Source: Aquisalimonas sp. 2447 (lineage in GTDB: Bacteria > Pseudomonadota > Gammaproteobacteria > Nitrococcales > Aquisalimonadaceae). Taken from it: a DNA stretch of 64,000 bases. A program made the translations under genes and the position numbers. The first letter of the stretch is position 1. Each line of letters opens with the position of its first letter. Positions 1 to 64,000 of the stretch are shown here, piece after piece. The stretch spans positions 3,688,501 to 3,752,500 of the forward strand of contig NZ_CP050695.1 of NCBI RefSeq assembly GCF_012044895.1, read 5' to 3'. Under the pieces are notes generated by a model that worked only from the letters and a program-made list of their open reading frames with translations, did no database searches and was not told where the DNA came from.

Positions 1-618
1 GCGCACCGGGTCGATGGCTTCACGGGTGGGACCGGCAGTGAGCAGAACGTAGCGTCCGGCCAGCAGCGGCCGGGGCAGCACCCCGCCGAGAGCGGCCACC
101 AGGTCCAGGGGCTCCAGCATGCGACCATCCCCGGTTTCGCCACAGGCCTGGTCGCCGGCACCGGGGCCGAAGATCGCCACCTGGCGCTCGGTAAGGGTGC
201 GGACATTGGCCTGGGTGGCCGGATGCGCCCACATGAGCCGGTTCATGGCCGGCGCCACGGCCACCGGGGCATCCGTGGCCAGGCACAATGTGCTGAGCAG
301 ATCGTCGGCAAGGCCATGGGCCAGCCGCGCCAGCACATCGGCGCTGGCCGGGGCGATGAGGACAACATCCGCCCAGCGTGCCAGCTCGATGTGGCCCATG
401 GCCGCCTCGGCATCCGGGTCCAGCAGGCTGGTGTGCACCGGGTTGCCGGACACGGCCTGGAAGGTCAGAGGCCGCACGAACTCCTGCGCCCCCGCGGTCA
501 TGACCACCCGCACCTCGGCGCCGGCGTCGCGCAACCGGCGCATCAGGTCAGCGCTCTTGTAGGCGGCAATGCCGCCGGTCACCCCGAGCAGAATGCGCTT
601 GCCGTCGAGATCGGCCAT
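1..618 (-). CDS. coaBC: CoaBC (Dfp) phosphopantothenoylcysteine decarboxylase / phosphopantothenate-cysteine ligase, 5' part
   Basis: The first 206 codons are present and the frame runs off the left edge. CoaBC makes 4'-phosphopantetheine in coenzyme A synthesis: the N-terminal flavoprotein decarboxylates 4'-phosphopantothenoylcysteine, and the C-terminal domain (mostly outside the window) joins phosphopantothenate to cysteine using CTP. Visible marks are the flavin-binding start [11 protein letters not shown], the active-site His near residue 76 ([10 protein letters not shown]), the APAMN motif, and the substrate-clamp motif [10 protein letters not shown] with its conserved Cys. The frame then enters the ligase linker ([16 protein letters not shown]). 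The ATG at 618 follows AGGGGAT on the minus strand. The gene is divergent from radC, the usual neighbour order in gammaproteobacteria. Confidence 0.97.
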
Positions 619-782
619 ATCCCCTTCCACTGATGTCCAGAGTCACTGCAGGAACAAGAGTGTACGGGATCACTGCGGGCGAGCGTAGGGTTACCGGCTC
701 GCCGGATTGCCACGCCCCTCTTGCAGCCGAGGGCGGAACCGGCTAAAAAACCCTCTCCCTCATGGATGACGGAGTAAAGATC

Positions 783-1457
783 ATGCCCATCACGGACTGG
801 CCTGCCGGCGAGCGCCCCAGAGAACGCCTGCTTGCCCACGGCGCCGACGCACTCTCCGACGCCGAACTCCTGGCCATATTCCTGCGCACCGGCAGCCGCG
901 GCGTCAGCGCCGTCGACCTGGCTCGGGACCTGCTCAACCGCTTCGGGGGCCTGCGCGGCCTGCTGGAGGCGGATTATCAGCAGTTCTGCGCGGGCCCCGG
1001 CCTGGGTGATGCCAAGTACGCCCAGTTACAGGCGGTGCTGGCCATGGCTCGACGCTACCTGGCCACCGACCTGGACCGCGGCGATGCGCTCACCAGTCCC
1101 CGGGCGACAACGGCGTATCTGCGCGCGCAGCTGCGCCATCAGACCCGGGAGGTATTCGCCTGTCTGTTCCTGGACAACCGCCACCGGGTGCTGCGCTTCG
1201 AGGAGCTGTTCCAGGGCACCATCGACGCCGCCGCGGTGTACCCGCGGGAGGTGGTACGTCGGGCACTGGCGCTGAATGCAGCGGCGGTGATCGTCGCTCA
1301 CAACCACCCGTCGGGCGTCGCTGAACCCAGCCGTGCGGACGAGCAGATCACCCGGCGACTGCAGGAAGCACTGGCCGTGGTGGATATTCGCCTGCTGGAT
1401 CACTTCGTGGTGGGCGACGGCGAACCGGTATCCTTCGCCGAGCGGGGGCTATTATGA
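783..1457 (+). CDS. radC: RadC-family JAMM/MPN domain protein
   Basis: 224 aa, the usual RadC length. It has the standard N-terminus [17 protein letters not shown], a helix-hairpin-helix-like segment near residues 55-80, and the metal-binding JAMM motif HNHPSG at about 173-178 followed by S-x-A-D. Despite the name, a DNA repair role is not established for the family; the fold is that of a metallohydrolase. An ATG also occurs at 762, but the one at 783 is preferred because GGAG lies 8 bases upstream and family members begin with the ITDWP segment. It is divergent from coaBC. Confidence 0.93.
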
Positions 1458-1488
1458 TGACAAAACCTTGCCATCGGGAGATCGGGCA

Positions 1489-1722
1489 ATGCGCCGCTTC
1501 ACTGACGAACAGGGCCGCGAGTGGGATACCACCGTGGGCCGCGAGTCCTACGGCATGCAGGTGTTCCTGTTCATGCCCCTGGACGGCAGCGGAGTGCGCA
1601 AGGCACTGATGAGGTCGGACACCTGGCTGGACGGCGAGCGGGAGCTGGACGGCATGGATGAGGAAGCGCTGCGGGAGCGGCTGGGCGTGTCGGTGGCGTG
1701 GGAGGACACAGCGTCGATGTAG
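1489..1722 (+). CDS. small conserved hypothetical protein (77 aa)
   Basis: I do not recognise a function. The frame starts at ATG 1489 with GGGAG 8 bases upstream, 31 bp after the radC stop, and has the strong G/C third-position bias of its neighbours. The protein is soluble and acidic: MRRFTDEQGREWDTTVGRES, a hydrophobic stretch MQVFLFMPL, then Asp/Glu-rich helices ending at SM. No signal peptide, membrane segment or metal motif is visible. Position and spacing suggest co-transcription with radC. Confidence 0.65.
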   Translation: MRRFTDEQGREWDTTVGRESYGMQVFLFMPLDGSGVRKALMRSDTWLDGERELDGMDEEALRERLGVSVAWEDTASM

Positions 1723-1762
1723 CGCCGGCCGGGTGCCCGGCGCGGCCTGCGCGGTCAATGAG

Positions 1763-1780
1763 GGTGCATCTTGATGCACC
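1763..1780. repeat. short REP-like palindrome (GGTGCATC-TT-GATGCACC)
   Basis: An 8-bp perfect palindrome with a 2-base centre, GGTGCATC TT GATGCACC. The same 18-mer occurs at 39601-39618 and in inverted form (AA centre) at 39667-39684, so it belongs to a dispersed family. It lies 40 bp after a small gene, in non-coding sequence. Confidence 0.7.
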
Positions 1781-1871
1781 ATGGGAACGGCAACGGCAGG
1801 CGGGCGGGGCGGAACGTCCGGTCCGACTCCTACCGACTTGCAGACCAAGGTGGCTCATCGAGGCCGGTACA

Positions 1872-1945
1872 CCGTGGGAGCGACGTCAGTCGCGACGGCA
1901 AAAGCCGCGTGCTCTGCGATGTCGCGACTGACGTCGCTCCCACGG
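1872..1945. repeat. inverted REP pair, 25-bp arms
   Basis: Two perfectly complementary arms, 1872-1896 and 1921-1945, separated by 24 bases. The left arm contains GTGGGAGCGACGTCAG followed by TCGCGAC; the right arm is its exact reverse complement. Each arm is itself partly palindromic (GCGAC..GTCGC), the REP/BIME architecture of gammaproteobacterial genomes. A diverged single copy, beginning GTAGGAGCGGCGCAAGC, is at 39722-39744. The pair lies downstream of rpoH. Confidence 0.8.
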
Positions 1946-1970
1946 GTTCCTGGCTGATTTCGCGGGGCGA

Positions 1971-1993
1971 TGGCCTGGCGGAGCACCAGGCCA
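1971..1993 (-). terminator. possible rpoH terminator hairpin
   Basis: An 8-bp perfect stem (TGGCCTGG / CCAGGCCA) with a 7-base loop lies 12 bp after the rpoH stop codon. No T-run follows on the minus strand, so it could act as a transcript-end stabiliser or a weak terminator rather than a canonical intrinsic one. Confidence 0.35.
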
Positions 1994-2004
1994 CCACGGC
2001 AGAT

Positions 2005-2874
2005 TCACGCCGCCATGGCCGCCTTGAGCTTGCTCATGGCGTTTTTCTCGAGCTGGCGGACTCGTTCCGCGGACACGCCGTACTTGGCGGCGAGATCCTG
2101 CAGGGTGGTCTTGTTTTCCGCCAGCCAGCGCTGCTGGACGATGTCGCGGCTGCGGTCGTCCAGGCGTTCCACCGCTTCGTGCAGGGACTCCACCTGATGG
2201 TCGTCCCAATCGTCCGACTCGACTTGGGCGGCGGGATCCATACGGCTGTCACTCAGGTACTGTGCCGGCGACCGGGTCACGTACTCGTCGTCATTGTCCG
2301 CGTCCGGCTGCGGATCGAATGCCGTGTCCTGGCCGCTCAGGCGCGACTCCATCTCCAGCACGGTCTCCGGCTTGACGCCGAGGTCACCGGCGACTTTCTG
2401 CACTTCCTCATGCGTCAACCAGCCCAGCCGTTTCTTGCTGCTGCGCAGGTTGAAGAACAGCTTGCGCTGGGCCTTGGTGGTGGCCACCTTGACAATGCGC
2501 CAGTTGCGCAGCACGTACTCGTGGATCTCCGCGCGAATCCAGTGCACGGCGAACGACACCAGCCGCACCTTGACGTCCGGATCGAAGCGCTTCACCGCCT
2601 TCATCAGGCCGATGTTGCCTTCCTGGATCAGGTCGGCCAGCGGCAGGCCATAGCCGTTGTAGCCACGAGCGATGTGGACGACGAAGCGCAGATGCGACAA
2701 CACCAGCTGCCGAGCGGCATCGATGCTTTCGTGATCGCGATACTCCACCGCGAGCTCGTGCTCTTCCTCGGCGCTGAGAACAGGAATCTGGTTCACGGCC
2801 TGGATATAGGCCTCTTCGCTGCCGGCGCGCAGCGGTACGTTGTTGAGAGATACCTGTGTAAGAGCCGTACCCAT
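2005..2874 (-). CDS. rpoH: RNA polymerase sigma-32 factor RpoH
   Basis: 289 aa, close to E. coli RpoH (284 aa). This heat-shock sigma factor directs RNA polymerase to chaperone and protease promoters. Region 2 contains [17 protein letters not shown] and the tryptophan-rich melting segment; the RpoH box QRKLFFNLR, found only in this sigma subfamily, is near residue 130; region 4 has a helix-turn-helix ([16 protein letters not shown]). GGGGGAG lies just upstream of ATG 2874. It follows ftsYEX on the same strand, a common gammaproteobacterial order, and a CIRCE-like operator lies 34 bp upstream. A sigma-32-type promoter at hsp20 (25210) shows a likely target in this window. Confidence 0.97.
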
Positions 2875-2907
2875 CGTTACTCCCCCTTCATGGCTGCCGC
2901 GTGTATT

Positions 2908-2934
2908 TTAGCAGTCACTTCCTTGGAGTGCTAA
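2908..2934. promoter_or_regulatory. CIRCE-like operator (HrcA site) upstream of rpoH
   Basis: The sequence reads TTAGCAGTC-N9-GAGTGCTAA. The CIRCE consensus is TTAGCACTC-N9-GAGTGCTAA, so 17 of 18 arm positions match and the 9-base spacer is exact. CIRCE is the binding site of HrcA, the repressor of groESL and dnaK in many bacteria. Here it lies 34 bp upstream of the rpoH start, where a repressor could block transcription. HrcA itself is not in the window. The match is seen directly; the regulation is inferred. Confidence 0.75.
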
Positions 2935-3085
2935 ACCCGACAGAAGTTCCAGCGCCGGCACGATTGCAGCGACGATCTGCCGGCGCAACAGACTTACGGT
3001 TATGAGGTTGGCTCCATCCGTTTTCAAGGCTCACATGGCACGGCTTGGCGGCCGTACGCTCATCGCCCAGACCAACGCCAAGGGA

Positions 3086-4048
3086 TCAACGGGGCTCGAT
3101 ATCCGCCAGGTGCCGGCCCACGGCCAGCCAGGAGCCGCAAAGGCCCAGCGCGATCCCGGCCGCCCACAGGGCCAGCGTGCCCTGCAGCCCCAGTCCGGTG
3201 AGCAGCGGGCCGGTCTGATACAGGGATGCCAGGCGCTCCAGCGGCCCACTGAGCAGCAGGCGGCCACCCTCCACCAGCACCGTTGCCAGCACGCCGCCGA
3301 TGATTCCGTACCAGGCGCCCTCGTAGAGGAACGGCCGGCGGATGAACGCGTTGGTGCCACCGATGAGCTTGGTGACCACGATCTCCTCGCGCCGGTTCTC
3401 GATGGCCAGGCGAATGGTATTGCCCACGACCATGATCACCGCCGCGGCCAGGAGAATGACCACCAGCCACGCGGCCCGCCGTGAGAGCTCCATGATCGCC
3501 TGCAGCCGCTGCACCCACTCCAGGTCCAGCCGCGCCGTGTCCACGGCCTCGTGCTCCCCCATCTCCGCGGTGAGTGCCTCGATCTCGTCCGCCGGCGTCC
3601 CGGTGACGGGGTAGACGATGACCAGCGGCGGCAGCGGGTTCTCGTCCAGGAACGCCAGTGCGTCGTCCATGCCGGCCACCGCCTGGAACTCCTCCAGCGC
3701 CTCGTCCGGGCTCACCACCTCCGTGCGCCGGATCGATGTGCGCTCGGCCAGGGAAGCGGCCAGGGCGGCCTGGTCCTCCGGGGACACGTCGGCCTGGAGG
3801 AACAGCGACACCTGGGCGCCGTCGTCCCAGTCGCCGGCGTGGCGCTCCAGATTGTCCAGCAGTAACAGGAAGGCGGCAGGCAGTGCCAGGGCGATGCCGA
3901 GCACGCCGGCGGTCATGATGCTGGCCACGCGGCTACGGGCCAGCCGCCCCAGGGCACCTACCGCGGCGCGGCCATGATCCGACGCCCATACGGTCAGGCG
4001 CGCCCCCATGCGGCTGCCGCTGCGCTGCTTGCGTGCCGGTGCCCCCAT
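3086..4048 (-). CDS. ftsX: cell division protein FtsX
   Basis: 320 aa membrane subunit of the FtsEX ABC-type complex, which links septal peptidoglycan hydrolysis to division. The topology fits FtsX: a first membrane segment near residues 40-65, a periplasmic domain to about residue 195, then three membrane segments (AAWLVVILLAAAVIMVV; YGIIGGVLATVLV; LALWAAGIALGLCG). The cytoplasmic turn NRREEIVVTKLIGGTNAFIRRPF is the family signature. The start lies 3 bp after the ftsE stop, so the two are translated from one transcript. Confidence 0.95.
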   Translation of the reverse strand: MGAPARKQRSGSRMGARLTVWASDHGRAAVGALGRLARSRVASIMTAGVLGIALALPAAFLLLLDNLERHAGDWDDGAQVSLFLQADVSPEDQAALAASLAERTSIRRTEVVSPDEALEEFQAVAGMDDALAFLDENPLPPLVIVYPVTGTPADEIEALTAEMGEHEAVDTARLDLEWVQRLQAIMELSRRAAWLVVILLAAAVIMVVGNTIRLAIENRREEIVVTKLIGGTNAFIRRPFLYEGAWYGIIGGVLATVLVEGGRLLLSGPLERLASLYQTGPLLTGLGLQGTLALWAAGIALGLCGSWLAVGRHLADIEPR

Positions 4049-4051
4049 GGC

Positions 4052-4723
4052 TCAGCCCCCGCCCCCGGTGTCGCCCACCAGCCGGCCTTCGGCAAGACTC
4101 AGATAACGGTGGCCAAGCCGGCGGATCAGCCCCAGGTCGTGACTGGCGATGAGCACCGTGACACCGACGCGGTTGAACGCCTCGAAGAGCCCCATGATCT
4201 CCTCGGAGAGTTCGGGATCCAGATTCCCGGTGGGCTCGTCGGCCAGCAGGATGGGCGGGCGGGTGACCACCGCCCGGGCAATACCGACGCGCTGCTGCTC
4301 GCCACCTGACAGGGTGATGGGATAGGCGGTCTCCCGGTGCAGCAGGCCCACCTTGTCCAGCGCCGCGCGTACACGGCGCCCCAGGTCCCGGTGCGGGACC
4401 CCTGCAATCACCAGCGGCAGGGCCACGTTCTCGAACACGGTGCGATCGTAGAGCAGGCGGTGGTCCTGGAAGATCATGCCCACGCGCCGGCGCAGGTACG
4501 GGATGCGACGGCTGGACAGGCGGCCGAGATCGATGCCATTGAGCACGATCTGGCCGCGGCTGGGCCGCTCCAGCACCGGAATGAGCTTCAGCAGCGTGCT
4601 CTTGCCCGCCCCGGAGTGGCCGGTGAGAAACACCAGCTCGCCCTGCTCGATGCGGAAGGACAGGCCGCTCAGGGCCTCGTAGCCCCCCGGATACTGCTTA
4701 CCGACGCTATCAAACTGGATCAT
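4052..4723 (-). CDS. ftsE: cell division ATP-binding protein FtsE
   Basis: 223 aa ABC ATPase of the FtsEX complex. Walker A is GHSGAGKST (about residues 35-43), the ABC signature is LSGGEQQRVGIARA, and Walker B with the catalytic Glu is ILLADEPTGNLD, followed by the switch histidine in ASHD. The N-terminus MIQFDSVGKQYPGG is typical. It lies between ftsY (29 bp upstream) and ftsX (3 bp downstream), the standard ftsYEX operon. Confidence 0.97.
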   Translation of the reverse strand: MIQFDSVGKQYPGGYEALSGLSFRIEQGELVFLTGHSGAGKSTLLKLIPVLERPSRGQIVLNGIDLGRLSSRRIPYLRRRVGMIFQDHRLLYDRTVFENVALPLVIAGVPHRDLGRRVRAALDKVGLLHRETAYPITLSGGEQQRVGIARAVVTRPPILLADEPTGNLDPELSEEIMGLFEAFNRVGVTVLIASHDLGLIRRLGHRYLSLAEGRLVGDTGGGG

Positions 4724-4752
4724 CGCCTGTCCGATCTACCTTCCATGGCCGG

Positions 4753-5757
4753 TCACTGCTCCAGCGCCTCGCCCAGCAGGGCATCCACGAACTCTTCGGC
4801 GTGGAACGGCCGCAGGTCCTCCGGCCGCTCGCCGACGCCGACGTAACGGATGGGCAGGCCAAGCCGGTGGGCGATGGCGAAGATGACCCCGCCCTTGGCG
4901 GTGCCATCGAGCTTGGTGAGGATGATGCCGGACACACCCACGGCGTCGTGGAAGTGCTGGGCCTGGGACAGCGCGTTCTGGCCGGTACTGGCGTCCAGCA
5001 CCAGCAGGACTTCGTGGGGCGCTGTCTCGTCCAGGCGACCCAGAACACGACGGACCTTGCGCAGCTCCTCCATGAGATTGCCCTGGGTGTGCAGCCGCCC
5101 GGCGGTATCGGCGATGAGCACGTCCACCCCGCGGGCCTGGGCGGCCTGATGGGCGTCATAGATCACCGAGGCGGAATCGGCACCGGTGTGCTGGGCGATC
5201 ACCGGGATACCGGTGCGCTCGCCCCACTGCTGGAGCTGTTCCACGGCGGCGGCACGGAAGGTGTCACCGGCGGCGAGCAGCACGGAGCGGCCTTCCTCGC
5301 GGTAGCGGCTGGCCAGCTTGCCAATGGTGGTGGTCTTGCCGGCGCCGTTGACGCCAACGGTGAGCAGCACGAAGGGTCCGCCGTCATGTTCCGGCACCAG
5401 TGGCGCTTCGCAGGGGGCCAGCACGCCGATCATGTCCTCGCGCAGGGCCTGCATGAGCGCATCCAGGTCCGTCAGCTCCTTGCGGCGGACACGCTCGGTC
5501 ATGCTCTCGATGATGCGGGTGGTCGCTTCCACACCGACGTCTGCCATGAGCAGCCGCGTCTCCAGCTCCTCCAGCAGGTCATCGTCGATGGTCTTGCGGC
5601 CGAGAAAGGCATTGGCCAGCCCCTCGGTGAGTCCGGAGCGGGTCTTGCCCAGGCGCTCGCGCAGACGCCCGAACAGGCCCGGCTTCGCCGCCGCCTCGGT
5701 CTCCCCGGAGTCAGGGCGCGCGTCGTCGCCCTGTTTATTCTTTCTGAACCCGAACAT
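4753..5757 (-). CDS. ftsY: signal recognition particle receptor FtsY
   Basis: SRP-receptor GTPase that docks ribosome-nascent chain complexes to the inner membrane. From ATG 5757 it is 334 aa: a short charged N-terminus (MFGFRKNKQGDDARPD), a four-helix N domain, then the G domain with G1 VGVNGAGKTT, G3 DTAGRLHT and G4 TKLDGTAKGG. The acidic A domain is much shorter than the one of about 200 residues in E. coli. An in-frame GTG lies 15 bases further upstream; ATG is preferred although its ribosome-binding site is weak. First gene of ftsYEX, followed by rpoH, and divergent from the M16 peptidase genes. Confidence 0.95.
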   Translation of the reverse strand: MFGFRKNKQGDDARPDSGETEAAAKPGLFGRLRERLGKTRSGLTEGLANAFLGRKTIDDDLLEELETRLLMADVGVEATTRIIESMTERVRRKELTDLDALMQALREDMIGVLAPCEAPLVPEHDGGPFVLLTVGVNGAGKTTTIGKLASRYREEGRSVLLAAGDTFRAAAVEQLQQWGERTGIPVIAQHTGADSASVIYDAHQAAQARGVDVLIADTAGRLHTQGNLMEELRKVRRVLGRLDETAPHEVLLVLDASTGQNALSQAQHFHDAVGVSGIILTKLDGTAKGGVIFAIAHRLGLPIRYVGVGERPEDLRPFHAEEFVDALLGEALEQ

Positions 5758-5942
5758 GGTTGTGATGGTCACTCCATGAGTGAGTGGTTGGCGTACGCGC
5801 CCGTGGCAGATAACTTACCATTGTGCGCGCCACGAAAGGTCGCCTCCAACGCCGCAGGCGAAGCGTGACCCTACCACTCATGACGCCGTCGGCTCACCAC
5901 GTGTGAGCCACTGACAACGAACACCAACGAGCGACCCTGACC

Positions 5943-7340
5943 ATGATGCGATCCTGCCTCGCCCTGCTCACCGGGGCTGCCCTCTACGCCGGCGCCGCCG
6001 CGGCGACCACGCCGGACATCCACAGCTTCGAGCTGGACAACGGCATGAAAGTCATCGTCAAGCCCGACGAGCGCGCACCGGTTGTCATCAACCAGGTCTG
6101 GTTCCCGGTGGGCTCCAGCCATGAGCAGCCGGGCACCACCGGCGTGGCCCACGCCCTGGAGCACATGATGTTCAAGGGCACCGAGACCCGTGAGACCGGC
6201 ACGTTCTCGCGCACCATCTCCGAGGAGGGCGGGCAGCTCAACGCCTTCACGGGTCGGGACTTCACCGGCTACTACGAGGAGCTTGGCGCGGACCGCCTGG
6301 AGATCGCCATGGAGCTGGAGGCGGACCGGCTGGAGAATATCGTCTTCGACCAGGACGAGTTCGAGCGCGAGATGGAGGTGGTCCAGGAAGAGCGCCGCCT
6401 GCGGGTGGACGACAACCCCATGGGTGTGCTCCGCGAGCGCTTCAACGCCGTCGCCTGGCATCACAGCCCCTACCGCCAGCCCATCATCGGCTGGAAACGG
6501 GACATCGACCAGCTGACCCTGGACGACATCGAGGCGTTCTACGACGACTGGTACGGGGTGAACAATGCCATCCTGGTGGTGGTCGGCAACGTGGATCCGG
6601 ACGAGGTGCGCGCTCTTGCGGACAAACACTTCGGCCCGCTGGAGCCCCGGCCGACGCCCGACATCAAGGATCGCGAAGAGGTCGAGCCACTGGGCGAGCG
6701 CCGGTTGACCGTTCACCACGACAACGCCAACCCCTTCCTGATGATGGGCTATCACGTCCCTTCACTGGCGACCACGGACGACCCGGGCGAGACCTACGCG
6801 CTCAGTGTACTCAGCCAGGTGCTGGACGGCGGCCGCAGCGCCCGACTGCCCACCGAACTGGTGCGCGGACAGGAACTGGCCGCTGGCATCGGCACCAGCT
6901 ACCGCAGCATGGCCCGGCTGGATACGCACTTCGCCATCCACGCACGGCCCACGGGAGAGGTGGAACTGGACGAGCTGGAAGAGGCGGTGCGCGCGGAGGT
7001 CGAGCGCGTCCGCGAGGATGGCATCACCACCGAGGAGCTGGAGCGGGCCAAGGTGCAGCTGCGCGCCGACTACGTCTACCGCCTCGACTCCCTCTCCGGT
7101 CAGGCCATGGAAATCGGTCTGCTGGAGACAACCGGCATCGGCTATCAAGCCATGGAGGAGTTCGAGGAGCGTCTGGAAGCCGTCAGCCGCGAGGATGTCC
7201 AGGAGGTCGCGCAGCGCTACCTGCAGGACAAGCGGCTGACCGTCGGTCATCTGCTGCGCAGCGAGGACGCGGACGACACCCCCACGCTGCCCGGCATGAC
7301 CCCCGGCGCCGACGCCACCGACGACACCACCGGATACTGA
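5943..7340 (+). CDS. M16 family zinc metallopeptidase, catalytic subunit
   Basis: 465 aa with an N-terminal signal sequence (hydrophobic to about residue 21, AAAATTP), so probably periplasmic. The inverted zinc motif HxxEH is intact as H70-ALE-H74 (GVAHALEHMMFKGT), and the downstream ELEADRLENIVF..EVVQEERR segment supplies the third ligand and catalytic support. These proteins resemble the mitochondrial processing peptidase beta subunit and PqqL. The gene is followed 9 bp later by a second M16 protein lacking the motif, so the pair probably works as a heterodimer. The pair lies between ftsY and rsmD, a frequent order in gammaproteobacteria. Confidence 0.93.
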   Translation: MMRSCLALLTGAALYAGAAAATTPDIHSFELDNGMKVIVKPDERAPVVINQVWFPVGSSHEQPGTTGVAHALEHMMFKGTETRETGTFSRTISEEGGQLNAFTGRDFTGYYEELGADRLEIAMELEADRLENIVFDQDEFEREMEVVQEERRLRVDDNPMGVLRERFNAVAWHHSPYRQPIIGWKRDIDQLTLDDIEAFYDDWYGVNNAILVVVGNVDPDEVRALADKHFGPLEPRPTPDIKDREEVEPLGERRLTVHHDNANPFLMMGYHVPSLATTDDPGETYALSVLSQVLDGGRSARLPTELVRGQELAAGIGTSYRSMARLDTHFAIHARPTGEVELDELEEAVRAEVERVREDGITTEELERAKVQLRADYVYRLDSLSGQAMEIGLLETTGIGYQAMEEFEERLEAVSREDVQEVAQRYLQDKRLTVGHLLRSEDADDTPTLPGMTPGADATDDTTGY

Positions 7341-7349
7341 GGAACCGAC

Positions 7350-8726
7350 ATGCTCGCGATCCGACACACCCTGCGCCGTTCGCTGCTGCCGCTTCTGGGC
7401 CTGGCCGTCACCACAATGGCGAGCCCTGCGCATAGCGGCCCCGACATCGAGCACTGGACCACCGACCAGGGACTGGACGTCTACTACGTGCACAGCCCCA
7501 CGCTGCCCATGGTGGATTTGCGGCTGACTTTCGACGCCGGCTCCGCCCGTGACGGCGACACGCCCGGCCTGGCTTCGCTGACCAGCAATCTCCTCAGCGA
7601 GGGCGCGGGAGGCCTCGATACCGGCGAACTGGCACGGCGCTTCGAGGATCAGGGCGCCCGCTTCTCCACCGACAGCGGCCGCGACACCGCGAGCATCAGC
7701 CTGCGAAGCCTGAATGACCCGGACACCCTGAGCGCCGCGGTGGAGGCACTGACCCTGGTGATCAGCGAACCGGACTTCCCCGAGGCCGCCGTGGACCGCG
7801 AGCGGCGGCGCATGCTGGTGAGCCTGCGCAACAGCCGCCAGGATCCCGGGTCTCTGGCCCGGGAGACGTTCTGGGAGGCGCTCTACGGCGACCACCCCTA
7901 CGCCAGCCGCCCCGGCGGCAGCGAAGAAAGCCTGGAGGCCATGGACCGTGACCAGGTAACGGCCTTCTTTGATGATTACTACGTGCGCGAGAATGCCGGC
8001 CTGGCCATCGTCGGCGACCTGAGCCGCGCCGAGGCCGAGGCGGTGGCCGAGCATCTGGGCGGTAGCCTGCGCAGCGGCTCCGCCCCGGAGCCACTGCCGG
8101 AACCGGAACCCTCGGCGAAGGCCGGGGAGACCATCCACATCCCCTTCGGCACCAACCAGAGCCACGTGCTCATGGGCCAGGTGGGTTACCCCCGTGGTGA
8201 CGACGACCACTTCGCCCTGTACACCGGCAATCACATCCTCGGCGGCGGCGGGCTGGTCAGTCGCCTGGCCGAAGAGATGCGCGAGGAGCGGGGCCTGTCC
8301 TACAGCATCGGCAGCCGCTTCTCGCCCATGAAGCAGTCCGGTCCGTTCCTGATCAGCACCCAGATCCGCAGTGACCGTACCCAGGAAGCGCTGGACGTGT
8401 TGCAGAACACGGTGAACGATCTCCGGGACAATGGTCCCGGTGAGGACGAATTGCGACGCTCGGTGCGCAATATCACCGGTAGCTTCCCGCTGCAGCTCGC
8501 CGACAACCGCAGCATCCTCGGCTACGTGGCTACCATCGGCTTCCACGGGCTGCCCCTGGACTACCTTGACCGTTTCCCGGAGCGCATCGAGGCCCTGGAT
8601 GGCGAGACCATCCACGACGCCCTGCAGCGCCGGCTGCAGCCGGACGATTTCGTCACCGTCATTGTCGGCCCCCAGGACGAAGACGGCGAGGAAGCCGACG
8701 AGGACGAACTGGAAGGCGCGGATTGA
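7350..8726 (+). CDS. M16 family peptidase-like protein, non-catalytic partner
   Basis: 458 aa with a signal peptide (LLPLLGLAVTTMASPAHSG). The M16 fold is recognisable (LTFDAGSARDGDTPGLASLTSNLLSEGAGG; later GNHILGGGGLVSRLAEEMREERGLSYSIGS, the conserved glycine-rich and R/Y substrate-binding region). At the place of HxxEH it reads LASLTSNLL, so the zinc site is missing. It resembles the alpha subunit of processing peptidases, which binds substrate while the partner cuts. The C-terminus is strongly acidic (DEDGEEADEDELEGAD). It is translationally close to the catalytic subunit upstream. Confidence 0.92.
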   Translation: MLAIRHTLRRSLLPLLGLAVTTMASPAHSGPDIEHWTTDQGLDVYYVHSPTLPMVDLRLTFDAGSARDGDTPGLASLTSNLLSEGAGGLDTGELARRFEDQGARFSTDSGRDTASISLRSLNDPDTLSAAVEALTLVISEPDFPEAAVDRERRRMLVSLRNSRQDPGSLARETFWEALYGDHPYASRPGGSEESLEAMDRDQVTAFFDDYYVRENAGLAIVGDLSRAEAEAVAEHLGGSLRSGSAPEPLPEPEPSAKAGETIHIPFGTNQSHVLMGQVGYPRGDDDHFALYTGNHILGGGGLVSRLAEEMREERGLSYSIGSRFSPMKQSGPFLISTQIRSDRTQEALDVLQNTVNDLRDNGPGEDELRRSVRNITGSFPLQLADNRSILGYVATIGFHGLPLDYLDRFPERIEALDGETIHDALQRRLQPDDFVTVIVGPQDEDGEEADEDELEGAD

Positions 8727-8744
8727 TCCCGCTACAGTCCGCCC

Positions 8745-9329
8745 ATGGCAGCCAGGGCGCGTAACGAACTGCGTATCATCGGCGGCGAATGGCGGGGCCG
8801 CCGGCTGCGCTTCGCCGACGGTGCCGGCCTGCGTCCCACGGCGGACCGCAACCGCGAGACGCTGTTCAACTGGCTGCAGGCCGTGGTGCCGGGGAGCCAC
8901 TGCCTGGATCTCTTCGCCGGCAGTGGCGCCCTCGGCTTCGAGGCGGCGTCCCGGGGCGCCGCGTCCGTGCTGCTGGCCGAGCGCAATCGCAATGCCATTG
9001 CCCGGCTGCGGCAGAACATCGGCTTGTTGCAGGCCGAGGCGCGAATCCACGTCCATGCCGGTGACGCCCTGTCGTTACTGCGACAACCGCCGGACCGGCC
9101 AGTAGACATCGTTTTCCTGGACCCACCCTTTACCGGCGGCCTTCTCGAGCCGGCATGCCAGGCACTGAGCGCTGGCGACTGGCTTCACGCGGACAGCCGT
9201 GTGTACCTGGAACATGCCCGGCAGTCGCCGCCGCAGCTGCCGCCGGGCTGGAAGATTCTGCGGGAGCGCACCGCGGGCGATGTGTGCTTCCTGCTGGTCG
9301 CGCCCGAAGGCCGCCAGATAACAGCTTGA
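8745..9329 (+). CDS. rsmD: 16S rRNA (guanine-966-N2) methyltransferase RsmD
   Basis: 194 aa, near the usual length. The N-terminus RIIGGEWRGRRLRFADGAGLRPTADRNRETLFNWL is characteristic. The SAM-binding motif I is LDLFAGSGALGFEAASRGA and the catalytic N6/N2-methyltransferase motif is FLDPPF (D/N-PP-F/Y type). RsmD methylates G966 of 16S rRNA during small-subunit assembly. It begins 18 bp after the M16 gene and precedes coaD, an order seen widely in proteobacteria. Confidence 0.96.
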   Translation: MAARARNELRIIGGEWRGRRLRFADGAGLRPTADRNRETLFNWLQAVVPGSHCLDLFAGSGALGFEAASRGAASVLLAERNRNAIARLRQNIGLLQAEARIHVHAGDALSLLRQPPDRPVDIVFLDPPFTGGLLEPACQALSAGDWLHADSRVYLEHARQSPPQLPPGWKILRERTAGDVCFLLVAPEGRQITA

Positions 9330-9887
<558 letters not shown>

Positions 9888-9902
9888 TATCCGGAGCTCC
9901 CA

Positions 9903-11576
9903 ATGCTGCACCGTTTCACCGGGACGATTCTTGGTCTGTGCCTGCTGCTGACCTCCCTGACCGCAGCGGGCCAGACGCCACCCGGCGCCGCCGTGGCCAC
10001 CGCGCATCCCCTGGCCACCGAGGCAGGCATCGAAGTCCTGGACCAGGGTGGTAACGCCTTCGATGCCGCCGTTGCCGTCAGTGCCGCCCTGGCGGTGGTG
10101 GAACCCTACGGCTCCGGCATCGGCGGCGGCGGCTTCTGGCTGCTGCACCGGGAAGCGGACGACCAACAGGTCATGGTGGACGGTCGCGAAACGGCCCCCG
10201 GCGAGGCGACCCGGGACATGTACCTGGACGACGAGGGCGAAGTCCGCGACCGGGACTCCCTGGACGGCCCCAGGGCGGCAGGGATCCCGGGCACCCCCGC
10301 CGCCCTGGTACACCTCACCGAGGAGTACGGTGAGCTGAACCTGGCCACCAACCTGGCGCCGGCGATCCGTTATGCCGAGGAAGGCTTTCCGGTGGGCCCC
10401 CACTATCAGCGCATGATCCGCTTCCGGCTGGATGCACTCCGCGAGTCGCCGGCGGCCGCTGATATCTTCCTCGACGACGGCGAGATTCCCGAGGAAGGCG
10501 AGCTGATTGTCCAGACGGACCTGGCCTTGACGTTGCAACGTCTGGCCGATGAGGGCTTCGACGGCTTCTACCGTGGTGACGTCGCCGAGCGCCTGGTCTA
10601 CGGCACCAACGAGGCCGGCGGTCTGTGGCGCATGGACGATCTGACGGACTACGAAATCCGCGAACGGGAACCGGTCCGGGGCACCTACCGCGGCATGCGG
10701 ATCACCAGCGCTGCGCCGCCGTCGGCGGGCGGCATCGGTCTGGTGACGATGCTCAACATCCTCGACCAGCACGACCTGCACAACCAGCCCGAGGCGCAAC
10801 GGATTCACCTCAAGGCCGAAGCCATGCGCCGCGCCTACCGCGACCGCCCCGTCTACCTGGGCGATCCCGATTTCGTCGACATCCCCGTGGACAAGCTCAC
10901 CAGTCGGGAGCACGCCGAGACCGTTGCCGCGGACCTGGACCCGGAGCGGGCAACTCCCAGCGAGGACCTGCCCACAGGGCGCATCGGCGGCGAGGACACC
11001 ACCCACTTCTCCGTGATCGACGCCGACGGCAACCGGGTGGGCGCAACCCTGTCCATCAATTACCCGTTCGGCTCCGGCTTCATGCCGCCGGGCTCCGGGG
11101 TGCTGCTGAACAACGAAATGGACGACTTCGCCAGCCAGCCCGGCAAGCCCAACGCCTACGGCCTGGTGGGCGGCGAGGCCAACGCCATCGAACCCGGCAA
11201 GCGCCCACTGTCCAGCATGACGCCAACCTTCCTGGAGACCGAGGACCGCGTTGCCGTGCTCGGCAGCCCCGGTGGCAGTCGCATCATCACCCAGGTGCTG
11301 CTGGGCACCATCAGCTTCGTCGACCGCCTTGAACCGGAGCAGTGGGTGTCACGGCCGCGCTTCCACCACCAGTACCTGCCGGACCGCATCCAGCACGAAC
11401 CCGGCGCCATCTCCGTGGAAACCCGCCGTGCACTGGTGGCCAAGGGCCACACCGTACGCCCCATGATGCGGCGTTACGGTGACATGCAGGTGGTGTTCTG
11501 GGACCGGGACGAGGATCGCATGGAGGCAGTAAGCGACGAACGCGGCGGCGGTGAAGGCCGGGTGACGCAGGAGTAG
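9903..11576 (+). CDS. ggt: gamma-glutamyltransferase (glutathione hydrolase)
   Basis: 557 aa with a signal peptide ending near TAAGQ, so exported to the periplasm. GGT cleaves the gamma-glutamyl bond of glutathione and self-processes into two subunits at a Thr. The nucleophile is T366 in DTTHFSVID, and the small subunit would run from there to the end. Other family marks are GGNAFDAAVAVSAALAVVEP, GSGIGGGGFW, the binding segment NNEMDDF and the oxyanion/glycine pair PGGSRIITQV. It has GGAG upstream of ATG 9903 and follows coaD by 15 bp. Confidence 0.96.
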   Translation: MLHRFTGTILGLCLLLTSLTAAGQTPPGAAVATAHPLATEAGIEVLDQGGNAFDAAVAVSAALAVVEPYGSGIGGGGFWLLHREADDQQVMVDGRETAPGEATRDMYLDDEGEVRDRDSLDGPRAAGIPGTPAALVHLTEEYGELNLATNLAPAIRYAEEGFPVGPHYQRMIRFRLDALRESPAAADIFLDDGEIPEEGELIVQTDLALTLQRLADEGFDGFYRGDVAERLVYGTNEAGGLWRMDDLTDYEIREREPVRGTYRGMRITSAAPPSAGGIGLVTMLNILDQHDLHNQPEAQRIHLKAEAMRRAYRDRPVYLGDPDFVDIPVDKLTSREHAETVAADLDPERATPSEDLPTGRIGGEDTTHFSVIDADGNRVGATLSINYPFGSGFMPPGSGVLLNNEMDDFASQPGKPNAYGLVGGEANAIEPGKRPLSSMTPTFLETEDRVAVLGSPGGSRIITQVLLGTISFVDRLEPEQWVSRPRFHHQYLPDRIQHEPGAISVETRRALVAKGHTVRPMMRRYGDMQVVFWDRDEDRMEAVSDERGGGEGRVTQE

Positions 11577-11593
11577 TCACTCGCCGGCGGGAT

Positions 11594-11881
11594 TCAGGCG
11601 TAGGTATCGATGTGATGCTCCCCCGGCGGGGTATCGTTGCCCCCGGTCCGGTCCTGATCATCCCGGGGCGCACCGGCATCCCGGTCTGGAACCTCCTGCC
11701 GCCGCTGCTGCGGCTTCTGCAGGACATCGCGGACGCGGACATCCACCGCATCCCGGCCCGGGGTATGATCGCGTTCCTGCAGCCCCTGATCCGCGTAGCG
11801 ATAGGGCTGCTTCACCTGCCCCACCTGGCGCGGTGGCTGCAGCGAGGGGCTGCGCGGGTAGTATACGTAGACGTCGAGCAT
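11594..11881 (-). CDS. hypothetical protein, 95 aa, Gln/Arg/Pro-rich
   Basis: No family recognised. The frame has the G/C-ending codon use of real genes here and an AGGA 10 bases before ATG 11881. It begins MLDVYVYYPRSPSLQPPRQV and continues as a charged, probably disordered tail rich in D, R and Q, ending HHIDTYA. No signal peptide or membrane segment. A TATACT box about 30 bp upstream on the minus strand (complement at 11914-11919) could be its -10. It converges on ggt and diverges from the MlaC-like gene. Confidence 0.55.
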   Translation of the reverse strand: MLDVYVYYPRSPSLQPPRQVGQVKQPYRYADQGLQERDHTPGRDAVDVRVRDVLQKPQQRRQEVPDRDAGAPRDDQDRTGGNDTPPGEHHIDTYA

Positions 11882-11980
11882 GCCCGTCTTCCTGCTGTTG
11901 GTACTTGACGTCAGTATAGATCGATCCAGTCACACATGATATCCAGGGGAAAAGCTTTTGGATCAAATGGATAATGGCGA

Positions 11981-12640
11981 ATGAACACCATGTTTCGTAA
12001 CGGCGTGGTCACACTGGCGGTGCTGGCTGCACTGCTGCTGACACCATTGCAGGCCGACACCGCCACGCCCGAGCGCGTCGTCCGGGATACCTTCGATGCG
12101 TCCCTGGATGCCCTCCTGGAGCACCACGAAGCCATCGCCGAGGACCCCCGCCTGGCAGAGGAACTCATCGACGAGATCCTCGCGCCCAGAGTGCATTTCG
12201 AGCTCATGAGCCGCCTCATCCTCGGGCGCTACTGGGGCGAGGCGGACACGGAGCAGCAGGAGCGCTTCGTCAAGGCGTTCCGCGAGAATCTCATCCGCAC
12301 CTATGCCCGCATGCTCGCCAACAACATCGATGACGCCCTGGCCATGGTGGAGGGGCAGGACAACATCCTGCGGGTAGACCGGGTCACGGAGCCCGACGAC
12401 CGCGGCCGCGTCACCGTGCAGACCCGCCTGCAGTTCCGCGACCAGTCTCTGCCGGTGTATTACCGGCTGATCCGCACCGGTGATGACTCCTGGAAAGCCT
12501 ACGACGTGGTAGTGGAGAACATCAGTTTCGTCACCAATTACCGCCAGGAATACGGCAGTGCGATCAGGCGCGGCGGCGTCGAGGACCTGATCCAGCGCCT
12601 GGAGGCCCGCACCCGTGGCGGCGGGTCCGCGGAGGAGTGA
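11981..12640 (+). CDS. MlaC/Ttg2D-family periplasmic phospholipid-binding protein
   Basis: 219 aa. A signal peptide (TLAVLAALLLTPLQADT) is followed by the MlaC fold: RVVRDTFDASLDALLEH near the start, EILAPRVHFELMSRLILGRYWGEADTEQQERFVKAFRENLIRTYARML in the middle and a VYYRLIRTGDDSWKAYDVVVENISFVTNYRQEY C-terminal part; these are the family hallmarks. MlaC carries phospholipids between the outer-membrane MlaA complex and the inner-membrane MlaFEDB transporter. None of the other mla genes is adjacent, so this is either a solitary copy or the rest lies elsewhere. Its stop overlaps the start of the next gene. Confidence 0.9.
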   Translation: MNTMFRNGVVTLAVLAALLLTPLQADTATPERVVRDTFDASLDALLEHHEAIAEDPRLAEELIDEILAPRVHFELMSRLILGRYWGEADTEQQERFVKAFRENLIRTYARMLANNIDDALAMVEGQDNILRVDRVTEPDDRGRVTVQTRLQFRDQSLPVYYRLIRTGDDSWKAYDVVVENISFVTNYRQEYGSAIRRGGVEDLIQRLEARTRGGGSAEE

Positions 12641-13269
12641 TGGGGCGCCTGCTGATGTTGCTGCTACTGCTGGTCACCCTCGCGTGGCTCACCGGTTGTG
12701 CCGCGTCGCAGCCCCAGCGTGCCGACAACATCTGCACCATCCTGGACGACAATCCGCGCTGGTACGACTATGCCCGCGAGAGCGAGGAACGCTGGGGCAC
12801 CCCCATGGCCACCCAGTTCGCGTTCGTACGCCAGGAGTCCTCGTTCCGCCACGACGCGCGACCGCCACGGACGCGACTGCTGGGTTTCATCCCCTGGCGG
12901 CGGCCGTCCACCGCCTACGGCTACGCCCAGGCCCAGAACCCCGTCTGGGGCGAGTACCTGGAGGCCGAAGGCAGCTTTTTCGCGCGGCGCACGCACATGA
13001 AACATGCCCTGGATTTCATCGGCTGGTACAACAACAACACCCACCAGCGCCTGGGCATCAGCAAACAGAACCCCCGCCACCTGTACCTTGCCTACCACCA
13101 GGGCCACACCGGATACCGGCGGCGGAACTGGGAGAACAACAGCACTCTGCTGCGCGCGGCAACCCGCGTGGAGCGCACCGCGCAGAACTACGCGGCGCAG
13201 CTGCAGGAATGCGAGGAACGCTTCCAGTGCCGCCGCTTCTGGCAGTTCGGCCCCTTCTGCGACGCGTGA
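12640..13269 (+). CDS. lytic transglycosylase-like lipoprotein (SLT domain)
   Basis: 209 aa. The lipobox LTGC near residue 20 marks it as a lipoprotein. The rest resembles a small soluble-lytic-transglycosylase domain: the presumed catalytic Glu lies in FAFVRQESSFRHDARPP, followed by AYGYAQAQNPVWGEY and later YLAYHQGHTGY, as in goose-lysozyme-like enzymes that cleave peptidoglycan to anhydromuropeptides. The C-terminus is Cys-rich (ECEERFQCRRFWQFGPFC). ATG 12640 shares a base with the mlaC-like stop (TGATG), with GGAGGA just upstream, so the two are coupled. A link between lipid transport and wall remodelling is only suggested by position. Confidence 0.85.
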   Translation: MGRLLMLLLLLVTLAWLTGCAASQPQRADNICTILDDNPRWYDYARESEERWGTPMATQFAFVRQESSFRHDARPPRTRLLGFIPWRRPSTAYGYAQAQNPVWGEYLEAEGSFFARRTHMKHALDFIGWYNNNTHQRLGISKQNPRHLYLAYHQGHTGYRRRNWENNSTLLRAATRVERTAQNYAAQLQECEERFQCRRFWQFGPFCDA

Positions 13270-13313
13270 CACGCCGGCCCGGCCTTTCCCTCCTGCGGCT
13301 CCGGTGTGCGGAC

Positions 13314-13340
13314 AAAAAAAACCCCCGGGAAACCCGGGGG
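13314..13340 (-). terminator. intrinsic terminator for minus-strand transcription
   Basis: A perfect 8-bp GC stem (CCCCCGGG / CCCGGGGG) with an AAA loop is followed on the minus strand by eight consecutive T (A-run 13314-13321 on the plus strand). The plus strand lacks a T-run after the hairpin, so it acts leftward, ending either the candidate small RNA or the PilZ message. Confidence 0.9.
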
Positions 13341-13508
13341 CAAGGTTCACGCGTCAGGGTGGGCAGACGCGCTGCCTGACGGCCACCGGTGATGGGTGCG
13401 CGGGACACCGATGGCCGCGCTGTCGTCGTGGTAGCAGGGCACACGCTGAGGCAGGCCACGACGACCAGGCGATGGCACGACAAAGAGTGCATTGGTCGTG
13501 CCACCTGG
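13314..13508 (-). ncRNA. candidate structured small RNA with intrinsic terminator
   Basis: Read on the minus strand, this non-coding stretch forms four successive hairpins and a terminator. Stem arms are 13465-13481 with 13495-13508 (GGCACGAC/GTCGTGCC plus outer CCAGG/CCTGG), 13424-13431 with 13456-13463, 13380-13391 with 13406-13417 (11 of 12 pairs), 13352-13358 with 13375-13381, then 13322-13340 followed by eight T. The second to fourth loops are C-rich (for example GTGTGCCC, CACCC, GCCCACC). The region upstream of 13508 is AT-rich. No coding frame fits. It does not look like 6S, 4.5S, tmRNA or a GGA-loop Csr RNA. It could instead be the long 3' UTR of the PilZ gene. Confidence 0.55.
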
Positions 13509-13509
13509 A

Positions 13510-13522
13510 GCATAGACTATGC
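13510..13522. promoter_or_regulatory. palindrome at putative small-RNA promoter
   Basis: GCATAG-A-CTATGC is a perfect 6-1-6 palindrome immediately upstream of the first small-RNA hairpin. It covers the sequence that would serve as -10 on the minus strand (TAGTCT, complement 13514-13519). It could be an operator. No good -35 match is visible, so the promoter call is weak. Confidence 0.35.
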
Positions 13523-13664
13523 AATCAGGCAGTTACAGAATGGACGAACGCAATCGGCACAGAAAACCGTAACCACCTGGCGACACCTTAGCGGCAAAAT
13601 AACGCAAAATACTGATAAAAAAGAAGAAAAAGATGTCTCTTCATGGCAACAGTCGCCATACGGG

Positions 13665-14408
13665 TCAGTCGTTGTCAGGCGAACTCTCGCGATAGGCGAT
13701 CTGGAGCCGCTGCAGGTACCGTTGCAGCAGGGTACTGCCCCGGGTGGACAGGCCCTGAAAAGCGACTCCGAGCCGGCGCCCCACGGTGCCATCCCGAAAG
13801 ATGTGCCGTGACACGTTGCGGACTTCCAGCCCCACCGCCAGGGGCGTCTGCCCCGGAACCCGAAGCTCCGCATCATTGAATACGTCTCCGATCCGCAGTG
13901 ACAGCTTCATGGTCGCGTCAACGATGCCGACTCCGCCCAGACTCATGTCCGTGACCCGGAATTCATGCACCTCCCCGGTATCGTTGGCAATCCGGCAGAG
14001 CACCGGACTGGACACCGGCATGGGCACGCGGAAAAACTCCCGGCGCTGAAGGCGGTACAGGCTCTCGGGCAGGGGCGCCCGGAACACCGGCCCGTCATCG
14101 CGACTTGCGCGCTGCAACCCCTGCAAGCGGAATTTGACGCTGACGTTGTTCTCCCGGGTCATGCAAACCAACTGGCCCGCCGCCAGGGCGCGTCGGTTGA
14201 TGGCGTCATCAGGCCCGTGATCCAGAATCAACTCCGCGGTCTCGTGATCCACGTCCAGCACGGCGGTCACGAGGCTTTCGCGGCCCTGATTGAAATAGGC
14301 GGTGATCAGTTCCGGGCGCCGGCCGAGCTGGCGCAGCACAGCGACAATGTCACGGCGGCTGGTGAGCTGGAACTGGTTGTCATCGTGCTGGTGGCCGGAG
14401 TCCGACAC
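13665..14408 (-). CDS. YcgR-like PilZ domain c-di-GMP receptor
   Basis: 247 aa from GTG 14408, chosen because GGGGAG lies 5 bases upstream and the length matches YcgR-family proteins (about 245 aa); the frame is open further upstream but would overlap the divergent gene. Residues 1-110 form a YcgR-type N-terminal domain (FQLTSRRDIVAVLRQLGRRPELITAYFNQG). The PilZ domain follows, with an intact c-di-GMP motif: RREFFR (RxxxR) and DMSLGGVGI (D/NxSxxG). Such proteins act as flagellar brakes or other c-di-GMP effectors. No flagellar gene is nearby. It is divergent from the beta-propeller gene. Confidence 0.88.
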   Translation of the reverse strand: MSDSGHQHDDNQFQLTSRRDIVAVLRQLGRRPELITAYFNQGRESLVTAVLDVDHETAELILDHGPDDAINRRALAAGQLVCMTRENNVSVKFRLQGLQRASRDDGPVFRAPLPESLYRLQRREFFRVPMPVSSPVLCRIANDTGEVHEFRVTDMSLGGVGIVDATMKLSLRIGDVFNDAELRVPGQTPLAVGLEVRNVSRHIFRDGTVGRRLGVAFQGLSTRGSTLLQRYLQRLQIAYRESSPDND

Positions 14409-14535
14409 GCCATCTCCCCGTTTGAGCGCTACTACGCCTTGCAGCCAGAGTTTTCCCCGGCCGCGGACAGCGCCTATACTCTTGTTAGCAACGTCGACGA
14501 ACGACAGAGCCATGATAAACGATTCGGGAGAGGGC

Positions 14536-15678
14536 ATGTTGCAACGACTGACAGGCAGAACGGTCACCCTGGGGCTGCTCACCGCGGCACTCGGGCTTGG
14601 GGCACAGGCGGCATTCGCGGACGAGGCCGCGTACGAGATCTGGGCACTGGACCAGGGAACACACAAGGCCCACATCTACGACCAGGATCTCAAGGAGGTC
14701 GCGCGCATCAACCTGGGCGCCCACGGCGTGCGCGTCCCGCACATGGTGGAGTTCAGCTCCGATCACCGCTACGCGGCGGTGGCCAACGTCGGCACCGGCA
14801 ACGTGGCGGTGATCCGCACCGAGGACTACCGGGTAGTGGATATCATCGAGACCGGCCCGCGCACGCACATGGCCGGCTTCACTCCGGATGACAGCGCCAT
14901 TCTGGTGGACGTCATCGGCTCGCCGGACGTGGACCGGGACGGCATGGTGGTCGAGGTCAGCGCCGATCTGGATGCCGAGGAGTTCCGCGTCAGCCGGGAA
15001 TTGATCATTGCCAATGACCCGGTTTTCGAGGCCCGCGCGGACGACTTCAACGACGTCGCCGCCATCTGCCACGACACCACCGCCGACGGCGGGCGCGCCT
15101 TCGTCACCCTGGGGCCGAGCCTGGACGACGGCGGACTGGTGGTGGTGGATACCGAGAGCATGACCCTGGACGAAGTGTTCTCGCCCAATGAACTGCAGAC
15201 CAACTGCGGCACCATGCTTACACCGGACGGCGAACACATGATCGTCAACGGCGGCGGTCCGCAGACAGGGATCTGGTACGCCCTGGACGTGGAGACGCTG
15301 GAGGTGGTGGCGTCCGACGTGAGCCAGGGCATCGACGCCCACGGCGTGCGCAACGTCCCCAACGGCGAGGCCATCTGGATGGTCAACCGCGGCTCCTCGG
15401 ACGGTATCGTCATCGACCCTGAGTCGTTCGAGATCACCGCGACTATCCCGGACACCGGGCCCACACCGGACATTCTCGACTTCTCGCCGGACTCCCGCTA
15501 CGCGTTCATCACCCTGCGGGGCCCGAACCCGGTGTCCATGCCTCACATGGCCGAGGGCGAAACCCCCGGGTTCTCCGTGCTGGACGTGGACACACGGGAA
15601 ATCGTCGACGTTGTCGAGCCGGCGCAGGGCAATCCCGACAGCGATTTCCACGGGATTGCCGTGCGCGTACTGGATTGA
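14536..15678 (+). CDS. secreted YncE-like beta-propeller protein
   Basis: 380 aa. A signal peptide (LTLGLLTAALGLGAQAAFADE type) precedes repeated strands of a seven-bladed propeller: YEIWALDQGTHKAHIYDQD, YAAVANVGTGNVAVIRTEDYRVVDIIETG, MVVEVSADL, GLVVVDTESMTLDEVF, IWMVNRGSSDGIVIDPESFEITATI, FSVLDVDTREIVDVVEP. Each is a surface-blade pattern of YncE/NHL-like periplasmic proteins. Substrate unknown; Asp/Glu-rich surfaces fit a saline habitat. ATG 14536 has GGGAG 5 bases upstream. An upstream TATACT at 14474-14479 may be the -10. A GC-rich hairpin follows the stop. Confidence 0.85.
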   Translation: MLQRLTGRTVTLGLLTAALGLGAQAAFADEAAYEIWALDQGTHKAHIYDQDLKEVARINLGAHGVRVPHMVEFSSDHRYAAVANVGTGNVAVIRTEDYRVVDIIETGPRTHMAGFTPDDSAILVDVIGSPDVDRDGMVVEVSADLDAEEFRVSRELIIANDPVFEARADDFNDVAAICHDTTADGGRAFVTLGPSLDDGGLVVVDTESMTLDEVFSPNELQTNCGTMLTPDGEHMIVNGGGPQTGIWYALDVETLEVVASDVSQGIDAHGVRNVPNGEAIWMVNRGSSDGIVIDPESFEITATIPDTGPTPDILDFSPDSRYAFITLRGPNPVSMPHMAEGETPGFSVLDVDTREIVDVVEPAQGNPDSDFHGIAVRVLD

Positions 15679-15701
15679 GCCGGATCGTGTCGTGTCCTGC
15701 A

Positions 15702-15740
15702 GCCCCGGGGGGCCCGCGCGCGGCGGGCTCCCCCGGGGGC
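15702..15740 (+). terminator. GC-rich hairpin between beta-propeller gene and greB
   Basis: Arms 15702-15717 and 15723-15740 pair with two small bulges (GCCCCGGGGG..CCCGC against GCGGGC..CCCCCGGGGGC). It lies 24 bp after the beta-propeller stop and just before greB. There is no clear T-run, so termination may be incomplete. Confidence 0.5.
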
Positions 15741-15752
15741 GCTTGCTGATCC

Positions 15753-16271
15753 ATGAGTCGTTACCGCCCCCCACAACCGAAACGGTCCGCGTACATCACC
15801 CGCGAGGGTTGGCGTACGCTGGAGCGTGAACTGAACTGGCTGTGGCGCGTACGCCGGCCCGAGGTCACCCAGGCCGTCAGCGAGGCGGCTGCCATGGGCG
15901 ACCGCTCCGAGAATGCGGAATACATCTACGGCAAGAAGCAGTTGCGGGAAATCGACCGGCGCGTGCGCTATCTCAGCAAGCGCCTGGACGAACTCACCGT
16001 GGTGCAGGAGCGCCCGTCAGACCCGAGTCGCATCCGCTTCGGCGCCTGGTTCACGGTGGAGGACGATGCCGGACAGGAGACGCGCTACCGCATCGTCGGG
16101 CCCGACGAGTTCGATCCCGGCCAGGGCCTGATCAGCGTGGACTCACCCATGGCCCGGGCCGTGCTCGGCAAGACGGAGGATGACGGGGTGAACGTGGCGC
16201 TTCCGGCAGGCACTACGACCTTCGTGATTACCCGGGTATGGTACACAACCGGCGAACCGGACGGAGGCTGA
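15753..16271 (+). CDS. greB: transcription elongation factor GreB
   Basis: 172 aa, with the coiled-coil N-terminal domain and C-terminal FKBP-like domain of Gre factors. The GreB-type tip is present: [31 protein letters not shown], including the acidic DRSENAEY residues that reach into the RNA polymerase secondary channel and stimulate cleavage of backtracked RNA. The N-terminus [28 protein letters not shown] distinguishes GreB from GreA. It seems to be a single-gene unit; it converges on the actin-like gene. Confidence 0.93.
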
Positions 16272-16303
16272 CCCCGTCCGGTTCACGCCTTACACCGCCG
16301 CCG

Positions 16304-17440
16304 TCAGTCGTTGCCGTAATAGTCGCCGGATGCCCGTTCGCCCGAATTCCGGGCGGACTGATCGAAACCGCCACTGGGCGCCTGGTTCGCCGCATCGGTT
16401 CCAAAGCCGGCACCGGTGGTCGTCTGCGCTTCGGGTTGGGCGTCATTGGTCTGGAACGTGCCCCAGGCCACGTAGCCGCGGGCGTTGGCAGTCACCGGGT
16501 CGTTGACAACCACGCTCTGTGGCACCTCCGGCCGGAGATAGCGCTCCAGCACATGGGCGCCACCGCCGGTGAGCAGCACGGAGTCATAGTCGGTGAGCTG
16601 CCACAGGGACTGCATCTCCACCATCAGCTTGGTGGCCACCTCGCCGAGGATCTGATCCCGCAGGTCGGTGATGTCCACGCGCCGCCCGGAGACATTGATC
16701 TCGCCATCGATGACGGCCTGGTCCAGCGTGTAAGTCTCGCGTTCAAGACCGTACTGGGTGGCCAGGGCCGATGACAGGGCGTCATACCCGGTGGAGATGC
16801 CCAGCGGGACCGTGCGGCTCCAGGCCGGGGCGTACTCGCCCTCGACGATAGTGGCAAAGTCGCTGGTGCGGAAGCCGACATCAATGATGCCGACACGCCC
16901 CTCCAGCAGCCGGGAGTCACCACGCAGTTGGCCGCGGCCATCCAGCACTTCGGCCCAGAACGTCCCCAGGGGCTGCGGCACGACCTCGATGTTGTTCAGG
17001 CGAATGCTGAGATCCTGGCGATTGCGCCCGACATGGCGGGTCACGGTATGGTCGCCACGCATGCGCGAGACCAGGTCATCCGCCAGGTGCATACGCCCCG
17101 GCGGCAGGCCCGTGACCACGGAGAAGTCGTTCATGGATTCGCGGCAGAACATGCTCAGTGCACCGAGGAACAGGATGCGCAGATCATCCCCTTCGGCGCG
17201 GGTTGCCGAGAGGCCGCGGTGGGCGATGCGGGAATGACGGATGGCCAGATCCCCCAGGAAATAGGTCTTGCCACCCACGGTGATGCGAATGTCGCTGGTC
17301 GGATCCGGCTTCTGGAAGCCCAGCGACATGGGGCCGCCGCCACTGCCATCACCGACCACACTGGGGAAGCGTACCCCGTCACGGCCATCGTTGGCCTTGA
17401 CGAAGCCGTATCCCATATCGAGTCCGATTACACGTTCCAC
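16304..17440 (-). CDS. ParM/StbA-like actin-fold ATPase
   Basis: 378 aa. Actin-fold ATP-binding motifs are visible: phosphate-1 GLDMGYGFVKAN at the start, phosphate-2 IIDVGFRTSDFA near residue 195 and an adenosine motif LLTGGGAHVLERYL near residue 300. The N-terminal domain is of the plasmid-segregation/Alp type (GDLAIRHS, SVVTGLPPG). The last 50 residues are low-complexity, rich in Gly, Ala, Gln and Asn. ParM proteins form dynamic filaments that push plasmids apart, but no parR, repeats or replication gene is nearby. It lies 119 bp downstream of a bactofilin gene on the same strand, which suggests a chromosomal cytoskeletal role. Confidence 0.85.
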   Translation of the reverse strand: MERVIGLDMGYGFVKANDGRDGVRFPSVVGDGSGGGPMSLGFQKPDPTSDIRITVGGKTYFLGDLAIRHSRIAHRGLSATRAEGDDLRILFLGALSMFCRESMNDFSVVTGLPPGRMHLADDLVSRMRGDHTVTRHVGRNRQDLSIRLNNIEVVPQPLGTFWAEVLDGRGQLRGDSRLLEGRVGIIDVGFRTSDFATIVEGEYAPAWSRTVPLGISTGYDALSSALATQYGLERETYTLDQAVIDGEINVSGRRVDITDLRDQILGEVATKLMVEMQSLWQLTDYDSVLLTGGGAHVLERYLRPEVPQSVVVNDPVTANARGYVAWGTFQTNDAQPEAQTTTGAGFGTDAANQAPSGGFDQSARNSGERASGDYYGND

Positions 17441-17559
17441 AGCGCTACCCCCTGCATTGGTCTGCTTCCGTTATCTCTCGCGACGGCGCACGGGAAGCCC
17501 GCGACACTGAAGGCCGGGAGCAAATGGGCCCTGACGCCGATCCTAAACCCCAGTGCCGC

Positions 17560-18210
17560 TCAGCGCCACCGCCGCTGATTCTCTGCCACCCGGTCCTGCC
17601 GGTGTTCGGGTTCGCTCTGCTCGAAGGCCACCGTCGGTTCACGACCGTCGTGTTCGTCGTCGGAGCCGGCAACCTGCTCGTCGATCCCGGTGACCACCGG
17701 CTCGTCCCCATCGAACTCGTCCGTGGTGGCGTGCACCACCGGCTCGGGCTCAGGTTCAGGCTCGGGTTCCGGCTGGGCCTCGGCCCGGAAAGCCGGTTGA
17801 TCCGCGCCGACACCTTCCTGGCTTTGCCAATGGCCGAGCTGCGCCACGGATTCCTCGTCGGTGGAGCGGCTTTCGCCGACAAACTGCCCACCGGGCTCAA
17901 TGACGAAGCTGCGGCTGGAGACCTCCCCCAGAACACGTCCCTTGTTGACGATCTCCAGGCTGTCGCACTCGATGCGACCGCGTGCATAGCCGCTGACCAC
18001 CATGCGGTGCGCCCGGATCTCGCCTTCAAAGCTGCCCTCGGCACCGATGGAAACGTCACTGGCAGAGTCGATCTGACCCTCGATACGGCCATCGATATGG
18101 ACGTTGCCCTCGGGCGACAGGTCACCCACCAGCGTGGTACCCGCGGCAATGATGGTGGTGCCGCCACCGCGGCGCTTGGCCGGTTTGCTCTTGCTTCCGA
18201 ACAATCCCAT
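17560..18210 (-). CDS. bactofilin with acidic Glu-Pro tail
   Basis: 216 aa. Residues about 15-120 are a bactofilin domain, a right-handed beta-helix that self-assembles into non-nucleotide-dependent filaments: TTIIAAGTTLVGDLSPEGNVHIDGRIEGQID, then GSFEGEIRAHRMVVSGYARGRIECDSLEIVNKGRVLGEVSS. The N-terminus MGLFGSKSKPAKRRG is short and basic, as in membrane-associated bactofilins. The tail carries seven Pro-Glu pairs followed by an acidic, Gln-rich stretch. ATG 18210 is chosen over an upstream in-frame start because the family starts with this tail and GAGGAG precedes it. Probably in one unit with the actin-like gene. Confidence 0.92.
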   Translation of the reverse strand: MGLFGSKSKPAKRRGGGTTIIAAGTTLVGDLSPEGNVHIDGRIEGQIDSASDVSIGAEGSFEGEIRAHRMVVSGYARGRIECDSLEIVNKGRVLGEVSSRSFVIEPGGQFVGESRSTDEESVAQLGHWQSQEGVGADQPAFRAEAQPEPEPEPEPEPVVHATTDEFDGDEPVVTGIDEQVAGSDDEHDGREPTVAFEQSEPEHRQDRVAENQRRWR

Positions 18211-18373
18211 GCTGTTTCGGCTCCTCACATCGTGCGACCCGTTCTCCCCCGCGGGCGACCGGTCGGCGCAGTCGTTAGTTCCCCACACGGTACGCGCTTT
18301 GCAGCGTCCGGACTGTGGAGTACATCACACGCACCCCCGACCATTGCCCCGGCCGCCCCTCCCTAATGTTTCC

Positions 18374-19189
18374 CTAACGCTGACACCCGGAACAATAGCA
18401 GGTGCTGCGCTGGCCCACTTGAATCAGGCGCAGCGGGGCGCCACAGGCACGACAGGGTTGGCCGGCGCGGCCGTACACGGACAGCGACTGACGGAAGTAG
18501 CCGGGACGACCGCCACTGCCGACGAAATCCCGCAGCGTGGTCCCACCGGCATCGATGGCTTCGGTCAGCACGGCCTGCACCGCAGCCGCCAGTTCCCCAT
18601 AGCGCCGGCGGCTGACACGCCCGGCAGCCCGGGCCGGGTGGATGCCCGCACGAAACAGGGCCTCGGCGGCATAGATGTTGCCAACACCGACTACCGTCGC
18701 TGCATCCATGATGAAGGCCTTGACCGCCTGTCGCCGCCCACGGGAGCGCTGGTAAAGCCACTCCCCGGTGAAGCCGTCGCCCAGCGGCTCCGGCCCCAGC
18801 CGGGCCAGCAGAGGGTGGCTGCCGCCATCGCCGGGGGCCAGGTGAACGCTGCCAAACCGACGGGGGTCGGTGAAGCGAAGCACCTGACCGTGCGAGAAAA
18901 CCAGATCCAGGTGCGCATGGGGCTCGGGGGGCGTTCTGGCAGGGACCAGGCGGAGACTGCCGGACATGCCCAGGTGCAGTAACAGGGTGTCAGCGTCGAG
19001 CCGGAACAGCAGGTACTTGGCGCGCCGATCGACTGCGCTGACCTGGCGCCCCCGCAGCCGCTGCGGCAGGTCCTCCGCCACCGGCCAGCGCAACCGGTGG
19101 TCGCGGACCACGACGTCGCTGATGGTGGCGCGGCTCACATGGGGCGCCACGCCCCGGCGCGTGGTCTCCACCTCGGGCAGTTCGGGCAT
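18374..19189 (-). CDS. mutM: formamidopyrimidine-DNA glycosylase MutM (Fpg)
   Basis: 271 aa. The enzyme removes 8-oxoguanine and ring-opened purines and nicks the abasic site. The catalytic N-terminus after Met removal is [12 protein letters not shown], the helix-two-turn-helix segment contains [12 protein letters not shown], and the C-terminal zinc finger is C-x2-C-x16-C-x2-C ([18 protein letters not shown]). All key residues are present. The start ATG 19189 gives exactly the conserved N-terminus; the longer open frame upstream overlaps the next gene. Confidence 0.97.
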
Positions 19190-19205
19190 GGTGATGGCTT
19201 TCCTT

Positions 19206-20033
19206 TCAGGGCTCCCGCCCGGTGACCAGGTATTCGCGCAACTCCTGGTTGAAGACGTAGGCGACCCCGGAGTCCAGGTCCACCAGGCGGATCTCGCCAT
19301 CCTCCTCGGCCCGGACGAAACGCCGCTGGCTACCGTCCGCCATGGTGATCGTGACCTCCGGTTCCGCCTCCGGCGGCTCATCCAGCGGGCGTGCCACCAG
19401 AGCCTCGACACTACGCCAGTCCGACATCAGTTCGGCAGCGTCCACACCGACGGCATCGCCTTCAGTGCGCCAACCGTCACCGTCCTGACGAATACCGAGC
19501 CCCGGCGCTTCCAGCGCCACCGGCTCACCGCGGTCGCCGATGACATGGCGGTCGAGGAAATTCCACCACGGCCCGCCGATCAGCGGCATCAGATCGTCCG
19601 GCACCAGGTGGATCCGCTCATCCACCATGGCGTAGCGCAGCCCGTCCACCGCATCCGTCTCGCCCAGGCCGACCCCGGTGCCGTTGAAGGCCAGCTTCAC
19701 CTCCGGGGGGAACAACCCCACCCGGTCCGGATCGATCTCGTCCATGGCGTAACTGGCCTGGGCCGGGGCCCGGGTGAGCTCCAGCAGTTGCTCGACATGG
19801 AAATCGCTGGCGCGGGTCTCCACTGGTTCGGTAATCCACCAACCCTCATCACGACGCTCCATGCGCAGGGTGCGGCCGTCCTGTTGCTGCAGGCGGACGA
19901 CCTGAACCTCTGCCGGCGTGAGCTCCGTCAGGCGCGGCGTGGCGTTGTCGCGCTGCAGATCCAGCCAAGCCACCGCTGCGAGCCCCGCCGCCAGCAGCAG
20001 GATGACAAGATTGATGGCCAGCCGGCGCCGCAT
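19206..20033 (-). CDS. DUF4340 family membrane-anchored protein
   Basis: 275 aa. One N-terminal membrane segment ([22 protein letters not shown]) is followed by an extracytoplasmic domain with two similar beta-rich halves: [34 protein letters not shown] and [30 protein letters not shown]. The motif of a D/G-rich strand followed by WW or W is the DUF4340 pattern. These proteins occur next to Gld-type ABC transporters. The start is 8 bases after the stop of the upstream GldG-like gene, so it is the last gene of that operon before mutM. Confidence 0.82.
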
Positions 20034-20040
20034 GTCCGCC

Positions 20041-21393
20041 TCAGCCGCGCCGGCGGCGCCACCAGGCCCAGCCGGCGGCGCCCAGCCAGACCGCGGGAAT
20101 GGCGACAAGAAAACCGAAACCGATGACGATCATTTGCGCGCTGCTGAGCTCCAGGGTCTGGTCGGGCGCGGCACGGGCGGGTACAGCGCCGGCGCCGGAA
20201 CCGTCGGTGAGCCAGTCCACCAGCTGCAGGCCCAGTTCCATGTTGGCACCGTTGCCTACATAGGCGTTGGCGAGGAACTCGGCGTTGCCCACGACGGCCA
20301 CCCGCTGTTCCCGTGTCTCATCCAGGGCGCGTGTCAGGGTGAGCCCCAGAGTGACCGGGCCCCGCCGGTCTCCGGCATCGGCGTCGAACTCGGGGCTGTC
20401 CGGGTCACCCGTCTCGACCCAGTGGCGTTCCTCGCTGCGCAGCAACTGACTGATCTGCCAGCGCTCGTCGGCGGCGTCGGTGAGTTCCAGGGCGCGGGCA
20501 CCTACGAACAACGACACGCCTTCCAGGTTGTCTACCACCGGATGCCGCGGATGATCGCCGAGGACCAGCAGGCGCGGATTATCCACGCCCAGCAGCTCCT
20601 CGGCCCGCGGCTCCACCACCTGACCGGGCAGAATCTCGATGGCCAGCGCCTCGGCCAGGAAGTCCAGCCGCTCGCGGTCGCCATCGTCCACCAACCAGAG
20701 CAGATTCCCGCCCTGCTCCACCCAATCGGTTACCGCAGCTTCGGCGCCGGGAAGCCAGTCACTGCGCGGCCCGGCGATCACCAGCACACCGGCCTCCTCG
20801 GGCACCCCGTCCTCCAGCGCGGTAATCGCCTCCAGTGCGTGTCCCTGGTCACCCAGGTGCTGCCCGAAACTGCCCAGATCGTGATTCGCCTCCCCCCGCA
20901 GGTCCCGCTCCCCATGCCCCTGCGGATAGACCACTGGCCGGCCGTCGGTACCGGCAAGCGAGGCAATGGCTGCACTCAGGCGCGGTTCACTCGGCGCGGC
21001 CACGCGCTCCTGGCGGCCCTGGTACTCCACCACCATCTCGCCCTGCCCTTCGACGCCGAACTGGCGCACCAGATCCGGGCGGGCATCGGGGTTGATGGCG
21101 CGAAAGCGTAAATCGGAGTGATGGCGCTGATAGCGCTCCACCAGTCGCTCGATGTGGCCGGCGAGGAAGTCGTCAGGGCGCACGAAGGCAACGATGTCCA
21201 GCCGGTCGTCGAGCTCCTCCAGCAGTTCGATGCTGCCATCCGCCAGCTCACCCCGGCCGGCGGTGGACCACTCCGTGGCCAGGGTGTAACGGGTGCTGAG
21301 CCAGGCAACCAGCGCCAGCACCAGGACCAGGGCGATGCCGGTGGCGGCGCTGTTGAGATGCAGCCACAACCGGGTGTGTCGATCAATACGCAT
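20041..21393 (-). CDS. GldG-like ABC transporter auxiliary protein
   Basis: 450 aa. An N-terminal membrane helix (ATGIALVLVLALVAWLSTRY), a large periplasmic domain and a C-terminal membrane helix (MIVIGFGFLVAIPAVWLGAAGWAWW) give the topology of the GldG/IFT52-type proteins. Typical segments are WSTAGRGELADGSIELLEELDD, LRFRAINPDARPDLVRQFGV, VLVIAGPRSDWLPGAEAAVTDWVEQGGNLLWLVDD and VAVVGNAEFLANAYVGNGAN. In Flavobacterium, GldAFG supports gliding, but in proteobacteria this cluster is widespread and its substrate is unknown. It lies 18 bp downstream of the permease gene. Confidence 0.88.
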   Translation of the reverse strand: MRIDRHTRLWLHLNSAATGIALVLVLALVAWLSTRYTLATEWSTAGRGELADGSIELLEELDDRLDIVAFVRPDDFLAGHIERLVERYQRHHSDLRFRAINPDARPDLVRQFGVEGQGEMVVEYQGRQERVAAPSEPRLSAAIASLAGTDGRPVVYPQGHGERDLRGEANHDLGSFGQHLGDQGHALEAITALEDGVPEEAGVLVIAGPRSDWLPGAEAAVTDWVEQGGNLLWLVDDGDRERLDFLAEALAIEILPGQVVEPRAEELLGVDNPRLLVLGDHPRHPVVDNLEGVSLFVGARALELTDAADERWQISQLLRSEERHWVETGDPDSPEFDADAGDRRGPVTLGLTLTRALDETREQRVAVVGNAEFLANAYVGNGANMELGLQLVDWLTDGSGAGAVPARAAPDQTLELSSAQMIVIGFGFLVAIPAVWLGAAGWAWWRRRRG

Positions 21394-21411
21394 ATACGAA
21401 CCTGTCCCTGT

Positions 21412-22170
21412 TCATCCCGCCTGCAGCCGCAGCCCGTCCAGACGCTTGATGGTAAAGCCGAGAAAGCCGGTGACCAGCACCAGGAAGTAGACAATATCGG
21501 TGGACACTACCCGGCCCTGCACCAGCGTTTCGTAGTGAGGTAGCAGCGCCAGATAGCCGGTGAGCGGGTCGTCGCCGTCCACCACTGCGTTGATACCGAG
21601 CAGCGCCAACATGATTCCCGCCGTCAGCACCACGGCCACGGGCGGCTGAATGGTGATACTGGAGGCGAACAAGGCCACGCTGGCCATGGTGGCTGCCAGC
21701 AGCAACAGCGCCAGGCCGGCGGCCGCCAGACGGCCGAGATCCAGCTCGGTGCCCAGCATCAGGGCCAGCGGCATGAGCAGCCAGGTGGCCACCAGCACCA
21801 GCAGGAACGCCAGGGCCGCCAGGTACTTGCCCAGCACCATCTCGGTGACCGAAATCGGTGAGGAATACAGCAGCCGCAAGCCTCCACTGCGCCGCTCCTC
21901 GGCCAGCAGCCGCATGGCCAGCAGCGCCGCGGCCAGCAGCAGCATACCCAGCACCACGACACTGCCGAAGAACGGCATGAGCACCAGATCGGTAACACCC
22001 ATGGGGCTGTTGGTGCGCACCAGCATGGGCTGGTAATGGGCCTGGAACTGCTCCACCAGCGACAGGAACCACCAGGCACTGACCGCCTGGCTCACCGCCA
22101 GCACGATCCACGGCAGCGGTGAGGCGAACAACATCCGGAGTTCCCGGGCAGCCAGGGAAAACGTCATCAT
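21412..22170 (-). CDS. ABC-2 type permease, GldF-like
   Basis: 252 aa with six hydrophobic segments, the ABC-2 permease layout. The first begins PLPWIVLAVSQAVSAWWFLSL; later ones include VLGMLLLAAALLAMRLLAEERRSGGLRLL, where the EERRSGGLRLLYSSP turn is the family signature that contacts the ATPase. ATG 22170 overlaps the stop of the ATPase gene, showing translational coupling; the longer open frame upstream lies within the ATPase gene. Confidence 0.88.
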   Translation of the reverse strand: MMTFSLAARELRMLFASPLPWIVLAVSQAVSAWWFLSLVEQFQAHYQPMLVRTNSPMGVTDLVLMPFFGSVVVLGMLLLAAALLAMRLLAEERRSGGLRLLYSSPISVTEMVLGKYLAALAFLLVLVATWLLMPLALMLGTELDLGRLAAAGLALLLLAATMASVALFASSITIQPPVAVVLTAGIMLALLGINAVVDGDDPLTGYLALLPHYETLVQGRVVSTDIVYFLVLVTGFLGFTIKRLDGLRLQAG

Positions 22171-23096
22171 GCGGCTGTCTCCTCTGCCGCCTCGGTGAGG
22201 TCCAGGAACACCTGCTCCAGCGTGCGGCGCTCGCGGCCAAGTTCCCGCAGCCCCCATCCCTGGCGCACACTCTCGGCCAGCACCCGGTCCAGCACCTCCT
22301 CGCCGGCAAGCTCCAGCAACACCCCGCCGACGGGGGCCGCCTCCACTGAAAGGACGCCGTCCACGGCGGCCAGAACCTGCTGATCCGGTGTCGCCTGGAA
22401 ACGCGCGAGGTAGCGCGGTTGGCCGCCCCCGGTCTCGGTGGCTGCACCACTGTAGATGGCCCGGCCGTGGTGCAGGATCGTGACCCGATCCGAGACCGCC
22501 TGCACCTCCGCAAGAATATGGCTGGAGAAGATAATGCCATGTTCCTGCCGCAGATCGGCGATCAGCTCCCGAATCCCCTGGACCTGACGCGGATCCAGGC
22601 CCACCGTAGGCTCATCCAGCACGATCAGCGCCGGCTCGTGAACGATGGCCTGGGCAATGCCCACCCGTTGCTGGTAACCCTTGGAGAGGTTGCGGATCAC
22701 ACGGTCAGCAACGCTCTCCAGGGCGCAGCGCGCGAGCACGCGCTCCACCGCCCCGGCGATCCGTGCCCTGGGCAAGCGGCGCAGCCGCGCCGTCCAGGCA
22801 AGGTAGTCACGGACCCTGGCGTCGGCCTGCAGCGGCGGAAGCTCAGGCAGGTAGCCCAGGCAGGCCTTGGCGCTGCGCGGGCTGTCGAGCAGGTCGTGAC
22901 CCGCGACAACGATGCTGCCCGCGGTGGGCGCCAGCACGCCACAGAGCATCTGCAAGGTGGTGGTCTTGCCGGCACCGTTGAGGCCCAGCAGCCCGAGCAC
23001 TTCCCCTCGGCACAGCCCCAGATCCACGCCCGCAACGGCGGTACGGGGCCCGAATCGGCGTTCCAGGCCGCGGGCCTTCAGCAAAATATCGGACAT
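22167..23096 (-). CDS. ABC transporter ATP-binding protein, GldA-like
   Basis: 309 aa. Walker A is GLNGAGKTTT, the Q loop lies near LGYLPELPPL, the ABC signature is NLSKGYQQRVGIAQA and Walker B is LIVLDEPTVGLDP, with H-switch SSHIL. The C-terminal 80 residues form the accessory domain common in ABC-2 exporters. It is the first gene of a four-gene operon (ATPase, permease, GldG-like, DUF4340). Start ATG 23096 gives MSDILLKARGLERRFG, matching the family; the longer open frame covers non-coding sequence. Confidence 0.92.
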   Translation of the reverse strand: MSDILLKARGLERRFGPRTAVAGVDLGLCRGEVLGLLGLNGAGKTTTLQMLCGVLAPTAGSIVVAGHDLLDSPRSAKACLGYLPELPPLQADARVRDYLAWTARLRRLPRARIAGAVERVLARCALESVADRVIRNLSKGYQQRVGIAQAIVHEPALIVLDEPTVGLDPRQVQGIRELIADLRQEHGIIFSSHILAEVQAVSDRVTILHHGRAIYSGAATETGGGQPRYLARFQATPDQQVLAAVDGVLSVEAAPVGGVLLELAGEEVLDRVLAESVRQGWGLRELGRERRTLEQVFLDLTEAAEETAA

Positions 23097-23163
23097 ACGG
23101 TCACCGTTCCCTCTGGTGCATGTCACCGGTGGCAGGTCGGCGCTACCGCGGCGAGCCACCGGT

Positions 23164-24375
23164 TCAGGCGCTGTACTGCTCGAGCACCGTGCGCGTCCAG
23201 TCAATGGCGTCCAGATAAGCCTGCAGCACGGTGTCCGGTGTATGCTGCCGGAGCTCCAGCCAGTCCCAGTCGCCAGCCTCGTAGTGGAGGACGCAATCGA
23301 GCACCTGCCCGGCAGGGCCCTGACGGTGCAGCAACGCCTGGTGGACATCCTGACTCAGGGGCAGTTCCGCGACCACTTCGGCCAGAGGCACATCCAGCAC
23401 CGCGTCCAGCCCGGAGAACAGGCCGACGGTGAAGAATGTATCCCCGTCGCCACCATGGAGCTGGCGCCCGAGCAACTCGCACATCCGCGCACGAACGGTG
23501 AGCATGGATATCAGTTCCGAGGGCTTGTCGTCCACTGCCGCGATGGCCATGAGAGACGCCCAGCGGCGCAGCTCGTTGAGCCCGAGATAGAGAATGGCCT
23601 GGCGTATGGAATCCAGCGGGCGTTGCAACTGATAGTAGGCGGAGTTGAGGTAGCGCAGCAGACGGTAACTCAGCCCCACGTCGGTACCGATGATGCGCTC
23701 GAGCTCGGCGACCTCCAGTTCCGGCTTCTGGATCGCCGCCAGCAGGCGCACGGTGGGCAGTCGGCTCGACGGAATCGCCGCGCCGCGGACGGTGCGCGGC
23801 CGGCTGAGGAAATAGCCCTGGAAATACTGGAAGCCGAGGTCCAGACAGTCCCGGAACTGTTGCCGGTCCTCGATCTTCTCCGCCAGCAGCCGCACCCCCG
23901 GGCGCTTGATCTGCTCAACGATCCGGGCAATCTCCCGCGCCGAGCGCCCTTCCACCTCGATCTTGACGATATCGGCGTACTCCACTAGGGGCAGGGTCTC
24001 GGGCGTGGGCTCGAAGTCGTCCAGGCAGATGCGCACCCCCGCCTTGCGCAGGGTCGCCAGCGCAGCCAGCACCTCCGGGTCCGGTGTTACCGTCTCCAGC
24101 ACCTCAAGGATAACGCCGCGGGTCGGGAGCGAGCGGTTCGCGGCCTCCTGCAGCAGGAACGCGCGCCCCACATTGACAAGCGCCGGATTGTGGCCGACCA
24201 GCTGCTCCAGACCGATGACCGTGAAGGTATTCATCAGCAGCTGCCGGGTGGCGACGTCCTCGTCCAGCACCTCGGCGCGCTGATCACCTTCCGCCGCGCG
24301 AAACAGGAGCTCGTAGCCGAACAGCCGCATATCACGGGTAAATACAGGCTGACGGGCAACAAAGACCGGCGTCAT
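23164..24375 (-). CDS. EAL-HDOD signalling protein with degenerate EAL domain
   Basis: 403 aa. The N-terminal half is an EAL-like domain (VARQPVFTRDMRLFGYELLFR) in which the EAL triad reads ELL, and LNT-like and metal-binding motifs are altered (VNVGRAFLL; LDDFEP keeps one Asp pair). It is therefore probably not an active c-di-GMP phosphodiesterase. The C-terminal half is an HDOD domain (IIGTDVGLSYRLLRYLNSAYY, AILYLGLNELRRWASLMAI). This YuxH-like arrangement is found in proteins that tune motility or biofilm. ATG 24375 has GGAGG 6 bases upstream. It lies between the rpmG terminator and the ABC operon. Confidence 0.9.
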   Translation of the reverse strand: MTPVFVARQPVFTRDMRLFGYELLFRAAEGDQRAEVLDEDVATRQLLMNTFTVIGLEQLVGHNPALVNVGRAFLLQEAANRSLPTRGVILEVLETVTPDPEVLAALATLRKAGVRICLDDFEPTPETLPLVEYADIVKIEVEGRSAREIARIVEQIKRPGVRLLAEKIEDRQQFRDCLDLGFQYFQGYFLSRPRTVRGAAIPSSRLPTVRLLAAIQKPELEVAELERIIGTDVGLSYRLLRYLNSAYYQLQRPLDSIRQAILYLGLNELRRWASLMAIAAVDDKPSELISMLTVRARMCELLGRQLHGGDGDTFFTVGLFSGLDAVLDVPLAEVVAELPLSQDVHQALLHRQGPAGQVLDCVLHYEAGDWDWLELRQHTPDTVLQAYLDAIDWTRTVLEQYSA

Positions 24376-24630
24376 TGCCACCCTCCGGGGCTCCGTCCCG
24401 GGCGGACAGGCCGCGGCCGGCGCCCGCCGTCAGTCACCCGGGAGAAGCGGCATTTGTACACTGCCGGTACGGCCATGATCGAGGGACATCCTTCGGAACC
24501 AGGCGTCAGTACACTCGCCGGGCCTGCCCATTGCAACGGGGCGGGCCGACTTCAACGAGGGTTCAACCGTACCACGGCTGACAGGATCTGCATCCCTGCC
24601 GGTGCCGGAAAATCCCGGTGACCGCCCAAA

Positions 24631-24668
24631 CGAAAGGGCCCGCATCCACCAGGGACACGGGCCCTTCG
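24631..24668 (-). terminator. terminator after rpmG
   Basis: A strong stem pairs AAGGGCCCG (24634-24642) with CGGGCCCTT (24658-24666), extended by CG/CG. It starts 30 bp after the rpmG stop on the minus strand. Only a short T-rich stretch follows. Apart from this hairpin I see nothing in the 322-bp gap 24376-24697. Confidence 0.7.
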
Positions 24669-24697
24669 CCGTCAGGAGACCGCTATCCTGCCTGACG

Positions 24698-24853
24698 TTA
24701 CTTGATCTTGGCTTCGCGGTAGAGAACGTGCTTGCGCGCTTTCGGGTCAAACTTTTTCATTTCCAGTTTGCCCGGGGTGTTGCGCTTGTTCTTGTCGGTC
24801 GTATAGAAGTGACCGGTTCCCGCAGTGGATACCATCCGGATCTTGTCGCGCAT
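24698..24853 (-). CDS. rpmG: 50S ribosomal protein L33
   Basis: 51 aa, the normal size. The sequence [22 protein letters not shown] and [21 protein letters not shown]-like C-terminus (here [20 protein letters not shown]) are diagnostic for gammaproteobacterial L33. It lacks the zinc-binding cysteines, so it is the zinc-independent (C-minus) type. ATG 24853 is 11 bp after the rpmB stop, and a terminator hairpin follows. Confidence 0.97.
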
Positions 24854-24864
24854 GACCGACCTCC

Positions 24865-25101
24865 TCAGACCTTTTCGCCGCGACCGCGGAGCTCGGCCAG
24901 CACCGTGTCGATGCCCCGCTTGTCGATGGTCCGCAGCCCCTTGTTGGAGACGCGCAGACGCACCCAGCGCTGCTCGCTCTCCACCCAGAAACGATGAAAT
25001 TGCAGATTCGGCAAGAACCGACGCCGCGTCTTGTTGTTCGCGTGGGAAACATTGTTCCCCACCGCCGGGCGTTTGCCCGTTACCTGACACACCTTGGACA
25101 T
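24865..25101 (-). CDS. rpmB: 50S ribosomal protein L28
   Basis: 78 aa, the usual length. [33 protein letters not shown] and the C-terminal [19 protein letters not shown] are diagnostic. The start has GGAGG about 9 bases upstream. It is the first gene of rpmB-rpmG, driven by the promoter at 25156-25184. In many gammaproteobacteria rpmBG follows radC directly; here they are separated by about 23 kb, so that link has been rearranged. Confidence 0.97.
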
Positions 25102-25155
25102 TGGGATTCCGCCTCCTGAATTCGGCACGCCGCCCCTGCGGGCGGAGAGTCGCGT

Positions 25156-25184
25156 TTTATACCAGTAACGACCTTCGGGATCAA
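25156..25184 (-). promoter_or_regulatory. sigma-70 promoter for rpmBG
   Basis: On the minus strand TTGATC (complement 25179-25184) and TATAAA (complement 25156-25161) are separated by exactly 17 bases, and TGG immediately precedes the -10 as in extended -10 promoters. The predicted start lies about 50 bp upstream of rpmB. Confidence 0.75.
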
Positions 25185-25209
25185 GGCGAGCGGTATTTTT
25201 TGCCGGGCA

Positions 25210-25237
25210 CTTGAAACCCGCCCGAGCGCCCACATCT
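25210..25237 (+). promoter_or_regulatory. sigma-32 (RpoH) type promoter for hsp20
   Basis: CTTGAAA (25210-25216), a 13-base spacer, then CCACATCT (25230-25237). The E. coli sigma-32 consensus is CTTGAAA-N11-14-CCCCATNT, so the -35 is perfect and the -10 has one mismatch. It lies about 48 bp upstream of the hsp20 start, pointing at a chaperone gene, and rpoH is in the same window. Confidence 0.8.
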
Positions 25238-25284
25238 AAGGCAGCAGAGGTAAGTGTTTCGACAGACAAATCAGGAGGTTGACC

Positions 25285-25728
25285 ATGAACATCCGTCGCT
25301 ATGAACCCTGGAGCGTGCTGAATCAGCTCAGCAACGAAATGAACTCCCTGTTCGCCAACAGCGGCCAGCAGCTTGGTGATCCGAGCACCATGGCCACCAG
25401 TGACTGGGTACCGGCAGTGGACATCCAGGAAGAGCAGGACCGCTACCTGATCAAGGCGGACGTCCCCGGTGTGAAACCGGATGACATCGACGTGCAGATG
25501 GAGAACGGCATACTCACCATCAAGGGTGAGCGTAGCGCCGAAGATGTCCGCGAGGACAACGGCTACCGCCGGGTCGAGCGCATCCGGGGCGCATTCCATC
25601 GCCGCTTCACCCTGCCCGACACCGCCGATGCCGAGAACATCACCGCCACCAGTCGGGACGGTGTGCTGGAGGTGGTGATTCCGAAACAGGACAAGGTGCA
25701 GCCACGGCGCATCACGGTGAAGGGGTAA
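25285..25728 (+). CDS. Hsp20/IbpA-type small heat-shock protein
   Basis: 147 aa ATP-independent holdase that binds unfolding proteins. The alpha-crystallin domain runs from [30 protein letters not shown] to [10 protein letters not shown], with the signature [20 protein letters not shown] and the conserved A/G-x-L-like motif GVLEVVIP. The N-terminal [20 protein letters not shown] is typical of class A proteins. ATG 25285 has a perfect AGGAGG 6 bases upstream. It is the first gene of a heat-shock cluster behind a sigma-32-like promoter. Confidence 0.95.
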
Positions 25729-25738
25729 TGCGACACGG

Positions 25739-25767
25739 CGTACGCCGCGGGCTCCCTGCGGCGTACG
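25739..25767. repeat. hairpin between hsp20 and the DnaJ-like gene
   Basis: Perfect 10-bp arms CGTACGCCGC (25739-25748) and GCGGCGTACG (25758-25767) flank a 9-base loop, 11 bp after the hsp20 stop. It has no T-run, so it may be an attenuator or an RNA-stability element separating a high-output small heat-shock gene from downstream genes. Confidence 0.6.
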
Positions 25768-25828
25768 CGGTAACGCACCTGGAACAATGAACCGGCACGT
25801 AACGACGGCTGCGAGGTGATGCGCGCGT

Positions 25829-26809
25829 ATGGAATACAAGGATTACTACAAGACGCTGGGCGTTGACCGCAACGCCGGCCAGGACGAGATCAAGAAGGCG
25901 TACCGGCGTCTTGCGCGCAAGTATCACCCGGATGTCAGCAAGGAAAAGGACGCCGAAGCGCGGTTCAAGGAAGTCAGCGAGGCCTACGAGGTGCTGGGTG
26001 ACCCGGAAAAGCGGGCCACTTATGACAAGCTCGGCAGCAGCTGGCACCAGGGCCAGGACTTCCGGCCACCGCCCGGCTGGGAATACCGCACTGGTCGCGG
26101 CGGTGCCGATGCGGACTCGGTGTTCAGCGATTTCTTCGAGTCCATCTTCGGCGGCGGCGACCCGTTCGGGGCGGGCGATCCCTTCGGTGGTGGCGGCCGT
26201 GCCCGGGGATTCCATGCCCGTGGCGGGCCAGGGGGACGCAGCCAGGGGTTTCGTACCCGCGGCGAGGACCAGCACGCCACCATCACCATCTCGCTGGAGG
26301 ATGCCTACCACGGCGCCGCCCGGACCCTGAACCTGCAGACGCACAAGGAGGACGGCACCGTGGAGCCACGACAGGTGCGGGTGAAGATCCCGCCGGGGGT
26401 GACCCAGGGCAAGCAGATCCGGCTCGCCGGCCAGGGCCCGCCCGGCATGGGCGGCGGCCCACGGGGTGATCTGTACCTGGAGGTCAACATCGCCCCGCAT
26501 CGGCAGTACGAACTGCGGGGCAGGAACATTCACCTGCAGTTGCCCATCACGCCCTGGGAAGCGGCCCTGGGCGCCACGGTGAAGGTGCCGACGCTGGGCG
26601 GATGGATTGACATGAAGATCCCTCCCGGGTCGCAGAACGGTCAGCAGCTGCGGCTCAAGGGCCGCGGCCTGCCCGGGAAGTCACCGGGGGATCAGCATGT
26701 GGAGTTGAACATCGTGACACCGAAGGCGGACACCGAAGGCGCCCGGGAGCTCTATGAACGCATGAGCCGGGAGATGCCCATGAATCCGCGCGAGAATCTG
26801 ACCGTCTGA
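25829..26809 (+). CDS. cbpA: CbpA-like DnaJ-family co-chaperone
   Basis: 326 aa. The J domain is complete with HPD ([15 protein letters not shown]) and can stimulate DnaK ATPase. A Gly/Phe-rich linker follows ([17 protein letters not shown]). The cysteine-rich zinc region of DnaJ is absent and the protein goes directly to the two C-terminal substrate-binding domains ([41 protein letters not shown]), as in CbpA. It lies between two hsp20 genes, so it probably hands clients of the small heat-shock proteins to DnaK. Confidence 0.93.
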
Positions 26810-26822
26810 GGCAGGTGAGGCC

Positions 26823-27329
26823 ATGAGGACATTCGAAGAACTGAGGCAGGGACTGGAACACGCCTGGGATCAGGTCACCGAGGGTTGGCGTGACCTGCGG
26901 GAGCGCGCCGGCGCGGCGCTGACCCGGTTCTATCCACTGCGCCGGGAGGGCGAGGTGCAAACCCGCGAAGAAGCGCATGCCCGCAGGGGCGCGGCCTGGG
27001 GCCTGATGGCCGCCGAGGTGCTGGAGGACGACCAGGCGGTGGAGGTCCGCCTGGAGGCACCCGGCATGCAGGCGGATGACTTCGACCTCTCCGTTCACGA
27101 GCAGACGCTCATCATCCGGGGTGAGAAGCGCGTGAACCGGCAGATCGACAACGGCCGCTTCCATCTCATGGAGCGTGCCTACGGCGCCTTCCAGCGCAAC
27201 GTGCCGCTGCCTTCGCCGGTGGACGACAGCCACGCGGAGGCCAGCTATCACGACGGCGTGCTGGTGGTGAGGCTGCCGCGCACGGAGAATACACGGCGGC
27301 GGCGAATCGCCGTCAGGAGCGGGCAATGA
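26823..27329 (+). CDS. second Hsp20-family protein with N-terminal extension
   Basis: 168 aa. The first 60 residues (FEELRQGLEHAWDQVTEGWRDLRERAG) form a predicted amphipathic helical extension, not seen in the first hsp20. The alpha-crystallin domain then reads VEVRLEAPGMQADDFDLSVHEQTLIIRGEKRVNR, RFHLMERAYGAFQRNVPLP and GVLVVRLPRTE. It starts 13 bp after the cbpA-like gene and overlaps degQ by 4 bp (ATGA-type overlap), so it is part of the chaperone-protease operon. Confidence 0.88.
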   Translation: MRTFEELRQGLEHAWDQVTEGWRDLRERAGAALTRFYPLRREGEVQTREEAHARRGAAWGLMAAEVLEDDQAVEVRLEAPGMQADDFDLSVHEQTLIIRGEKRVNRQIDNGRFHLMERAYGAFQRNVPLPSPVDDSHAEASYHDGVLVVRLPRTENTRRRRIAVRSGQ

Positions 27330-28681
27330 AGGCGCTGCGGCGGGTTACCGCCGCTCTGCTGCTGATCTACGCCACCACTGCCGCGGCACAACTCCCCGCC
27401 GAAGTGGAGGGCGAACCCCTGCCCTCCCTGGCGCCCATGCTGGAGCGCACCACGCCGGCGGTGGTGAACATCGCCACCACCGGGCGCGCCCTGGTGGCGG
27501 AGAACCCGCTACTCCAGGACCCGTTCTTCCGCCGCTTCTTCGACCTGCCGGAACGGCCCCGGGAGCGCCGGACCCAGAGCCTGGGCTCCGGCGTCATCGT
27601 GGATGCCGAGGCGGGCTACATCCTCACCAACCACCACGTCATACGGCGCGCGGACCGCATCACGGTCACCCTCGCCGACGGGCGTGAACTGCCCGCCACA
27701 GTGGTGGGCAGTGACTCCGAGACCGACGTGGCGGTGATCCAGGTGGAGGCCCGCGATCTGCAGGCGCTGCCCCTGGCCGATTCGGATCAACTGCGGGTAG
27801 GGGATTTCGTGGTCGCCATCGGCAACCCCTTCGGCCTGGGGCAGACGGTGACGTCGGGCATCGTCAGCGCCCTGGGGCGGTCCGGTTTGCGGCTGACCAG
27901 CTACCAGGATTTCATTCAGACGGACGCCTCCATCAACCCCGGCAATTCCGGCGGTGCGCTGGTGAACCTGCGCGGTGAACTGGTGGGGGTCAACACCGCC
28001 ATCCTCAGCCCTGCCGGGGGCAACGTGGGCATCGGCTTTGCCATCCCCACCAACATGGCGCGCTCGGTGATGGAGCAACTGATCGAGCACGGCGAGATCC
28101 AGCGCGGTCAGCTGGGCGTCAGCGCCCAGGATCTCACCCCGGACCTGGCCGAGGCCTTCGACCTGCGCGAGCGCTCCGGCGTGGTGATTACCCGGGTGGA
28201 AAGCGGTTCACCAGCGGATCAGGCCGGCATCGAGACCGGGGATATCGTGCTGGCGGTCAACGGCCGCGGTATTCGCCAGGTCAGTGATCTGCGCAACGCC
28301 ATCGGGCTGCTGCGGGTGGGTGAAACAGTCACCCTGCGGGTTAGCCGCGAAGGCGAAGTGATGGAACTCGCCGTGCCGATCCAGGAGCCAGCCCTGACCA
28401 CGCTGGACGGGGGTCGCATCCACACCCGCCTGGAAGGGGCCACTTTCGGCGATGTACAGCAGCGCGTACGCGCCGACAGTGTGCAACGGGTGGTGGTGCG
28501 CAACGTGGAACCGGGCAGCCCCGCCCAGCGGGCCGGACTACGGGACGACGACATCATCCTGTCGGTGAACCGGCAGTCCGTGGGCACGCTGGAGGAATTC
28601 CGCGACCGGGTCCGCGGTGCCGGCGAGCTGCTGCTGCACATCCAGCGCGGCAGCGGCGCCCTGTTCCTGGTGCTGCGGTAG
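27326..28681 (+). CDS. degQ: DegP/DegQ-family periplasmic serine endoprotease
   Basis: 451 aa with a signal peptide (RVTAALLLIYATTAAAQ). The trypsin-like domain has the triad His in TNHHVI, Asp in DSETDVAVIQ and Ser in INPGNSGGAL. Two PDZ domains follow: LGVSAQDLTPDLAEAFDLRERSGVVITRVESGSPADQAGIETGD and a second ending in a GSPAQRAGLRDDDIILSVN segment. The protein size and short LA loop fit DegQ rather than DegP, but the distinction is inferred. It degrades or refolds misfolded envelope proteins and completes the heat-shock cluster. Confidence 0.93.
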   Translation: MKALRRVTAALLLIYATTAAAQLPAEVEGEPLPSLAPMLERTTPAVVNIATTGRALVAENPLLQDPFFRRFFDLPERPRERRTQSLGSGVIVDAEAGYILTNHHVIRRADRITVTLADGRELPATVVGSDSETDVAVIQVEARDLQALPLADSDQLRVGDFVVAIGNPFGLGQTVTSGIVSALGRSGLRLTSYQDFIQTDASINPGNSGGALVNLRGELVGVNTAILSPAGGNVGIGFAIPTNMARSVMEQLIEHGEIQRGQLGVSAQDLTPDLAEAFDLRERSGVVITRVESGSPADQAGIETGDIVLAVNGRGIRQVSDLRNAIGLLRVGETVTLRVSREGEVMELAVPIQEPALTTLDGGRIHTRLEGATFGDVQQRVRADSVQRVVVRNVEPGSPAQRAGLRDDDIILSVNRQSVGTLEEFRDRVRGAGELLLHIQRGSGALFLVLR

Positions 28682-28683
28682 CG

Positions 28684-29598
28684 TCAGCGGCTGAACCGGA
28701 CCGGCAGCTCGAATTCGTAGCTGTCGTCCGGCAGGTCATCAGGAACCCCGGGCAGCGGCGAAGCCCGGCGCAGCAGATCCTCCACTTCATCGTCCAGCAG
28801 GCTGTAGCCGGATGATTCGAGGATCTCGTAGTCGAGGACTTCGCCGTCACGGGTGACGGTAAAGCGCACCAGCACCTCACCCTCCTGGCGCCGCATCTGC
28901 GCCTGGCGCGGGTAGTTCTTGCGTCGGTCCAGATACGCACGCAGTTCGTCGCCGTAAGAGGCGATGGCATCGGGGTCGCCCTGGATCGCCGCCTCGGTCT
29001 CGGTCTCGTCGTCCTCGAGTTCGGCGTCCTCGTGCCCTTCCGGAGCCTCGTCCTCCGGTTCTGGTTCCGGTTCCGGTTCTGGTTCCGGTTCTGGTTCCGG
29101 TTCTGGTTCCGGTTCTGGTTCCGGCTCTGGTTCCGGCTCTGGTTCCGGCTCTGGTTCCGGCTCTGGTTCCGGCTCTGGTTCCGGCTCTGGTTCCGGCTCT
29201 GGTTCCGGCTCTGGTTCCGGCTCTGGTTCCGGCTCTGGTTCCGGCTCCGGTTCCGGCTCTGGTTCCGGCTCTGGTTCCGGCTCTGGTTCCGGCTCTGGTT
29301 CCGGCTCTGGTTCCGGCTCTGGTTCCGGCTCTGGTTCCGGCTCTGGTTCCGGCTCTGGTTCCGGCTCCGGTTCCGGCTCCGGTTCCGGCTCCGGTTCCGG
29401 CTCCGGCTCGGGCTCTGGTTCGGGCTCCTCGGCACCGTCCGGCTCGCCGGCCGTCGGGGTCAGGGTGACTTCGATACCGGCGGGCTGCTCCTCCTCCGGT
29501 TCCGGGCTCGCCTGACGATACAGGCCGAGCACCGCCAGGTGCAGGAGACCAGCGACAAGCAACGCGAGCAGCCAGTGATGCCAGCGCAAACGCCCCAT
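28684..29598 (-). CDS. TonB-family energy transducer with very long Glu-Pro repeat
   Basis: 304 aa. One N-terminal membrane helix ([21 protein letters not shown]) with His in the helix, a periplasmic spacer and a C-terminal TonB domain ([31 protein letters not shown], then [24 protein letters not shown]). The YP/YPRQA and VRFTV motifs are typical. TonB passes energy from the ExbBD proton channel to outer-membrane receptors. The spacer has about 60 consecutive Glu-Pro pairs, far longer than the mixed EP/KP segment of E. coli TonB, and consists only of negative pairs. It overlaps exbD by one base group (TAATG). No TonB-dependent receptor is adjacent. Confidence 0.9.
29051..29430. repeat. 12-bp minisatellite coding the Glu-Pro spacer of TonB
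   Basis: About 380 bp built of GGCTCTGGTTCC-like 12-mers with variants (GGTTCT, GGCTCC), reading as alternating Pro and Glu codons on the minus strand. All six frames stay open because the unit has no stop. Central copies are nearly identical while the ends are mixed, which suggests slippage or unequal exchange; copy number is therefore likely to vary between strains. Confidence 0.9.
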
Positions 29599-30005
29599 TA
29601 CTCCGGCGCCTCCGTCGTGAGCAGCAGCAGGCGCTCCGCGCCGGCGTCGCGGAGGCGATCCATAACGTCCAGCAGTCGACGCGATGCGGCATCACCATCG
29701 GCCTTGAGCCGCAGCTCCAGCTCCGGCGCGCCCTCCAGGCGACGCGCCACCGTACTCTCCAGTTCGTCCAGCCCCGCCAGTTCCTCGCCCTCGAAAGCCA
29801 GCGCGCCATCGGCGCCGAGCAGCACGATGCCTTCATCGTCGTCGGCGGCGGCACCGCTGCGCGCCTCCGGCGGATCCACCGCAAAAGGCTCCGGCGTGGT
29901 GAAGGTGCCGGCGAGCATGAAGAAGATGAGCAGCAGGAAGACAATGTTGATCAGGGGGATGACCGGTTCGCCCACCTGTCGGCGTCTGGGTTGCGGAAGG
30001 CGCAT
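29598..30005 (-). CDS. exbD: ExbD/TolR-family protein (copy 2 of the operon)
   Basis: 135 aa. One membrane helix near residues 15-35 ([21 protein letters not shown]) and a C-terminal periplasmic domain. In ExbD/TolR the helix carries an Asp in the PLIDVVF motif; here the equivalent position reads PLINIVF, so the proton-pathway Asp is replaced by Asn. That makes this an unusual, possibly non-conducting subunit. ATG 30005 follows the first exbD stop by 2 bases, with GGAG upstream. Confidence 0.85.
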
Positions 30006-30007
30006 GG

Positions 30008-30406
30008 TCACTCCTCCCGCTGCAGGCTGATACGGGTGCCCCCCGCTGCGTTGAGCCGCTCCATCACCGTCACCACCCGCTGCAGGCGGACGTCGTCTCC
30101 GGGCCGCACGATGATGCCCCGTTCCGGTTCGGCGTCCACGGCGGCGCCAACACGCTCCACCAGGGCGTCCAGGCTCAGGGGTTCGTTATCCAGCCGCAAA
30201 CCGTCAGCCACCACGCTGACAACCAGCGGCGCCGGTCGATCCGGATCCGGCGCGGTCGCCTCGGCGGGCACGGCCAGTTCCATGGCGCGCCATTGGGTGA
30301 AGGTGGATGCCAGCATGAAGAACACCAGCAGGATGAACACCACGTCGATCAGCGGTGTCAGCGAGACCAGCCGGCGGCGGCGGGGCGAGGTGCTTTCAAG
30401 TTGCAT
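30008..30406 (-). CDS. exbD: ExbD/TolR-family protein (copy 1 of the operon)
   Basis: 132 aa. The membrane helix has the canonical PLIDVVFILLVFFMLASTF with the Asp that takes part in proton conduction. The C-terminal domain reads PLVVSVVADGLRLDNEPLSLDALVERV and ends RISLQREE. It overlaps the end of exbB by 11 bases. ExbD forms the stator with ExbB and drives TonB. Confidence 0.92.
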   Translation of the reverse strand: MQLESTSPRRRRLVSLTPLIDVVFILLVFFMLASTFTQWRAMELAVPAEATAPDPDRPAPLVVSVVADGLRLDNEPLSLDALVERVGAAVDAEPERGIIVRPGDDVRLQRVVTVMERLNAAGGTRISLQREE

Positions 30407-31118
30407 CGGCGCTGCGGCGGCCCTCCAGCCGGGTCACTTCTCCCTGCTGTGCAGATTCACTGTGCATGGCCACCGGCCTCTGGGTGAACACCCGGGTCAC
30501 GGCATCTTCCATCCGGTGGCGGAACCGCTCCACCCGCCCTTCCAGCCAGTTGAGCAGGATCACGGCGGGGATGGCCACGGCGAGACCCACGGCGGTGGTC
30601 AGCAGGGCCTCCCAGATGCCACCGGACAGCAGCGCGGGATCCACCTGACTGCCGGCACCCTCGAGCTGGCGAAAGGCATCGATCATGCCCAGCACCGTGC
30701 CCAGCAGCCCGAGCAGAGGGGCCAGCGAGCCCACGACTTCCAGACCGCGCAGGTAGCTGCGCAGGGAATCCAGATAGCCGGTGGCAACGCGGGACACTTC
30801 CTCGCGCACCAGCTCCTGGGGCATGTCCGGGTCACGGCGACCGCGCACGGCCACTTCCATGACCCGGGCAATGGGATTGCGCTCGGTGGCCAGACGCTTG
30901 AGCGCTGCGTCGTCATCACCCTGGCGGAGGGATTCCAGGCACCCGGAAACAAAACCCTGCCGCCCGAGCCGGAGTGAGTGGAACTGCCAGAGCTTGAGCA
31001 GGGCGATGGCGATGGCGACCACCGACATGAGCATCAGCAGCACCACCACCGGCCCACCCAGGTCCAGGAAGGCCTCCAGACGGCCGGCAAAATCGGCAAG
31101 TGACCCGGCGTCGACCAT
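30396..31118 (-). CDS. exbB: ExbB/TolQ/MotA-family proton channel protein
   Basis: 240 aa. Three membrane segments: GGPVVVLLMLMSVVAIAIALLKLW, then VVGSLAPLLGLLGTVLGMIDAF (the family signature with the Pro-Leu-Leu-Gly-Leu-Leu-Gly-Thr-Val pattern) and WEALLTTAVGLAVAIPAVILLNW (with Thr-Thr-Ala/Val-Gly-Leu). It is the first gene of exbB-exbD-exbD-tonB on the minus strand, the order of TonB systems rather than of Tol-Pal. A Fur-box-like sequence lies 45-70 bp upstream. Confidence 0.92.
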   Translation of the reverse strand: MVDAGSLADFAGRLEAFLDLGGPVVVLLMLMSVVAIAIALLKLWQFHSLRLGRQGFVSGCLESLRQGDDDAALKRLATERNPIARVMEVAVRGRRDPDMPQELVREEVSRVATGYLDSLRSYLRGLEVVGSLAPLLGLLGTVLGMIDAFRQLEGAGSQVDPALLSGGIWEALLTTAVGLAVAIPAVILLNWLEGRVERFRHRMEDAVTRVFTQRPVAMHSESAQQGEVTRLEGRRSADAT

Positions 31119-31162
31119 GACGCGTTCAACTCCGTAATAATGTAACGCAGGGGGATCTGATG

Positions 31163-31188
31163 CTAATCTAATTGCGAATCATTTGCAA
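31163..31188. promoter_or_regulatory. possible Fur box upstream of exbB
   Basis: On the minus strand the sequence is TTGCAAATGATTCGCAATTAG followed by ATTAG. It resembles the Fur consensus GATAATGATAATCATTATC in its AATGAT core and flanking AAT repeats, with several mismatches. The position, about 45 bp upstream of exbB in the only AT-rich stretch nearby, fits an iron-repressed promoter. The match is partial, so this is a suggestion. Confidence 0.45.
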
Positions 31189-31199
31189 CGGGGCAGCTC

Positions 31200-31395
31200 C
31201 TACGTCTCTCCCGCCTCAATCGCACGGGCGGCATCATACTGTTCACCGGTGAAGAGTTCATTTCTGAGCATCGCATCCTGCTCCCGGATCAACGCCTTCT
31301 CCTCCTCGCTGAAGCGCTCGGGATGGTCGCGGATTATCCGTGGCTCCGGTGCCCCGGGGCCAGCAACAAGGCGCTGCCGTCATCCATCCTGGATA
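31200..31395 (-). pseudogene. displaced C-terminal fragment of the PAAR-Tle1 effector
   Basis: Read on the minus strand, this stretch encodes GAPEPRIIRDHPERF, then SEEEKALIREQDAMLRNELF and about 17 further residues to a TAG at 31200. The first part is nearly identical to the last 30 residues of the effector at 32078-33964 (APDPRVLRDHPERFSEEEK..REQDAMLR), after which the two differ. There is no start codon and an in-frame stop lies upstream. It looks like an old effector tail left behind when a new end, with its partner gene, was inserted. Together with the Fur-box region it fills the 315-bp gap 31119-31433. Confidence 0.75.
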
Positions 31396-31433
31396 GCCGG
31401 CTGACCGGGCTGCAAGACGCACCGAGGAATGCG

Positions 31434-32081
31434 TTACTCCAGAACTTCCACATCGGCTGGAATCGCGCCTTCCTCGCGGAGTTCGGCGGTCCTTTTCGTA
31501 TACCGCCCCGGATCCCCGTCGGCCTCCTCGGCCTGGGCTTCGCGGACGATGGGAAAGTAGAGCGGCTCGTCCTCGTCACAGAACGGGCCTCCGCACCATA
31601 CCTCCCACCACAACCGGGCACGACCGTCTCCGGAGTACCCCGCAAGCAGCATATGCTGGTAGTGCTGACTACGCGGGTAGTCCCGGTACCACTGCAGCAC
31701 ACGCTCCTCCAGATCCTCCGGCAACTCGATGTCGAGTTCGTAGAACGTCTGCTCGCGAAACGAGAACCAGCGTGCTGTCAGCCGATCGGGAATGGGCACG
31801 TCGCCCAGAACGGCTGTCTTCCCACCGTCAGGCGGCTCGTCCCAGGAGCGATCACTGACCGATCCCCCGGAGATGCTAAACGCGCCCCAGAAGATCTGGT
31901 CCTCGACCCACACCGGCCAGCCATCCGGTCCGCCGCTGATGGCAATTGAATACGGGTAGGTCCTTGGCTCCTGGTACTTCCCCCACCCCCACCAGCCGAG
32001 CCACACAAGCCCCACCGCCAGCATCAGCAGAAGAACCACGTGCCCCGGCCCAAGCCGGCCACGCCACTCGGCCAGGCTCAC
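31434..32081 (-). CDS. DUF2931-like membrane-anchored protein, possible T6SS immunity partner
   Basis: 215 aa. One N-terminal membrane helix (HVVLLLMLAVGLVWLGWWGWG) with the rest outside the cytoplasm. PYSIAISGGPDGWPVW, PIPDRLTARWFSFREQTFYELDIELPED and QHMLLAGYSGDGRARLWWEV fit my memory of DUF2931 family proteins, which often accompany T6SS effectors. Its start overlaps the effector stop (ATGA), so the two are co-translated. A periplasm-facing protein next to a phospholipase effector could be the immunity protein, as for other Tle families. That role is inferred. Confidence 0.7.
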   Translation of the reverse strand: MSLAEWRGRLGPGHVVLLLMLAVGLVWLGWWGWGKYQEPRTYPYSIAISGGPDGWPVWVEDQIFWGAFSISGGSVSDRSWDEPPDGGKTAVLGDVPIPDRLTARWFSFREQTFYELDIELPEDLEERVLQWYRDYPRSQHYQHMLLAGYSGDGRARLWWEVWCGGPFCDEDEPLYFPIVREAQAEEADGDPGRYTKRTAELREEGAIPADVEVLE

Positions 32082-33964
32082 TTCAACGACTCCCGCCGCA
32101 GCATCGCATCCTGCTCGCGGATCAACGCCTTCTCCTCCTCGCTGAAGCGCTCGGGATGGTCACGCAATACGCGGGGATCTGGTGCACGCTTCCCGGGCAT
32201 TCGGCCGGCCAGCTCCGGGCGGTTGAAGTGCTCGGTGCGTTCGAACTCCGGCGCCGGGGCATTCACTACGTCACCAAAGCGGTGCGAGGTATGGATGTAG
32301 TGCCCCAGCAACCACCGCTCCCGCGCTTCATCCAGTGGCTCGCCGGCGTTCTGCCAGACCTCCAGGGCCCACTGGAAGTGCTGCGGCAGCCGATAGCCGG
32401 GCTCGGTGGGATCAAGCGCCCGTAAAGGCACACCAGCAGCCTGCGCCTCGTCATACATCCGGTGTAGGTAATAGATTGAGAGCGCCTTATGGGTATGACG
32501 CTGCTCCGTTCGCACCTCGATCAGTTCCGAACCCAAGGCGTAGAGGGTGTGCCCCTCGCGCTCCGCCCGATGTTGAATGATCTGCCTGCGGTCTCGCTCC
32601 CACGGGGCCACCGGATGCCGGGCGACGAGGACGGGGACATGCTCGATATTGTCACTGTCCTCCACCGGGTTCTCGTAGCCACCACCCACGTTGGCGTGCA
32701 CGCCGGGCACTGCGATCTCGGTGCAATTGTCCGGCAGGTTGCCGTGGGCATCCGCGATGCGCGTCAGCGGGAAAAAGCGGCGGATCTCGTGGTGGGCGGT
32801 GAAATGCACCACCCGCTCGGCGCTGCCCGCACCCAGGTTGAGATTGAACGCGCCATGACGCCCGTTGGCCGGCCAGTAGAGACTGGCCACGGTATCGAAC
32901 AGGCCCACGAAGCGCACCTCCATGGGGATCTCGTGGGGCCAGCGGTCCGGGTGCCAGTCGGTGGGCGCACCCGTGCCCAGCACGTTCACCAGGTGGCGGG
33001 CTATCGCGGCACCCCGACTGAAGCCGAACACGTCGAACACCACGCGCTCGTGCTGGTCCGGATCCAGACGGCGCCGAATGTCCTGCATCGCATCATCAAC
33101 ACGCGCACGTGCGCCGGTGCCCCCGATCCCCATTGCGCCACCGGGGGCGTCGGTATCCGCTTCGATCTCGCCGTTGTCATCGAGTTCTCCGGGCTCTATG
33201 CCGACTCCCGGGACGTAGACGGCCTCCTGGTTATCTGGCCTGTCGTCGTAAAGGTCCCACAGCTTCACGACATTGGAGACATCGCGGTCCGTCCGGTTGC
33301 GGTCCACGTCCCGGTGCTGCCAGGTGCCGTCACAGAACACGCCGATGTAGAGCGTCTCCTTGACGATCTCCTCCTCTTCTTCCTCCTCCACGGGCATAGC
33401 GTCCTGTTGTGCTGCCCGGAGTGCTTCCGGTACCTCGGCGGTGTCGGGCGTGGGCGGGTGCTTCGAGCGCAGCTCCTTCTTGTAGAACGCTTTCCAGGAT
33501 TCGAACCACCCCGCCTCGCCACGGAACTCGAAGGCCACCTCGGCGGCAAGACGCTGCCTGGCGTGCAGGTCGAACCCCTTCATGGGGGTCTGGAAGATGC
33601 GCGCCATGAGCGCCTCGCTCTCACCGGGCGCGGGCTGGTTCTCGACCCGAGTATTGTCACCAATGCGCACGTTCCCCGAGCCACTGATGATGGTCCCGCC
33701 GCAGTGGATGGCGTCACCCATGCGGGCCGCCGGCAGGCCGTTGATCCGCACCGCCTTCGAGCCTTCGGCCACAAAGCGGTTGTGGGTGCTGGCACCGGAC
33801 TTGGTGTGGGGCACGGCCTCGTCGGTGACCCGCGCCGCCGGCTGGCCGTTGACGGTCACATTGGGGCTGCCCGTCATCAGCGGGGTGTCGGGATAGCCGT
33901 TGTGGCCGCCGGCGATGTCCTTCAGGGCACGCCCAGCGGGGCGTCCGGTCCCTTTGCCTGCCAT
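32078..33964 (-). CDS. PAAR-domain Tle1-like (DUF2235) T6SS phospholipase effector
   Basis: 628 aa. Residues 1-110 are a PAAR domain, the cone that caps the VgrG spike: GHNGYPDTPLMTGSPNVTVNGQPAARVTDE, then GSKAVRINGLPAARMGDAIHCGG. The rest is a DUF2235 alpha/beta-hydrolase as in Tle1 phospholipases: ETLYIGVFCDGTW near 205, nucleophile Ser in GFSRGAA, an Asp in FVGLFDTV and the His region GVHANVGGGYE. It is predicted to be delivered on the spike and to cut phospholipids of rival cells. A glutamate run (EEEEEEEE) joins the domains. The gene lies downstream of a VgrG remnant, and no other T6SS gene is in the window. Confidence 0.88.
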   Translation of the reverse strand: MAGKGTGRPAGRALKDIAGGHNGYPDTPLMTGSPNVTVNGQPAARVTDEAVPHTKSGASTHNRFVAEGSKAVRINGLPAARMGDAIHCGGTIISGSGNVRIGDNTRVENQPAPGESEALMARIFQTPMKGFDLHARQRLAAEVAFEFRGEAGWFESWKAFYKKELRSKHPPTPDTAEVPEALRAAQQDAMPVEEEEEEEIVKETLYIGVFCDGTWQHRDVDRNRTDRDVSNVVKLWDLYDDRPDNQEAVYVPGVGIEPGELDDNGEIEADTDAPGGAMGIGGTGARARVDDAMQDIRRRLDPDQHERVVFDVFGFSRGAAIARHLVNVLGTGAPTDWHPDRWPHEIPMEVRFVGLFDTVASLYWPANGRHGAFNLNLGAGSAERVVHFTAHHEIRRFFPLTRIADAHGNLPDNCTEIAVPGVHANVGGGYENPVEDSDNIEHVPVLVARHPVAPWERDRRQIIQHRAEREGHTLYALGSELIEVRTEQRHTHKALSIYYLHRMYDEAQAAGVPLRALDPTEPGYRLPQHFQWALEVWQNAGEPLDEARERWLLGHYIHTSHRFGDVVNAPAPEFERTEHFNRPELAGRMPGKRAPDPRVLRDHPERFSEEEKALIREQDAMLRRESLK

Positions 33965-34000
33965 GGATCACATCTCCCTGTGCAACTGCCGGTGACTTGC

Positions 34001-34207
34001 CTAACTGTTGAGATCGGTCTGACCGGTCGCCACGGCAAGCCGGCTATCGTGACGGGTCTCGGAGAACGCGGTGAGGGTGTAGCTGAAACCCCCGGAGAGC
34101 GTCTCCGCGCCCTGGAACCCCTCGGCGATCAGGACATCGTCACCGAGATGCGTCTGGATGCGGTGCAGCAGAGTGGTCTGGCTCGAGCGCGCGTCGGCGA
34201 GCGACAT
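34001..34207 (-). pseudogene. truncated VgrG (N-terminal remnant)
   Basis: 68 codons from ATG 34207, with GGAGG 7 bases upstream, then an in-frame stop. Residues 20-60 (LGDDVLIAEGFQGAETLSGGFSYTLTAFSETRHD) match the start of the first VgrG domain, in which an intact protein would continue for more than 600 residues. A full VgrG normally sits just upstream of a PAAR effector, as this remnant does. Codon use is normal, so the truncation is probably an internal deletion that joined the start of vgrG to downstream sequence. Confidence 0.75.
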
Positions 34208-34229
34208 GGGCAACCTCCGTGTGCCGGGG

Positions 34230-34250
34230 CATGCATACTCCCTATGCATG
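34230..34250. promoter_or_regulatory. AT-rich palindrome upstream of the VgrG remnant
   Basis: Arms CATGCATA and TATGCATG separated by 5 bases, 23 bp upstream of the remnant's start. It is a possible operator. The rest of the gap to pcm (34251-34480) holds an AT-rich stretch near 34425-34450 that could be the pcm promoter; nothing else is seen there. Confidence 0.4.
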
Positions 34251-34480
34251 GTGGTCTGGGAAACGGCAAGGCCGTAGTCGCGGAATTCTGTTCGGGGCGC
34301 CGGCGCCTGTCAATGCATTGGCCCCATGAGGGTTACACCTCGTGATCAACGGGTCGCCGCCACATCACTGGGCGAGCCCGGTGAATGCCAAGGGCATGAT
34401 CACGCAGCAACGGAACCTGGCAAAGTACCGAAGATAATGAGTAGTATTGCGTTGCCCGGGATCAGCAGACGGAGTGTGGG

Positions 34481-35143
34481 ATGAGCGACATGAATGTGGA
34501 ACAGGCGCGCTTCAACATGGTGGAGCAGCAGATCCGCCCCTGGGAGGTCCTCGACCCCCGTGTGCTGCAGGTGCTCGAGGAGACGCCACGGGAGCGTTTC
34601 GTGCCCGACCACCTGCGCAATCTCGCCTTTTCGGACATGAACTTGCCCATCGGCCACGGCGAGGTAATGCTGTCACCGAAACAGGAAGGCCGCATGGCCC
34701 AGGCCGCCGAGCTCGACGAGTCCGAGCAGGCGCTGGAGGTCGGCACCGGCAGCGGCTATTTCACCGCATGCCTGGCACGCCTGTGCGCCCACGTGACCAG
34801 CGTCGACATCCACCAGGATTTCCTCGATACCGCCGCCGAGCGGCTCAAGCGCGAGGCCATCCGCAACGTCACTCTCAAGCAGGGCGACGCGGCCCGGGGC
34901 TGGGACGATGGCAAGCGCTACGACGCCATCGTGGTCACCGGCGGGCTACCGGAGCTGCACCAGGGCTTCCATCACTCGCTGACCGTGGGCGGGCGACTGC
35001 TGCTGATTGTGGGCGAAGCGCCCATCATGGAAGGCCTGCTGATCACCCGCGTGGGTGGCGATCAATGGTCCACCGAAAGCCTGTTCGACACCTGGCTGCC
35101 ACCCCTGGTGAACGCACCCCGGACCCGCCGGTTCGATTTCTAA
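34481..35143 (+). CDS. protein-L-isoaspartate O-methyltransferase-like protein
   Basis: 220 aa. The Pcm fold is seen in FNMVEQQIRPWEVLDPRVLQVLEETPRERFVP, the SAM-binding motif I ALEVGTGSGYFTACLARL, VTSVDIHQD, and DAIVVTGGLPEL in place of D-x-I-x-x-T-x-A. Members of this group in gammaproteobacteria often sit next to tolC or Kdo-related genes, and their substrate need not be isoaspartyl residues. It lies 64 bp upstream of ubiH, on the same strand. Confidence 0.9.
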   Translation: MSDMNVEQARFNMVEQQIRPWEVLDPRVLQVLEETPRERFVPDHLRNLAFSDMNLPIGHGEVMLSPKQEGRMAQAAELDESEQALEVGTGSGYFTACLARLCAHVTSVDIHQDFLDTAAERLKREAIRNVTLKQGDAARGWDDGKRYDAIVVTGGLPELHQGFHHSLTVGGRLLLIVGEAPIMEGLLITRVGGDQWSTESLFDTWLPPLVNAPRTRRFDF

Positions 35144-35207
35144 GGCGTTCCCGGGACAACGCCCGGAAGCGGCCGCCAGGCCACCCCGAGCACAGCGGGA
35201 GGCAGCC

Positions 35208-36410
35208 ATGAACGACGAGGCAGAGGTCATCATTGTCGGCGGCGGCATGGTCGGGGCCAGCCTCGCCTGCCTGCTGGGCCGCGAAGGGGTGGATGTCGCC
35301 CTGGTGGAGGAACACCCCCCGTCCGACGACGATCCCACCAATGCACCACCGGACCTGCGCGTCTCCTCCGTGAACCTCGCCTCCGCGGAGCTGTTCCAGC
35401 GCGCCGGCGCCTGGGACGGCATGACCCGCCGCCGGGTATGCCCCTTCCGCGGTGTACTGGCCAGGGACATGAGTGGCGCCGAAACGCGCTTCGATGCCCG
35501 GGAAACCGGCCACGACTGGTTCGGCTGGTTCATCGAGAACCAGGTCATCCTGGCGGGGTTGCACGAGGCGCTGGCGGAACTGCAGAGCGTTCGGTGGATC
35601 ACCCCCGCCCGCCCCGACGCCATCGCCACGGGCTCCGGTGGAGCGACCCTGACCCTGGACGATGGCAGCCGCCTGAGTGCCCGCCTGATCATCGGCGCCG
35701 ACGGGGCCGGCTCGACGGTGCGCCAGCTCGCCGGCATCGACACCACGGGCACGGATTACGGTCTGCGCGCGCTGGTCACCAACGTCGCCACGGAACTGCC
35801 CCGGCAGGACGTTACCTGGCAGCGGTTCACCCCCACCGGCCCCCAGGCCTTTCTGCCGCTGCCCGGTCACCGGGCGTCACTGGTCTGGTACAACGACCCG
35901 GACACGGTGGCGCTGCTGGAAACCCTGGATGACGAGACCCTGGCGGGTGAGATTGTTGACGCCTTCCCGGAGGACCTGGGCGGCATCACGGCGATACTCG
36001 GCCGCGCCAGCTTCCCGATACGTCGGCAGCACGCCGCAAGCTACACGGCCAGCCGCCTGGCGCTGGTGGGTGATGCCGCCCACGCCATCCACCCGCTGGT
36101 GGGCCAGGGGCTGAACCTGGGCCTGCAGGGCGTGGAGACGCTGGCCGGCACGCTCCTGGGCGCACGTACCCGCGGGCGCGACCCGGGCACGGGAACGGTG
36201 CTGGCCGAGTACGAGCATCGCCACCGTCCCAGGGTACTGGCGATGATGGTGGCGACGGACAGCTTCCATCGCCTGTTCACCCGCGAACCCGGTCCGTTGA
36301 CGCGGCTGGCCAGCGGAGTACTCAGGCTGGCGGACAAGGTGCCAGTGGGTCGCCGCCAGGTCATGCGCCACGCCATGGGATTGCCGCTGTGGAGTGACGG
36401 CCGCGGGTAA
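35208..36410 (+). CDS. ubiH: UbiH/UbiF/VisC-family FAD-dependent hydroxylase (ubiquinone synthesis)
   Basis: 400 aa. The N-terminal Rossmann motif is VIIVGGGMVGASLA (GxGxxG), the central motif is IGADGAGSTVRQLAG (GD-type NADH/FAD contact) and the C-terminal FAD motif is LVGDAAHAIHPLVGQGLNLGLQG, the form typical of UbiH, UbiF and UbiI. These enzymes hydroxylate the ring of octaprenylphenol intermediates in ubiquinone synthesis. The exact position hydroxylated cannot be read from the sequence. The gene converges on waaA. Confidence 0.92.
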   Translation: MNDEAEVIIVGGGMVGASLACLLGREGVDVALVEEHPPSDDDPTNAPPDLRVSSVNLASAELFQRAGAWDGMTRRRVCPFRGVLARDMSGAETRFDARETGHDWFGWFIENQVILAGLHEALAELQSVRWITPARPDAIATGSGGATLTLDDGSRLSARLIIGADGAGSTVRQLAGIDTTGTDYGLRALVTNVATELPRQDVTWQRFTPTGPQAFLPLPGHRASLVWYNDPDTVALLETLDDETLAGEIVDAFPEDLGGITAILGRASFPIRRQHAASYTASRLALVGDAAHAIHPLVGQGLNLGLQGVETLAGTLLGARTRGRDPGTGTVLAEYEHRHRPRVLAMMVATDSFHRLFTREPGPLTRLASGVLRLADKVPVGRRQVMRHAMGLPLWSDGRG

Positions 36411-36467
36411 TCCGTCGCCGGCAGGCAACCTGCCGCCGGCGACCACCCGCGGGCATCGGCCCGTCGC

Positions 36468-37736
36468 TCACCCTGCAGGCAGGAACTCTTGCACCAGCGC
36501 CAGCACCTCCTGGGTCGCGCCGCGATTGGCCTCAATGAGCGCATGGGCCCGGCGCCCCATCTCCGCGCGACGCTCGGGGCGCTCCAGAAGCTCGATGACG
36601 GCATCCGCCAGATGATGGTGATCCGCCACCTGATAGGCGCCACCGCGGGTGACCAGCTGCTGCACGATCTGCTCGAAATTGAAGGTGTGCGGGCCCACCA
36701 CCACCGGCAACGCCAGGGCGGCCGGCTCCAGCACGTTCTGGCCACCCAGAGGCACCAGGCTGCCGCCCACGAAGGCAACATCCGCGGCAGCGTAGAACAC
36801 CGGCATTTCGCCCATGGTGTCGCCAAGTAGAATGTGGGTATCCGGGGTACAGGCGTCGCCGCCACTGCGGGTAACGTATACGTAGCCGCGCTCCCGGCAG
36901 AGGCTGCCGACCCGCGAGAAGCGATCCGGATGGCGTGGGACGAGCAGCAGCAACGCGTCGGGGATGCTGCGGCGGACTTCCTCGAAGGCATCCAGCACCT
37001 GCTCCTCCTCGCCCTCCCGGGTGCTGGCCGCGATCCACACCGGCCGCTCAGGGCCCAGCGTCGCCCGCAGCGCCTCCCCCTGCTCCCGGGCACTGGCAGG
37101 CACCGTGACGTCGAACTTGAGGCTGCCAGTCACCGACATGCGCTCCGCCGGCGCACCCAGGTGGATCAGTCGCCGGGCGTGTTCGCGGCTCTGGGCGGCA
37201 ATGGCATCGGGGCATTGCAGCACGCCGGCCATGAGCCGGCGCAGGCGGCTGTAGCCACGGGCGCTGGCGGCGGACAGGCGGGCGTTGACCAGCAACAAGG
37301 GAATTCCGCGGCGACGGATGGCGGCGAACAGGTTCGGCCACAGTTCCATTTCCACGATCACCGCCATGCGCGGCTGCACGGCGCGCAGGAACAGCGCCAC
37401 GGCGTGCGGGTAATCGAACGGCAGGTAGGCGTGGTGGACGCCTTCCCCGAACAGGCGCTGCACGTGGGCGGCACCGGTGGGCGTCATGGTGCTCACCACC
37501 AGGGGGACATCGGGGTACGCGGCACGGAGCTCCCGTATGAATACCGCCGAGGCCTGGACTTCCCCCATGGAGGCCGCGTGCAGCCAGATCGCTCCCTTTG
37601 GCACGCGCGGTGCCCGCAGGCCGAAGCGCTGGGGCCACTGCTCGCGGTATGGTGGTTCGCGCCGGGCACGCCAGGCGAGATAGGCCAGAAGTCCTGGCGT
37701 AACCAGATACCACAGCACGCTGTAGAGGTGTCGCAT
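36468..37736 (-). CDS. waaA: Kdo transferase WaaA (KdtA)
   Basis: 422 aa. It transfers Kdo from CMP-Kdo to lipid IVA, starting the LPS core. Marks are an N-terminal membrane anchor (SVLWYLVTPGLLAYLAW), the acceptor-site motif IWLHAASMGEVQAS, the catalytic acidic MELWPNLF segment and the second domain with FVGGSLVPLGGQNVLEPAAL and GPHTFNFEQIVQQLVTRGGA. Whether it adds one or two Kdo units cannot be told from sequence; an adjacent Kdo kinase (38837) suggests a mono-Kdo core. It overlaps the heptosyltransferase stop (TGATG), so the pair is coupled. Confidence 0.96.
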   Translation of the reverse strand: MRHLYSVLWYLVTPGLLAYLAWRARREPPYREQWPQRFGLRAPRVPKGAIWLHAASMGEVQASAVFIRELRAAYPDVPLVVSTMTPTGAAHVQRLFGEGVHHAYLPFDYPHAVALFLRAVQPRMAVIVEMELWPNLFAAIRRRGIPLLLVNARLSAASARGYSRLRRLMAGVLQCPDAIAAQSREHARRLIHLGAPAERMSVTGSLKFDVTVPASAREQGEALRATLGPERPVWIAASTREGEEEQVLDAFEEVRRSIPDALLLLVPRHPDRFSRVGSLCRERGYVYVTRSGGDACTPDTHILLGDTMGEMPVFYAAADVAFVGGSLVPLGGQNVLEPAALALPVVVGPHTFNFEQIVQQLVTRGGAYQVADHHHLADAVIELLERPERRAEMGRRAHALIEANRGATQEVLALVQEFLPAG

Positions 37737-38863
37737 CAGGCCTCCGGCCGACTCCGCTCTGGGGGCAGCAGCCGCTGTCCGGCTGGTGTCTGCAGCAGTG
37801 TAGCCAGGCGCTCGAGGACGTCATTGACCTGGATCAGGGCCATGGCATCCGCCTTGCGGACCCGCCGGCCCCAGGAAATGTCGCTGACGTCCCGGCCCAG
37901 CTCCGCGCGCACGGCGTCCGGGTAGCGGTTCACCACCCATTCGCGGCCCAGATACGGCCCGGTGCGGTCCGGGTTGGAGGTGGCGTAGAGGCCGATCACC
38001 GGCGTCCCGGCGGCCACGGCCATGTGCGCGGGCCCGGAGTCCGGCGAGACCAGCACCGTGGCGCGTTCCAGCAGGGCAAAGAGCTCCTTCAGTGACGTGC
38101 GGCCAATACAGTCGGTGACCGGCACCCCGGCACGAGCCGTGATCGCCTCGGCGTAAGCGCGCTCCTCGTCGCTGGGGCCACCGGTGAGGATCACCCGCAT
38201 CCCGTGACGGCGCACCGCCTCGGCAGCCACGGTGGCGTAGCGGTCCGCCGGCCAGTTGCGGAAATTGTTGAAGCGCTGGCTGCTGCAGGGGCTGATGAGC
38301 AGCGTGGGCTGGTCGTCGGGGATCAACTCCTGCGCGCGGACACGGGCAGCATCGGGGATCGGCACATCCCAGCGCAGGTGGCGCTCGGTCACGCCCAGGG
38401 CCTGGATGAAGTCAAAGAAACCCTCCATGACGTGGGCCTGCGGGCGTGCAGCGATGCGGCGGTTCACGAACAGGCCGTGGAGGTCCTTGCTGCGGGCGCG
38501 ATCGAACCCCACCCGCAGCGGCGCGCGCACGGCGGTGGACGCCCAGCCGGCGCGCAGGGCCACCTGCATGAGCAGGAGGGCGTCGAACCGGCAGCCGCCG
38601 AGCTGGGCCCGCAACGCCCGGCGGCCGGCACGCTTGTCGAAGGTGATACACTCCACGCCGTCGAGATCACCAAGCAGGGCCGCCTCGGTGCGGCCGATGA
38701 TCCAGGTCAGCCGCGTCTGCGGCCACACGGCCTGGAGGGTCCGAATCACCGGCACCAGGTGGCAGCAGTCACCAATGGCGGAGAGGCGGAACAGGCACAG
38801 CCGCTCAGGGGGTTCAGCAACGGGTACCGACGGGTTATGAACCATCAGGTTGTGCAACGCCAT
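37736..38863 (-). CDS. ADP-heptose:LPS heptosyltransferase family protein (GT9)
   Basis: 375 aa from ATG 38863. GT9 signatures are present: LFRLSAIGDCCHLVPVIRTLQAVWP at the N-terminus, LLISPCSSQRFNNFRNWPADRYATVAAEA in the middle and LVSPDSGPAHMAVAAGTPVIGLYATSNPDRTGP near the C-terminus (D-S/T-G-x-x-H-x-A-A). It probably adds L-glycero-D-manno-heptose to the Kdo of the inner core, with HldE (39755) making the donor. It overlaps the divergent kdkA start by 27 bp; a second in-frame ATG at 38845 would shorten the overlap. Confidence 0.9.
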   Translation of the reverse strand: MALHNLMVHNPSVPVAEPPERLCLFRLSAIGDCCHLVPVIRTLQAVWPQTRLTWIIGRTEAALLGDLDGVECITFDKRAGRRALRAQLGGCRFDALLLMQVALRAGWASTAVRAPLRVGFDRARSKDLHGLFVNRRIAARPQAHVMEGFFDFIQALGVTERHLRWDVPIPDAARVRAQELIPDDQPTLLISPCSSQRFNNFRNWPADRYATVAAEAVRRHGMRVILTGGPSDEERAYAEAITARAGVPVTDCIGRTSLKELFALLERATVLVSPDSGPAHMAVAAGTPVIGLYATSNPDRTGPYLGREWVVNRYPDAVRAELGRDVSDISWGRRVRKADAMALIQVNDVLERLATLLQTPAGQRLLPPERSRPEA

Positions 38864-39547
38864 GGCTCGGATCATTCCATTCACGACCCACGGTTCGTGG
38901 ATCCCCTGCCGACCTGGCTGTTCGACGCGGACGCACTCGCGGCCGAAGGCCTGGTTGCCGGCACCAGCGCGGGTCGCAGCAGCGCCTGGTTCTTCACTTG
39001 GGCAGGCGAGCCCCTGGTGCTGCGCCACTACTGGCGGGGAGGCATCGTCGCGCGTTTCTCCAGGGATGTCTATGTCTGGACGGGGCGCGAGCGCACGCGG
39101 GCGTTCCGGGAGTATCGCCTGCTGGCCCGACTGCGGACACTCGGCCTGCCGGTGCCGGCCCCCGTCGCGGCCCGGGCGCAACGTCGAGGCCCCGTCTACC
39201 GTGCCGATCTCGTCACCGCTGCGATCCCGGAGTCCGAGCCACTGGATGACCGACTCCGCAGCGGCACCGTCGCCACGGAAGCATGGCAACGCGTGGGCAT
39301 TGCCATCCGTCAGTGCCATGAAGCAGGCGCCTGCCACGCCGATCTCAACGTCCGCAACATCCTGCTCGACAGCCGCGACACCCCCTGGATCATCGACTGG
39401 GACCAGGGCCGGCTGAGGCGGCCCGATCCGCGCTGGCAGCAGGAAAACCTGGACCGGCTACGGCGCTCGCTGGCCAAGGATCCGGCACTGGACGCGGCGG
39501 CTGACAATGGCTGGGAGGAATTGCTGGCGGGGTATCGGGGCGAATAG
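38837..39547 (+). CDS. kdkA: 3-deoxy-D-manno-octulosonic acid kinase (Kdo kinase)
   Basis: 236 aa, matching Haemophilus KdkA in length. Characteristic segments are LVLRHYWRGGIVARFSRDVYVW, RTRAFREYRLLARLRTLGLPVPAPVAA, the kinase catalytic loop CHADLNVRNILL and metal-binding IIDWDQGRL, ending WQQENLDRLRRSL. It phosphorylates Kdo at O-4, as in organisms with a single Kdo. A second kinase gene with related motifs occurs at 57011. Confidence 0.93.
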   Translation: MNHQVVQRHGSDHSIHDPRFVDPLPTWLFDADALAAEGLVAGTSAGRSSAWFFTWAGEPLVLRHYWRGGIVARFSRDVYVWTGRERTRAFREYRLLARLRTLGLPVPAPVAARAQRRGPVYRADLVTAAIPESEPLDDRLRSGTVATEAWQRVGIAIRQCHEAGACHADLNVRNILLDSRDTPWIIDWDQGRLRRPDPRWQQENLDRLRRSLAKDPALDAAADNGWEELLAGYRGE

Positions 39548-39571
39548 CGGTGACGCACGGTGCACCCAGCC

Positions 39572-39744
39572 AACCGTAGGGCGGACCTTCAGACACGTAG
39601 GGTGCATCTTGATGCACCTTCTCGTACCGAGATGCCGCCCGAGGTGGTTCATCGAACGCCGTTTGCGGTGCATCAAGATGCACCCTACGCGCCGCTACGG
39701 CCCTCGTGCACCCCCCCGCGTGTAGGAGCGGCGCAAGCCGCGAC
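39572..39744. repeat. composite REP block from three families
   Basis: The gap between kdkA and hldE carries (a) a half copy GTAGGGCGGACCTTCAG at 39576-39592, (b) an inverted pair, 39597-39618 and 39667-39688, each starting or ending GTAGGGTGCATC and containing GGTGCATC..GATGCACC, and (c) GTAGGAGCGGCGCAAGC followed by CGCGAC at 39722-39744. Each has the GTAG head and an inner palindrome of REP elements. Families (a) and (c) recur at 60265 and 1872. Confidence 0.8.
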
Positions 39745-39754
39745 CCACCCACGC

Positions 39755-41191
39755 CTACGCCGGATCCACCCCGCTCCGGATCCGCGCCACGATCCCGGTG
39801 GTCGACACCCCGTCGACGAAATCCAGCACCACCACCTCGCCGCCATGGGCGCGCACCACGTCCGCACCGATAATGCTGTCCGGATCGTAATCCCCGCCCT
39901 TCACCAGCACATCCGGTACGATGTCCCGGATCAGCCGCTCCGGCGTGTCCTCGCCAAACGGCACCACATAATCCACGGCGGCCAGCGCCGCCAGCACCTC
40001 CATGCGCTGCTGCAGCGGCGTCACCGGGCGCTGCGGACCTTTCAGGCGGGCAACGGAATCATCATCGTTCACGGCAACGATCAGTCGATCCCCCAGTTCC
40101 CGGGCCTGCTGCAGATAGGCCACGTGACCGGCGTGCAGCAGATCGAAACAGCCGTTGGTAAACACGATGCGCTCGCCCCGGGCGCGGGCGCCTTCCAGCA
40201 GTTCCCGCAGGCGCTCGTCGGTGACCGGCCCCTGATCGGCCTCGCGCAGGCCGTGCAGGGCGTGGCGCAGCTCGGCCTGCGTCACCGTGGCCGTGCCCAC
40301 CTTGGCCACCACAAGGCCGGCGGCGATGTTCGCCAGCGCCGTGGCCACCGGAAGCTCCGCCCCCGCCGCCAGGGCGGCGCCGAGCACGGAGATCACCGTA
40401 TCGCCGGCGCCCGTCACGTCGTAGACCTCGCGGGCATGGGCGGGCAGGTGGAGCGCCTCCGCATCCGCGGCGACCAGGCTCATGCCGTGCTCACCGCGGG
40501 TCACCAGCAACGCGCCGAAGTCGAGCTCCTGCAGCAGGGCCAGCGCACGCTCCTCCAGGGTGGCGTTATCCGGACACGACCCCGCCACCGCCTCGAACTC
40601 AGCCAGGTTCGGGGTGACCAGATCCGCACCCCGGTACCGCGAGAAGTCCGTGCCCTTCGGGTCCACAAGCACCCTGCAGCCGGCGGAACGGGCCGCATCG
40701 ATCATGACGGAGGCCTCGGTAAGCGCCCCCTTGGCGTAATCCGAGAGAATGACCACCGAGGCGTCACTCAGGGCGGCCTGGAACGGCGCGACCAGGCCGG
40801 CCCGATCACCGACCGCAAAGGGCTCTTCGAAATCCATACGCAGCAGCTGCTGGCGACGGCTCAGCACACGCAGCTTGCAGATCGTCGGGTGCCCAGCGAC
40901 GCGTTGGAGCAGACACCCCACGCCCTGCGCCTGGAGCGACTGCTCCAGCGTATCCGCGGCGGTGTCATCCCCGGTGAGCCCCAGCACCCGGGCATGCCCC
41001 TGCAGCGCCGCGACGTTCAGGGCCACGTTCGCCGCCCCGCCCGGGCGCTCCTCGGTACCGCCCACGTGCACCACCGGCACCGGCGCCTCCGGCGAGATAC
41101 GGCTGGTCTGCCCGTACCAGTAGCGGTCCAGCATCAGGTCCCCGGCCACCAGAACGCGCGCCTGGGAGAAATCCGGTAATGTGAGTTGCAT
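39755..41191 (-). CDS. hldE: bifunctional HldE: heptose-7-phosphate kinase / heptose-1-phosphate adenylyltransferase
   Basis: 478 aa, like E. coli HldE (477 aa). The N-terminal ribokinase-like domain (1-about 320) has GDLMLDRYWYG, GGAANVALNVAAL and the catalytic GAGDTVIS; the C-terminal adenylyltransferase has the HxGH motif in TNGCFDLLHAGHVAYL. It makes ADP-D-glycero-beta-D-manno-heptose for the LPS inner core. The start ATG 41191 gives the standard MQLTLPDFSQARVLVAGD; a longer open frame upstream overlaps lpxL and is not used. Confidence 0.97.
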   Translation of the reverse strand: MQLTLPDFSQARVLVAGDLMLDRYWYGQTSRISPEAPVPVVHVGGTEERPGGAANVALNVAALQGHARVLGLTGDDTAADTLEQSLQAQGVGCLLQRVAGHPTICKLRVLSRRQQLLRMDFEEPFAVGDRAGLVAPFQAALSDASVVILSDYAKGALTEASVMIDAARSAGCRVLVDPKGTDFSRYRGADLVTPNLAEFEAVAGSCPDNATLEERALALLQELDFGALLVTRGEHGMSLVAADAEALHLPAHAREVYDVTGAGDTVISVLGAALAAGAELPVATALANIAAGLVVAKVGTATVTQAELRHALHGLREADQGPVTDERLRELLEGARARGERIVFTNGCFDLLHAGHVAYLQQARELGDRLIVAVNDDDSVARLKGPQRPVTPLQQRMEVLAALAAVDYVVPFGEDTPERLIRDIVPDVLVKGGDYDPDSIIGADVVRAHGGEVVVLDFVDGVSTTGIVARIRSGVDPA

Positions 41192-41287
41192 CCGCAGGTT
41201 CCAGCCGTGGAAAATACGCAGCATTTTACAGAAACGGACGCCTCGCTGGGCGATCCTTGTATCTTCCCGGATCGAATCGGAGCCCGT

Positions 41288-42223
41288 GTGGCGAAACGCA
41301 AGCGCAAGAAGCGCCAGCATTACCCCGAACACCCCGCGCACCCGCACAACTGGTCGCAGACGGTCACGGTCACGGCCCTGTGGCTGCTGGCAAGGCTGCC
41401 GTACCAGGCGGGGTTCGTCGTGGGCGGCGCCCTCGGCGGTCTGGGCTATTATCTGGCCCGGGAGCGACGCGCCATCGCCCGGCGCAATCTGGAGCTGTGC
41501 TTCCCGGAGAAAAGCGCGATGGAGCGGGAGGCGCTGGTGCGGGAGAACTTCCGCGCCACCGGCCGCTCGGTGGTGGAAACGGCCCTGGCCTGGTTCGGCG
41601 GACCACAGGTGGAGCGCATCCCGGTGGAAATCCGCGGGGAGGAGCACATCCGGCAGGCACTGGAATCCGGTTCTCCGGTGATCGCCCTCTCCGGGCATTT
41701 CCTCAGCGTGGAACTGTGCGCCCGGCGCCTCCCGGATGACCTGCCGATGGTGGCCATGTACAAGCCCATGAACAAGAAGAAGGTCATGGACCGGGCCATG
41801 CTGAACGCCCGGCGCCGCAACGTCACCGATGCCGTGTCCAAGGACGACATGCGCGGCTTGTTACGCACCCTGAAAAAGGGATTGCCGGTCTGGTACGCCG
41901 GCGACCAGGACTACGGCCGCAAGCACAGCGTGTTCGCGCCGTTCTTCGGCGTGCCGGCCGCAACCATCACCGCGCTGAGCCGGCTGGCGAAGATGAGCAA
42001 GGCCACCGTCGTGCCGCTGTTCTTCTTCCGACAGGCCGACGGCAGCTACCTGATCGAGTTTCAGCCGGCCCTGGAGGGGTTTCCTTCAGGGGACGACATC
42101 GAGGATGCAACGCGGATGAACCGGATCGTCGAGCAGGCGGTGCGCCGCTACCCTGAGCAGTACCTGTGGATGCACCGGCGGTTCAAGCGGCAAGAGTCAC
42201 GAGGCACAACGTTGTATGACTAA
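41288..42223 (+). CDS. lpxL: lipid A biosynthesis acyltransferase, LpxL/HtrB family
   Basis: 311 aa from GTG 41288, which has GGAG 5 bases upstream; the longer ATG frame overlaps hldE. The membrane-anchoring N-terminus (LWLLARLPYQAGFVVGGALGGLGYYLA) is followed by the catalytic H-x4-D/E motif, here GHFLSVELC, then GLPVWYAGDQDYGRKHSVFAPFFGVPAATI, diagnostic for LpxL/LpxM. It transfers an acyl chain from acyl-ACP onto Kdo-lipid IVA. It is the first gene of the rightward LPS-decoration cluster and overlaps the next gene by 8 bp. Confidence 0.94.
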   Translation: MAKRKRKKRQHYPEHPAHPHNWSQTVTVTALWLLARLPYQAGFVVGGALGGLGYYLARERRAIARRNLELCFPEKSAMEREALVRENFRATGRSVVETALAWFGGPQVERIPVEIRGEEHIRQALESGSPVIALSGHFLSVELCARRLPDDLPMVAMYKPMNKKKVMDRAMLNARRRNVTDAVSKDDMRGLLRTLKKGLPVWYAGDQDYGRKHSVFAPFFGVPAATITALSRLAKMSKATVVPLFFFRQADGSYLIEFQPALEGFPSGDDIEDATRMNRIVEQAVRRYPEQYLWMHRRFKRQESRGTTLYD

Positions 42224-43577
42224 TAGTCCGCCCTCTCAAACAACGACTCCAGCTGTTCCGGGCATCCGTCGATGGATCGGGATCCTGGGGCTGTCGCTGC
42301 TGGCGCTGGGTATCGGCCCTTCAACGGCGGCAATCAGTCTTGGCTACGGACTGCTGCTCCTGTTCGCACTGTCGAGCTGGCGGGAAATCACGGTTCTTTG
42401 GCATGCGGGATGGGCCTCGAAAGCGCTCTTGCTCCTTACGCTGTATGTGCTCATCCAGGGAGTGACGATCGGTCTCGCCCAGGATCGACCGGCGTTCTCA
42501 GGCGATGATCTTCAGCATGTGGTCCGTACGGTGTCTTTGGGCACCGTGCTGGCGGGCTGGGCGATTTACGCCTGTCGCGTATCACCGCGACTGCTTTGCG
42601 GCCTCTTTGTCGCCGGCCTTGCAATTGTCACCGTGGAAGCATTCCTGGAGCACGGCTGGAACCTCTTCAGCATGCGGCGGATGCACTATCTCCGTAGCCC
42701 GAATGAAGTCGGGCTGTTCGGCGGCACGATCTTCCTTGTGGGGTTATTGGTCGCCGGCGCGGCCTCGCTTCACTATTGGCATCATCGGCGCAAGCCTGTC
42801 CTCCCTGCCACGCTCGGACTTCTCGCCTTCCTGCTGGTGCTCAGTGGCCTCTGGTTATGGCTGCAGTCCGGATCACGTTCAACCTGGGTCGGCCTGGTCG
42901 TCGCACTCAGCCTCGTCACCGCAGCCGGCGGTTTCATGGTTCTGCGGCAGGGGCGTGGCGCGGTGCCTTTTGCCGTGGGGGCCGTCGTCGCTGCAACAGT
43001 CATCGCAGTCCTTGGTACCTACTACGCGGACGACATCCGGCCGAGAATCGAACGTGAGCTGCCCAGCATCGCAGCGATCGCTGAAGGTGATACGGAATCC
43101 CTGATGGCAGGCCGGGACGCCGGTCACAACGCCCGCTTCAAGATCTGGGCAGTCGCCATCAACGAAATCCGGGAACGCCCCTTGGTCGGCTGGGGCAGCG
43201 GATCGGTCACCTCCCACTTCGATAACGCCGTGGAAGACGGGAAACTTCGCGACGGCAGGGACCACTATCACAACCTCTATCTGCATCTTGCGGTTTTCAT
43301 TGGCCTGCCCTTTGCCGCCCTGGGGCTCGCCGCTTACGGCTCCGTATTCGGGCGAGCGGCGGCTTCGCTGATCCGCGAATCAGGCAGCAGAGCAGGTGTC
43401 GGCTGGTTCATCATAACGTGGGGGATATTCTTCGCGGTCACCAGTCTGTTTCAGGTACGCATGCACAGCGCATACGGGGCTGCGTTCTTCATCCTGTTCA
43501 CCGGGATGGCGTACGGCCTGTATCTGCAGACACGATTGTCCGAACAAAGACGTGCAACCGAGCCCGAGACCGATTGA
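42216..43577 (+). CDS. O-antigen ligase/polymerase family protein (Wzy_C, WaaL-like)
   Basis: 453 aa with about ten hydrophobic segments. The Wzy_C periplasmic loop is recognisable: GSRSTWVGLVVALSL, then NARFKIWAVAINEIRERPLVGWGSGSV and DHYHNLYLHLAVFIGLP, with the His-Asn-x-x-L pattern used by ligases. Such proteins join an O-chain or another sugar to lipid A-core on the periplasmic face. It overlaps the lpxL end and is followed 1 base after its stop by a sulfotransferase gene, so sulfation may act on the same glycan. Confidence 0.88.
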   Translation: MTNSPPSQTTTPAVPGIRRWIGILGLSLLALGIGPSTAAISLGYGLLLLFALSSWREITVLWHAGWASKALLLLTLYVLIQGVTIGLAQDRPAFSGDDLQHVVRTVSLGTVLAGWAIYACRVSPRLLCGLFVAGLAIVTVEAFLEHGWNLFSMRRMHYLRSPNEVGLFGGTIFLVGLLVAGAASLHYWHHRRKPVLPATLGLLAFLLVLSGLWLWLQSGSRSTWVGLVVALSLVTAAGGFMVLRQGRGAVPFAVGAVVAATVIAVLGTYYADDIRPRIERELPSIAAIAEGDTESLMAGRDAGHNARFKIWAVAINEIRERPLVGWGSGSVTSHFDNAVEDGKLRDGRDHYHNLYLHLAVFIGLPFAALGLAAYGSVFGRAAASLIRESGSRAGVGWFIITWGIFFAVTSLFQVRMHSAYGAAFFILFTGMAYGLYLQTRLSEQRRATEPETD

Positions 43578-43578
43578 C

Positions 43579-44505
43579 ATGAGCGCCATCGTCCACATCG
43601 GCTACCACAAGACGGGGACAAATTGGTTTCAGCGCCACTTCTACCCGCACGCCAGCAGCCACACCTATATCAGGCGCCCCGTGGTCCGCGACGCGTTGCT
43701 GGATGTTGGCGCGTTCAAGTTCGATCCCTCCCGGGCCGCAGACATTCTGGGTTTGGACGACGGGGTTCCCTCCATACTATGCGAGGAGGAACTCAGCGGT
43801 AACATCCACACCGGAGGTCTTGCAGGTTGCCTGAGCAAAGACATGGCGTACCGGATTCACTCCGTACTGCCGGAAGCAACCGTGGTGATATTCATCCGCA
43901 ATCAGGTCTCCATGATCGCTTCGGCATACAAGCAGTACGTGCGCGAAGGCGGGACTTACAACGCCGAACGCTACCTGAACGCGCCGCGCTACTGGCACAA
44001 CTCCGGCTTCCGTCCGGCCAAGGCGCCCCATTTCACGTTCGACCACTTCGACTACCTGCCGCTGATCCGCCACTACCGCGATGTGTTCGGCGCACACCAG
44101 GTACGTGTATACCCATTTGAACAGTTCGTCACGGACGGAGAGGGATTCGCGCAGCGCTTTGCCGAGGAGCAGGGACTGGAGGTGAACTGGAGCGCTGTAC
44201 GTTACGAGACGGTGAACGCCCCGTATCGTTCCACGGCCTTCCGGCTGGCAAAGATGCTAAACCGATTCACGTACCGGGATGTCGCCTACAAGCGCTACTG
44301 GATCAACGTCCCGGGCCTCTACCGCAAGCAGGGCAAGCTGCTGCGCGCCCTGAACCGCACGCGCCTTGCCGGCAGCAACCTGCCGCCGCACAAACTCCTG
44401 ACTCCGCAGCAGCTCGAACAGATCAACACCCGGTACCGGGATTCCAATCGAACGCTGGCGGAGTTGCTGGAGTTGCCACTGGCTGAACTCGGATACCCCG
44501 TATGA
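43579..44505 (+). CDS. sulfotransferase-like protein 1
   Basis: 308 aa. The PAPS phosphosulfate loop is at the very start, HIGYHKTGTNWFQ, and the 3'-phosphate motif is VVIFIRNQVSMIASAYKQYVREGG, with the Arg and Ser spaced as in sulfotransferases. A C-terminal segment (LTPQQLEQINTRYRDSNRTLAELLELPLAELGYP) resembles those of other glycan sulfotransferases. It would transfer sulfate from PAPS to a sugar hydroxyl. ATG 43579 lies 1 base after the ligase stop (TGACATG). Acceptor unknown. Confidence 0.85.
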   Translation: MSAIVHIGYHKTGTNWFQRHFYPHASSHTYIRRPVVRDALLDVGAFKFDPSRAADILGLDDGVPSILCEEELSGNIHTGGLAGCLSKDMAYRIHSVLPEATVVIFIRNQVSMIASAYKQYVREGGTYNAERYLNAPRYWHNSGFRPAKAPHFTFDHFDYLPLIRHYRDVFGAHQVRVYPFEQFVTDGEGFAQRFAEEQGLEVNWSAVRYETVNAPYRSTAFRLAKMLNRFTYRDVAYKRYWINVPGLYRKQGKLLRALNRTRLAGSNLPPHKLLTPQQLEQINTRYRDSNRTLAELLELPLAELGYPV

Positions 44506-45329
44506 CGACCCGGACATCCCCTGCCACGTCCGGGTTCGGTATTGAGTTTCTGGGATTGCCCGGAAGCGGCAAAAGCACGCTCGCCGGGCACTTCATAGCC
44601 AGCGCGCGACAATCCGGCCTGGCTCTGGACACCGTCCGCGCGGCCGGGCGCCGCGCCATGCGCCAGAGATTGCGCCGATCGCACGCGCGCTTTAGGACAC
44701 TGCTGACCTTCGCCGCCGGAGCCGCATTCCTGCGCTCCGTCTACCCGGTGTCCAAGTACGAGATCGGCGCATACAACCGCTTCTGCATCCTTCACCCGGA
44801 ACTGGCCCATGCCGCGCTCCAGGCCATGTCCTTGCACGCGGCGGACCCCGCCAGGCAGGACAAGGCCGGCAAACTCTGGTTCAAGCATTGTCTGCGGTTC
44901 CAGCTTATCCGCGAAGAACAGGGAGACGCGAACCACGTGGTCGCTCCAGAAGGGTTTCTGCAGAAAGCCCTTTCCCTATTCGGCTACGGCGCAGAACCGA
45001 CCTTGGGGCTGGAGACCTATCTGAAGTTGGCCCCCCTGCCGGCAGCGCTTGCGGTACTCCGGCTGGATCCGACAGAGGCTGCCCGCAGGCTCACTGCGCG
45101 GCCGCGACAGACACCCTACCCCCTGTCGAGCATGCCCCCTGATCAGCAGTTCAGCACACTGGCCCGCTGGGCAGAATTGCAGGAGCGCGTGGCGGCTGAC
45201 GCTGCATCACGAGGCGTCACTGTCATCGACGTCCCTTCGCACAGGGAGTCTTCAGAAGGGGCTCGAATTCTGCTTGAGCAGATCCCGGAGGATGCGCTTT
45301 GCTCACAGGGCAGGGACAAGCGGCCATGA
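44502..45329 (+). CDS. P-loop NTPase of unknown role in the LPS locus
   Basis: 275 aa. The only clear motif is the Walker A loop GIEFLGLPGSGKSTLAGHF near residues 12-30. Its overall look is that of kinase or sulfotransferase-like P-loop proteins, but no DxD, Walker B or PAPS 3' motif is obvious, and I cannot assign a substrate. AAAAGR-like basic residues follow (RRAMRQRLRRSHARFRTLL). It overlaps its neighbours on both sides by 4 bases (ATGA), so it is co-translated with two sulfotransferases, and may supply an activated donor or modify the same glycan. Confidence 0.6.
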   Translation: MTTRTSPATSGFGIEFLGLPGSGKSTLAGHFIASARQSGLALDTVRAAGRRAMRQRLRRSHARFRTLLTFAAGAAFLRSVYPVSKYEIGAYNRFCILHPELAHAALQAMSLHAADPARQDKAGKLWFKHCLRFQLIREEQGDANHVVAPEGFLQKALSLFGYGAEPTLGLETYLKLAPLPAALAVLRLDPTEAARRLTARPRQTPYPLSSMPPDQQFSTLARWAELQERVAADAASRGVTVIDVPSHRESSEGARILLEQIPEDALCSQGRDKRP

Positions 45330-46150
45330 ACACGCCGAAGAAAAAGCTGATCCTGCATCTCGGGCTGCACAAGACCGGCACGACCTACCTGCAGCGCGCG
45401 GTCTGGCCACGGTGGTCCGGCGTTACCTACGTGGGGAAACCGGCGCCGCGACCATTCGCAAACCCCTGGGACGCGCTGGACCAGCTGCCCGGAGACACGT
45501 TCCTGCTATCCAGCGAGGGGCTCACCGGCAGCCTGACCCGTTCTTATCTCCAGGGCGAATCCTGGCTGGCGCTCTGCCGACGGAACCTCGAGACGCTCGC
45601 CGAGCGAATTCGGGGGCGCTTCGACGTGCGCCCGATCCTGTCTCTGCGCTACCCGGAGGCGTGGGCGCTTTCCATCTACAAGCATTACCTGAAGTACGGG
45701 GGCGTGGATGACATCGACGAGTTCTTCGGTGTCGTCGAGGGTCGACCGGCAACCCTGCCTCTTGAGGAACTGCGACTGGAACCACGGCTGGACGTGATCG
45801 CGCACTGCCTGGGTAGACGGCCCTTCACGTTTCACGTGGAGGACATCCGCCACCGGCCAACGGACCTCGGGCGCGATCTTTCGCTATTCTGCGGCGTACC
45901 GACAGAACCAGGGTTCCCTGAGATCTCGTACAACGAAGGCGTGGGACAACGCGGCAAGGCATTCTGCCTTGCCTACAATCGCTGGATCAGCAACCGTGGC
46001 CACAGAGGCACCGGACACCTTGCCCGGACGTCGTCAGGGGCGGTGAGGTGGCTGCGTATCGGTCGAGCACTCGGACTCCTCAAGGGCGAGCAAGCGTTAG
46101 AGCTTCCTGCCGCAATCAGACAGCGACTGGAACTCAACGACCGGAACTGA
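45326..46150 (+). CDS. sulfotransferase-like protein 2
   Basis: 274 aa. The PAPS loop is LILHLGLHKTGTTYLQ and the 3' motif is PILSLRYPEAWALSIYKHYLKYGG. It resembles sulfotransferase 1 in size, in motif form (HxGxHKTGT) and in the conserved tyrosine-rich helix after the Arg, so the two are probably paralogues. ATG 45326 overlaps the P-loop gene stop; AGGGA lies upstream. Confidence 0.83.
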   Translation: MNTPKKKLILHLGLHKTGTTYLQRAVWPRWSGVTYVGKPAPRPFANPWDALDQLPGDTFLLSSEGLTGSLTRSYLQGESWLALCRRNLETLAERIRGRFDVRPILSLRYPEAWALSIYKHYLKYGGVDDIDEFFGVVEGRPATLPLEELRLEPRLDVIAHCLGRRPFTFHVEDIRHRPTDLGRDLSLFCGVPTEPGFPEISYNEGVGQRGKAFCLAYNRWISNRGHRGTGHLARTSSGAVRWLRIGRALGLLKGEQALELPAAIRQRLELNDRN

Positions 46151-46164
46151 AAGGGTGACAGGCA

Positions 46165-46293
46165 TTGAGCGCCCACTCCATCAACCTCGTTGACTGCACG
46201 CTTCAGGACGGCGGCTATCACAACGACTGGAATTTCGATCGTGATCTCGTCGTGCGCGACTCGGAGGCCATGGAAAGGAAAAGACGTTTACTG
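46165..46293 (+). pseudogene. remnant of a DRE-TIM aldolase (4-hydroxy-2-oxovalerate aldolase / HMGL-like)
   Basis: A frame from TTG 46165 reads MSAHSINLVDCTLQDGGYHNDWNFDRDLVV, matching the start of LPS-cluster aldolases of the HMG-CoA lyase-like family (typical NLVDCTLRDGGYYNNWDF), including the metal-binding Asp, with Gln replacing the conserved catalytic Arg of the LRDGG motif. After residue 36 the frame no longer resembles the family, so only the first tenth of the gene is left. It starts 14 bp after sulfotransferase 2. Confidence 0.65.
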
Positions 46294-47056
46294 CGACATC
46301 GAAGCAAGTCTGCATCTACGCCGGCCCTCCGGATGCTCTGCGCGCCTACTCAGCATTTACTGACAAGACGCCCCTGAAGCGATTGAAGATATCGAGATTC
46401 TCCGCTTTCTCGAACTCGGACACGAGGTACGCATGATCGCGGTCTCCCGAAGCTCGGTGGCAGTGGATGCGCCGGAAGACGTGGGTCGCGTGCTCGCTCC
46501 GGGCATCCACCGGGATCTTCTCCCTAATTTTCGCCATCACCGAAATCGGCACCCCAAGTTCATCAGGTTGGCCCGGATTTTCCGTTGTGAACGGCCCCTT
46601 GGCATGGGCAAATCAGTTGGTTACGTTCGTAATTCCCGAGAAGGCCTGTTGTGCCAACTCTTGCGCTCCTGGACACTCGGCCCCGTTACTGGAACCATTA
46701 GGCGAAGTCACCGGTAAAACCGAAAAACGGCGGCTTACGGGCTTTTACTCCAGCCTTGAAAGGCGCTGTCGTGCCAACTCTCACCCTACGCCCCGCCTAA
46801 TCAATGGTTTATCGCTGCGGCCTATGAACTTCGGGGCACCGCAGCCGAATACGTCATCAGTGGTATAGGCCTTATGGACCGTCACAAGTACCTGAACACG
46901 GAGTTCGTCAAGGGACAAAAAATGAAAGCTCATCTCTATGCTGATGAGAGATTGCTGCGACTGTTGTCGAATCGCTACCGCACATTGACAACAGAGACGG
47001 AGTTGATACACATCGTGTCACCCGTTTCAGACAGCAGTCACGCTCACGCCTGATCC
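46294..47056. other. decayed or unassigned region between sulfotransferase operons
   Basis: About 760 bp with no intact gene. Short open stretches occur: EAIEDIEILRFLELGHEVRMIAVS near 46376-46450, and, ending at 47053, a frame containing NQWFIAAAYELRGTAAEYVISG then LMDRHKYLNTEFVKGQKMKAHLY. I do not recognise either. Base composition is more AT-rich than the flanks. The decameric TGCCAACTCT occurs near 46651 and 46770. It is most simply the wreck of one or more glycan genes that followed sulfotransferase 2. Confidence 0.5.
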
Positions 47057-47725
47057 CTACCACAGCCGGTCGAGACTCGACCGAACCGGTTGTATCGACT
47101 CGAAAGAATACCCAAAAATCTTTAGGTCCTTATGGAAGAGGGTCGCCACCATCTCCACATGCCGCTCACTGTAGAGGTTACGGTAATCGCTCTCGGTGTT
47201 CTTCGAACGGTTCGTGTGCTCCAGCTCAACAGAAACCCCGAGCAGCTGCGACACCCGCTCCAGGTGGCCCTGAAAGCACTCGTACCTGCCGACAAGCGCG
47301 GCGCCGTAGACCTGTTCGCCCCCCGCGAAGAAATCAATCTGTGGCTTCATGAGCGCAAGGCCTGCCAGCCAAGTGTCGCCGTCGTACGCTCGCTCGACGT
47401 AATCCTGGAATGTCCCCAGTTGCGGAATATCGCGACGGGAACGCCGCTTGTCAACGAGATAGTAGTAACTTGACGCCATCCGATCCCATGGGTCTCTGAC
47501 AAAGCCAAACAGGGTAAAGGATTCCAGAGAACGGACGTTGCGTCGAAACAGGGACGCGCGCTTTCTCCAGTAACGACCAAACTCCCCCGCGGTCTCGTGT
47601 TTGGTGCCGGACCGCTTGAGATCCTTCCTGTTGCCAGGCAACCGCTTTAGGGCATTGGCAATGCTCGTGCCCGCCACCTTGGGAACATGAACGAACACGA
47701 AACAATACCTATCATTCACAACCAT
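47057..47725 (-). CDS. sulfotransferase family 2-like protein 3
   Basis: 222 aa. The PAPS loop is FVHVPKVAGTSIANAL and the 3' motif is FTLFGFVRDPWDRMASSYYYLV, the pattern of carbohydrate sulfotransferases such as chondroitin/heparan-type (HxPKxGG/A-T-S; FVRDPWxR..SxY). A conserved GRYEC and final YSF element also fit. It is the last gene of a leftward three-gene unit (sulfotransferase 4, pyruvyl transferase, this gene). Confidence 0.87.
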   Translation of the reverse strand: MVVNDRYCFVFVHVPKVAGTSIANALKRLPGNRKDLKRSGTKHETAGEFGRYWRKRASLFRRNVRSLESFTLFGFVRDPWDRMASSYYYLVDKRRSRRDIPQLGTFQDYVERAYDGDTWLAGLALMKPQIDFFAGGEQVYGAALVGRYECFQGHLERVSQLLGVSVELEHTNRSKNTESDYRNLYSERHVEMVATLFHKDLKIFGYSFESIQPVRSSLDRLW

Positions 47726-47746
47726 GGGATATGCGCTCTTGCGGCC

Positions 47747-48721
47747 TCATTGGGTGACGCTCATTGTCACATCGAACAGGTCGTCGATGGACGCTTCAGC
47801 GGTTGCTAGGTATTCGTTGATCCGCCGCAACTCCTGATCCGAGTAACCGGGAGACTCTGTCGACGGAGCTGTTGTAACAAGGCGCTCACGATTAATACCC
47901 ACATCGAATAATAGGGCTTCCGACTTCCAGGTATTCGACGAAATGACGAAAACGGGAACCCCTGCCCTAAGGCAGAAACAGAAAGCATGGAAACGGCCTG
48001 TCACCACATACGGAGCACTCGCGAGGAATGAGCCAAAGGAAGAAAAATCCGCGATGGAACAGAGGCCGGCTCCCGCTGTTGGTACTCGAGAAAAAAACCT
48101 CCGCAAAAAACTTCGGCGCGGATAATAACGCGCACACCCGCCACCCCCCTTCTTCATGGTAACGAATATGCCGCTCGCCTTTGCAGCCCAAGCCTCTACT
48201 TTTTGATTATCTCTCTTGTTAACAGAATCGACAAAAACTGGATTTTTCCTTTCGGGACTCCAGTGCGGCATCGACTGATAAAGAGAGAAATCAGGGCAGA
48301 GAGACGCCTCTATTCCGAAAAGCGCCATCTCCTTTACGGAGTACGATTCTCGAGCCCAGACACCGGAAAAATCCCCGATATCCCGCATGATTCGCTCGGA
48401 GTTGGACTGTACCGTGCAGTTCACGAGGAAGCCCGGAATTCCGTGCTTGCGGCAGTATGGACCAATCCTGGCCAGACTGGCTGCCCGCTCGGAAGAGTGA
48501 TGGATACTTCCCTCGCCGTTCACAAGCACGACATCGGCGGCTTTGATCGCCGCTAGCGCGTCCGCGTCTTCTTCCCAGCCCCGACCCACCGGGTGACGAT
48601 AGACAATCTCGCCACCACGTCGGGTAACGGAATCCTCGATTGTCTTGATCACCGCATCACACCCGAAATGCCCCGATGAGGACGTGTCGTTGAACAGCGC
48701 TACCTTAGTTGGCAATCCCAT
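47747..48721 (-). CDS. polysaccharide pyruvyl transferase family protein
   Basis: 324 aa. The family C-terminal signature is seen in VVTGRFHAFCFCLRAGVPVFVISSNTWKSEALLFD, and the N-terminal half has SGHFGCDAVIKTIEDSVTRRGGEI and ADVVLVNGEGSIHHSSERA. Such enzymes transfer pyruvate from PEP to a sugar as a ketal, adding a negative charge; some members are sulfonate or nucleotide-sugar related. The gene is distinctly more AT-rich than its surroundings, which suggests a separate origin. It lies between two sulfotransferase genes. Confidence 0.87.
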   Translation of the reverse strand: MGLPTKVALFNDTSSSGHFGCDAVIKTIEDSVTRRGGEIVYRHPVGRGWEEDADALAAIKAADVVLVNGEGSIHHSSERAASLARIGPYCRKHGIPGFLVNCTVQSNSERIMRDIGDFSGVWARESYSVKEMALFGIEASLCPDFSLYQSMPHWSPERKNPVFVDSVNKRDNQKVEAWAAKASGIFVTMKKGGGGCARYYPRRSFLRRFFSRVPTAGAGLCSIADFSSFGSFLASAPYVVTGRFHAFCFCLRAGVPVFVISSNTWKSEALLFDVGINRERLVTTAPSTESPGYSDQELRRINEYLATAEASIDDLFDVTMSVTQ

Positions 48722-48736
48722 ACGCGATGATCTTTT

Positions 48737-49495
48737 CTAGGAGTCCCTGCCTACGGCGGACCAAGAGGGAGTGTCGCCATACCGGAAGGTCTCGAAATCC
48801 ACCGCGTACAGGCGCCGCACGATATCCAGACTTTCCGGGCAATATACGTTCGTCAACTGATCTTGGGCCTGGGTTCTGTGTGGATCCCACGTGTCCGACA
48901 GGGTATCGGCCGCCCCGTCATGAATACTTTCCGCGAGCGCACCATAGTCACTCTCGAAACGCTCGACACGCCCAACAAAATCAAGCTGATGTACCGGTAA
49001 GGGAACAAATGCAACCTGAGGAAACCAGTGGGGGTCCGCATACAGTCCGTTCTCATCGAGATACCTGCAGAATTCCAGAAAAGTCATTGGTTCTGACAAC
49101 CGCTTCTGGTATCCAGCTAACACTGCCGACTGTCGCCCCTTCAGCCTAGCGACTTTGTCCAAGTATGCCGACGCTATCCGCGCGTACGGATCCCTGACAA
49201 AAGTAAACAGGAAGTAGTGCTCTTCCAGGTGCGCCACCTCGTCCCCGGTCAGGTCGCTGCCACGCATAAACGAACGCTTGGCGTCATCGGCGTTATCGAT
49301 TGCGGGGTCTTTCTGCCGGGCGAGCCGGTAACAGATCGTCGAATTCGCGGCCTTGGGGATGCGGAAGTAGATGAAGCCGCGCTCACGGTCCACGGCCATG
49401 CGGCGGTCGACATGGTCCATGACGAAATCCGACCTGGATGGGTACGTCCTGTGAAAAGGGGTGCGGCGGAGGCGCCAGTTTTTGAGCAGTCGCAT
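48737..49495 (-). CDS. sulfotransferase family 2-like protein 4
   Basis: 252 aa. The PAPS loop is FIYFRIPKAANSTICYRLA and the 3' motif is LFTFVRDPYARIASAYLDKV. The IPKAANST form is that of bacterial and eukaryotic carbohydrate sulfotransferases. The middle contains FLEFCRYLDENGLYADPHWFPQ, a conserved acceptor-side pattern, and FVGRVERFE. It is the first gene of the leftward unit. A 137-bp gap upstream separates it from the rightward unknown gene at 49633 and must hold both promoters. Confidence 0.87.
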   Translation of the reverse strand: MRLLKNWRLRRTPFHRTYPSRSDFVMDHVDRRMAVDRERGFIYFRIPKAANSTICYRLARQKDPAIDNADDAKRSFMRGSDLTGDEVAHLEEHYFLFTFVRDPYARIASAYLDKVARLKGRQSAVLAGYQKRLSEPMTFLEFCRYLDENGLYADPHWFPQVAFVPLPVHQLDFVGRVERFESDYGALAESIHDGAADTLSDTWDPHRTQAQDQLTNVYCPESLDIVRRLYAVDFETFRYGDTPSWSAVGRDS

Positions 49496-49632
49496 GGGCT
49501 CTCGTCGTTCCTGCCGAAGCGCGGCAATTCAGTGGCGTCGATGGTACCGGCACCTTGCAATGATTTCACTAGCGGGGCATGGTTGCGCCACTGTCCCGAC
49601 CCGATCGTGGACGCGTTCCTGGAGCGCCGCCC

Positions 49633-50394
49633 GTGAAACGGCCCGACATTCTGACCAGCCGGGGCCGCACGTTGCTGCGGAGTCGCCTTTCCCGTGTCAT
49701 TGCCCGCACGGTCGGACGCATTGCCGACGGTGAGCGCGAGGCGCAGTGGGCGCGCGAGCACACACGCATGCGCGATGAGGTGGTCGCTCCGGCGAGCACC
49801 GAGCCCCAGCGGGCGCGCCACAAGGATCTTGAAACCCACATCGACTCCCTCCGCCCGGAGTTCACCGGCCGCTCCGAGCTGGCGCTGCACCATGCGCGGC
49901 TGTGCGTGAAGGCCCGCCGGGGGCTCGACCCGGTGGATACCATTGATGAGTTCCTGCATCTGTGGCAGGCGCAGTCCGATCATCTCGTACAGGCGCTTAA
50001 CTCACGCTGGCTGCTCTCGGCTGTGGATACGTTCGCCGATTACGGCACTCCACAACAACGAGCCATCGCCGGCATGCTCACCGCGTACTTCAATGCCCTG
50101 AAGATGGCCGAGACGGAGAACGCCACGCTCCACGGCATCCCAGGCAAGGACGCGCTGGCGAACGCGCCGGAGCCGGATCCGGAGGATTTCTGGGACGGTA
50201 TCGAGGGGTTCCGGTTCCACAATGGAGACATGCTGCGCAATCTGATTGAGCGCATGGACCGCATCGCTCGCGACGATGTGGCGCTGCACGCGATTTTCCG
50301 CACCCTGGTGGAGCGTGCCTACGAGTACAACTCCCCGCTCGGGCGGATGATGCGGGCGAACCGCCACTTCGGCGACGGTCCCTGGCCCAAGTAG
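49633..50394 (+). CDS. hypothetical protein, 253 aa, in the LPS locus
   Basis: Not recognised. From GTG 49633 (GGAG 8 bases upstream) the protein begins MKRPDILTSRGRTLLRSRLS and is helical and charged throughout, rich in Arg, Glu and His. Later segments include ALHHARLCVKARRGLDPVDTIDEFLHLWQ, AQSDHLVQALNSRWLLSAVDTFADYGTPQQRAIAGMLTAYFNALKMAETE and a D/P-rich EPDPEDFWDGIEGFRFHNGDMLRNLIERMD. There is no signal peptide or membrane helix. Long helices suggest a coiled-coil or helical-bundle partner rather than an enzyme. Codon use matches neighbours. Confidence 0.6.
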   Translation: MKRPDILTSRGRTLLRSRLSRVIARTVGRIADGEREAQWAREHTRMRDEVVAPASTEPQRARHKDLETHIDSLRPEFTGRSELALHHARLCVKARRGLDPVDTIDEFLHLWQAQSDHLVQALNSRWLLSAVDTFADYGTPQQRAIAGMLTAYFNALKMAETENATLHGIPGKDALANAPEPDPEDFWDGIEGFRFHNGDMLRNLIERMDRIARDDVALHAIFRTLVERAYEYNSPLGRMMRANRHFGDGPWPK

Positions 50395-50407
50395 TCGCGC
50401 ACCGGGC

Positions 50408-51043
50408 TCAGGCGGGCTGCCCTTCCTTGAGGGGAGCGACGGCCTGCTGGGCTGCCGCGTTGGCCGCCTGTTCGAGCGCATCCCGGGAGAACCCACCGCC
50501 GTTCTGGAAACGCCGGTACCAGTGCAGATGCACCCAGCGCACGTCGGCCACCACTCCATCCAGGTTCAGGAAATGCGCCAGCGCGAAGCGGTGGTGGCCT
50601 TCCCAGGCCTTGACGAACCGCCCATGGCGGTCGACGGCCACCCCGATCTGGTTATCACTAACCTCGGCCCGATATCCCTGCTCCTGCAGATTGCGACACA
50701 GGCCGCCGTAGTTGCTCATGTAGTAGTCGATGCGCCGGTCAGCGTGGGCACGCGCTGCTGGTTCATCACGCCCGCGCTCGATGTAGTACTGCACGAGCGG
50801 CTCGTAGCAGGAATCGGCGTCGAAACCGTTCCGGTACAGCGTCGCCATCAAGCGGTAGGTGGGATGCTCGGGCACAGGGAAGACCCTGCGATCCCAGCCA
50901 CCACGGCGCAGCATCGGGTGCAGCCCGAGCCCGTTCCAGGCAAACAGCGCCTTGGCCGAGCGGGTCCGCCGGGAGAAGACAGTCTCGACACAGCGAGGGG
51001 GAATTTCGACCTGGGGGTACTCACGCACGTAGTGATGCTCCAC
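50408..51043 (-). CDS. ParB-like-domain protein in the LPS locus
   Basis: 211 aa. The C-terminal half holds QIGVAVDRHGRFVKAWEGHHRFALAHFLNLDGVVADV, close in pattern to the ParB N-terminal (sulfiredoxin-like) fold with its GxHR loop; here EGHHR. In known families this loop binds CTP or another nucleotide. The first 60 residues are basic and aromatic. Its position in a glycan cluster points away from chromosome partitioning and toward a nucleotide-dependent or phosphotransfer role, which is an inference. It lies 35 bp downstream of a GT4 gene. Confidence 0.6.
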   Translation of the reverse strand: MEHHYVREYPQVEIPPRCVETVFSRRTRSAKALFAWNGLGLHPMLRRGGWDRRVFPVPEHPTYRLMATLYRNGFDADSCYEPLVQYYIERGRDEPAARAHADRRIDYYMSNYGGLCRNLQEQGYRAEVSDNQIGVAVDRHGRFVKAWEGHHRFALAHFLNLDGVVADVRWVHLHWYRRFQNGGGFSRDALEQAANAAAQQAVAPLKEGQPA

Positions 51044-51078
51044 GACTTACGCCGGCGCCTGTTCGCCGGTGGCGCAGT

Positions 51079-52188
51079 CTACCCACTCCGAACGCGGGCG
51101 TGAATCTCGGTGAGTATGGCTTCGTAACCGGCGGCGTTTCGCTCCATGGTGTACTCGGCCGTTGCCTCCTGCAGCGTGGCTGCCGGCAGCGGTGCGTCCA
51201 GGGTATGCCGAATGGCCTCGGCCATGGCCTGAGCGTCTCCGGGTGGCGTGAGGCACCCGTACCGCCCCCCTTGAAGGATCTCCTGCGGCCCACTGGGGCA
51301 ATCAGTGGACACCACCGGCGTGCCAAGCGCCAACGCCTCCGTGAGCACATTGGGCGAGCCTTCCCAAAGCGACGAGAGGACGAACAGGCTGGCATGCTTC
51401 ATCCACGGGTAAGGGTTTTCCACGAAGCCCGGCAAGGCCACGTCATCCACGACACCCATGGACCGCGCCTGCGCGCCGAGTGCACCCTCGAGATGCCCCG
51501 TGCCGAGGATGATCAACCGAACCTCGCGATCGCTCCTGACGCGGGCGAAGGCATCAACCAGGGTCGCGAAATCCTTCTGCCGCCGTAGTCCCCCGGCACC
51601 CAGCAACACTGGCGGCTCGCCGGGCATCAGCCATGAATGAGGCGGTTCGCCCGTGGCTGCACCATGAAAATCCGGCGTGATCACGGGGTTGCGCACGAGG
51701 AAGATCTTCGCAGCGGGCACCCCGGTGATATCGGCAATGTCGTCCCGGACCCCGGTGGAGTTGGCGACGATACCGTCCGCAGCAGCATAGATCCGCCGCA
51801 GCGCGCGATAGGTTCGCCAGCGCTTCCACTTGCTTCGTTCGGCGAGACGGCGCGAGATGGTGGTTCCCGGCCGTACGATCACGCGCACGTTGGAGCGGCT
51901 GCGGCGCCTCGCCGCAAGCGCCGACGCCGCATCGTCATCCTTGCCGACGATGACGAAATCGCACTGTTCATCCGCCATGTACGTTGCAAGCGCACGGCGC
52001 CGGGCCCGGGAACCCATGGGCAGCGGTCGACGGCGAATGGATTCAGGCAGACCATCCAGGAAGGCGCCATCCGCCGGACACAGGTAGTCCACCTCGTGAC
52101 CACGCTCGGCGAGACCGCGGGCGGTGTTGATCAGCATGCGCTCGACACCCCCCTGCCCGTACTGGGAAAGGAAAAACGCGATCTTCAT
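51079..52188 (-). CDS. GT4 glycosyltransferase A
   Basis: 369 aa. The N-terminus MKIAFFLSQYGQGGVERMLINTARGLAERGHEV is the standard acceptor-domain start of GT4. The donor domain has GAGGLRRQKDFATLVDAFARV, LIILGTGHLEGALGAQAR and the EX7E region LSSLWEGSPNVLTEALALGTPVVSTDCPSGPQEIL, with retaining catalysis. Upstream in-frame starts exist but MKIAFF fits the fold. It shares unusually high similarity of this donor region with GT4 B and GT4 C, so the three are paralogues. It is the first gene of the leftward pair with the ParB-like gene. Confidence 0.92.
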   Translation of the reverse strand: MKIAFFLSQYGQGGVERMLINTARGLAERGHEVDYLCPADGAFLDGLPESIRRRPLPMGSRARRRALATYMADEQCDFVIVGKDDDAASALAARRRSRSNVRVIVRPGTTISRRLAERSKWKRWRTYRALRRIYAAADGIVANSTGVRDDIADITGVPAAKIFLVRNPVITPDFHGAATGEPPHSWLMPGEPPVLLGAGGLRRQKDFATLVDAFARVRSDREVRLIILGTGHLEGALGAQARSMGVVDDVALPGFVENPYPWMKHASLFVLSSLWEGSPNVLTEALALGTPVVSTDCPSGPQEILQGGRYGCLTPPGDAQAMAEAIRHTLDAPLPAATLQEATAEYTMERNAAGYEAILTEIHARVRSG

Positions 52189-52296
52189 GGGTGTGCTATT
52201 CTCTGAGCCCTTCGCGCTACCAGCGGGGTCGCCCAGCCTAGCAGGCCAGGCTCCGGAGAACACGCACAACGTCTGCCCCACGCCCGCGGGAACGGA

Positions 52297-53436
52297 ATGA
52301 CCGACGACAGCCCGCACATCGCCGTCTTTCTGGCAACATCAGGCCACAGCGGGGTCGACCGGATCATGGTCAACATGATTCCCGAGATGGCCCGTCAGGG
52401 GGCACGTGTCGACATCCTGCGGGTGGAAGAGCACGGACCTTACTTCACCGAGCTCCCTGAAGGCGTCAGGATCATTCCTCTCGGCCGTCGCCACGCCAAC
52501 ACCAGCCTTCTCAGCCTGGCCCGGTATCTGCGTCGCGAACGCCCTCAAGCGCTGTTGTCCGACAAGGATCGTGTGAATCGCACTGCGATCTGGGCAACCA
52601 TGCTTGCCCGTGTATCAACCCGGAACGTTGTCCGGCTCGGGACAACGGTCTCGATCAATCTGCGCGACAAGAACCGCCTGGAGGCCTGGGCACAACGGTT
52701 CTCCATCCAGCGGTTCTACCGGCGCGCCCACAGGATCGTCGTCCCCTCCCAGGGCGTCGCCGATGACCTGGTGACTGTTTTCGGGCTCCCCGCCTCCCGC
52801 ATTCGGGTATTGAAGAGCCCTGTCCTGACCGAGAAACTTGATGCGCTGGCAACCCAGGAACCGGCCCTCCCGTGGAACGACGGCATCCCCTACGTCCTAG
52901 GGGTGGGGCACCTGTCCGCCCGCAAGGACTTCAGCACACTCATTCGAGCGGTGGCCTTGGCTCGCAGGCAGCGTCGCTGCCGACTCGTCATCCTGGGCGA
53001 GGGTCCCCAGCGCAGGGAACTGGAACGCCTTGCGGCGGCGGAGGGGCTCGGGGACGACGTGTTCATGCCGGGCTTCGTGTCGAACCCGTATGCCTACATG
53101 GGCAAGGCAGGGGTGTTCGTCCTGACCTCACGCTGGGAGGGGATGCCGGTGGTGCTTGCCGAAAGCCTGGGACTTGGCACCCCGGTTGTGGCAACGAACT
53201 GCCCGAGTGGCCCGAGTGAACTGCTGCAGAACGGACGTCTGGCGCCGCTGGTCGCCATGGGTGACGTGGATGCCGTCGCCCGGGGCATCGAAGACGTCCT
53301 CCGGTCCCCTCCGACACGGAGAGATTTGATAGAAGCGGTACACGAGTACCGGGTGGAAACAAGCACGCGTGCGTATCTGCGCGTCTTGCTGGACCAGGAG
53401 GGAGACGATCCCCCAAGGAGTACGCCTTGGCCTTGA
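52297..53436 (+). CDS. GT4 glycosyltransferase B
   Basis: 379 aa. The start DDSPHIAVFLATSGHSGVDRIMVNMIPEMARQG is GT4-like, and the donor domain has GVGHLSARKDFSTLIRAVALARRQR, LVILGEGPQRRELERLAA and LTSRWEGMPVVLAESLGLGTPVVATNCPSGPSEL. It is divergent from GT4 A across a 108-bp gap and opens the rightward operon that runs through msbA. It overlaps the next gene by 10 bp. Confidence 0.93.
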   Translation: MTDDSPHIAVFLATSGHSGVDRIMVNMIPEMARQGARVDILRVEEHGPYFTELPEGVRIIPLGRRHANTSLLSLARYLRRERPQALLSDKDRVNRTAIWATMLARVSTRNVVRLGTTVSINLRDKNRLEAWAQRFSIQRFYRRAHRIVVPSQGVADDLVTVFGLPASRIRVLKSPVLTEKLDALATQEPALPWNDGIPYVLGVGHLSARKDFSTLIRAVALARRQRRCRLVILGEGPQRRELERLAAAEGLGDDVFMPGFVSNPYAYMGKAGVFVLTSRWEGMPVVLAESLGLGTPVVATNCPSGPSELLQNGRLAPLVAMGDVDAVARGIEDVLRSPPTRRDLIEAVHEYRVETSTRAYLRVLLDQEGDDPPRSTPWP

Positions 53437-54329
53437 ACACCTCATCCAACAACAACCGCTCCCGGCCGCCCGTGATCGTCATCGGCATGCATCGCGCAGG
53501 CACCAGCATGCTCACCCGGATCCTGCAGGGCTTCGGCTTCTTCATGGGGCGCAACACGACCCGAAACGAGGAATGCCGATGGATGAACGCCCTCAACTAC
53601 TGGGTGTTCGACCAGGCGAGTGCGACCTGGGAACGGCCGTCCGGCGTCGATACCATCCTTACGGATCAGCGTATCCGTCAGCTCGCCGTTGACTACCTCG
53701 GCGGGATTACAGACGGACCGGCAAGCATTGGTTATCTCGGATGGACGCGTTGGCTTCGGCATCGTTCGATGCACCACCAGCCGCACGCGTGGGGCTGGAA
53801 AGACCCACGCAACACCTACACGTTACCCCTTTGGCTGGAGATATTCCCGAACGCGCGAGTGCTGCATATCACACGCCATGGCGTCGACGTTGCGGAAAGC
53901 CTCAGGGTACGCCACAGGACCGCCCTCAACGCGGCGGCGGACCGTTACCGGCGTCGCCGTTGGTTGTACGTCAACAATCCCCTGGCGCCCAAACGCAGTG
54001 GCTTCGCCCACGCCGCAAGTGTCGACGACCTGGGTTACGGCCTTGATCTCTGGAAGGCCTACACGGAGCGCGCACGCGCACATACCCGGTCACTCGGCGA
54101 TGGCGCACTGGAACTGCGCTACGAAGACCTCCTGAGCAACCCGGAACACCACCTCGGTAACATCGTTCAATTCTGCGAACTCCGAGCTGACCACTCCGAG
54201 ATCCGTCGACAGGCAGAGTATTTCCGCCCCAACCGCATGTTTGCATATCAGCACGATCCGGAACTTATCGACTTTGCCGATTCGCGGCGCGAGACATTGG
54301 AAGCGCTCGGTTACAATGCTCGCAATTAA
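53427..54329 (+). CDS. sulfotransferase-like protein 5
   Basis: 300 aa from TTG 53427, which has AAGGAG 6 bases upstream and overlaps GT4 B; an unusual start codon but the spacing decides it. The PAPS loop is IVIGMHRAGTSMLTRIL and the 3' motif is RVLHITRHGVDVAESLRVRH. GxHRxGTS is the form of the Sulfotransfer_3-type family. A Trp/Arg-rich stretch (WGWKDPRNTYTLPLWLEIFP) is the region that contacts the acceptor in relatives. Confidence 0.86.
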   Translation: MALNTSSNNNRSRPPVIVIGMHRAGTSMLTRILQGFGFFMGRNTTRNEECRWMNALNYWVFDQASATWERPSGVDTILTDQRIRQLAVDYLGGITDGPASIGYLGWTRWLRHRSMHHQPHAWGWKDPRNTYTLPLWLEIFPNARVLHITRHGVDVAESLRVRHRTALNAAADRYRRRRWLYVNNPLAPKRSGFAHAASVDDLGYGLDLWKAYTERARAHTRSLGDGALELRYEDLLSNPEHHLGNIVQFCELRADHSEIRRQAEYFRPNRMFAYQHDPELIDFADSRRETLEALGYNARN

Positions 54330-54374
54330 CGGCGCCGATACCGTTTGCCCTCGCACAACCAAAGGACAACTGCA

Positions 54375-55178
54375 ATGAAGGTCATCTATCTGGTGGGCAT
54401 GGGCCGTAGCGGCTCGACGCTCCTGGATATTCTCCTGGACTCGCATAGCAACATTCGTGCCCTCGGCGGCGTACGCCGGCTCGCTCACTACGCGCGGAAG
54501 CACCCGTGTCCCTGTGGCGCACCGAGCTTCTGGGAGTGCAAGTTCTGGTCGGACGCGAACCAACGGCTTAGCGAAAAGAACGGGCGCAACCTTGAGACCG
54601 CCGACGTCCATGCACGCGACGAAGCGAGTTTCCGCTCCGAAAACAGGGCAGTGTTCGAGGCGGCGGCCGAAGCAGCCGGGGTCGAGTACGTCACGGACAA
54701 CTCCAAGTCGGTGGTGCGGTTAAAACGCCTCATGGACGCACCGGATATCGACGTCATTCCGATCCACGTCCACCGTGACGCGCGCGGCAGGGCGCAATCC
54801 ATCCGCAAACGCAAGGGGCAGAGGTACATCCCGACCTTCACGTACAGCCATCGCTCCCTGCGGCTTTACTTCCTGCTGCGCAACAAGCCGCACATCGTGG
54901 TGGACTACGAGACACTGGCTGCAGATCCGGAGGGCGAACTGCGCAAGCTCATGCAACGTATCGGGCTGGAGTTCGAGCCACAGCAACTGCAGTGGGCTGA
55001 CATCCCGCACCACAACATCGGCGCGGCGGACGTCCTGCGCAAGACCGAGGGCAGCACCATCAGGCCCGATGACGGCTGGAAGACCGCACTGCCGGACTAC
55101 ATGCAGACCATCATCAAGCTCATCGCACTGCCGGGCCGGATCGCCAACGAGGCCAAGGCCCGCCGCTGGGGGTTATGA
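54375..55178 (+). CDS. sulfotransferase-like protein 6
   Basis: 267 aa from ATG 54375. The PAPS loop is VIYLVGMGRSGSTLLDILLDSH and the 3' motif is VIPIHVHRDARGRAQSIRKRKG. GRSGSTLL is typical of the Sulfotransfer_3-type family, distinct from numbers 1-4. A cysteine pair CPCGAPSFWECKFW near residue 53 may form a structural element. It overlaps GT4 C by 4 bases. Confidence 0.86.
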   Translation: MKVIYLVGMGRSGSTLLDILLDSHSNIRALGGVRRLAHYARKHPCPCGAPSFWECKFWSDANQRLSEKNGRNLETADVHARDEASFRSENRAVFEAAAEAAGVEYVTDNSKSVVRLKRLMDAPDIDVIPIHVHRDARGRAQSIRKRKGQRYIPTFTYSHRSLRLYFLLRNKPHIVVDYETLAADPEGELRKLMQRIGLEFEPQQLQWADIPHHNIGAADVLRKTEGSTIRPDDGWKTALPDYMQTIIKLIALPGRIANEAKARRWGL

Positions 55179-56287
55179 CTGCGCCGGACCGCCTTGCCGT
55201 TCTGGTCGCCTTTACCGGAGACGGGGGCGTCGAGAACATGATCACCAACCTGCTGCACGGTTTTGTCGCCGCGGGGGTGGAGGTGGATCTCATCCTCTTG
55301 AAGGCCCGGGGGGGCCACCTGGAACGGATTCCGCCCGAGGTGCACGTCGTGCGACTGGATGTCAGCACGTCCCTGTTTGCCCTGCCGGCAGTGGTCCGCT
55401 ACCTGCGCCTGACCCGACCGAAAGCCATGCTGGTCGCCAAGGACCGGGCCAGCCGTATTGCCCTTATCGCACGCCGGATCGCGCGCGTGGACACGCGCCT
55501 GGTTCTGCGCATGGGCATGCACCTGAGCGGTTCCCTCGCAGGAAAGAGTGCGTTGCGGCGGTGGTCACGGTACCTGCCAGTCCGCTGGTTCTATCCCTGG
55601 GCGGACCGCATCGTCACGGTAAGCGAGGCGGTGGCCGATGATCTGTCCACCATCGGCCGCATGCCCCGGGATCGATTCACCGTGATCCGCAATCCGTCCA
55701 TCCCCGATGATCTGGACACGCGCGCCGCCGCCCCGGTGGATCACCCCTGGCTGCAAGCGGACTCGACAAAACCGGTGATCCTTGGCGTGGGGCGGCTCGC
55801 GGAACAAAAGGACTTCACCACCCTCATCCAGGCCTTCGCGATGGTCCGTCAGCAGCGGGCATCCCGGCTCATCATTCTCGGCGAAGGGCCGCAACGCCAG
55901 GCACTACAAGGGCTCTGCGCGAGGCTTGGTATCAGCGACGCCGTGCACCTGCCGGGCTTTCAGGCCAACCCTTACGCATGGATGGCCAGAGCGTCCTTGT
56001 ACGTGCTCTCGTCGCGCTACGAAGGGTCGCCGAACGCACTGGTGGAGGCAATGGCGCTTGGCACGCCAGCTATAGCCACGGACTGCCCCAGCGGGCCAGG
56101 AGAAATAACGGACCGTGGCCGGATTGCGCCACTTGTGCCCGTGGGCGACCCGGACGCACTCGCGGCTGCGATGCTGCGCACCCTGGAGGCTCCGCCTGAC
56201 GGCTCGGTGCTACGGAAGGCGGTGGCAGATTACCGGGTACCCGTGAGTGCGGGACACTACCTGGAGACCCTGGGCTATCAGGTATAA
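55175..56287 (+). CDS. GT4 glycosyltransferase C
   Basis: 370 aa. Donor domain: GVGRLAEQKDFTTLIQAFAMVRQQ, LIILGEGPQRQALQGLCARLG and LSSRYEGSPNALVEAMALGTPAIATDCPSGPGEI. The N-terminus DRLAVLVAFTGDGGVENMITNLLHGF has the GxGG motif. It starts 4 bases before the stop of sulfotransferase 6, and 39 bp separate it from sulfotransferase 7. The three GT4 paralogues probably extend one glycan chain. Confidence 0.93.
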   Translation: MTAPDRLAVLVAFTGDGGVENMITNLLHGFVAAGVEVDLILLKARGGHLERIPPEVHVVRLDVSTSLFALPAVVRYLRLTRPKAMLVAKDRASRIALIARRIARVDTRLVLRMGMHLSGSLAGKSALRRWSRYLPVRWFYPWADRIVTVSEAVADDLSTIGRMPRDRFTVIRNPSIPDDLDTRAAAPVDHPWLQADSTKPVILGVGRLAEQKDFTTLIQAFAMVRQQRASRLIILGEGPQRQALQGLCARLGISDAVHLPGFQANPYAWMARASLYVLSSRYEGSPNALVEAMALGTPAIATDCPSGPGEITDRGRIAPLVPVGDPDALAAAMLRTLEAPPDGSVLRKAVADYRVPVSAGHYLETLGYQV

Positions 56288-56326
56288 TCACGCCCTTTGG
56301 CGCCGAACGCGGTCCCTGGAGGCGGG

Positions 56327-57004
56327 ATGCTGATCTCCTACAGCAGGAATTTCCTGTTCGTGCACATTGCGAAAACCGGGGGAACGAGTGTTCGCGCGGC
56401 CCTGCGCCGTTACCGCTGGGGCGGCTGGTACAGCGTTCCCCTGGGGCTGGCCAGCCTCGCCAATCAGATAACCCGCCCACGCCACAAGCTTGGCCTGAAG
56501 TTCCCGCGGCACGCCAAGGCCGTGGCCGCACTCGAGATGCTACCCACGGATGTCTACCAGGGCTTCTTCAAGTTTGCCATCGTGCGAAACCCCTGGGATC
56601 TGCAGGTCAGCTCCTACCACCACATCCACCGGGAGAAACCGGAGGTCCTTGCGGGCGTCACGAGTTTCGAGGACTTCCTGAAGCTGAAGTTCGACCCGGA
56701 GCGTGACTACGACTTCATGCTGGACATCTCGGCGGAGCTGCAGCACGAGTACCTGGTCGACCTTCAGGGCAACGTCATCGTCGATTTCATCGGGCGCTAC
56801 GAGAACCTGCAGACGGACTTCGGCTCCATCTGCCAGCGCATCGGGATTCCCGCACCGGAACTGCCTCACCTGCGGCGCGCGGAAGACCGTCGGGACTACC
56901 GCAGCTACTACACCGACGAGCTAGCCGAACTCGTTGCTCACCACTACCGGCGGGATCTCGAGATCCTCGGCTATACGTTCGACGGCGCTGACGGCCCGCT
57001 CTGA
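56327..57004 (+). CDS. sulfotransferase family 2-like protein 7
   Basis: 225 aa. The PAPS loop is FLFVHIAKTGGTSVRAALRR and the 3' motif is KFAIVRNPWDLQVSSYHHIHRE, the HxxKTGGT/VRNPW form. Later FIGRYENLQTDFGSIC and the YYTDELAELVAHHYRRDLEILGY end are shared with bacterial carbohydrate sulfotransferases. ATG 56327 has GGAGG upstream; the earlier in-frame start would overlap the GT4 stop region without a binding site. Confidence 0.87.
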   Translation: MLISYSRNFLFVHIAKTGGTSVRAALRRYRWGGWYSVPLGLASLANQITRPRHKLGLKFPRHAKAVAALEMLPTDVYQGFFKFAIVRNPWDLQVSSYHHIHREKPEVLAGVTSFEDFLKLKFDPERDYDFMLDISAELQHEYLVDLQGNVIVDFIGRYENLQTDFGSICQRIGIPAPELPHLRRAEDRRDYRSYYTDELAELVAHHYRRDLEILGYTFDGADGPL

Positions 57005-57010
57005 CAGGCC

Positions 57011-58369
57011 ATGGATACGGAGGCGCTCGCTCACCGCCGGTTCGATCTCAGAGGCCATGGAGCGCTTCACACCGGTCATCTGATCCACCAGTACCCTGGG
57101 AAGCGGGCTCTATACCGTGGCTCCATGAACGGTCAGCCGGTGGTCGCCAAGTTCTACCTCCGGCCCTTACGCACGGCTTGGGAATGGTGGCGCGGCGCAC
57201 GGGGCGCGCGGATCCTCCAGCGTGCGGGTATTCCAAGCCCGGCCGTGCGGTATGCCGGGCTCGAACGCGGCACACGCACCTGGCTCACCGTAGTGGACTG
57301 GATCGAGGCCGACAGCGCCTGGCCGCCCTTACGCAATCCGCTACCGGCACACGTCCACGAGTTACTGCTGCGGACACTTGTCACGCATCACGAAGCCGGC
57401 GTGGTCCAGAACGACCTGAACTGGGCCAACTTCATACCACGAGACGACGTGCTGTACTCCATCGACGGTGACCGGGTGCGCCAGTATTCAGCACCGCTGT
57501 CCTATCGCCGAACACGACACAACTTGCGACGCCTCTACGGCTCCAAGACGCACTTCAGCGAAGGCGAAGTCCGCCGCGGGTGGCGGGATTACTGGCAACT
57601 GCGAGGTCAGCCCGCCAGCGCTGCCGGGACGCGCGCCTTCGTCTCCGCAGTACAGGTGCATCGTCGGCACGTAGGCGAGCAGGTCAGTCGCCGCAAGCTC
57701 GGTGGCTGGAAACATTTTGTCCGCGAGCGGGATTCCAGGACCCTGCTTGTCGCCCATGGCCGCCATATGGATCCCGAACAGCGCCTGCGGCTACGCAGGT
57801 TCACGGCGGACCCGGGACGCCATAGCGGTCAAGATTCGTCGCTGGGATGGCAGACCGAAGCCGACACGCTGTGCGTGGGACCAGGCCGAGTGCAACACCA
57901 CACCGGGTCCGCCTTTGAACGCCTCCGCAACGGTCGGTCACCGCAAGCGGTCTGGTACCGTGCGGCGGTCGCCGCGCGGCTGCGACTGCCGGTGGAACCG
58001 CCCATTGGATTCTTCCAGGCCGCGGCGGGACCCTTCGCCCGAAGCGGTCGTGTTGTCTTTCAGGCGCGTGCACGGCAGAGCCTTGCTGACGCCCTGGACA
58101 CCGGCTCTATCGCCGGTGACACAGTAATGCGCCAATGTCGAGACCTCCTGGAATCCCTGGCAACTGCGCGAATGCCCCACCGTTGCCTGGAGCTGAATGG
58201 GCTTGGCTGGGACGGCGAAAAGGTCATCCTGTTGGATGTCCAGGGACTACGCCTGGAAGCACCCTGGCGCGGAGCGCCAGCCTTCCCGCACCACATTCCT
58301 CTGTTCCAGGACCTCGGGACGAAACTGGGTCGATCAGTTACGGAGATCCGGCGGGAACTCATCGGCTGA
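57011..58369 (+). CDS. two-domain LPS kinase-like protein
   Basis: 452 aa, about twice the size of a single LPS kinase. The N-terminal half resembles Kdo/heptose kinases: VVAKFYLRPLRTAWEWWRGARGARILQRAGIPSP, catalytic loop VVQNDLNWANFIPRDD and metal site SIDGDRVRQY. The C-terminal half repeats the pattern in weaker form: LELNGLGWDGEKVILLDVQGLRL, with the Asp/Asn residues altered, so it is probably inactive or regulatory. It lies 6 bp after sulfotransferase 7, just before msbA. It could phosphorylate inner-core heptose, or another sugar of the decorated glycan. Confidence 0.75.
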   Translation: MDTEALAHRRFDLRGHGALHTGHLIHQYPGKRALYRGSMNGQPVVAKFYLRPLRTAWEWWRGARGARILQRAGIPSPAVRYAGLERGTRTWLTVVDWIEADSAWPPLRNPLPAHVHELLLRTLVTHHEAGVVQNDLNWANFIPRDDVLYSIDGDRVRQYSAPLSYRRTRHNLRRLYGSKTHFSEGEVRRGWRDYWQLRGQPASAAGTRAFVSAVQVHRRHVGEQVSRRKLGGWKHFVRERDSRTLLVAHGRHMDPEQRLRLRRFTADPGRHSGQDSSLGWQTEADTLCVGPGRVQHHTGSAFERLRNGRSPQAVWYRAAVAARLRLPVEPPIGFFQAAAGPFARSGRVVFQARARQSLADALDTGSIAGDTVMRQCRDLLESLATARMPHRCLELNGLGWDGEKVILLDVQGLRLEAPWRGAPAFPHHIPLFQDLGTKLGRSVTEIRRELIG

Positions 58370-58456
58370 CCGAAGCCATTGGTTCAATGGCATGAGCAAG
58401 GCGGGCCGCGTAACATACCCCACGTTCCGCGATTCACACCGCGACCCCGAGGCAGG

Positions 58457-60253
58457 ATGTCCACAGAACACGAAGCGAAACGGCAGATCAAGGGCGCCGG
58501 CGGGCGGCAGCTGCTGGCGGCGGAGTCAGTCAACATCTACTGGCGCATCCTGGTCTACGTCAAACCATACTGGCGCCTGGCGATCATCGCCGTGATAGCG
58601 ATGATCATGGCTGCCGCAGGCAACGCCGCGTTCGCCTGGATCGTGCAGCCCCTGGTGGACGGTACGTTCATCGAGCAGGATCCCCAGGCACGAATCTGGG
58701 TGCCTGCGGCCATTGTGGGTATTTTCCTGTTCCACGGACTGAGCATGTTCGCCTCCGACTACACCGTGGCCTGGGTGGGCCGTAACGTGGTCGCGGACAT
58801 GCGGCTGGATGTCTTCCGCAAGTACCTGGAACTCCCAAGTTCTTTCTTCGACAAGGGATCTCTCGGTTTTCTCAAGGCCAAGCTCACGTACAACGTGGAG
58901 CAGGTAGCCAATGCCGCCTCCAAGGCGCTGGTCACGCTCATCCGGGACACCTTTACGGTCATCTTCCTGATTGCCTACATGGTCTGGCTGGGCGGCTGGC
59001 TGGCGCTGGTTTTCTTCGTGGTCACACCGTTGGTGGGAGGCATCATCCTCTGGGCCAATCGGCGATTCCGCAAGATCGCGACGCGGATGCAGAATGCCAT
59101 CGGTGGGATCGGGCAGGTGGCCGAGGACACGCTTCGCGGCCACGCGGAAGTCAAGGTCTTCGGCGCCGCAGGTTACGAGAGTGAGCGCTTCCGGCGCATC
59201 AACGATCGGCATAAACACCAGCAATTGCGTTACACGGCCGTCAAGGCCATGAGCCAGCCACTGGTGCAACTGGTCGCCGTCATGGCCCTGGCGTTCGTGC
59301 TTTTCATCACGACCAGTGAAGCAGTCATGGAAACCATCAGCCCCGGCGGGTTGCTATCGTTCATTACGGCCATGACGCTACTGCTGAACCCGCTCAAGCA
59401 GATCGTCAAGGTCAACTCGGAGATCCAGCGCGCCATTGCCGCCGGCGAAAGCCTCTTCGAAGTGCTGGATGTCCCCTCAGAACGCGACGACGGGGATGTG
59501 CCTCTGGATCGAGCCAGCGGGCACGTCATCTACGACCATGTCTATTTCCGCTATGAGGCCAGCAAGACATGGGTGCTTGACGACATCTCCTTCGAGATCC
59601 GGCCTGGCGAGACGGTCGCCCTGGTCGGGCGTTCCGGCAGCGGCAAGTCCACCATTGCCAGTCTGCTGCCGCGGTTCTACGAGCCCACGGAGGGCGCGAT
59701 CCGGCTGGATGGCCGCTCCATCGACGAGTACCGGCTGAAGGATCTGCGCAACCAGATCGCCCTGGTCACCCAGCAGGTGGTGCTTTTCAACGACACGGTG
59801 GCGAACAACATCGCCTACGGCATGCCGGAGAAGGCAACGAGGGAGCAGCTTGAGGAAGCCGCACGATCAGCGAATGCGCTGGACTTCATCGAGGCCCTGC
59901 CGGACGGGTTCGATACCGTCATCGGCGACGATGGCGTGATGCTCTCCGGCGGCCAGCGGCAGCGGCTGGCCATTGCTCGGGCGCTGATCAAGAATGCGCC
60001 CATCCTGATTCTCGACGAGGCCACCTCGGCGCTGGATTCGGAGTCGGAGCAGATGATCCAGGACGCGCTGGATCGGCTGATGAAATCGCGGACCACCCTG
60101 GTGATTGCGCATCGGCTGTCCACCATCGAGGATGCGGATCGGATCGTGGTGCTGGACGGGGGGCAGATCGTGGAGACGGGAACCCATGCGGAGTTGCTCG
60201 CCCGCAACGGGCATTACGCGTTCCTGCATGGGCAGCAGTTTCAGGAGGCGTAG
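58457..60253 (+). CDS. msbA: lipid A export ATP-binding/permease protein MsbA
   Basis: 598 aa, a typical half-size ABC exporter. Six membrane helices fill residues about 30-330, followed by the ATPase: Walker A ALVGRSGSGKST, signature MLSGGQRQRLAIARAL, Walker B ILILDEATSALD and H-switch VIAHRLST. MsbA flips lipid A-core (or nascent LPS) to the periplasmic leaflet. ATG 58457 gives MSTEHEAKRQIKGAGG; a longer start exists upstream. It ends the LPS operon and is followed by a REP pair. Confidence 0.95.
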   Translation: MSTEHEAKRQIKGAGGRQLLAAESVNIYWRILVYVKPYWRLAIIAVIAMIMAAAGNAAFAWIVQPLVDGTFIEQDPQARIWVPAAIVGIFLFHGLSMFASDYTVAWVGRNVVADMRLDVFRKYLELPSSFFDKGSLGFLKAKLTYNVEQVANAASKALVTLIRDTFTVIFLIAYMVWLGGWLALVFFVVTPLVGGIILWANRRFRKIATRMQNAIGGIGQVAEDTLRGHAEVKVFGAAGYESERFRRINDRHKHQQLRYTAVKAMSQPLVQLVAVMALAFVLFITTSEAVMETISPGGLLSFITAMTLLLNPLKQIVKVNSEIQRAIAAGESLFEVLDVPSERDDGDVPLDRASGHVIYDHVYFRYEASKTWVLDDISFEIRPGETVALVGRSGSGKSTIASLLPRFYEPTEGAIRLDGRSIDEYRLKDLRNQIALVTQQVVLFNDTVANNIAYGMPEKATREQLEEAARSANALDFIEALPDGFDTVIGDDGVMLSGGQRQRLAIARALIKNAPILILDEATSALDSESEQMIQDALDRLMKSRTTLVIAHRLSTIEDADRIVVLDGGQIVETGTHAELLARNGHYAFLHGQQFQEA

Positions 60254-60264
60254 GGAAAAGCCCT

Positions 60265-60355
60265 GTAGGGCGGACCTTCAGGTCCGCCATTCACGCTTCG
60301 TTAAGCCGGCTTGGGTTGGATGTTTGTTGACCGCGGACCTGAAGGTCCGCCCTAC
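60265..60355. repeat. inverted REP pair downstream of msbA
   Basis: Arms at 60265-60288 and 60333-60355 match over 23 bp as inverted copies; the first starts GTAGGGCGGACCTTCAGG. Each arm contains the palindrome GGCGGACCT-TC-AGGTCCGCC. A half copy of the same element is at 39576. Placement just after a strong operon is the usual REP position, where it can block exonucleases or act as a transcription end. Confidence 0.85.
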
Positions 60356-60373
60356 GCGGGCTAAGGAACGCGG

Positions 60374-60631
60374 TCAGGCGTCCCGCCGCCCCAGTCGTTC
60401 GATTTCCGGGTCGTTTCGGTCGAAACCCTTGAGGACGAACTCGGCGCCGCAGTAGGGGCACTTGGACTCGCCCGTTTCGTGGATGGGCAGGTAGACCTTG
60501 GGGTGGGAATTCCACAGGTACATGCCCGGCATGGGGCACGACAGCGGCAGATCCGCCTTGGTCACCTCGTAACGGTTCTCGGCGTTGGGCTGGATCAGGT
60601 CGTTGCGGTCGTGGGTCTGTGGGTCGGCCAC
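60374..60631 (-). CDS. zinc-finger domain protein (zf-CHCC)
   Basis: 85 aa. The C-x-H-x-C-C metal site is in LSCPMPGMYLWNSHPKVYLPIHETGESKCPYCGAEFVL: the first Cys, a His 12 residues later and the CPYC pair. This small family is related to the mitochondrial complex I subunit NDUFS6. In gammaproteobacteria it is often next to ilvE or waaA-type genes; here it is 22 bp downstream of ilvE on the same strand, so probably in one unit. Confidence 0.9.
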   Translation of the reverse strand: MADPQTHDRNDLIQPNAENRYEVTKADLPLSCPMPGMYLWNSHPKVYLPIHETGESKCPYCGAEFVLKGFDRNDPEIERLGRRDA

Positions 60632-60653
60632 GGTCGTTCCTCCCGGTGTCGGT

Positions 60654-61574
60654 TCAGACGAAGGTCAGCCACTCGTCGTAGGCGTCGCGGCGCCCTTCGA
60701 CCTGGTCGAAGTACATGGACTGCAGCCGCTCGGTGATCGGCCCGCGCTTGCCGTTGCCGATGGTGCGGTTGTCCAGTTCGCGGATGGGCGTGACTTCCGC
60801 CGCGGTGCCGGTGAAGAAGGCCTCGTCGGCGGTGTAGACCTCGTCCCGGGTGATGCGCTTCTCGCGCACGGGCAGGTCGATATCCCGGGCGAGCTGCAGC
60901 ACCGTGTCGCGGGTGATGCCTTCCAGGGCCGCAGCCAGCTCCGGCGTGTAGAGCACGCCGTCGCGGACCATGAAGAAGTTTTCGCCGGAGCCCTCGCACA
61001 CGTAGCCGTCGGTGTCCAGCAGCAGCGCTTCGTCGAAACCGGCGTCGGTGGCTTCCTTGAGCGCCAGCATGGAGTTGATGTAATTGCCATTCGCCTTGGC
61101 GCGGCACATGGTGGAGTTAACGTGATGCCGGGCAAAGGAGGCGGTCTTGATGCGGATGCCGCGTTCGATGTTCTCCGCGCCGAGGTACGCCCCCCACTCC
61201 CAGGTGGCCACCATGGTATGGGTCTTCAGACCATCCGCGTGCAGGCCCATGCCCTCGGAACCGAAGAAACACATGGGGCGGATGTAGGCGCTATCCAGGC
61301 CATTTTCGCGAATGCACTGAACGCTGGCCTCGGTGATCTCCTCCGGGGTCTGCGGAATCGTCATGCCGAGGATCTTGGCGGAGTCGAACAGGCGCTTGAT
61401 GTGCTCGCGCAGGCGGAAGACGGCGGTGCCGCGCTCGGTCCTGTAGGCGCGGATGCCCTCGAACACGCCCATGCCGTAATGGAACGTGTGGGTAAGCACG
61501 TGCACCTTTGCCTCGCGCCAGGGGACCAGTTCCCCGTCCATCCAGATGATGCCGTCGCGATCATCCATGCCCAT
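60654..61574 (-). CDS. ilvE: branched-chain amino acid aminotransferase IlvE
   Basis: 306 aa, the normal length for the class IV PLP enzyme. It gives the final step of leucine, isoleucine and valine synthesis. Family marks are WMDGELVPWREAKVHVLTHTFHYGMGVFEGIRAY, the PLP-Lys region RAKANGNYINSMLALKEA, and CEGSGENFFMVRDGVL, with the GTAAEVTPI turn. ATG 61574 has GAGGAG 8 bases upstream and matches the family start; the earlier open frame is non-coding. Confidence 0.95.
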   Translation of the reverse strand: MGMDDRDGIIWMDGELVPWREAKVHVLTHTFHYGMGVFEGIRAYRTERGTAVFRLREHIKRLFDSAKILGMTIPQTPEEITEASVQCIRENGLDSAYIRPMCFFGSEGMGLHADGLKTHTMVATWEWGAYLGAENIERGIRIKTASFARHHVNSTMCRAKANGNYINSMLALKEATDAGFDEALLLDTDGYVCEGSGENFFMVRDGVLYTPELAAALEGITRDTVLQLARDIDLPVREKRITRDEVYTADEAFFTGTAAEVTPIRELDNRTIGNGKRGPITERLQSMYFDQVEGRRDAYDEWLTFV

Positions 61575-61666
61575 TGGCGGATCTCCTCGCACTGTTCTGC
61601 CCGCGCCTGAAGGGCGGGATAGCGTTAGTCTATCGGCACTGGCGCCGTGGCGACGCCGGCCGTGTA

Positions 61667-64000
61667 TCAATCATCCATGACGCGATGCCAGATCGCGGCG
61701 ACTTCGCCACTGAGTTCCCGGAAGGTCTCCTCCGGCACGACCGCAGGCTCTTCCTGCAGTGTCAGGTGATGCACCCTTGAGCGGTAGGTGCGATAGGCGT
61801 CGACCAGCAATCCCGCGTCGTCCTGCGTCATCCAGCCCGCATCGCTGAGTTCGCCGAGCAGACGGATGTTATCGGTATACCGCAAAAGTCGGGGCGCACG
61901 CGCAGCGCCCAACAGGACGCCATATTGCACCATAAATTCGATATCCGCGATACCGCCCCGGTCCTGCTTGATGTGGAACGCCGTCGCGTCCTTGCTGCCC
62001 TTCTGCTCCCGCATGCGCTCGCGCATGTCGCGCACTTCACGGCGAAGTTTGTCGGGGTCGCGCTCCCGGGTGAGCAGCTCCCGGCGGATGGCGTCAAATC
62101 CCTCCCCCAGCGCCGGTGACCCGGCCACGAAGCGTGCCCGCACCAGGGCCTGATGTTCCCAGGTCCAGGCCTGCTCGCGCTGGTACTCGTGGTAAGCGTC
62201 CAGGCTGGTCGCCAGCAGCCCTGCGCGACCACTGGGCCGCAGACGGGTATCCACCTCGTAGAGCACGCCGCCCGCCATGGTCGCCCCGAGGATGTGAATG
62301 ATGCGCTGGGCGAGCCGCATGAAGAAGACGTTGTTGTCCACCTGGCGTTCGCCATCGGTGACCTGCCGCTCGCCGCGGCTGTCGTGGACGAAGACCACGT
62401 CCAGGTCCGACCCGTAGCCGAGTTCCAGGCCACCGAGCTTGCCGTAGGCGATGATGGCGAACCCCGGGTGACAGGTCTCGCCATCCACCACGCAGGTGGG
62501 TTTGCCGTGCCGGGATTCCAGATGACTCCAGGCGAGATCCAGCACCTCGTTGAGCACGACTTCGGCGATGTCCACCAGGTGGTCGCTGACCACCATCAGC
62601 GGCGTCACGCCGGCCACGTCCGAGGCGGCGACACGCAGGGTATTGGCCTGCTTGAACTGCCGCAGCACCTCCATGCGCTGCTCCAGGTCGTCACCGGGAT
62701 AGGCGTCCAGCCGCTCGCGCAGCTCCTGGGCCAGCGCCTGGCGCCGCAGGGGCGCATACAGGGTGCGCGGGTCGAGCAGTTCATCCAGGAGCATGGGGTA
62801 GCGGGCCAGGTGGCGGGCGATCCAGGGGCTGGCCGAGCACAGTTTCACCAGCTGGGACAGTGCCATGGGATGCTCCACCAGCAGGGCCAGATAGGCCGTG
62901 CGGCGAACGATGGCCTCCAGGAGGTCCAGCACCCGCGCCAGAGTCGCATCCGGGCGTTCGGCTGCGGCGGTGGCACCCAGCATCAGAGGCATCAGGCGAT
63001 CCAGTCGGCCGCGGCCGGTTTCCGTCAATGCGCGGCAATGGGAGCCGTTGCGGAATGCCTCCAGGCGCTCGAGGGACTCCGCGGGCCGGGCGAAACCGTT
63101 GGCCTGGAGCGCTTCGGTGGCGCGCTCTCCGGTGACGGCCTGGCCCCAGACGTCGCCGATGTCCACCTCGTCGTCGGTGCCGCCGCCGTCATGCTCGGCC
63201 TGGGGGGCGGCGAAGACCTGCTCGAAGTGGTCATGAACATGCCGGCGGACGGTGTCGAGGCGTTCCTTGAAGCTTTCCCAGCGATCGAAGCCCATGCCGT
63301 AGGCGATGCGCTGCTGCTCCAGCGTTTCTTCCGGCAGCTCATGGGTCTGTTTGTCGTTAATGGCCTGCAGGCGGTTCTCCGTGCGCCGCAGGAACTCGTA
63401 GCCCTCCAGCAGTTCGCGGACGGCAAACCCGGGAAGTTCATTATGCTGCCCGAGGTATTCCAGTACGCGGATGATGCTGCGCTCCTGCAGACCGCGCTCG
63501 CGGCCGCCGCGGATCAGCTGGAAGGCCTGGCCGACGAACTCCACCTCGCGGATGCCACCGGCGCCGAGCTTGATGTTGTGTTCCAGGCGCCGGCGTTTCA
63601 CCTCGGCGGCGATCATGGCCTTCATCTCGCGCAGGGACTCCAGCGCCCCGTAGTCCAGATAGCGGCGGTAAACGAACGGGCGAAGGGCCTTGAGCAACGC
63701 GTCGCCCGCCTCCTGGTCGCCACCGACGACCCGGGCCTTGATCATGGCGTAACGCTCCCACTCGCGGCCCTGGGACTCGTAATAGGTCTCCAGCTGATCG
63801 CTGTGCATCACCAGTGGCCCGGAATCGCCGTAGGGGCGCAGGCGCATGTCAACGCGGAAAACGAAGCCGCTCACCATGCGGGCGTTGAGGGAGTTGATCA
63901 GCTTCTGCCCCAGGCGGGTAAAGAACTGCTGATTGTCCAGCGGCTTGCGCTCGCCGTCCGTCTCACCCGGTTCGGTGAAGCCGAAGATCAGGTCAATATC
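61667..64000 (-). CDS. glnE: bifunctional glutamine synthetase adenylyltransferase/deadenylase GlnE, 3' part
   Basis: The last 778 codons; the 5' end lies beyond the right edge. The first visible residues, DIDLIFGFTEPGE, are the active-site Asp pair of the N-terminal deadenylylating domain. After the linker the C-terminal adenylylating domain shows the same motif as LELGYGSDLDVVFVHD, followed by RLAQRIIHILGATMAGGVLYEVDTRLRPSGRAG. It controls glutamine synthetase by AMP attachment in response to PII/GlnB. It lies 92 bp upstream of ilvE on the same strand. Confidence 0.96.
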   Translation of the reverse strand, partial: DIDLIFGFTEPGETDGERKPLDNQQFFTRLGQKLINSLNARMVSGFVFRVDMRLRPYGDSGPLVMHSDQLETYYESQGREWERYAMIKARVVGGDQEAGDALLKALRPFVYRRYLDYGALESLREMKAMIAAEVKRRRLEHNIKLGAGGIREVEFVGQAFQLIRGGRERGLQERSIIRVLEYLGQHNELPGFAVRELLEGYEFLRRTENRLQAINDKQTHELPEETLEQQRIAYGMGFDRWESFKERLDTVRRHVHDHFEQVFAAPQAEHDGGGTDDEVDIGDVWGQAVTGERATEALQANGFARPAESLERLEAFRNGSHCRALTETGRGRLDRLMPLMLGATAAAERPDATLARVLDLLEAIVRRTAYLALLVEHPMALSQLVKLCSASPWIARHLARYPMLLDELLDPRTLYAPLRRQALAQELRERLDAYPGDDLEQRMEVLRQFKQANTLRVAASDVAGVTPLMVVSDHLVDIAEVVLNEVLDLAWSHLESRHGKPTCVVDGETCHPGFAIIAYGKLGGLELGYGSDLDVVFVHDSRGERQVTDGERQVDNNVFFMRLAQRIIHILGATMAGGVLYEVDTRLRPSGRAGLLATSLDAYHEYQREQAWTWEHQALVRARFVAGSPALGEGFDAIRRELLTRERDPDKLRREVRDMRERMREQKGSKDATAFHIKQDRGGIADIEFMVQYGVLLGAARAPRLLRYTDNIRLLGELSDAGWMTQDDAGLLVDAYRTYRSRVHHLTLQEEPAVVPEETFRELSGEVAAIWHRVMDD

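Follow-up and report, generated by a model that had tools for sequence, protein, structure and literature searches.

The textbook model of the heat-shock response in Gammaproteobacteria comes from E. coli, and it is a model without HrcA. There, rpoH, the gene for sigma-32, is served by the sigma-E-dependent promoter P3 as well as by sigma-70 promoters, on which other repressors and activators act. For the HrcA of Bacillus, release from the operator upon titration of GroE by misfolded protein is established. Curated HrcA regulons may list rpoH in proteobacteria too, and the 2003 survey by Permina and Gelfand, which reportedly deals with the same regulator and class of site, may already include it. 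The closest described case is the CIRCE predicted in front of rpoH in Geobacter sulfurreducens (Rodionov et al., 2004, Table 8; PMC545781); that study builds on the work of Permina and Gelfand (2003) on HrcA and CIRCE in beta-, gamma-, and epsilon-proteobacteria. The study of Rodionov et al. was the only relevant work on CIRCE or HrcA together with rpoH in the literature that we searched.

The operator and the predicted promoter elements upstream of rpoH

The window, meaning the whole 64-kb stretch of DNA that was analysed, carries in front of rpoH the CIRCE-like operator that the original prediction had placed there, at 2908-2934 exactly as claimed (Table 1). Its forward-strand letters are TTAGCAGTC-ACTTCCTTG-GAGTGCTAA, a single mismatch away from the consensus used here, TTAGCACTC-N9-GAGTGCTAA; read toward rpoH the site becomes TTAGCACTC-CAAGGAAGT-GACTGCTAA, the sole mismatch being a G-to-C change at a conserved position of the rpoH-proximal arm. 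Between the operator and the rpoH start codon, the ATG at 2874, lie 33 bp, which places the site in the 5′ or promoter region of a heat-shock gene. No other match with up to three mismatches occurs in the window, and the pattern was never found in 100 dinucleotide shuffles of it. The 3.97-Mb genome contains just one further CIRCE, a perfect site at groESL, and a control with the pattern written backward gave no match in the same genome. Judged by its sequence, 2908-2934 is a genuine CIRCE, that is, an HrcA site, at which the repressor would be expected to bind and act.

Table 1. Coordinates of the operator, the predicted promoter elements and the heat-shock genes in the window
Feature	Position	Strand	Remarks
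rpoH, sigma-32, 289 aa	2005..2874	-	TIGR02392, 415 bits, cut-off 323
Shine-Dalgarno-like GGGGGAG of rpoH	2880..2886	-	from sequence
Candidate sigma-70-like -10, TAAAAT	2905..2910	-	first three bases shared with the end of CIRCE
CIRCE operator	2908..2934	.	17/18 arm bases, exact 9-bp spacer
Predicted sigma-E-type -10 of rpoH, TCCAA	2923..2927	-	16 bp from -35; family alignment and class profile
Weak candidate sigma-70-like -35, TTAGCA	2929..2934	-	18 bp from TAAAAT; class profile
Predicted sigma-E-type -35 of rpoH, GGAACTT	2944..2950	-	family alignment and class profile
Sigma-32-like promoter, CTTGAAA-N13-CCCACAT	25210..25236	+	before hsp20
hsp20 / DnaJ-type (CbpA-like) co-chaperone / hsp20 cluster	25285..27329	+	PF00011, PF00226+PF01556, PF00011

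The original prediction overlooked that the site overlies a sigma-E-type promoter, the sigma-E and sigma-70 elements discussed here being consensus matches only. Upstream of rpoH the window fits the sigma-E promoter shape GGAACTT-~16 bp-TCNNA with GGAACTT-N16-TCCAA, the left CIRCE arm contributing its final TC and the CIRCE spacer the remainder of TCCAA; rpoE is also present in the genome (TIGR02939, 325 bits, above cut-off). The same register recurs in an operator-anchored alignment of 89 sites from the class, oriented toward rpoH. A sigma-E -35 whose first base lies 15-17 bp ahead of CIRCE is present in 72 of the 89. The spacer begins T-A/C-A and, with the arm's two final bases, completes TCTAA, TCTCA, or TCCAA exactly 16 bp from GGAACTT, the final A of TCNNA being found in 71/89. 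Eight further sites have the -35 starting 31-43 bp before CIRCE, where the transcription start would fall at the operator, and nine offer no good sigma-E match. GAACTT in at least five of six bases sits at the fixed offset in 57/89 rpoH sites, versus 0.65% from shuffled upstream sequence, and at the matched offset of 20 CIRCEs in front of groES (12) or hrcA (8) it was found in none.

A second set of elements borders the other end of the operator. Immediately after CIRCE, [A/T][A/C]T follows in 71/89 class sites and in all 14 sites of the family, where it completes TAAAAT or TAATAT with the TAA of the arm, and the last position of this candidate -10 is a T in 84/89 and 14/14, respectively; neither the trailing [A/T][A/C]T nor the last-position T was seen after any of the 20 groES and hrcA CIRCEs. 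In addition, the left arm reads TTGGCA, an A-to-G change, in 35% of the class sites, as against 2% for the mirror-image change on the right side. A symmetric repressor alone would not account for this asymmetry of the arms, and a -35/-10 pair would.

The genes next upstream of rpoH are ftsX and ftsE. Between ftsX and rpoH, 94 bp before CIRCE, lies a sigma-32-like box (CTTGAAA-N14-CCTCAT, 3002-3028, minus strand) through which rpoH might have been thought to regulate itself; because the same pattern is absent in all 13 relatives (0/13), we take it as a chance match and reject autoregulation by this route. On the other side of the gene, at 1861-1956, a long hairpin is formed by two inverted GTGGGAGCGACGTCAGTCGCGA units. 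This unit has about 80 copies in the genome at up to two mismatches, many of them arranged as inverted pairs 40-60 bp apart, and by sequence the repeats are a REP/REPIN-like family.

Repressor, predicted targets, and distribution of the site

The repressor gene that the original prediction presupposes is present in full length, as profile searches of the genome recovered hrcA with TIGR00331 (333 bits, cut-off 197) and also with PF01628, followed by grpE and then dnaK. A perfect CIRCE stands 55 bp before groES, and a 4-kb stretch around hrcA-grpE contains none at up to five mismatches. As to the question raised in the original prediction, whether rpoH, groES, and dnaK share the site, rpoH and groESL have it and hrcA-grpE-dnaK does not. 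Since CIRCE is found only at groESL and rpoH, these are, by the presence of the site, the direct HrcA targets, and since hrcA-grpE-dnaK lacks it, HrcA would reach dnaK only via sigma-32. Sigma-32-like boxes are indeed found before grpE (CTTGAAT-N13-CCCCAT) and dnaK (CTTGAAA-N13-CCTAAT), and the sigma-32-like promoter announced at 25210 exists as a sequence, ahead of the Hsp20/DnaJ-type/Hsp20 cluster. CIRCE also occurs at hrcA in other genera of the family and in sister genera, and not at hrcA in the window's genome; sister groups thus differ in which genes are direct HrcA targets, and HrcA autoregulation seems, from these sequences, to have been lost in the window's genus. A ClpB-like ORF in another family of the order is preceded, at 35-41 bp, by a perfect CIRCE (locus L225, G014:C11:276900-278000); the likeness is read from the start of the ORF, and the gene is a possible further HrcA target.

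The rpoH operator is present in 14 of 14 genomes of the family, representing four genera, at a nearly constant distance; in the alignment the arms are conserved and the spacers vary. The mismatched arm GACTGCTAA is common to all five genomes of the window's genus and to three of four in another genus, and all groES CIRCEs found in family genomes have perfect arms. The rpoH site would therefore look like an operator that is maintained in a slightly weakened form, presumably with a somewhat different affinity for HrcA.

Across Gammaproteobacteria, 276 genomes were drawn evenly, with rpoH recovered in 260 and hrcA in 206, and the upstream regions of the best-scoring 109 of the 260 rpoH loci were analysed, the window's genome being excluded. 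CIRCE at up to three mismatches precedes rpoH in 90 of the 95 genomes with hrcA (89 scripted, plus L139, G122), as against two of the 14 without it, both of these being weak three-mismatch matches; with related genomes treated as independent, Fisher's test on 89/95 versus 2/14 gives P = 5e-10. No CIRCE arose in 10,900 mononucleotide-shuffled upstream regions, and E. coli, run as a control in the hrcA search, gave no match. The CIRCE-positive rpoH loci span at least 48 families by the labels of the rpoH search. A single contig scan, which gave 80 named loci, served for breadth and not for rates. Among named genomes, Woeseiaceae, Haliea, Alcanivorax, Pseudoalteromonas, Dyella, Thiodiazotropha, Pandoraea, and Trinickia all have representatives that bear the site; the Pseudomonas and enterobacterial loci had no CIRCE. 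The concern that the site might be conserved only in close relatives is thereby answered, and rpoH, which the original prediction presented as an unusual HrcA-CIRCE target, is on sequence grounds a regular one in the class, the G. sulfurreducens case having moreover been predicted earlier in PMC545781. Because the same arrangement recurs across Gammaproteobacteria that carry hrcA, it reflects a conserved connection between two stress circuits, as opposed to a peculiarity of one genome.

The link is not universal. The order's four other families have no CIRCE in any rpoH upstream region checked, 17 of them by direct reading and the rest by coordinates among the matches listed, and hrcA is present in both sister-family genomes included in the class search. 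Together with the five of 95 class genomes that have hrcA and no CIRCE at rpoH, these lineages indicate that the link is dispensable in some of them. Eight sister rpoH promoters that lack CIRCE still have GGAACTT...TCNNA (N16/17); the left CIRCE arm is matched at 7/9 positions in two of the eight and at 4-6/9 in the other six, and the right arm at 1-5/9, which is suggestive of a decaying CIRCE in the former two. A recent gain by the clade of the window was considered and rejected, as the class sample has CIRCE nearly everywhere that hrcA is present; its disappearance from the four sister families is the better fit.

Proposed circuit and alternative readings

We consider it probable, at about 85%, that 2908-2934 is a functional HrcA operator that represses rpoH, lying over a sigma-E-type promoter core and a candidate sigma-70-type -10. 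Most likely, HrcA would keep polymerase off the rpoH promoter for as long as GroE is not titrated and would in this way gate sigma-E-driven transcription. At normal temperature, GroE would keep HrcA active, and HrcA seated on the operator, inside which the sigma-E -10 and the probable start site would fall, would exclude polymerase. Upon heat or misfolding, GroE titrated by misfolded protein would leave HrcA inactive and released from the operator, a step that we assume here by analogy with Bacillus HrcA; sigma-E and/or housekeeping polymerase, if available, could then transcribe rpoH, and sigma-32 would turn on grpE, dnaK, and the hsp20 cluster (25210-27329) in what would amount to a feedback arrangement. 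For the window's genus, this route through sigma-32 would be the only one from HrcA to the DnaK operon.

How much of this depends on sigma-E? HrcA could bind a real operator and yet control a different promoter, the sigma-70-type TTAGCA-N18-TAAAAT, with GGAACTT a minor or unused sigma-E site. The last T of the -10, so regular at rpoH and absent from the groES and hrcA CIRCEs, speaks for such a promoter, as does the one-sided TTGGCA of the left arm. However, GGAACTT at its fixed place is equally strongly conserved, the spacer shows selection for TCNNA (with its A in 71/89), and the sister families keep GGAACTT-N16/17-TCNNA where CIRCE is missing, so that we regard a purely sigma-70-type promoter as unlikely, if still a serious competitor; both types of rpoH promoter may be used. 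That the repeat is a remnant, or a palindrome arisen by chance, with no regulatory effect, as its one arm mismatch and the four sister families that do without it might suggest, is highly improbable, given that shuffling predicts no such site by chance, that all 14 family genomes keep the arms while their spacers have turned over, that the mismatch itself is retained throughout the window's genus, and that the presence of CIRCE tracks hrcA.

Considering the inverted-repeat nature of CIRCE, its place near the 5′ end, and the RNA thermosensor that enteric rpoH carries, the element could also act mainly as an RNA structure, a hairpin or thermometer in the 5′-UTR, and not as a DNA operator. The predicted starts would, however, put most of CIRCE outside the mRNA, and its presence follows hrcA, which encodes a DNA-binding repressor. 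A thermometer in the rpoH leader found no support either, the leader folding no better than its shuffles (z -0.09) and matching no Rfam thermometer. We hold a mainly RNA-based action to be very doubtful indeed.

Extending the repressed, sigma-E-type promoter to the class as a whole, we lean, with somewhat better than even odds, toward a fused rpoH promoter in which the 27-bp operator itself supplies the sigma-E -10 and part of a sigma-70 promoter, HrcA gating the envelope-stress or housekeeping input (sigma-E/sigma-70 AND NOT HrcA). Such an arrangement would be ancestral, lost together with hrcA, for example toward E. coli, and lost independently in sister families that kept hrcA. If it is true, most members of the class that bear HrcA put the sigma-32 gene under a chaperone-sensing repressor on a sigma-E promoter, and a strain deleted for hrcA would be predicted to express more rpoH and, through it, more dnaK, including in genomes whose dnaK lacks a CIRCE. 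The sister families with hrcA and without the rpoH site would be natural controls.

Comparison with known systems

In G. sulfurreducens, as here, the same repressor is predicted to act on the same target gene; that organism belongs to another phylum and class, its CIRCE is perfect and lies 51 bp before the rpoH start, and CIRCE is also found there at hrcA-grpE-dnaK-dnaJ, as given in the accessible part of PMC545781, in which no overlap with a sigma-E promoter at rpoH is described. Nor was a description of such an overlap between CIRCE and a sigma-E promoter at rpoH found anywhere in the literature searched, most subscription papers lying outside that search. Closer at hand, the groESL CIRCE of the same genome and order shares with the rpoH site the 27-bp operator and the repressor, but there a sigma-70 promoter of the TTGACT-N17-TATCAT type ends at the operator, with neither GGAACTT nor TAAAAT. 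The promoter arrangement itself has a counterpart in the rpoH region of E. coli, where, as predicted here, a sigma-E promoter stands alongside sigma-70 promoters.
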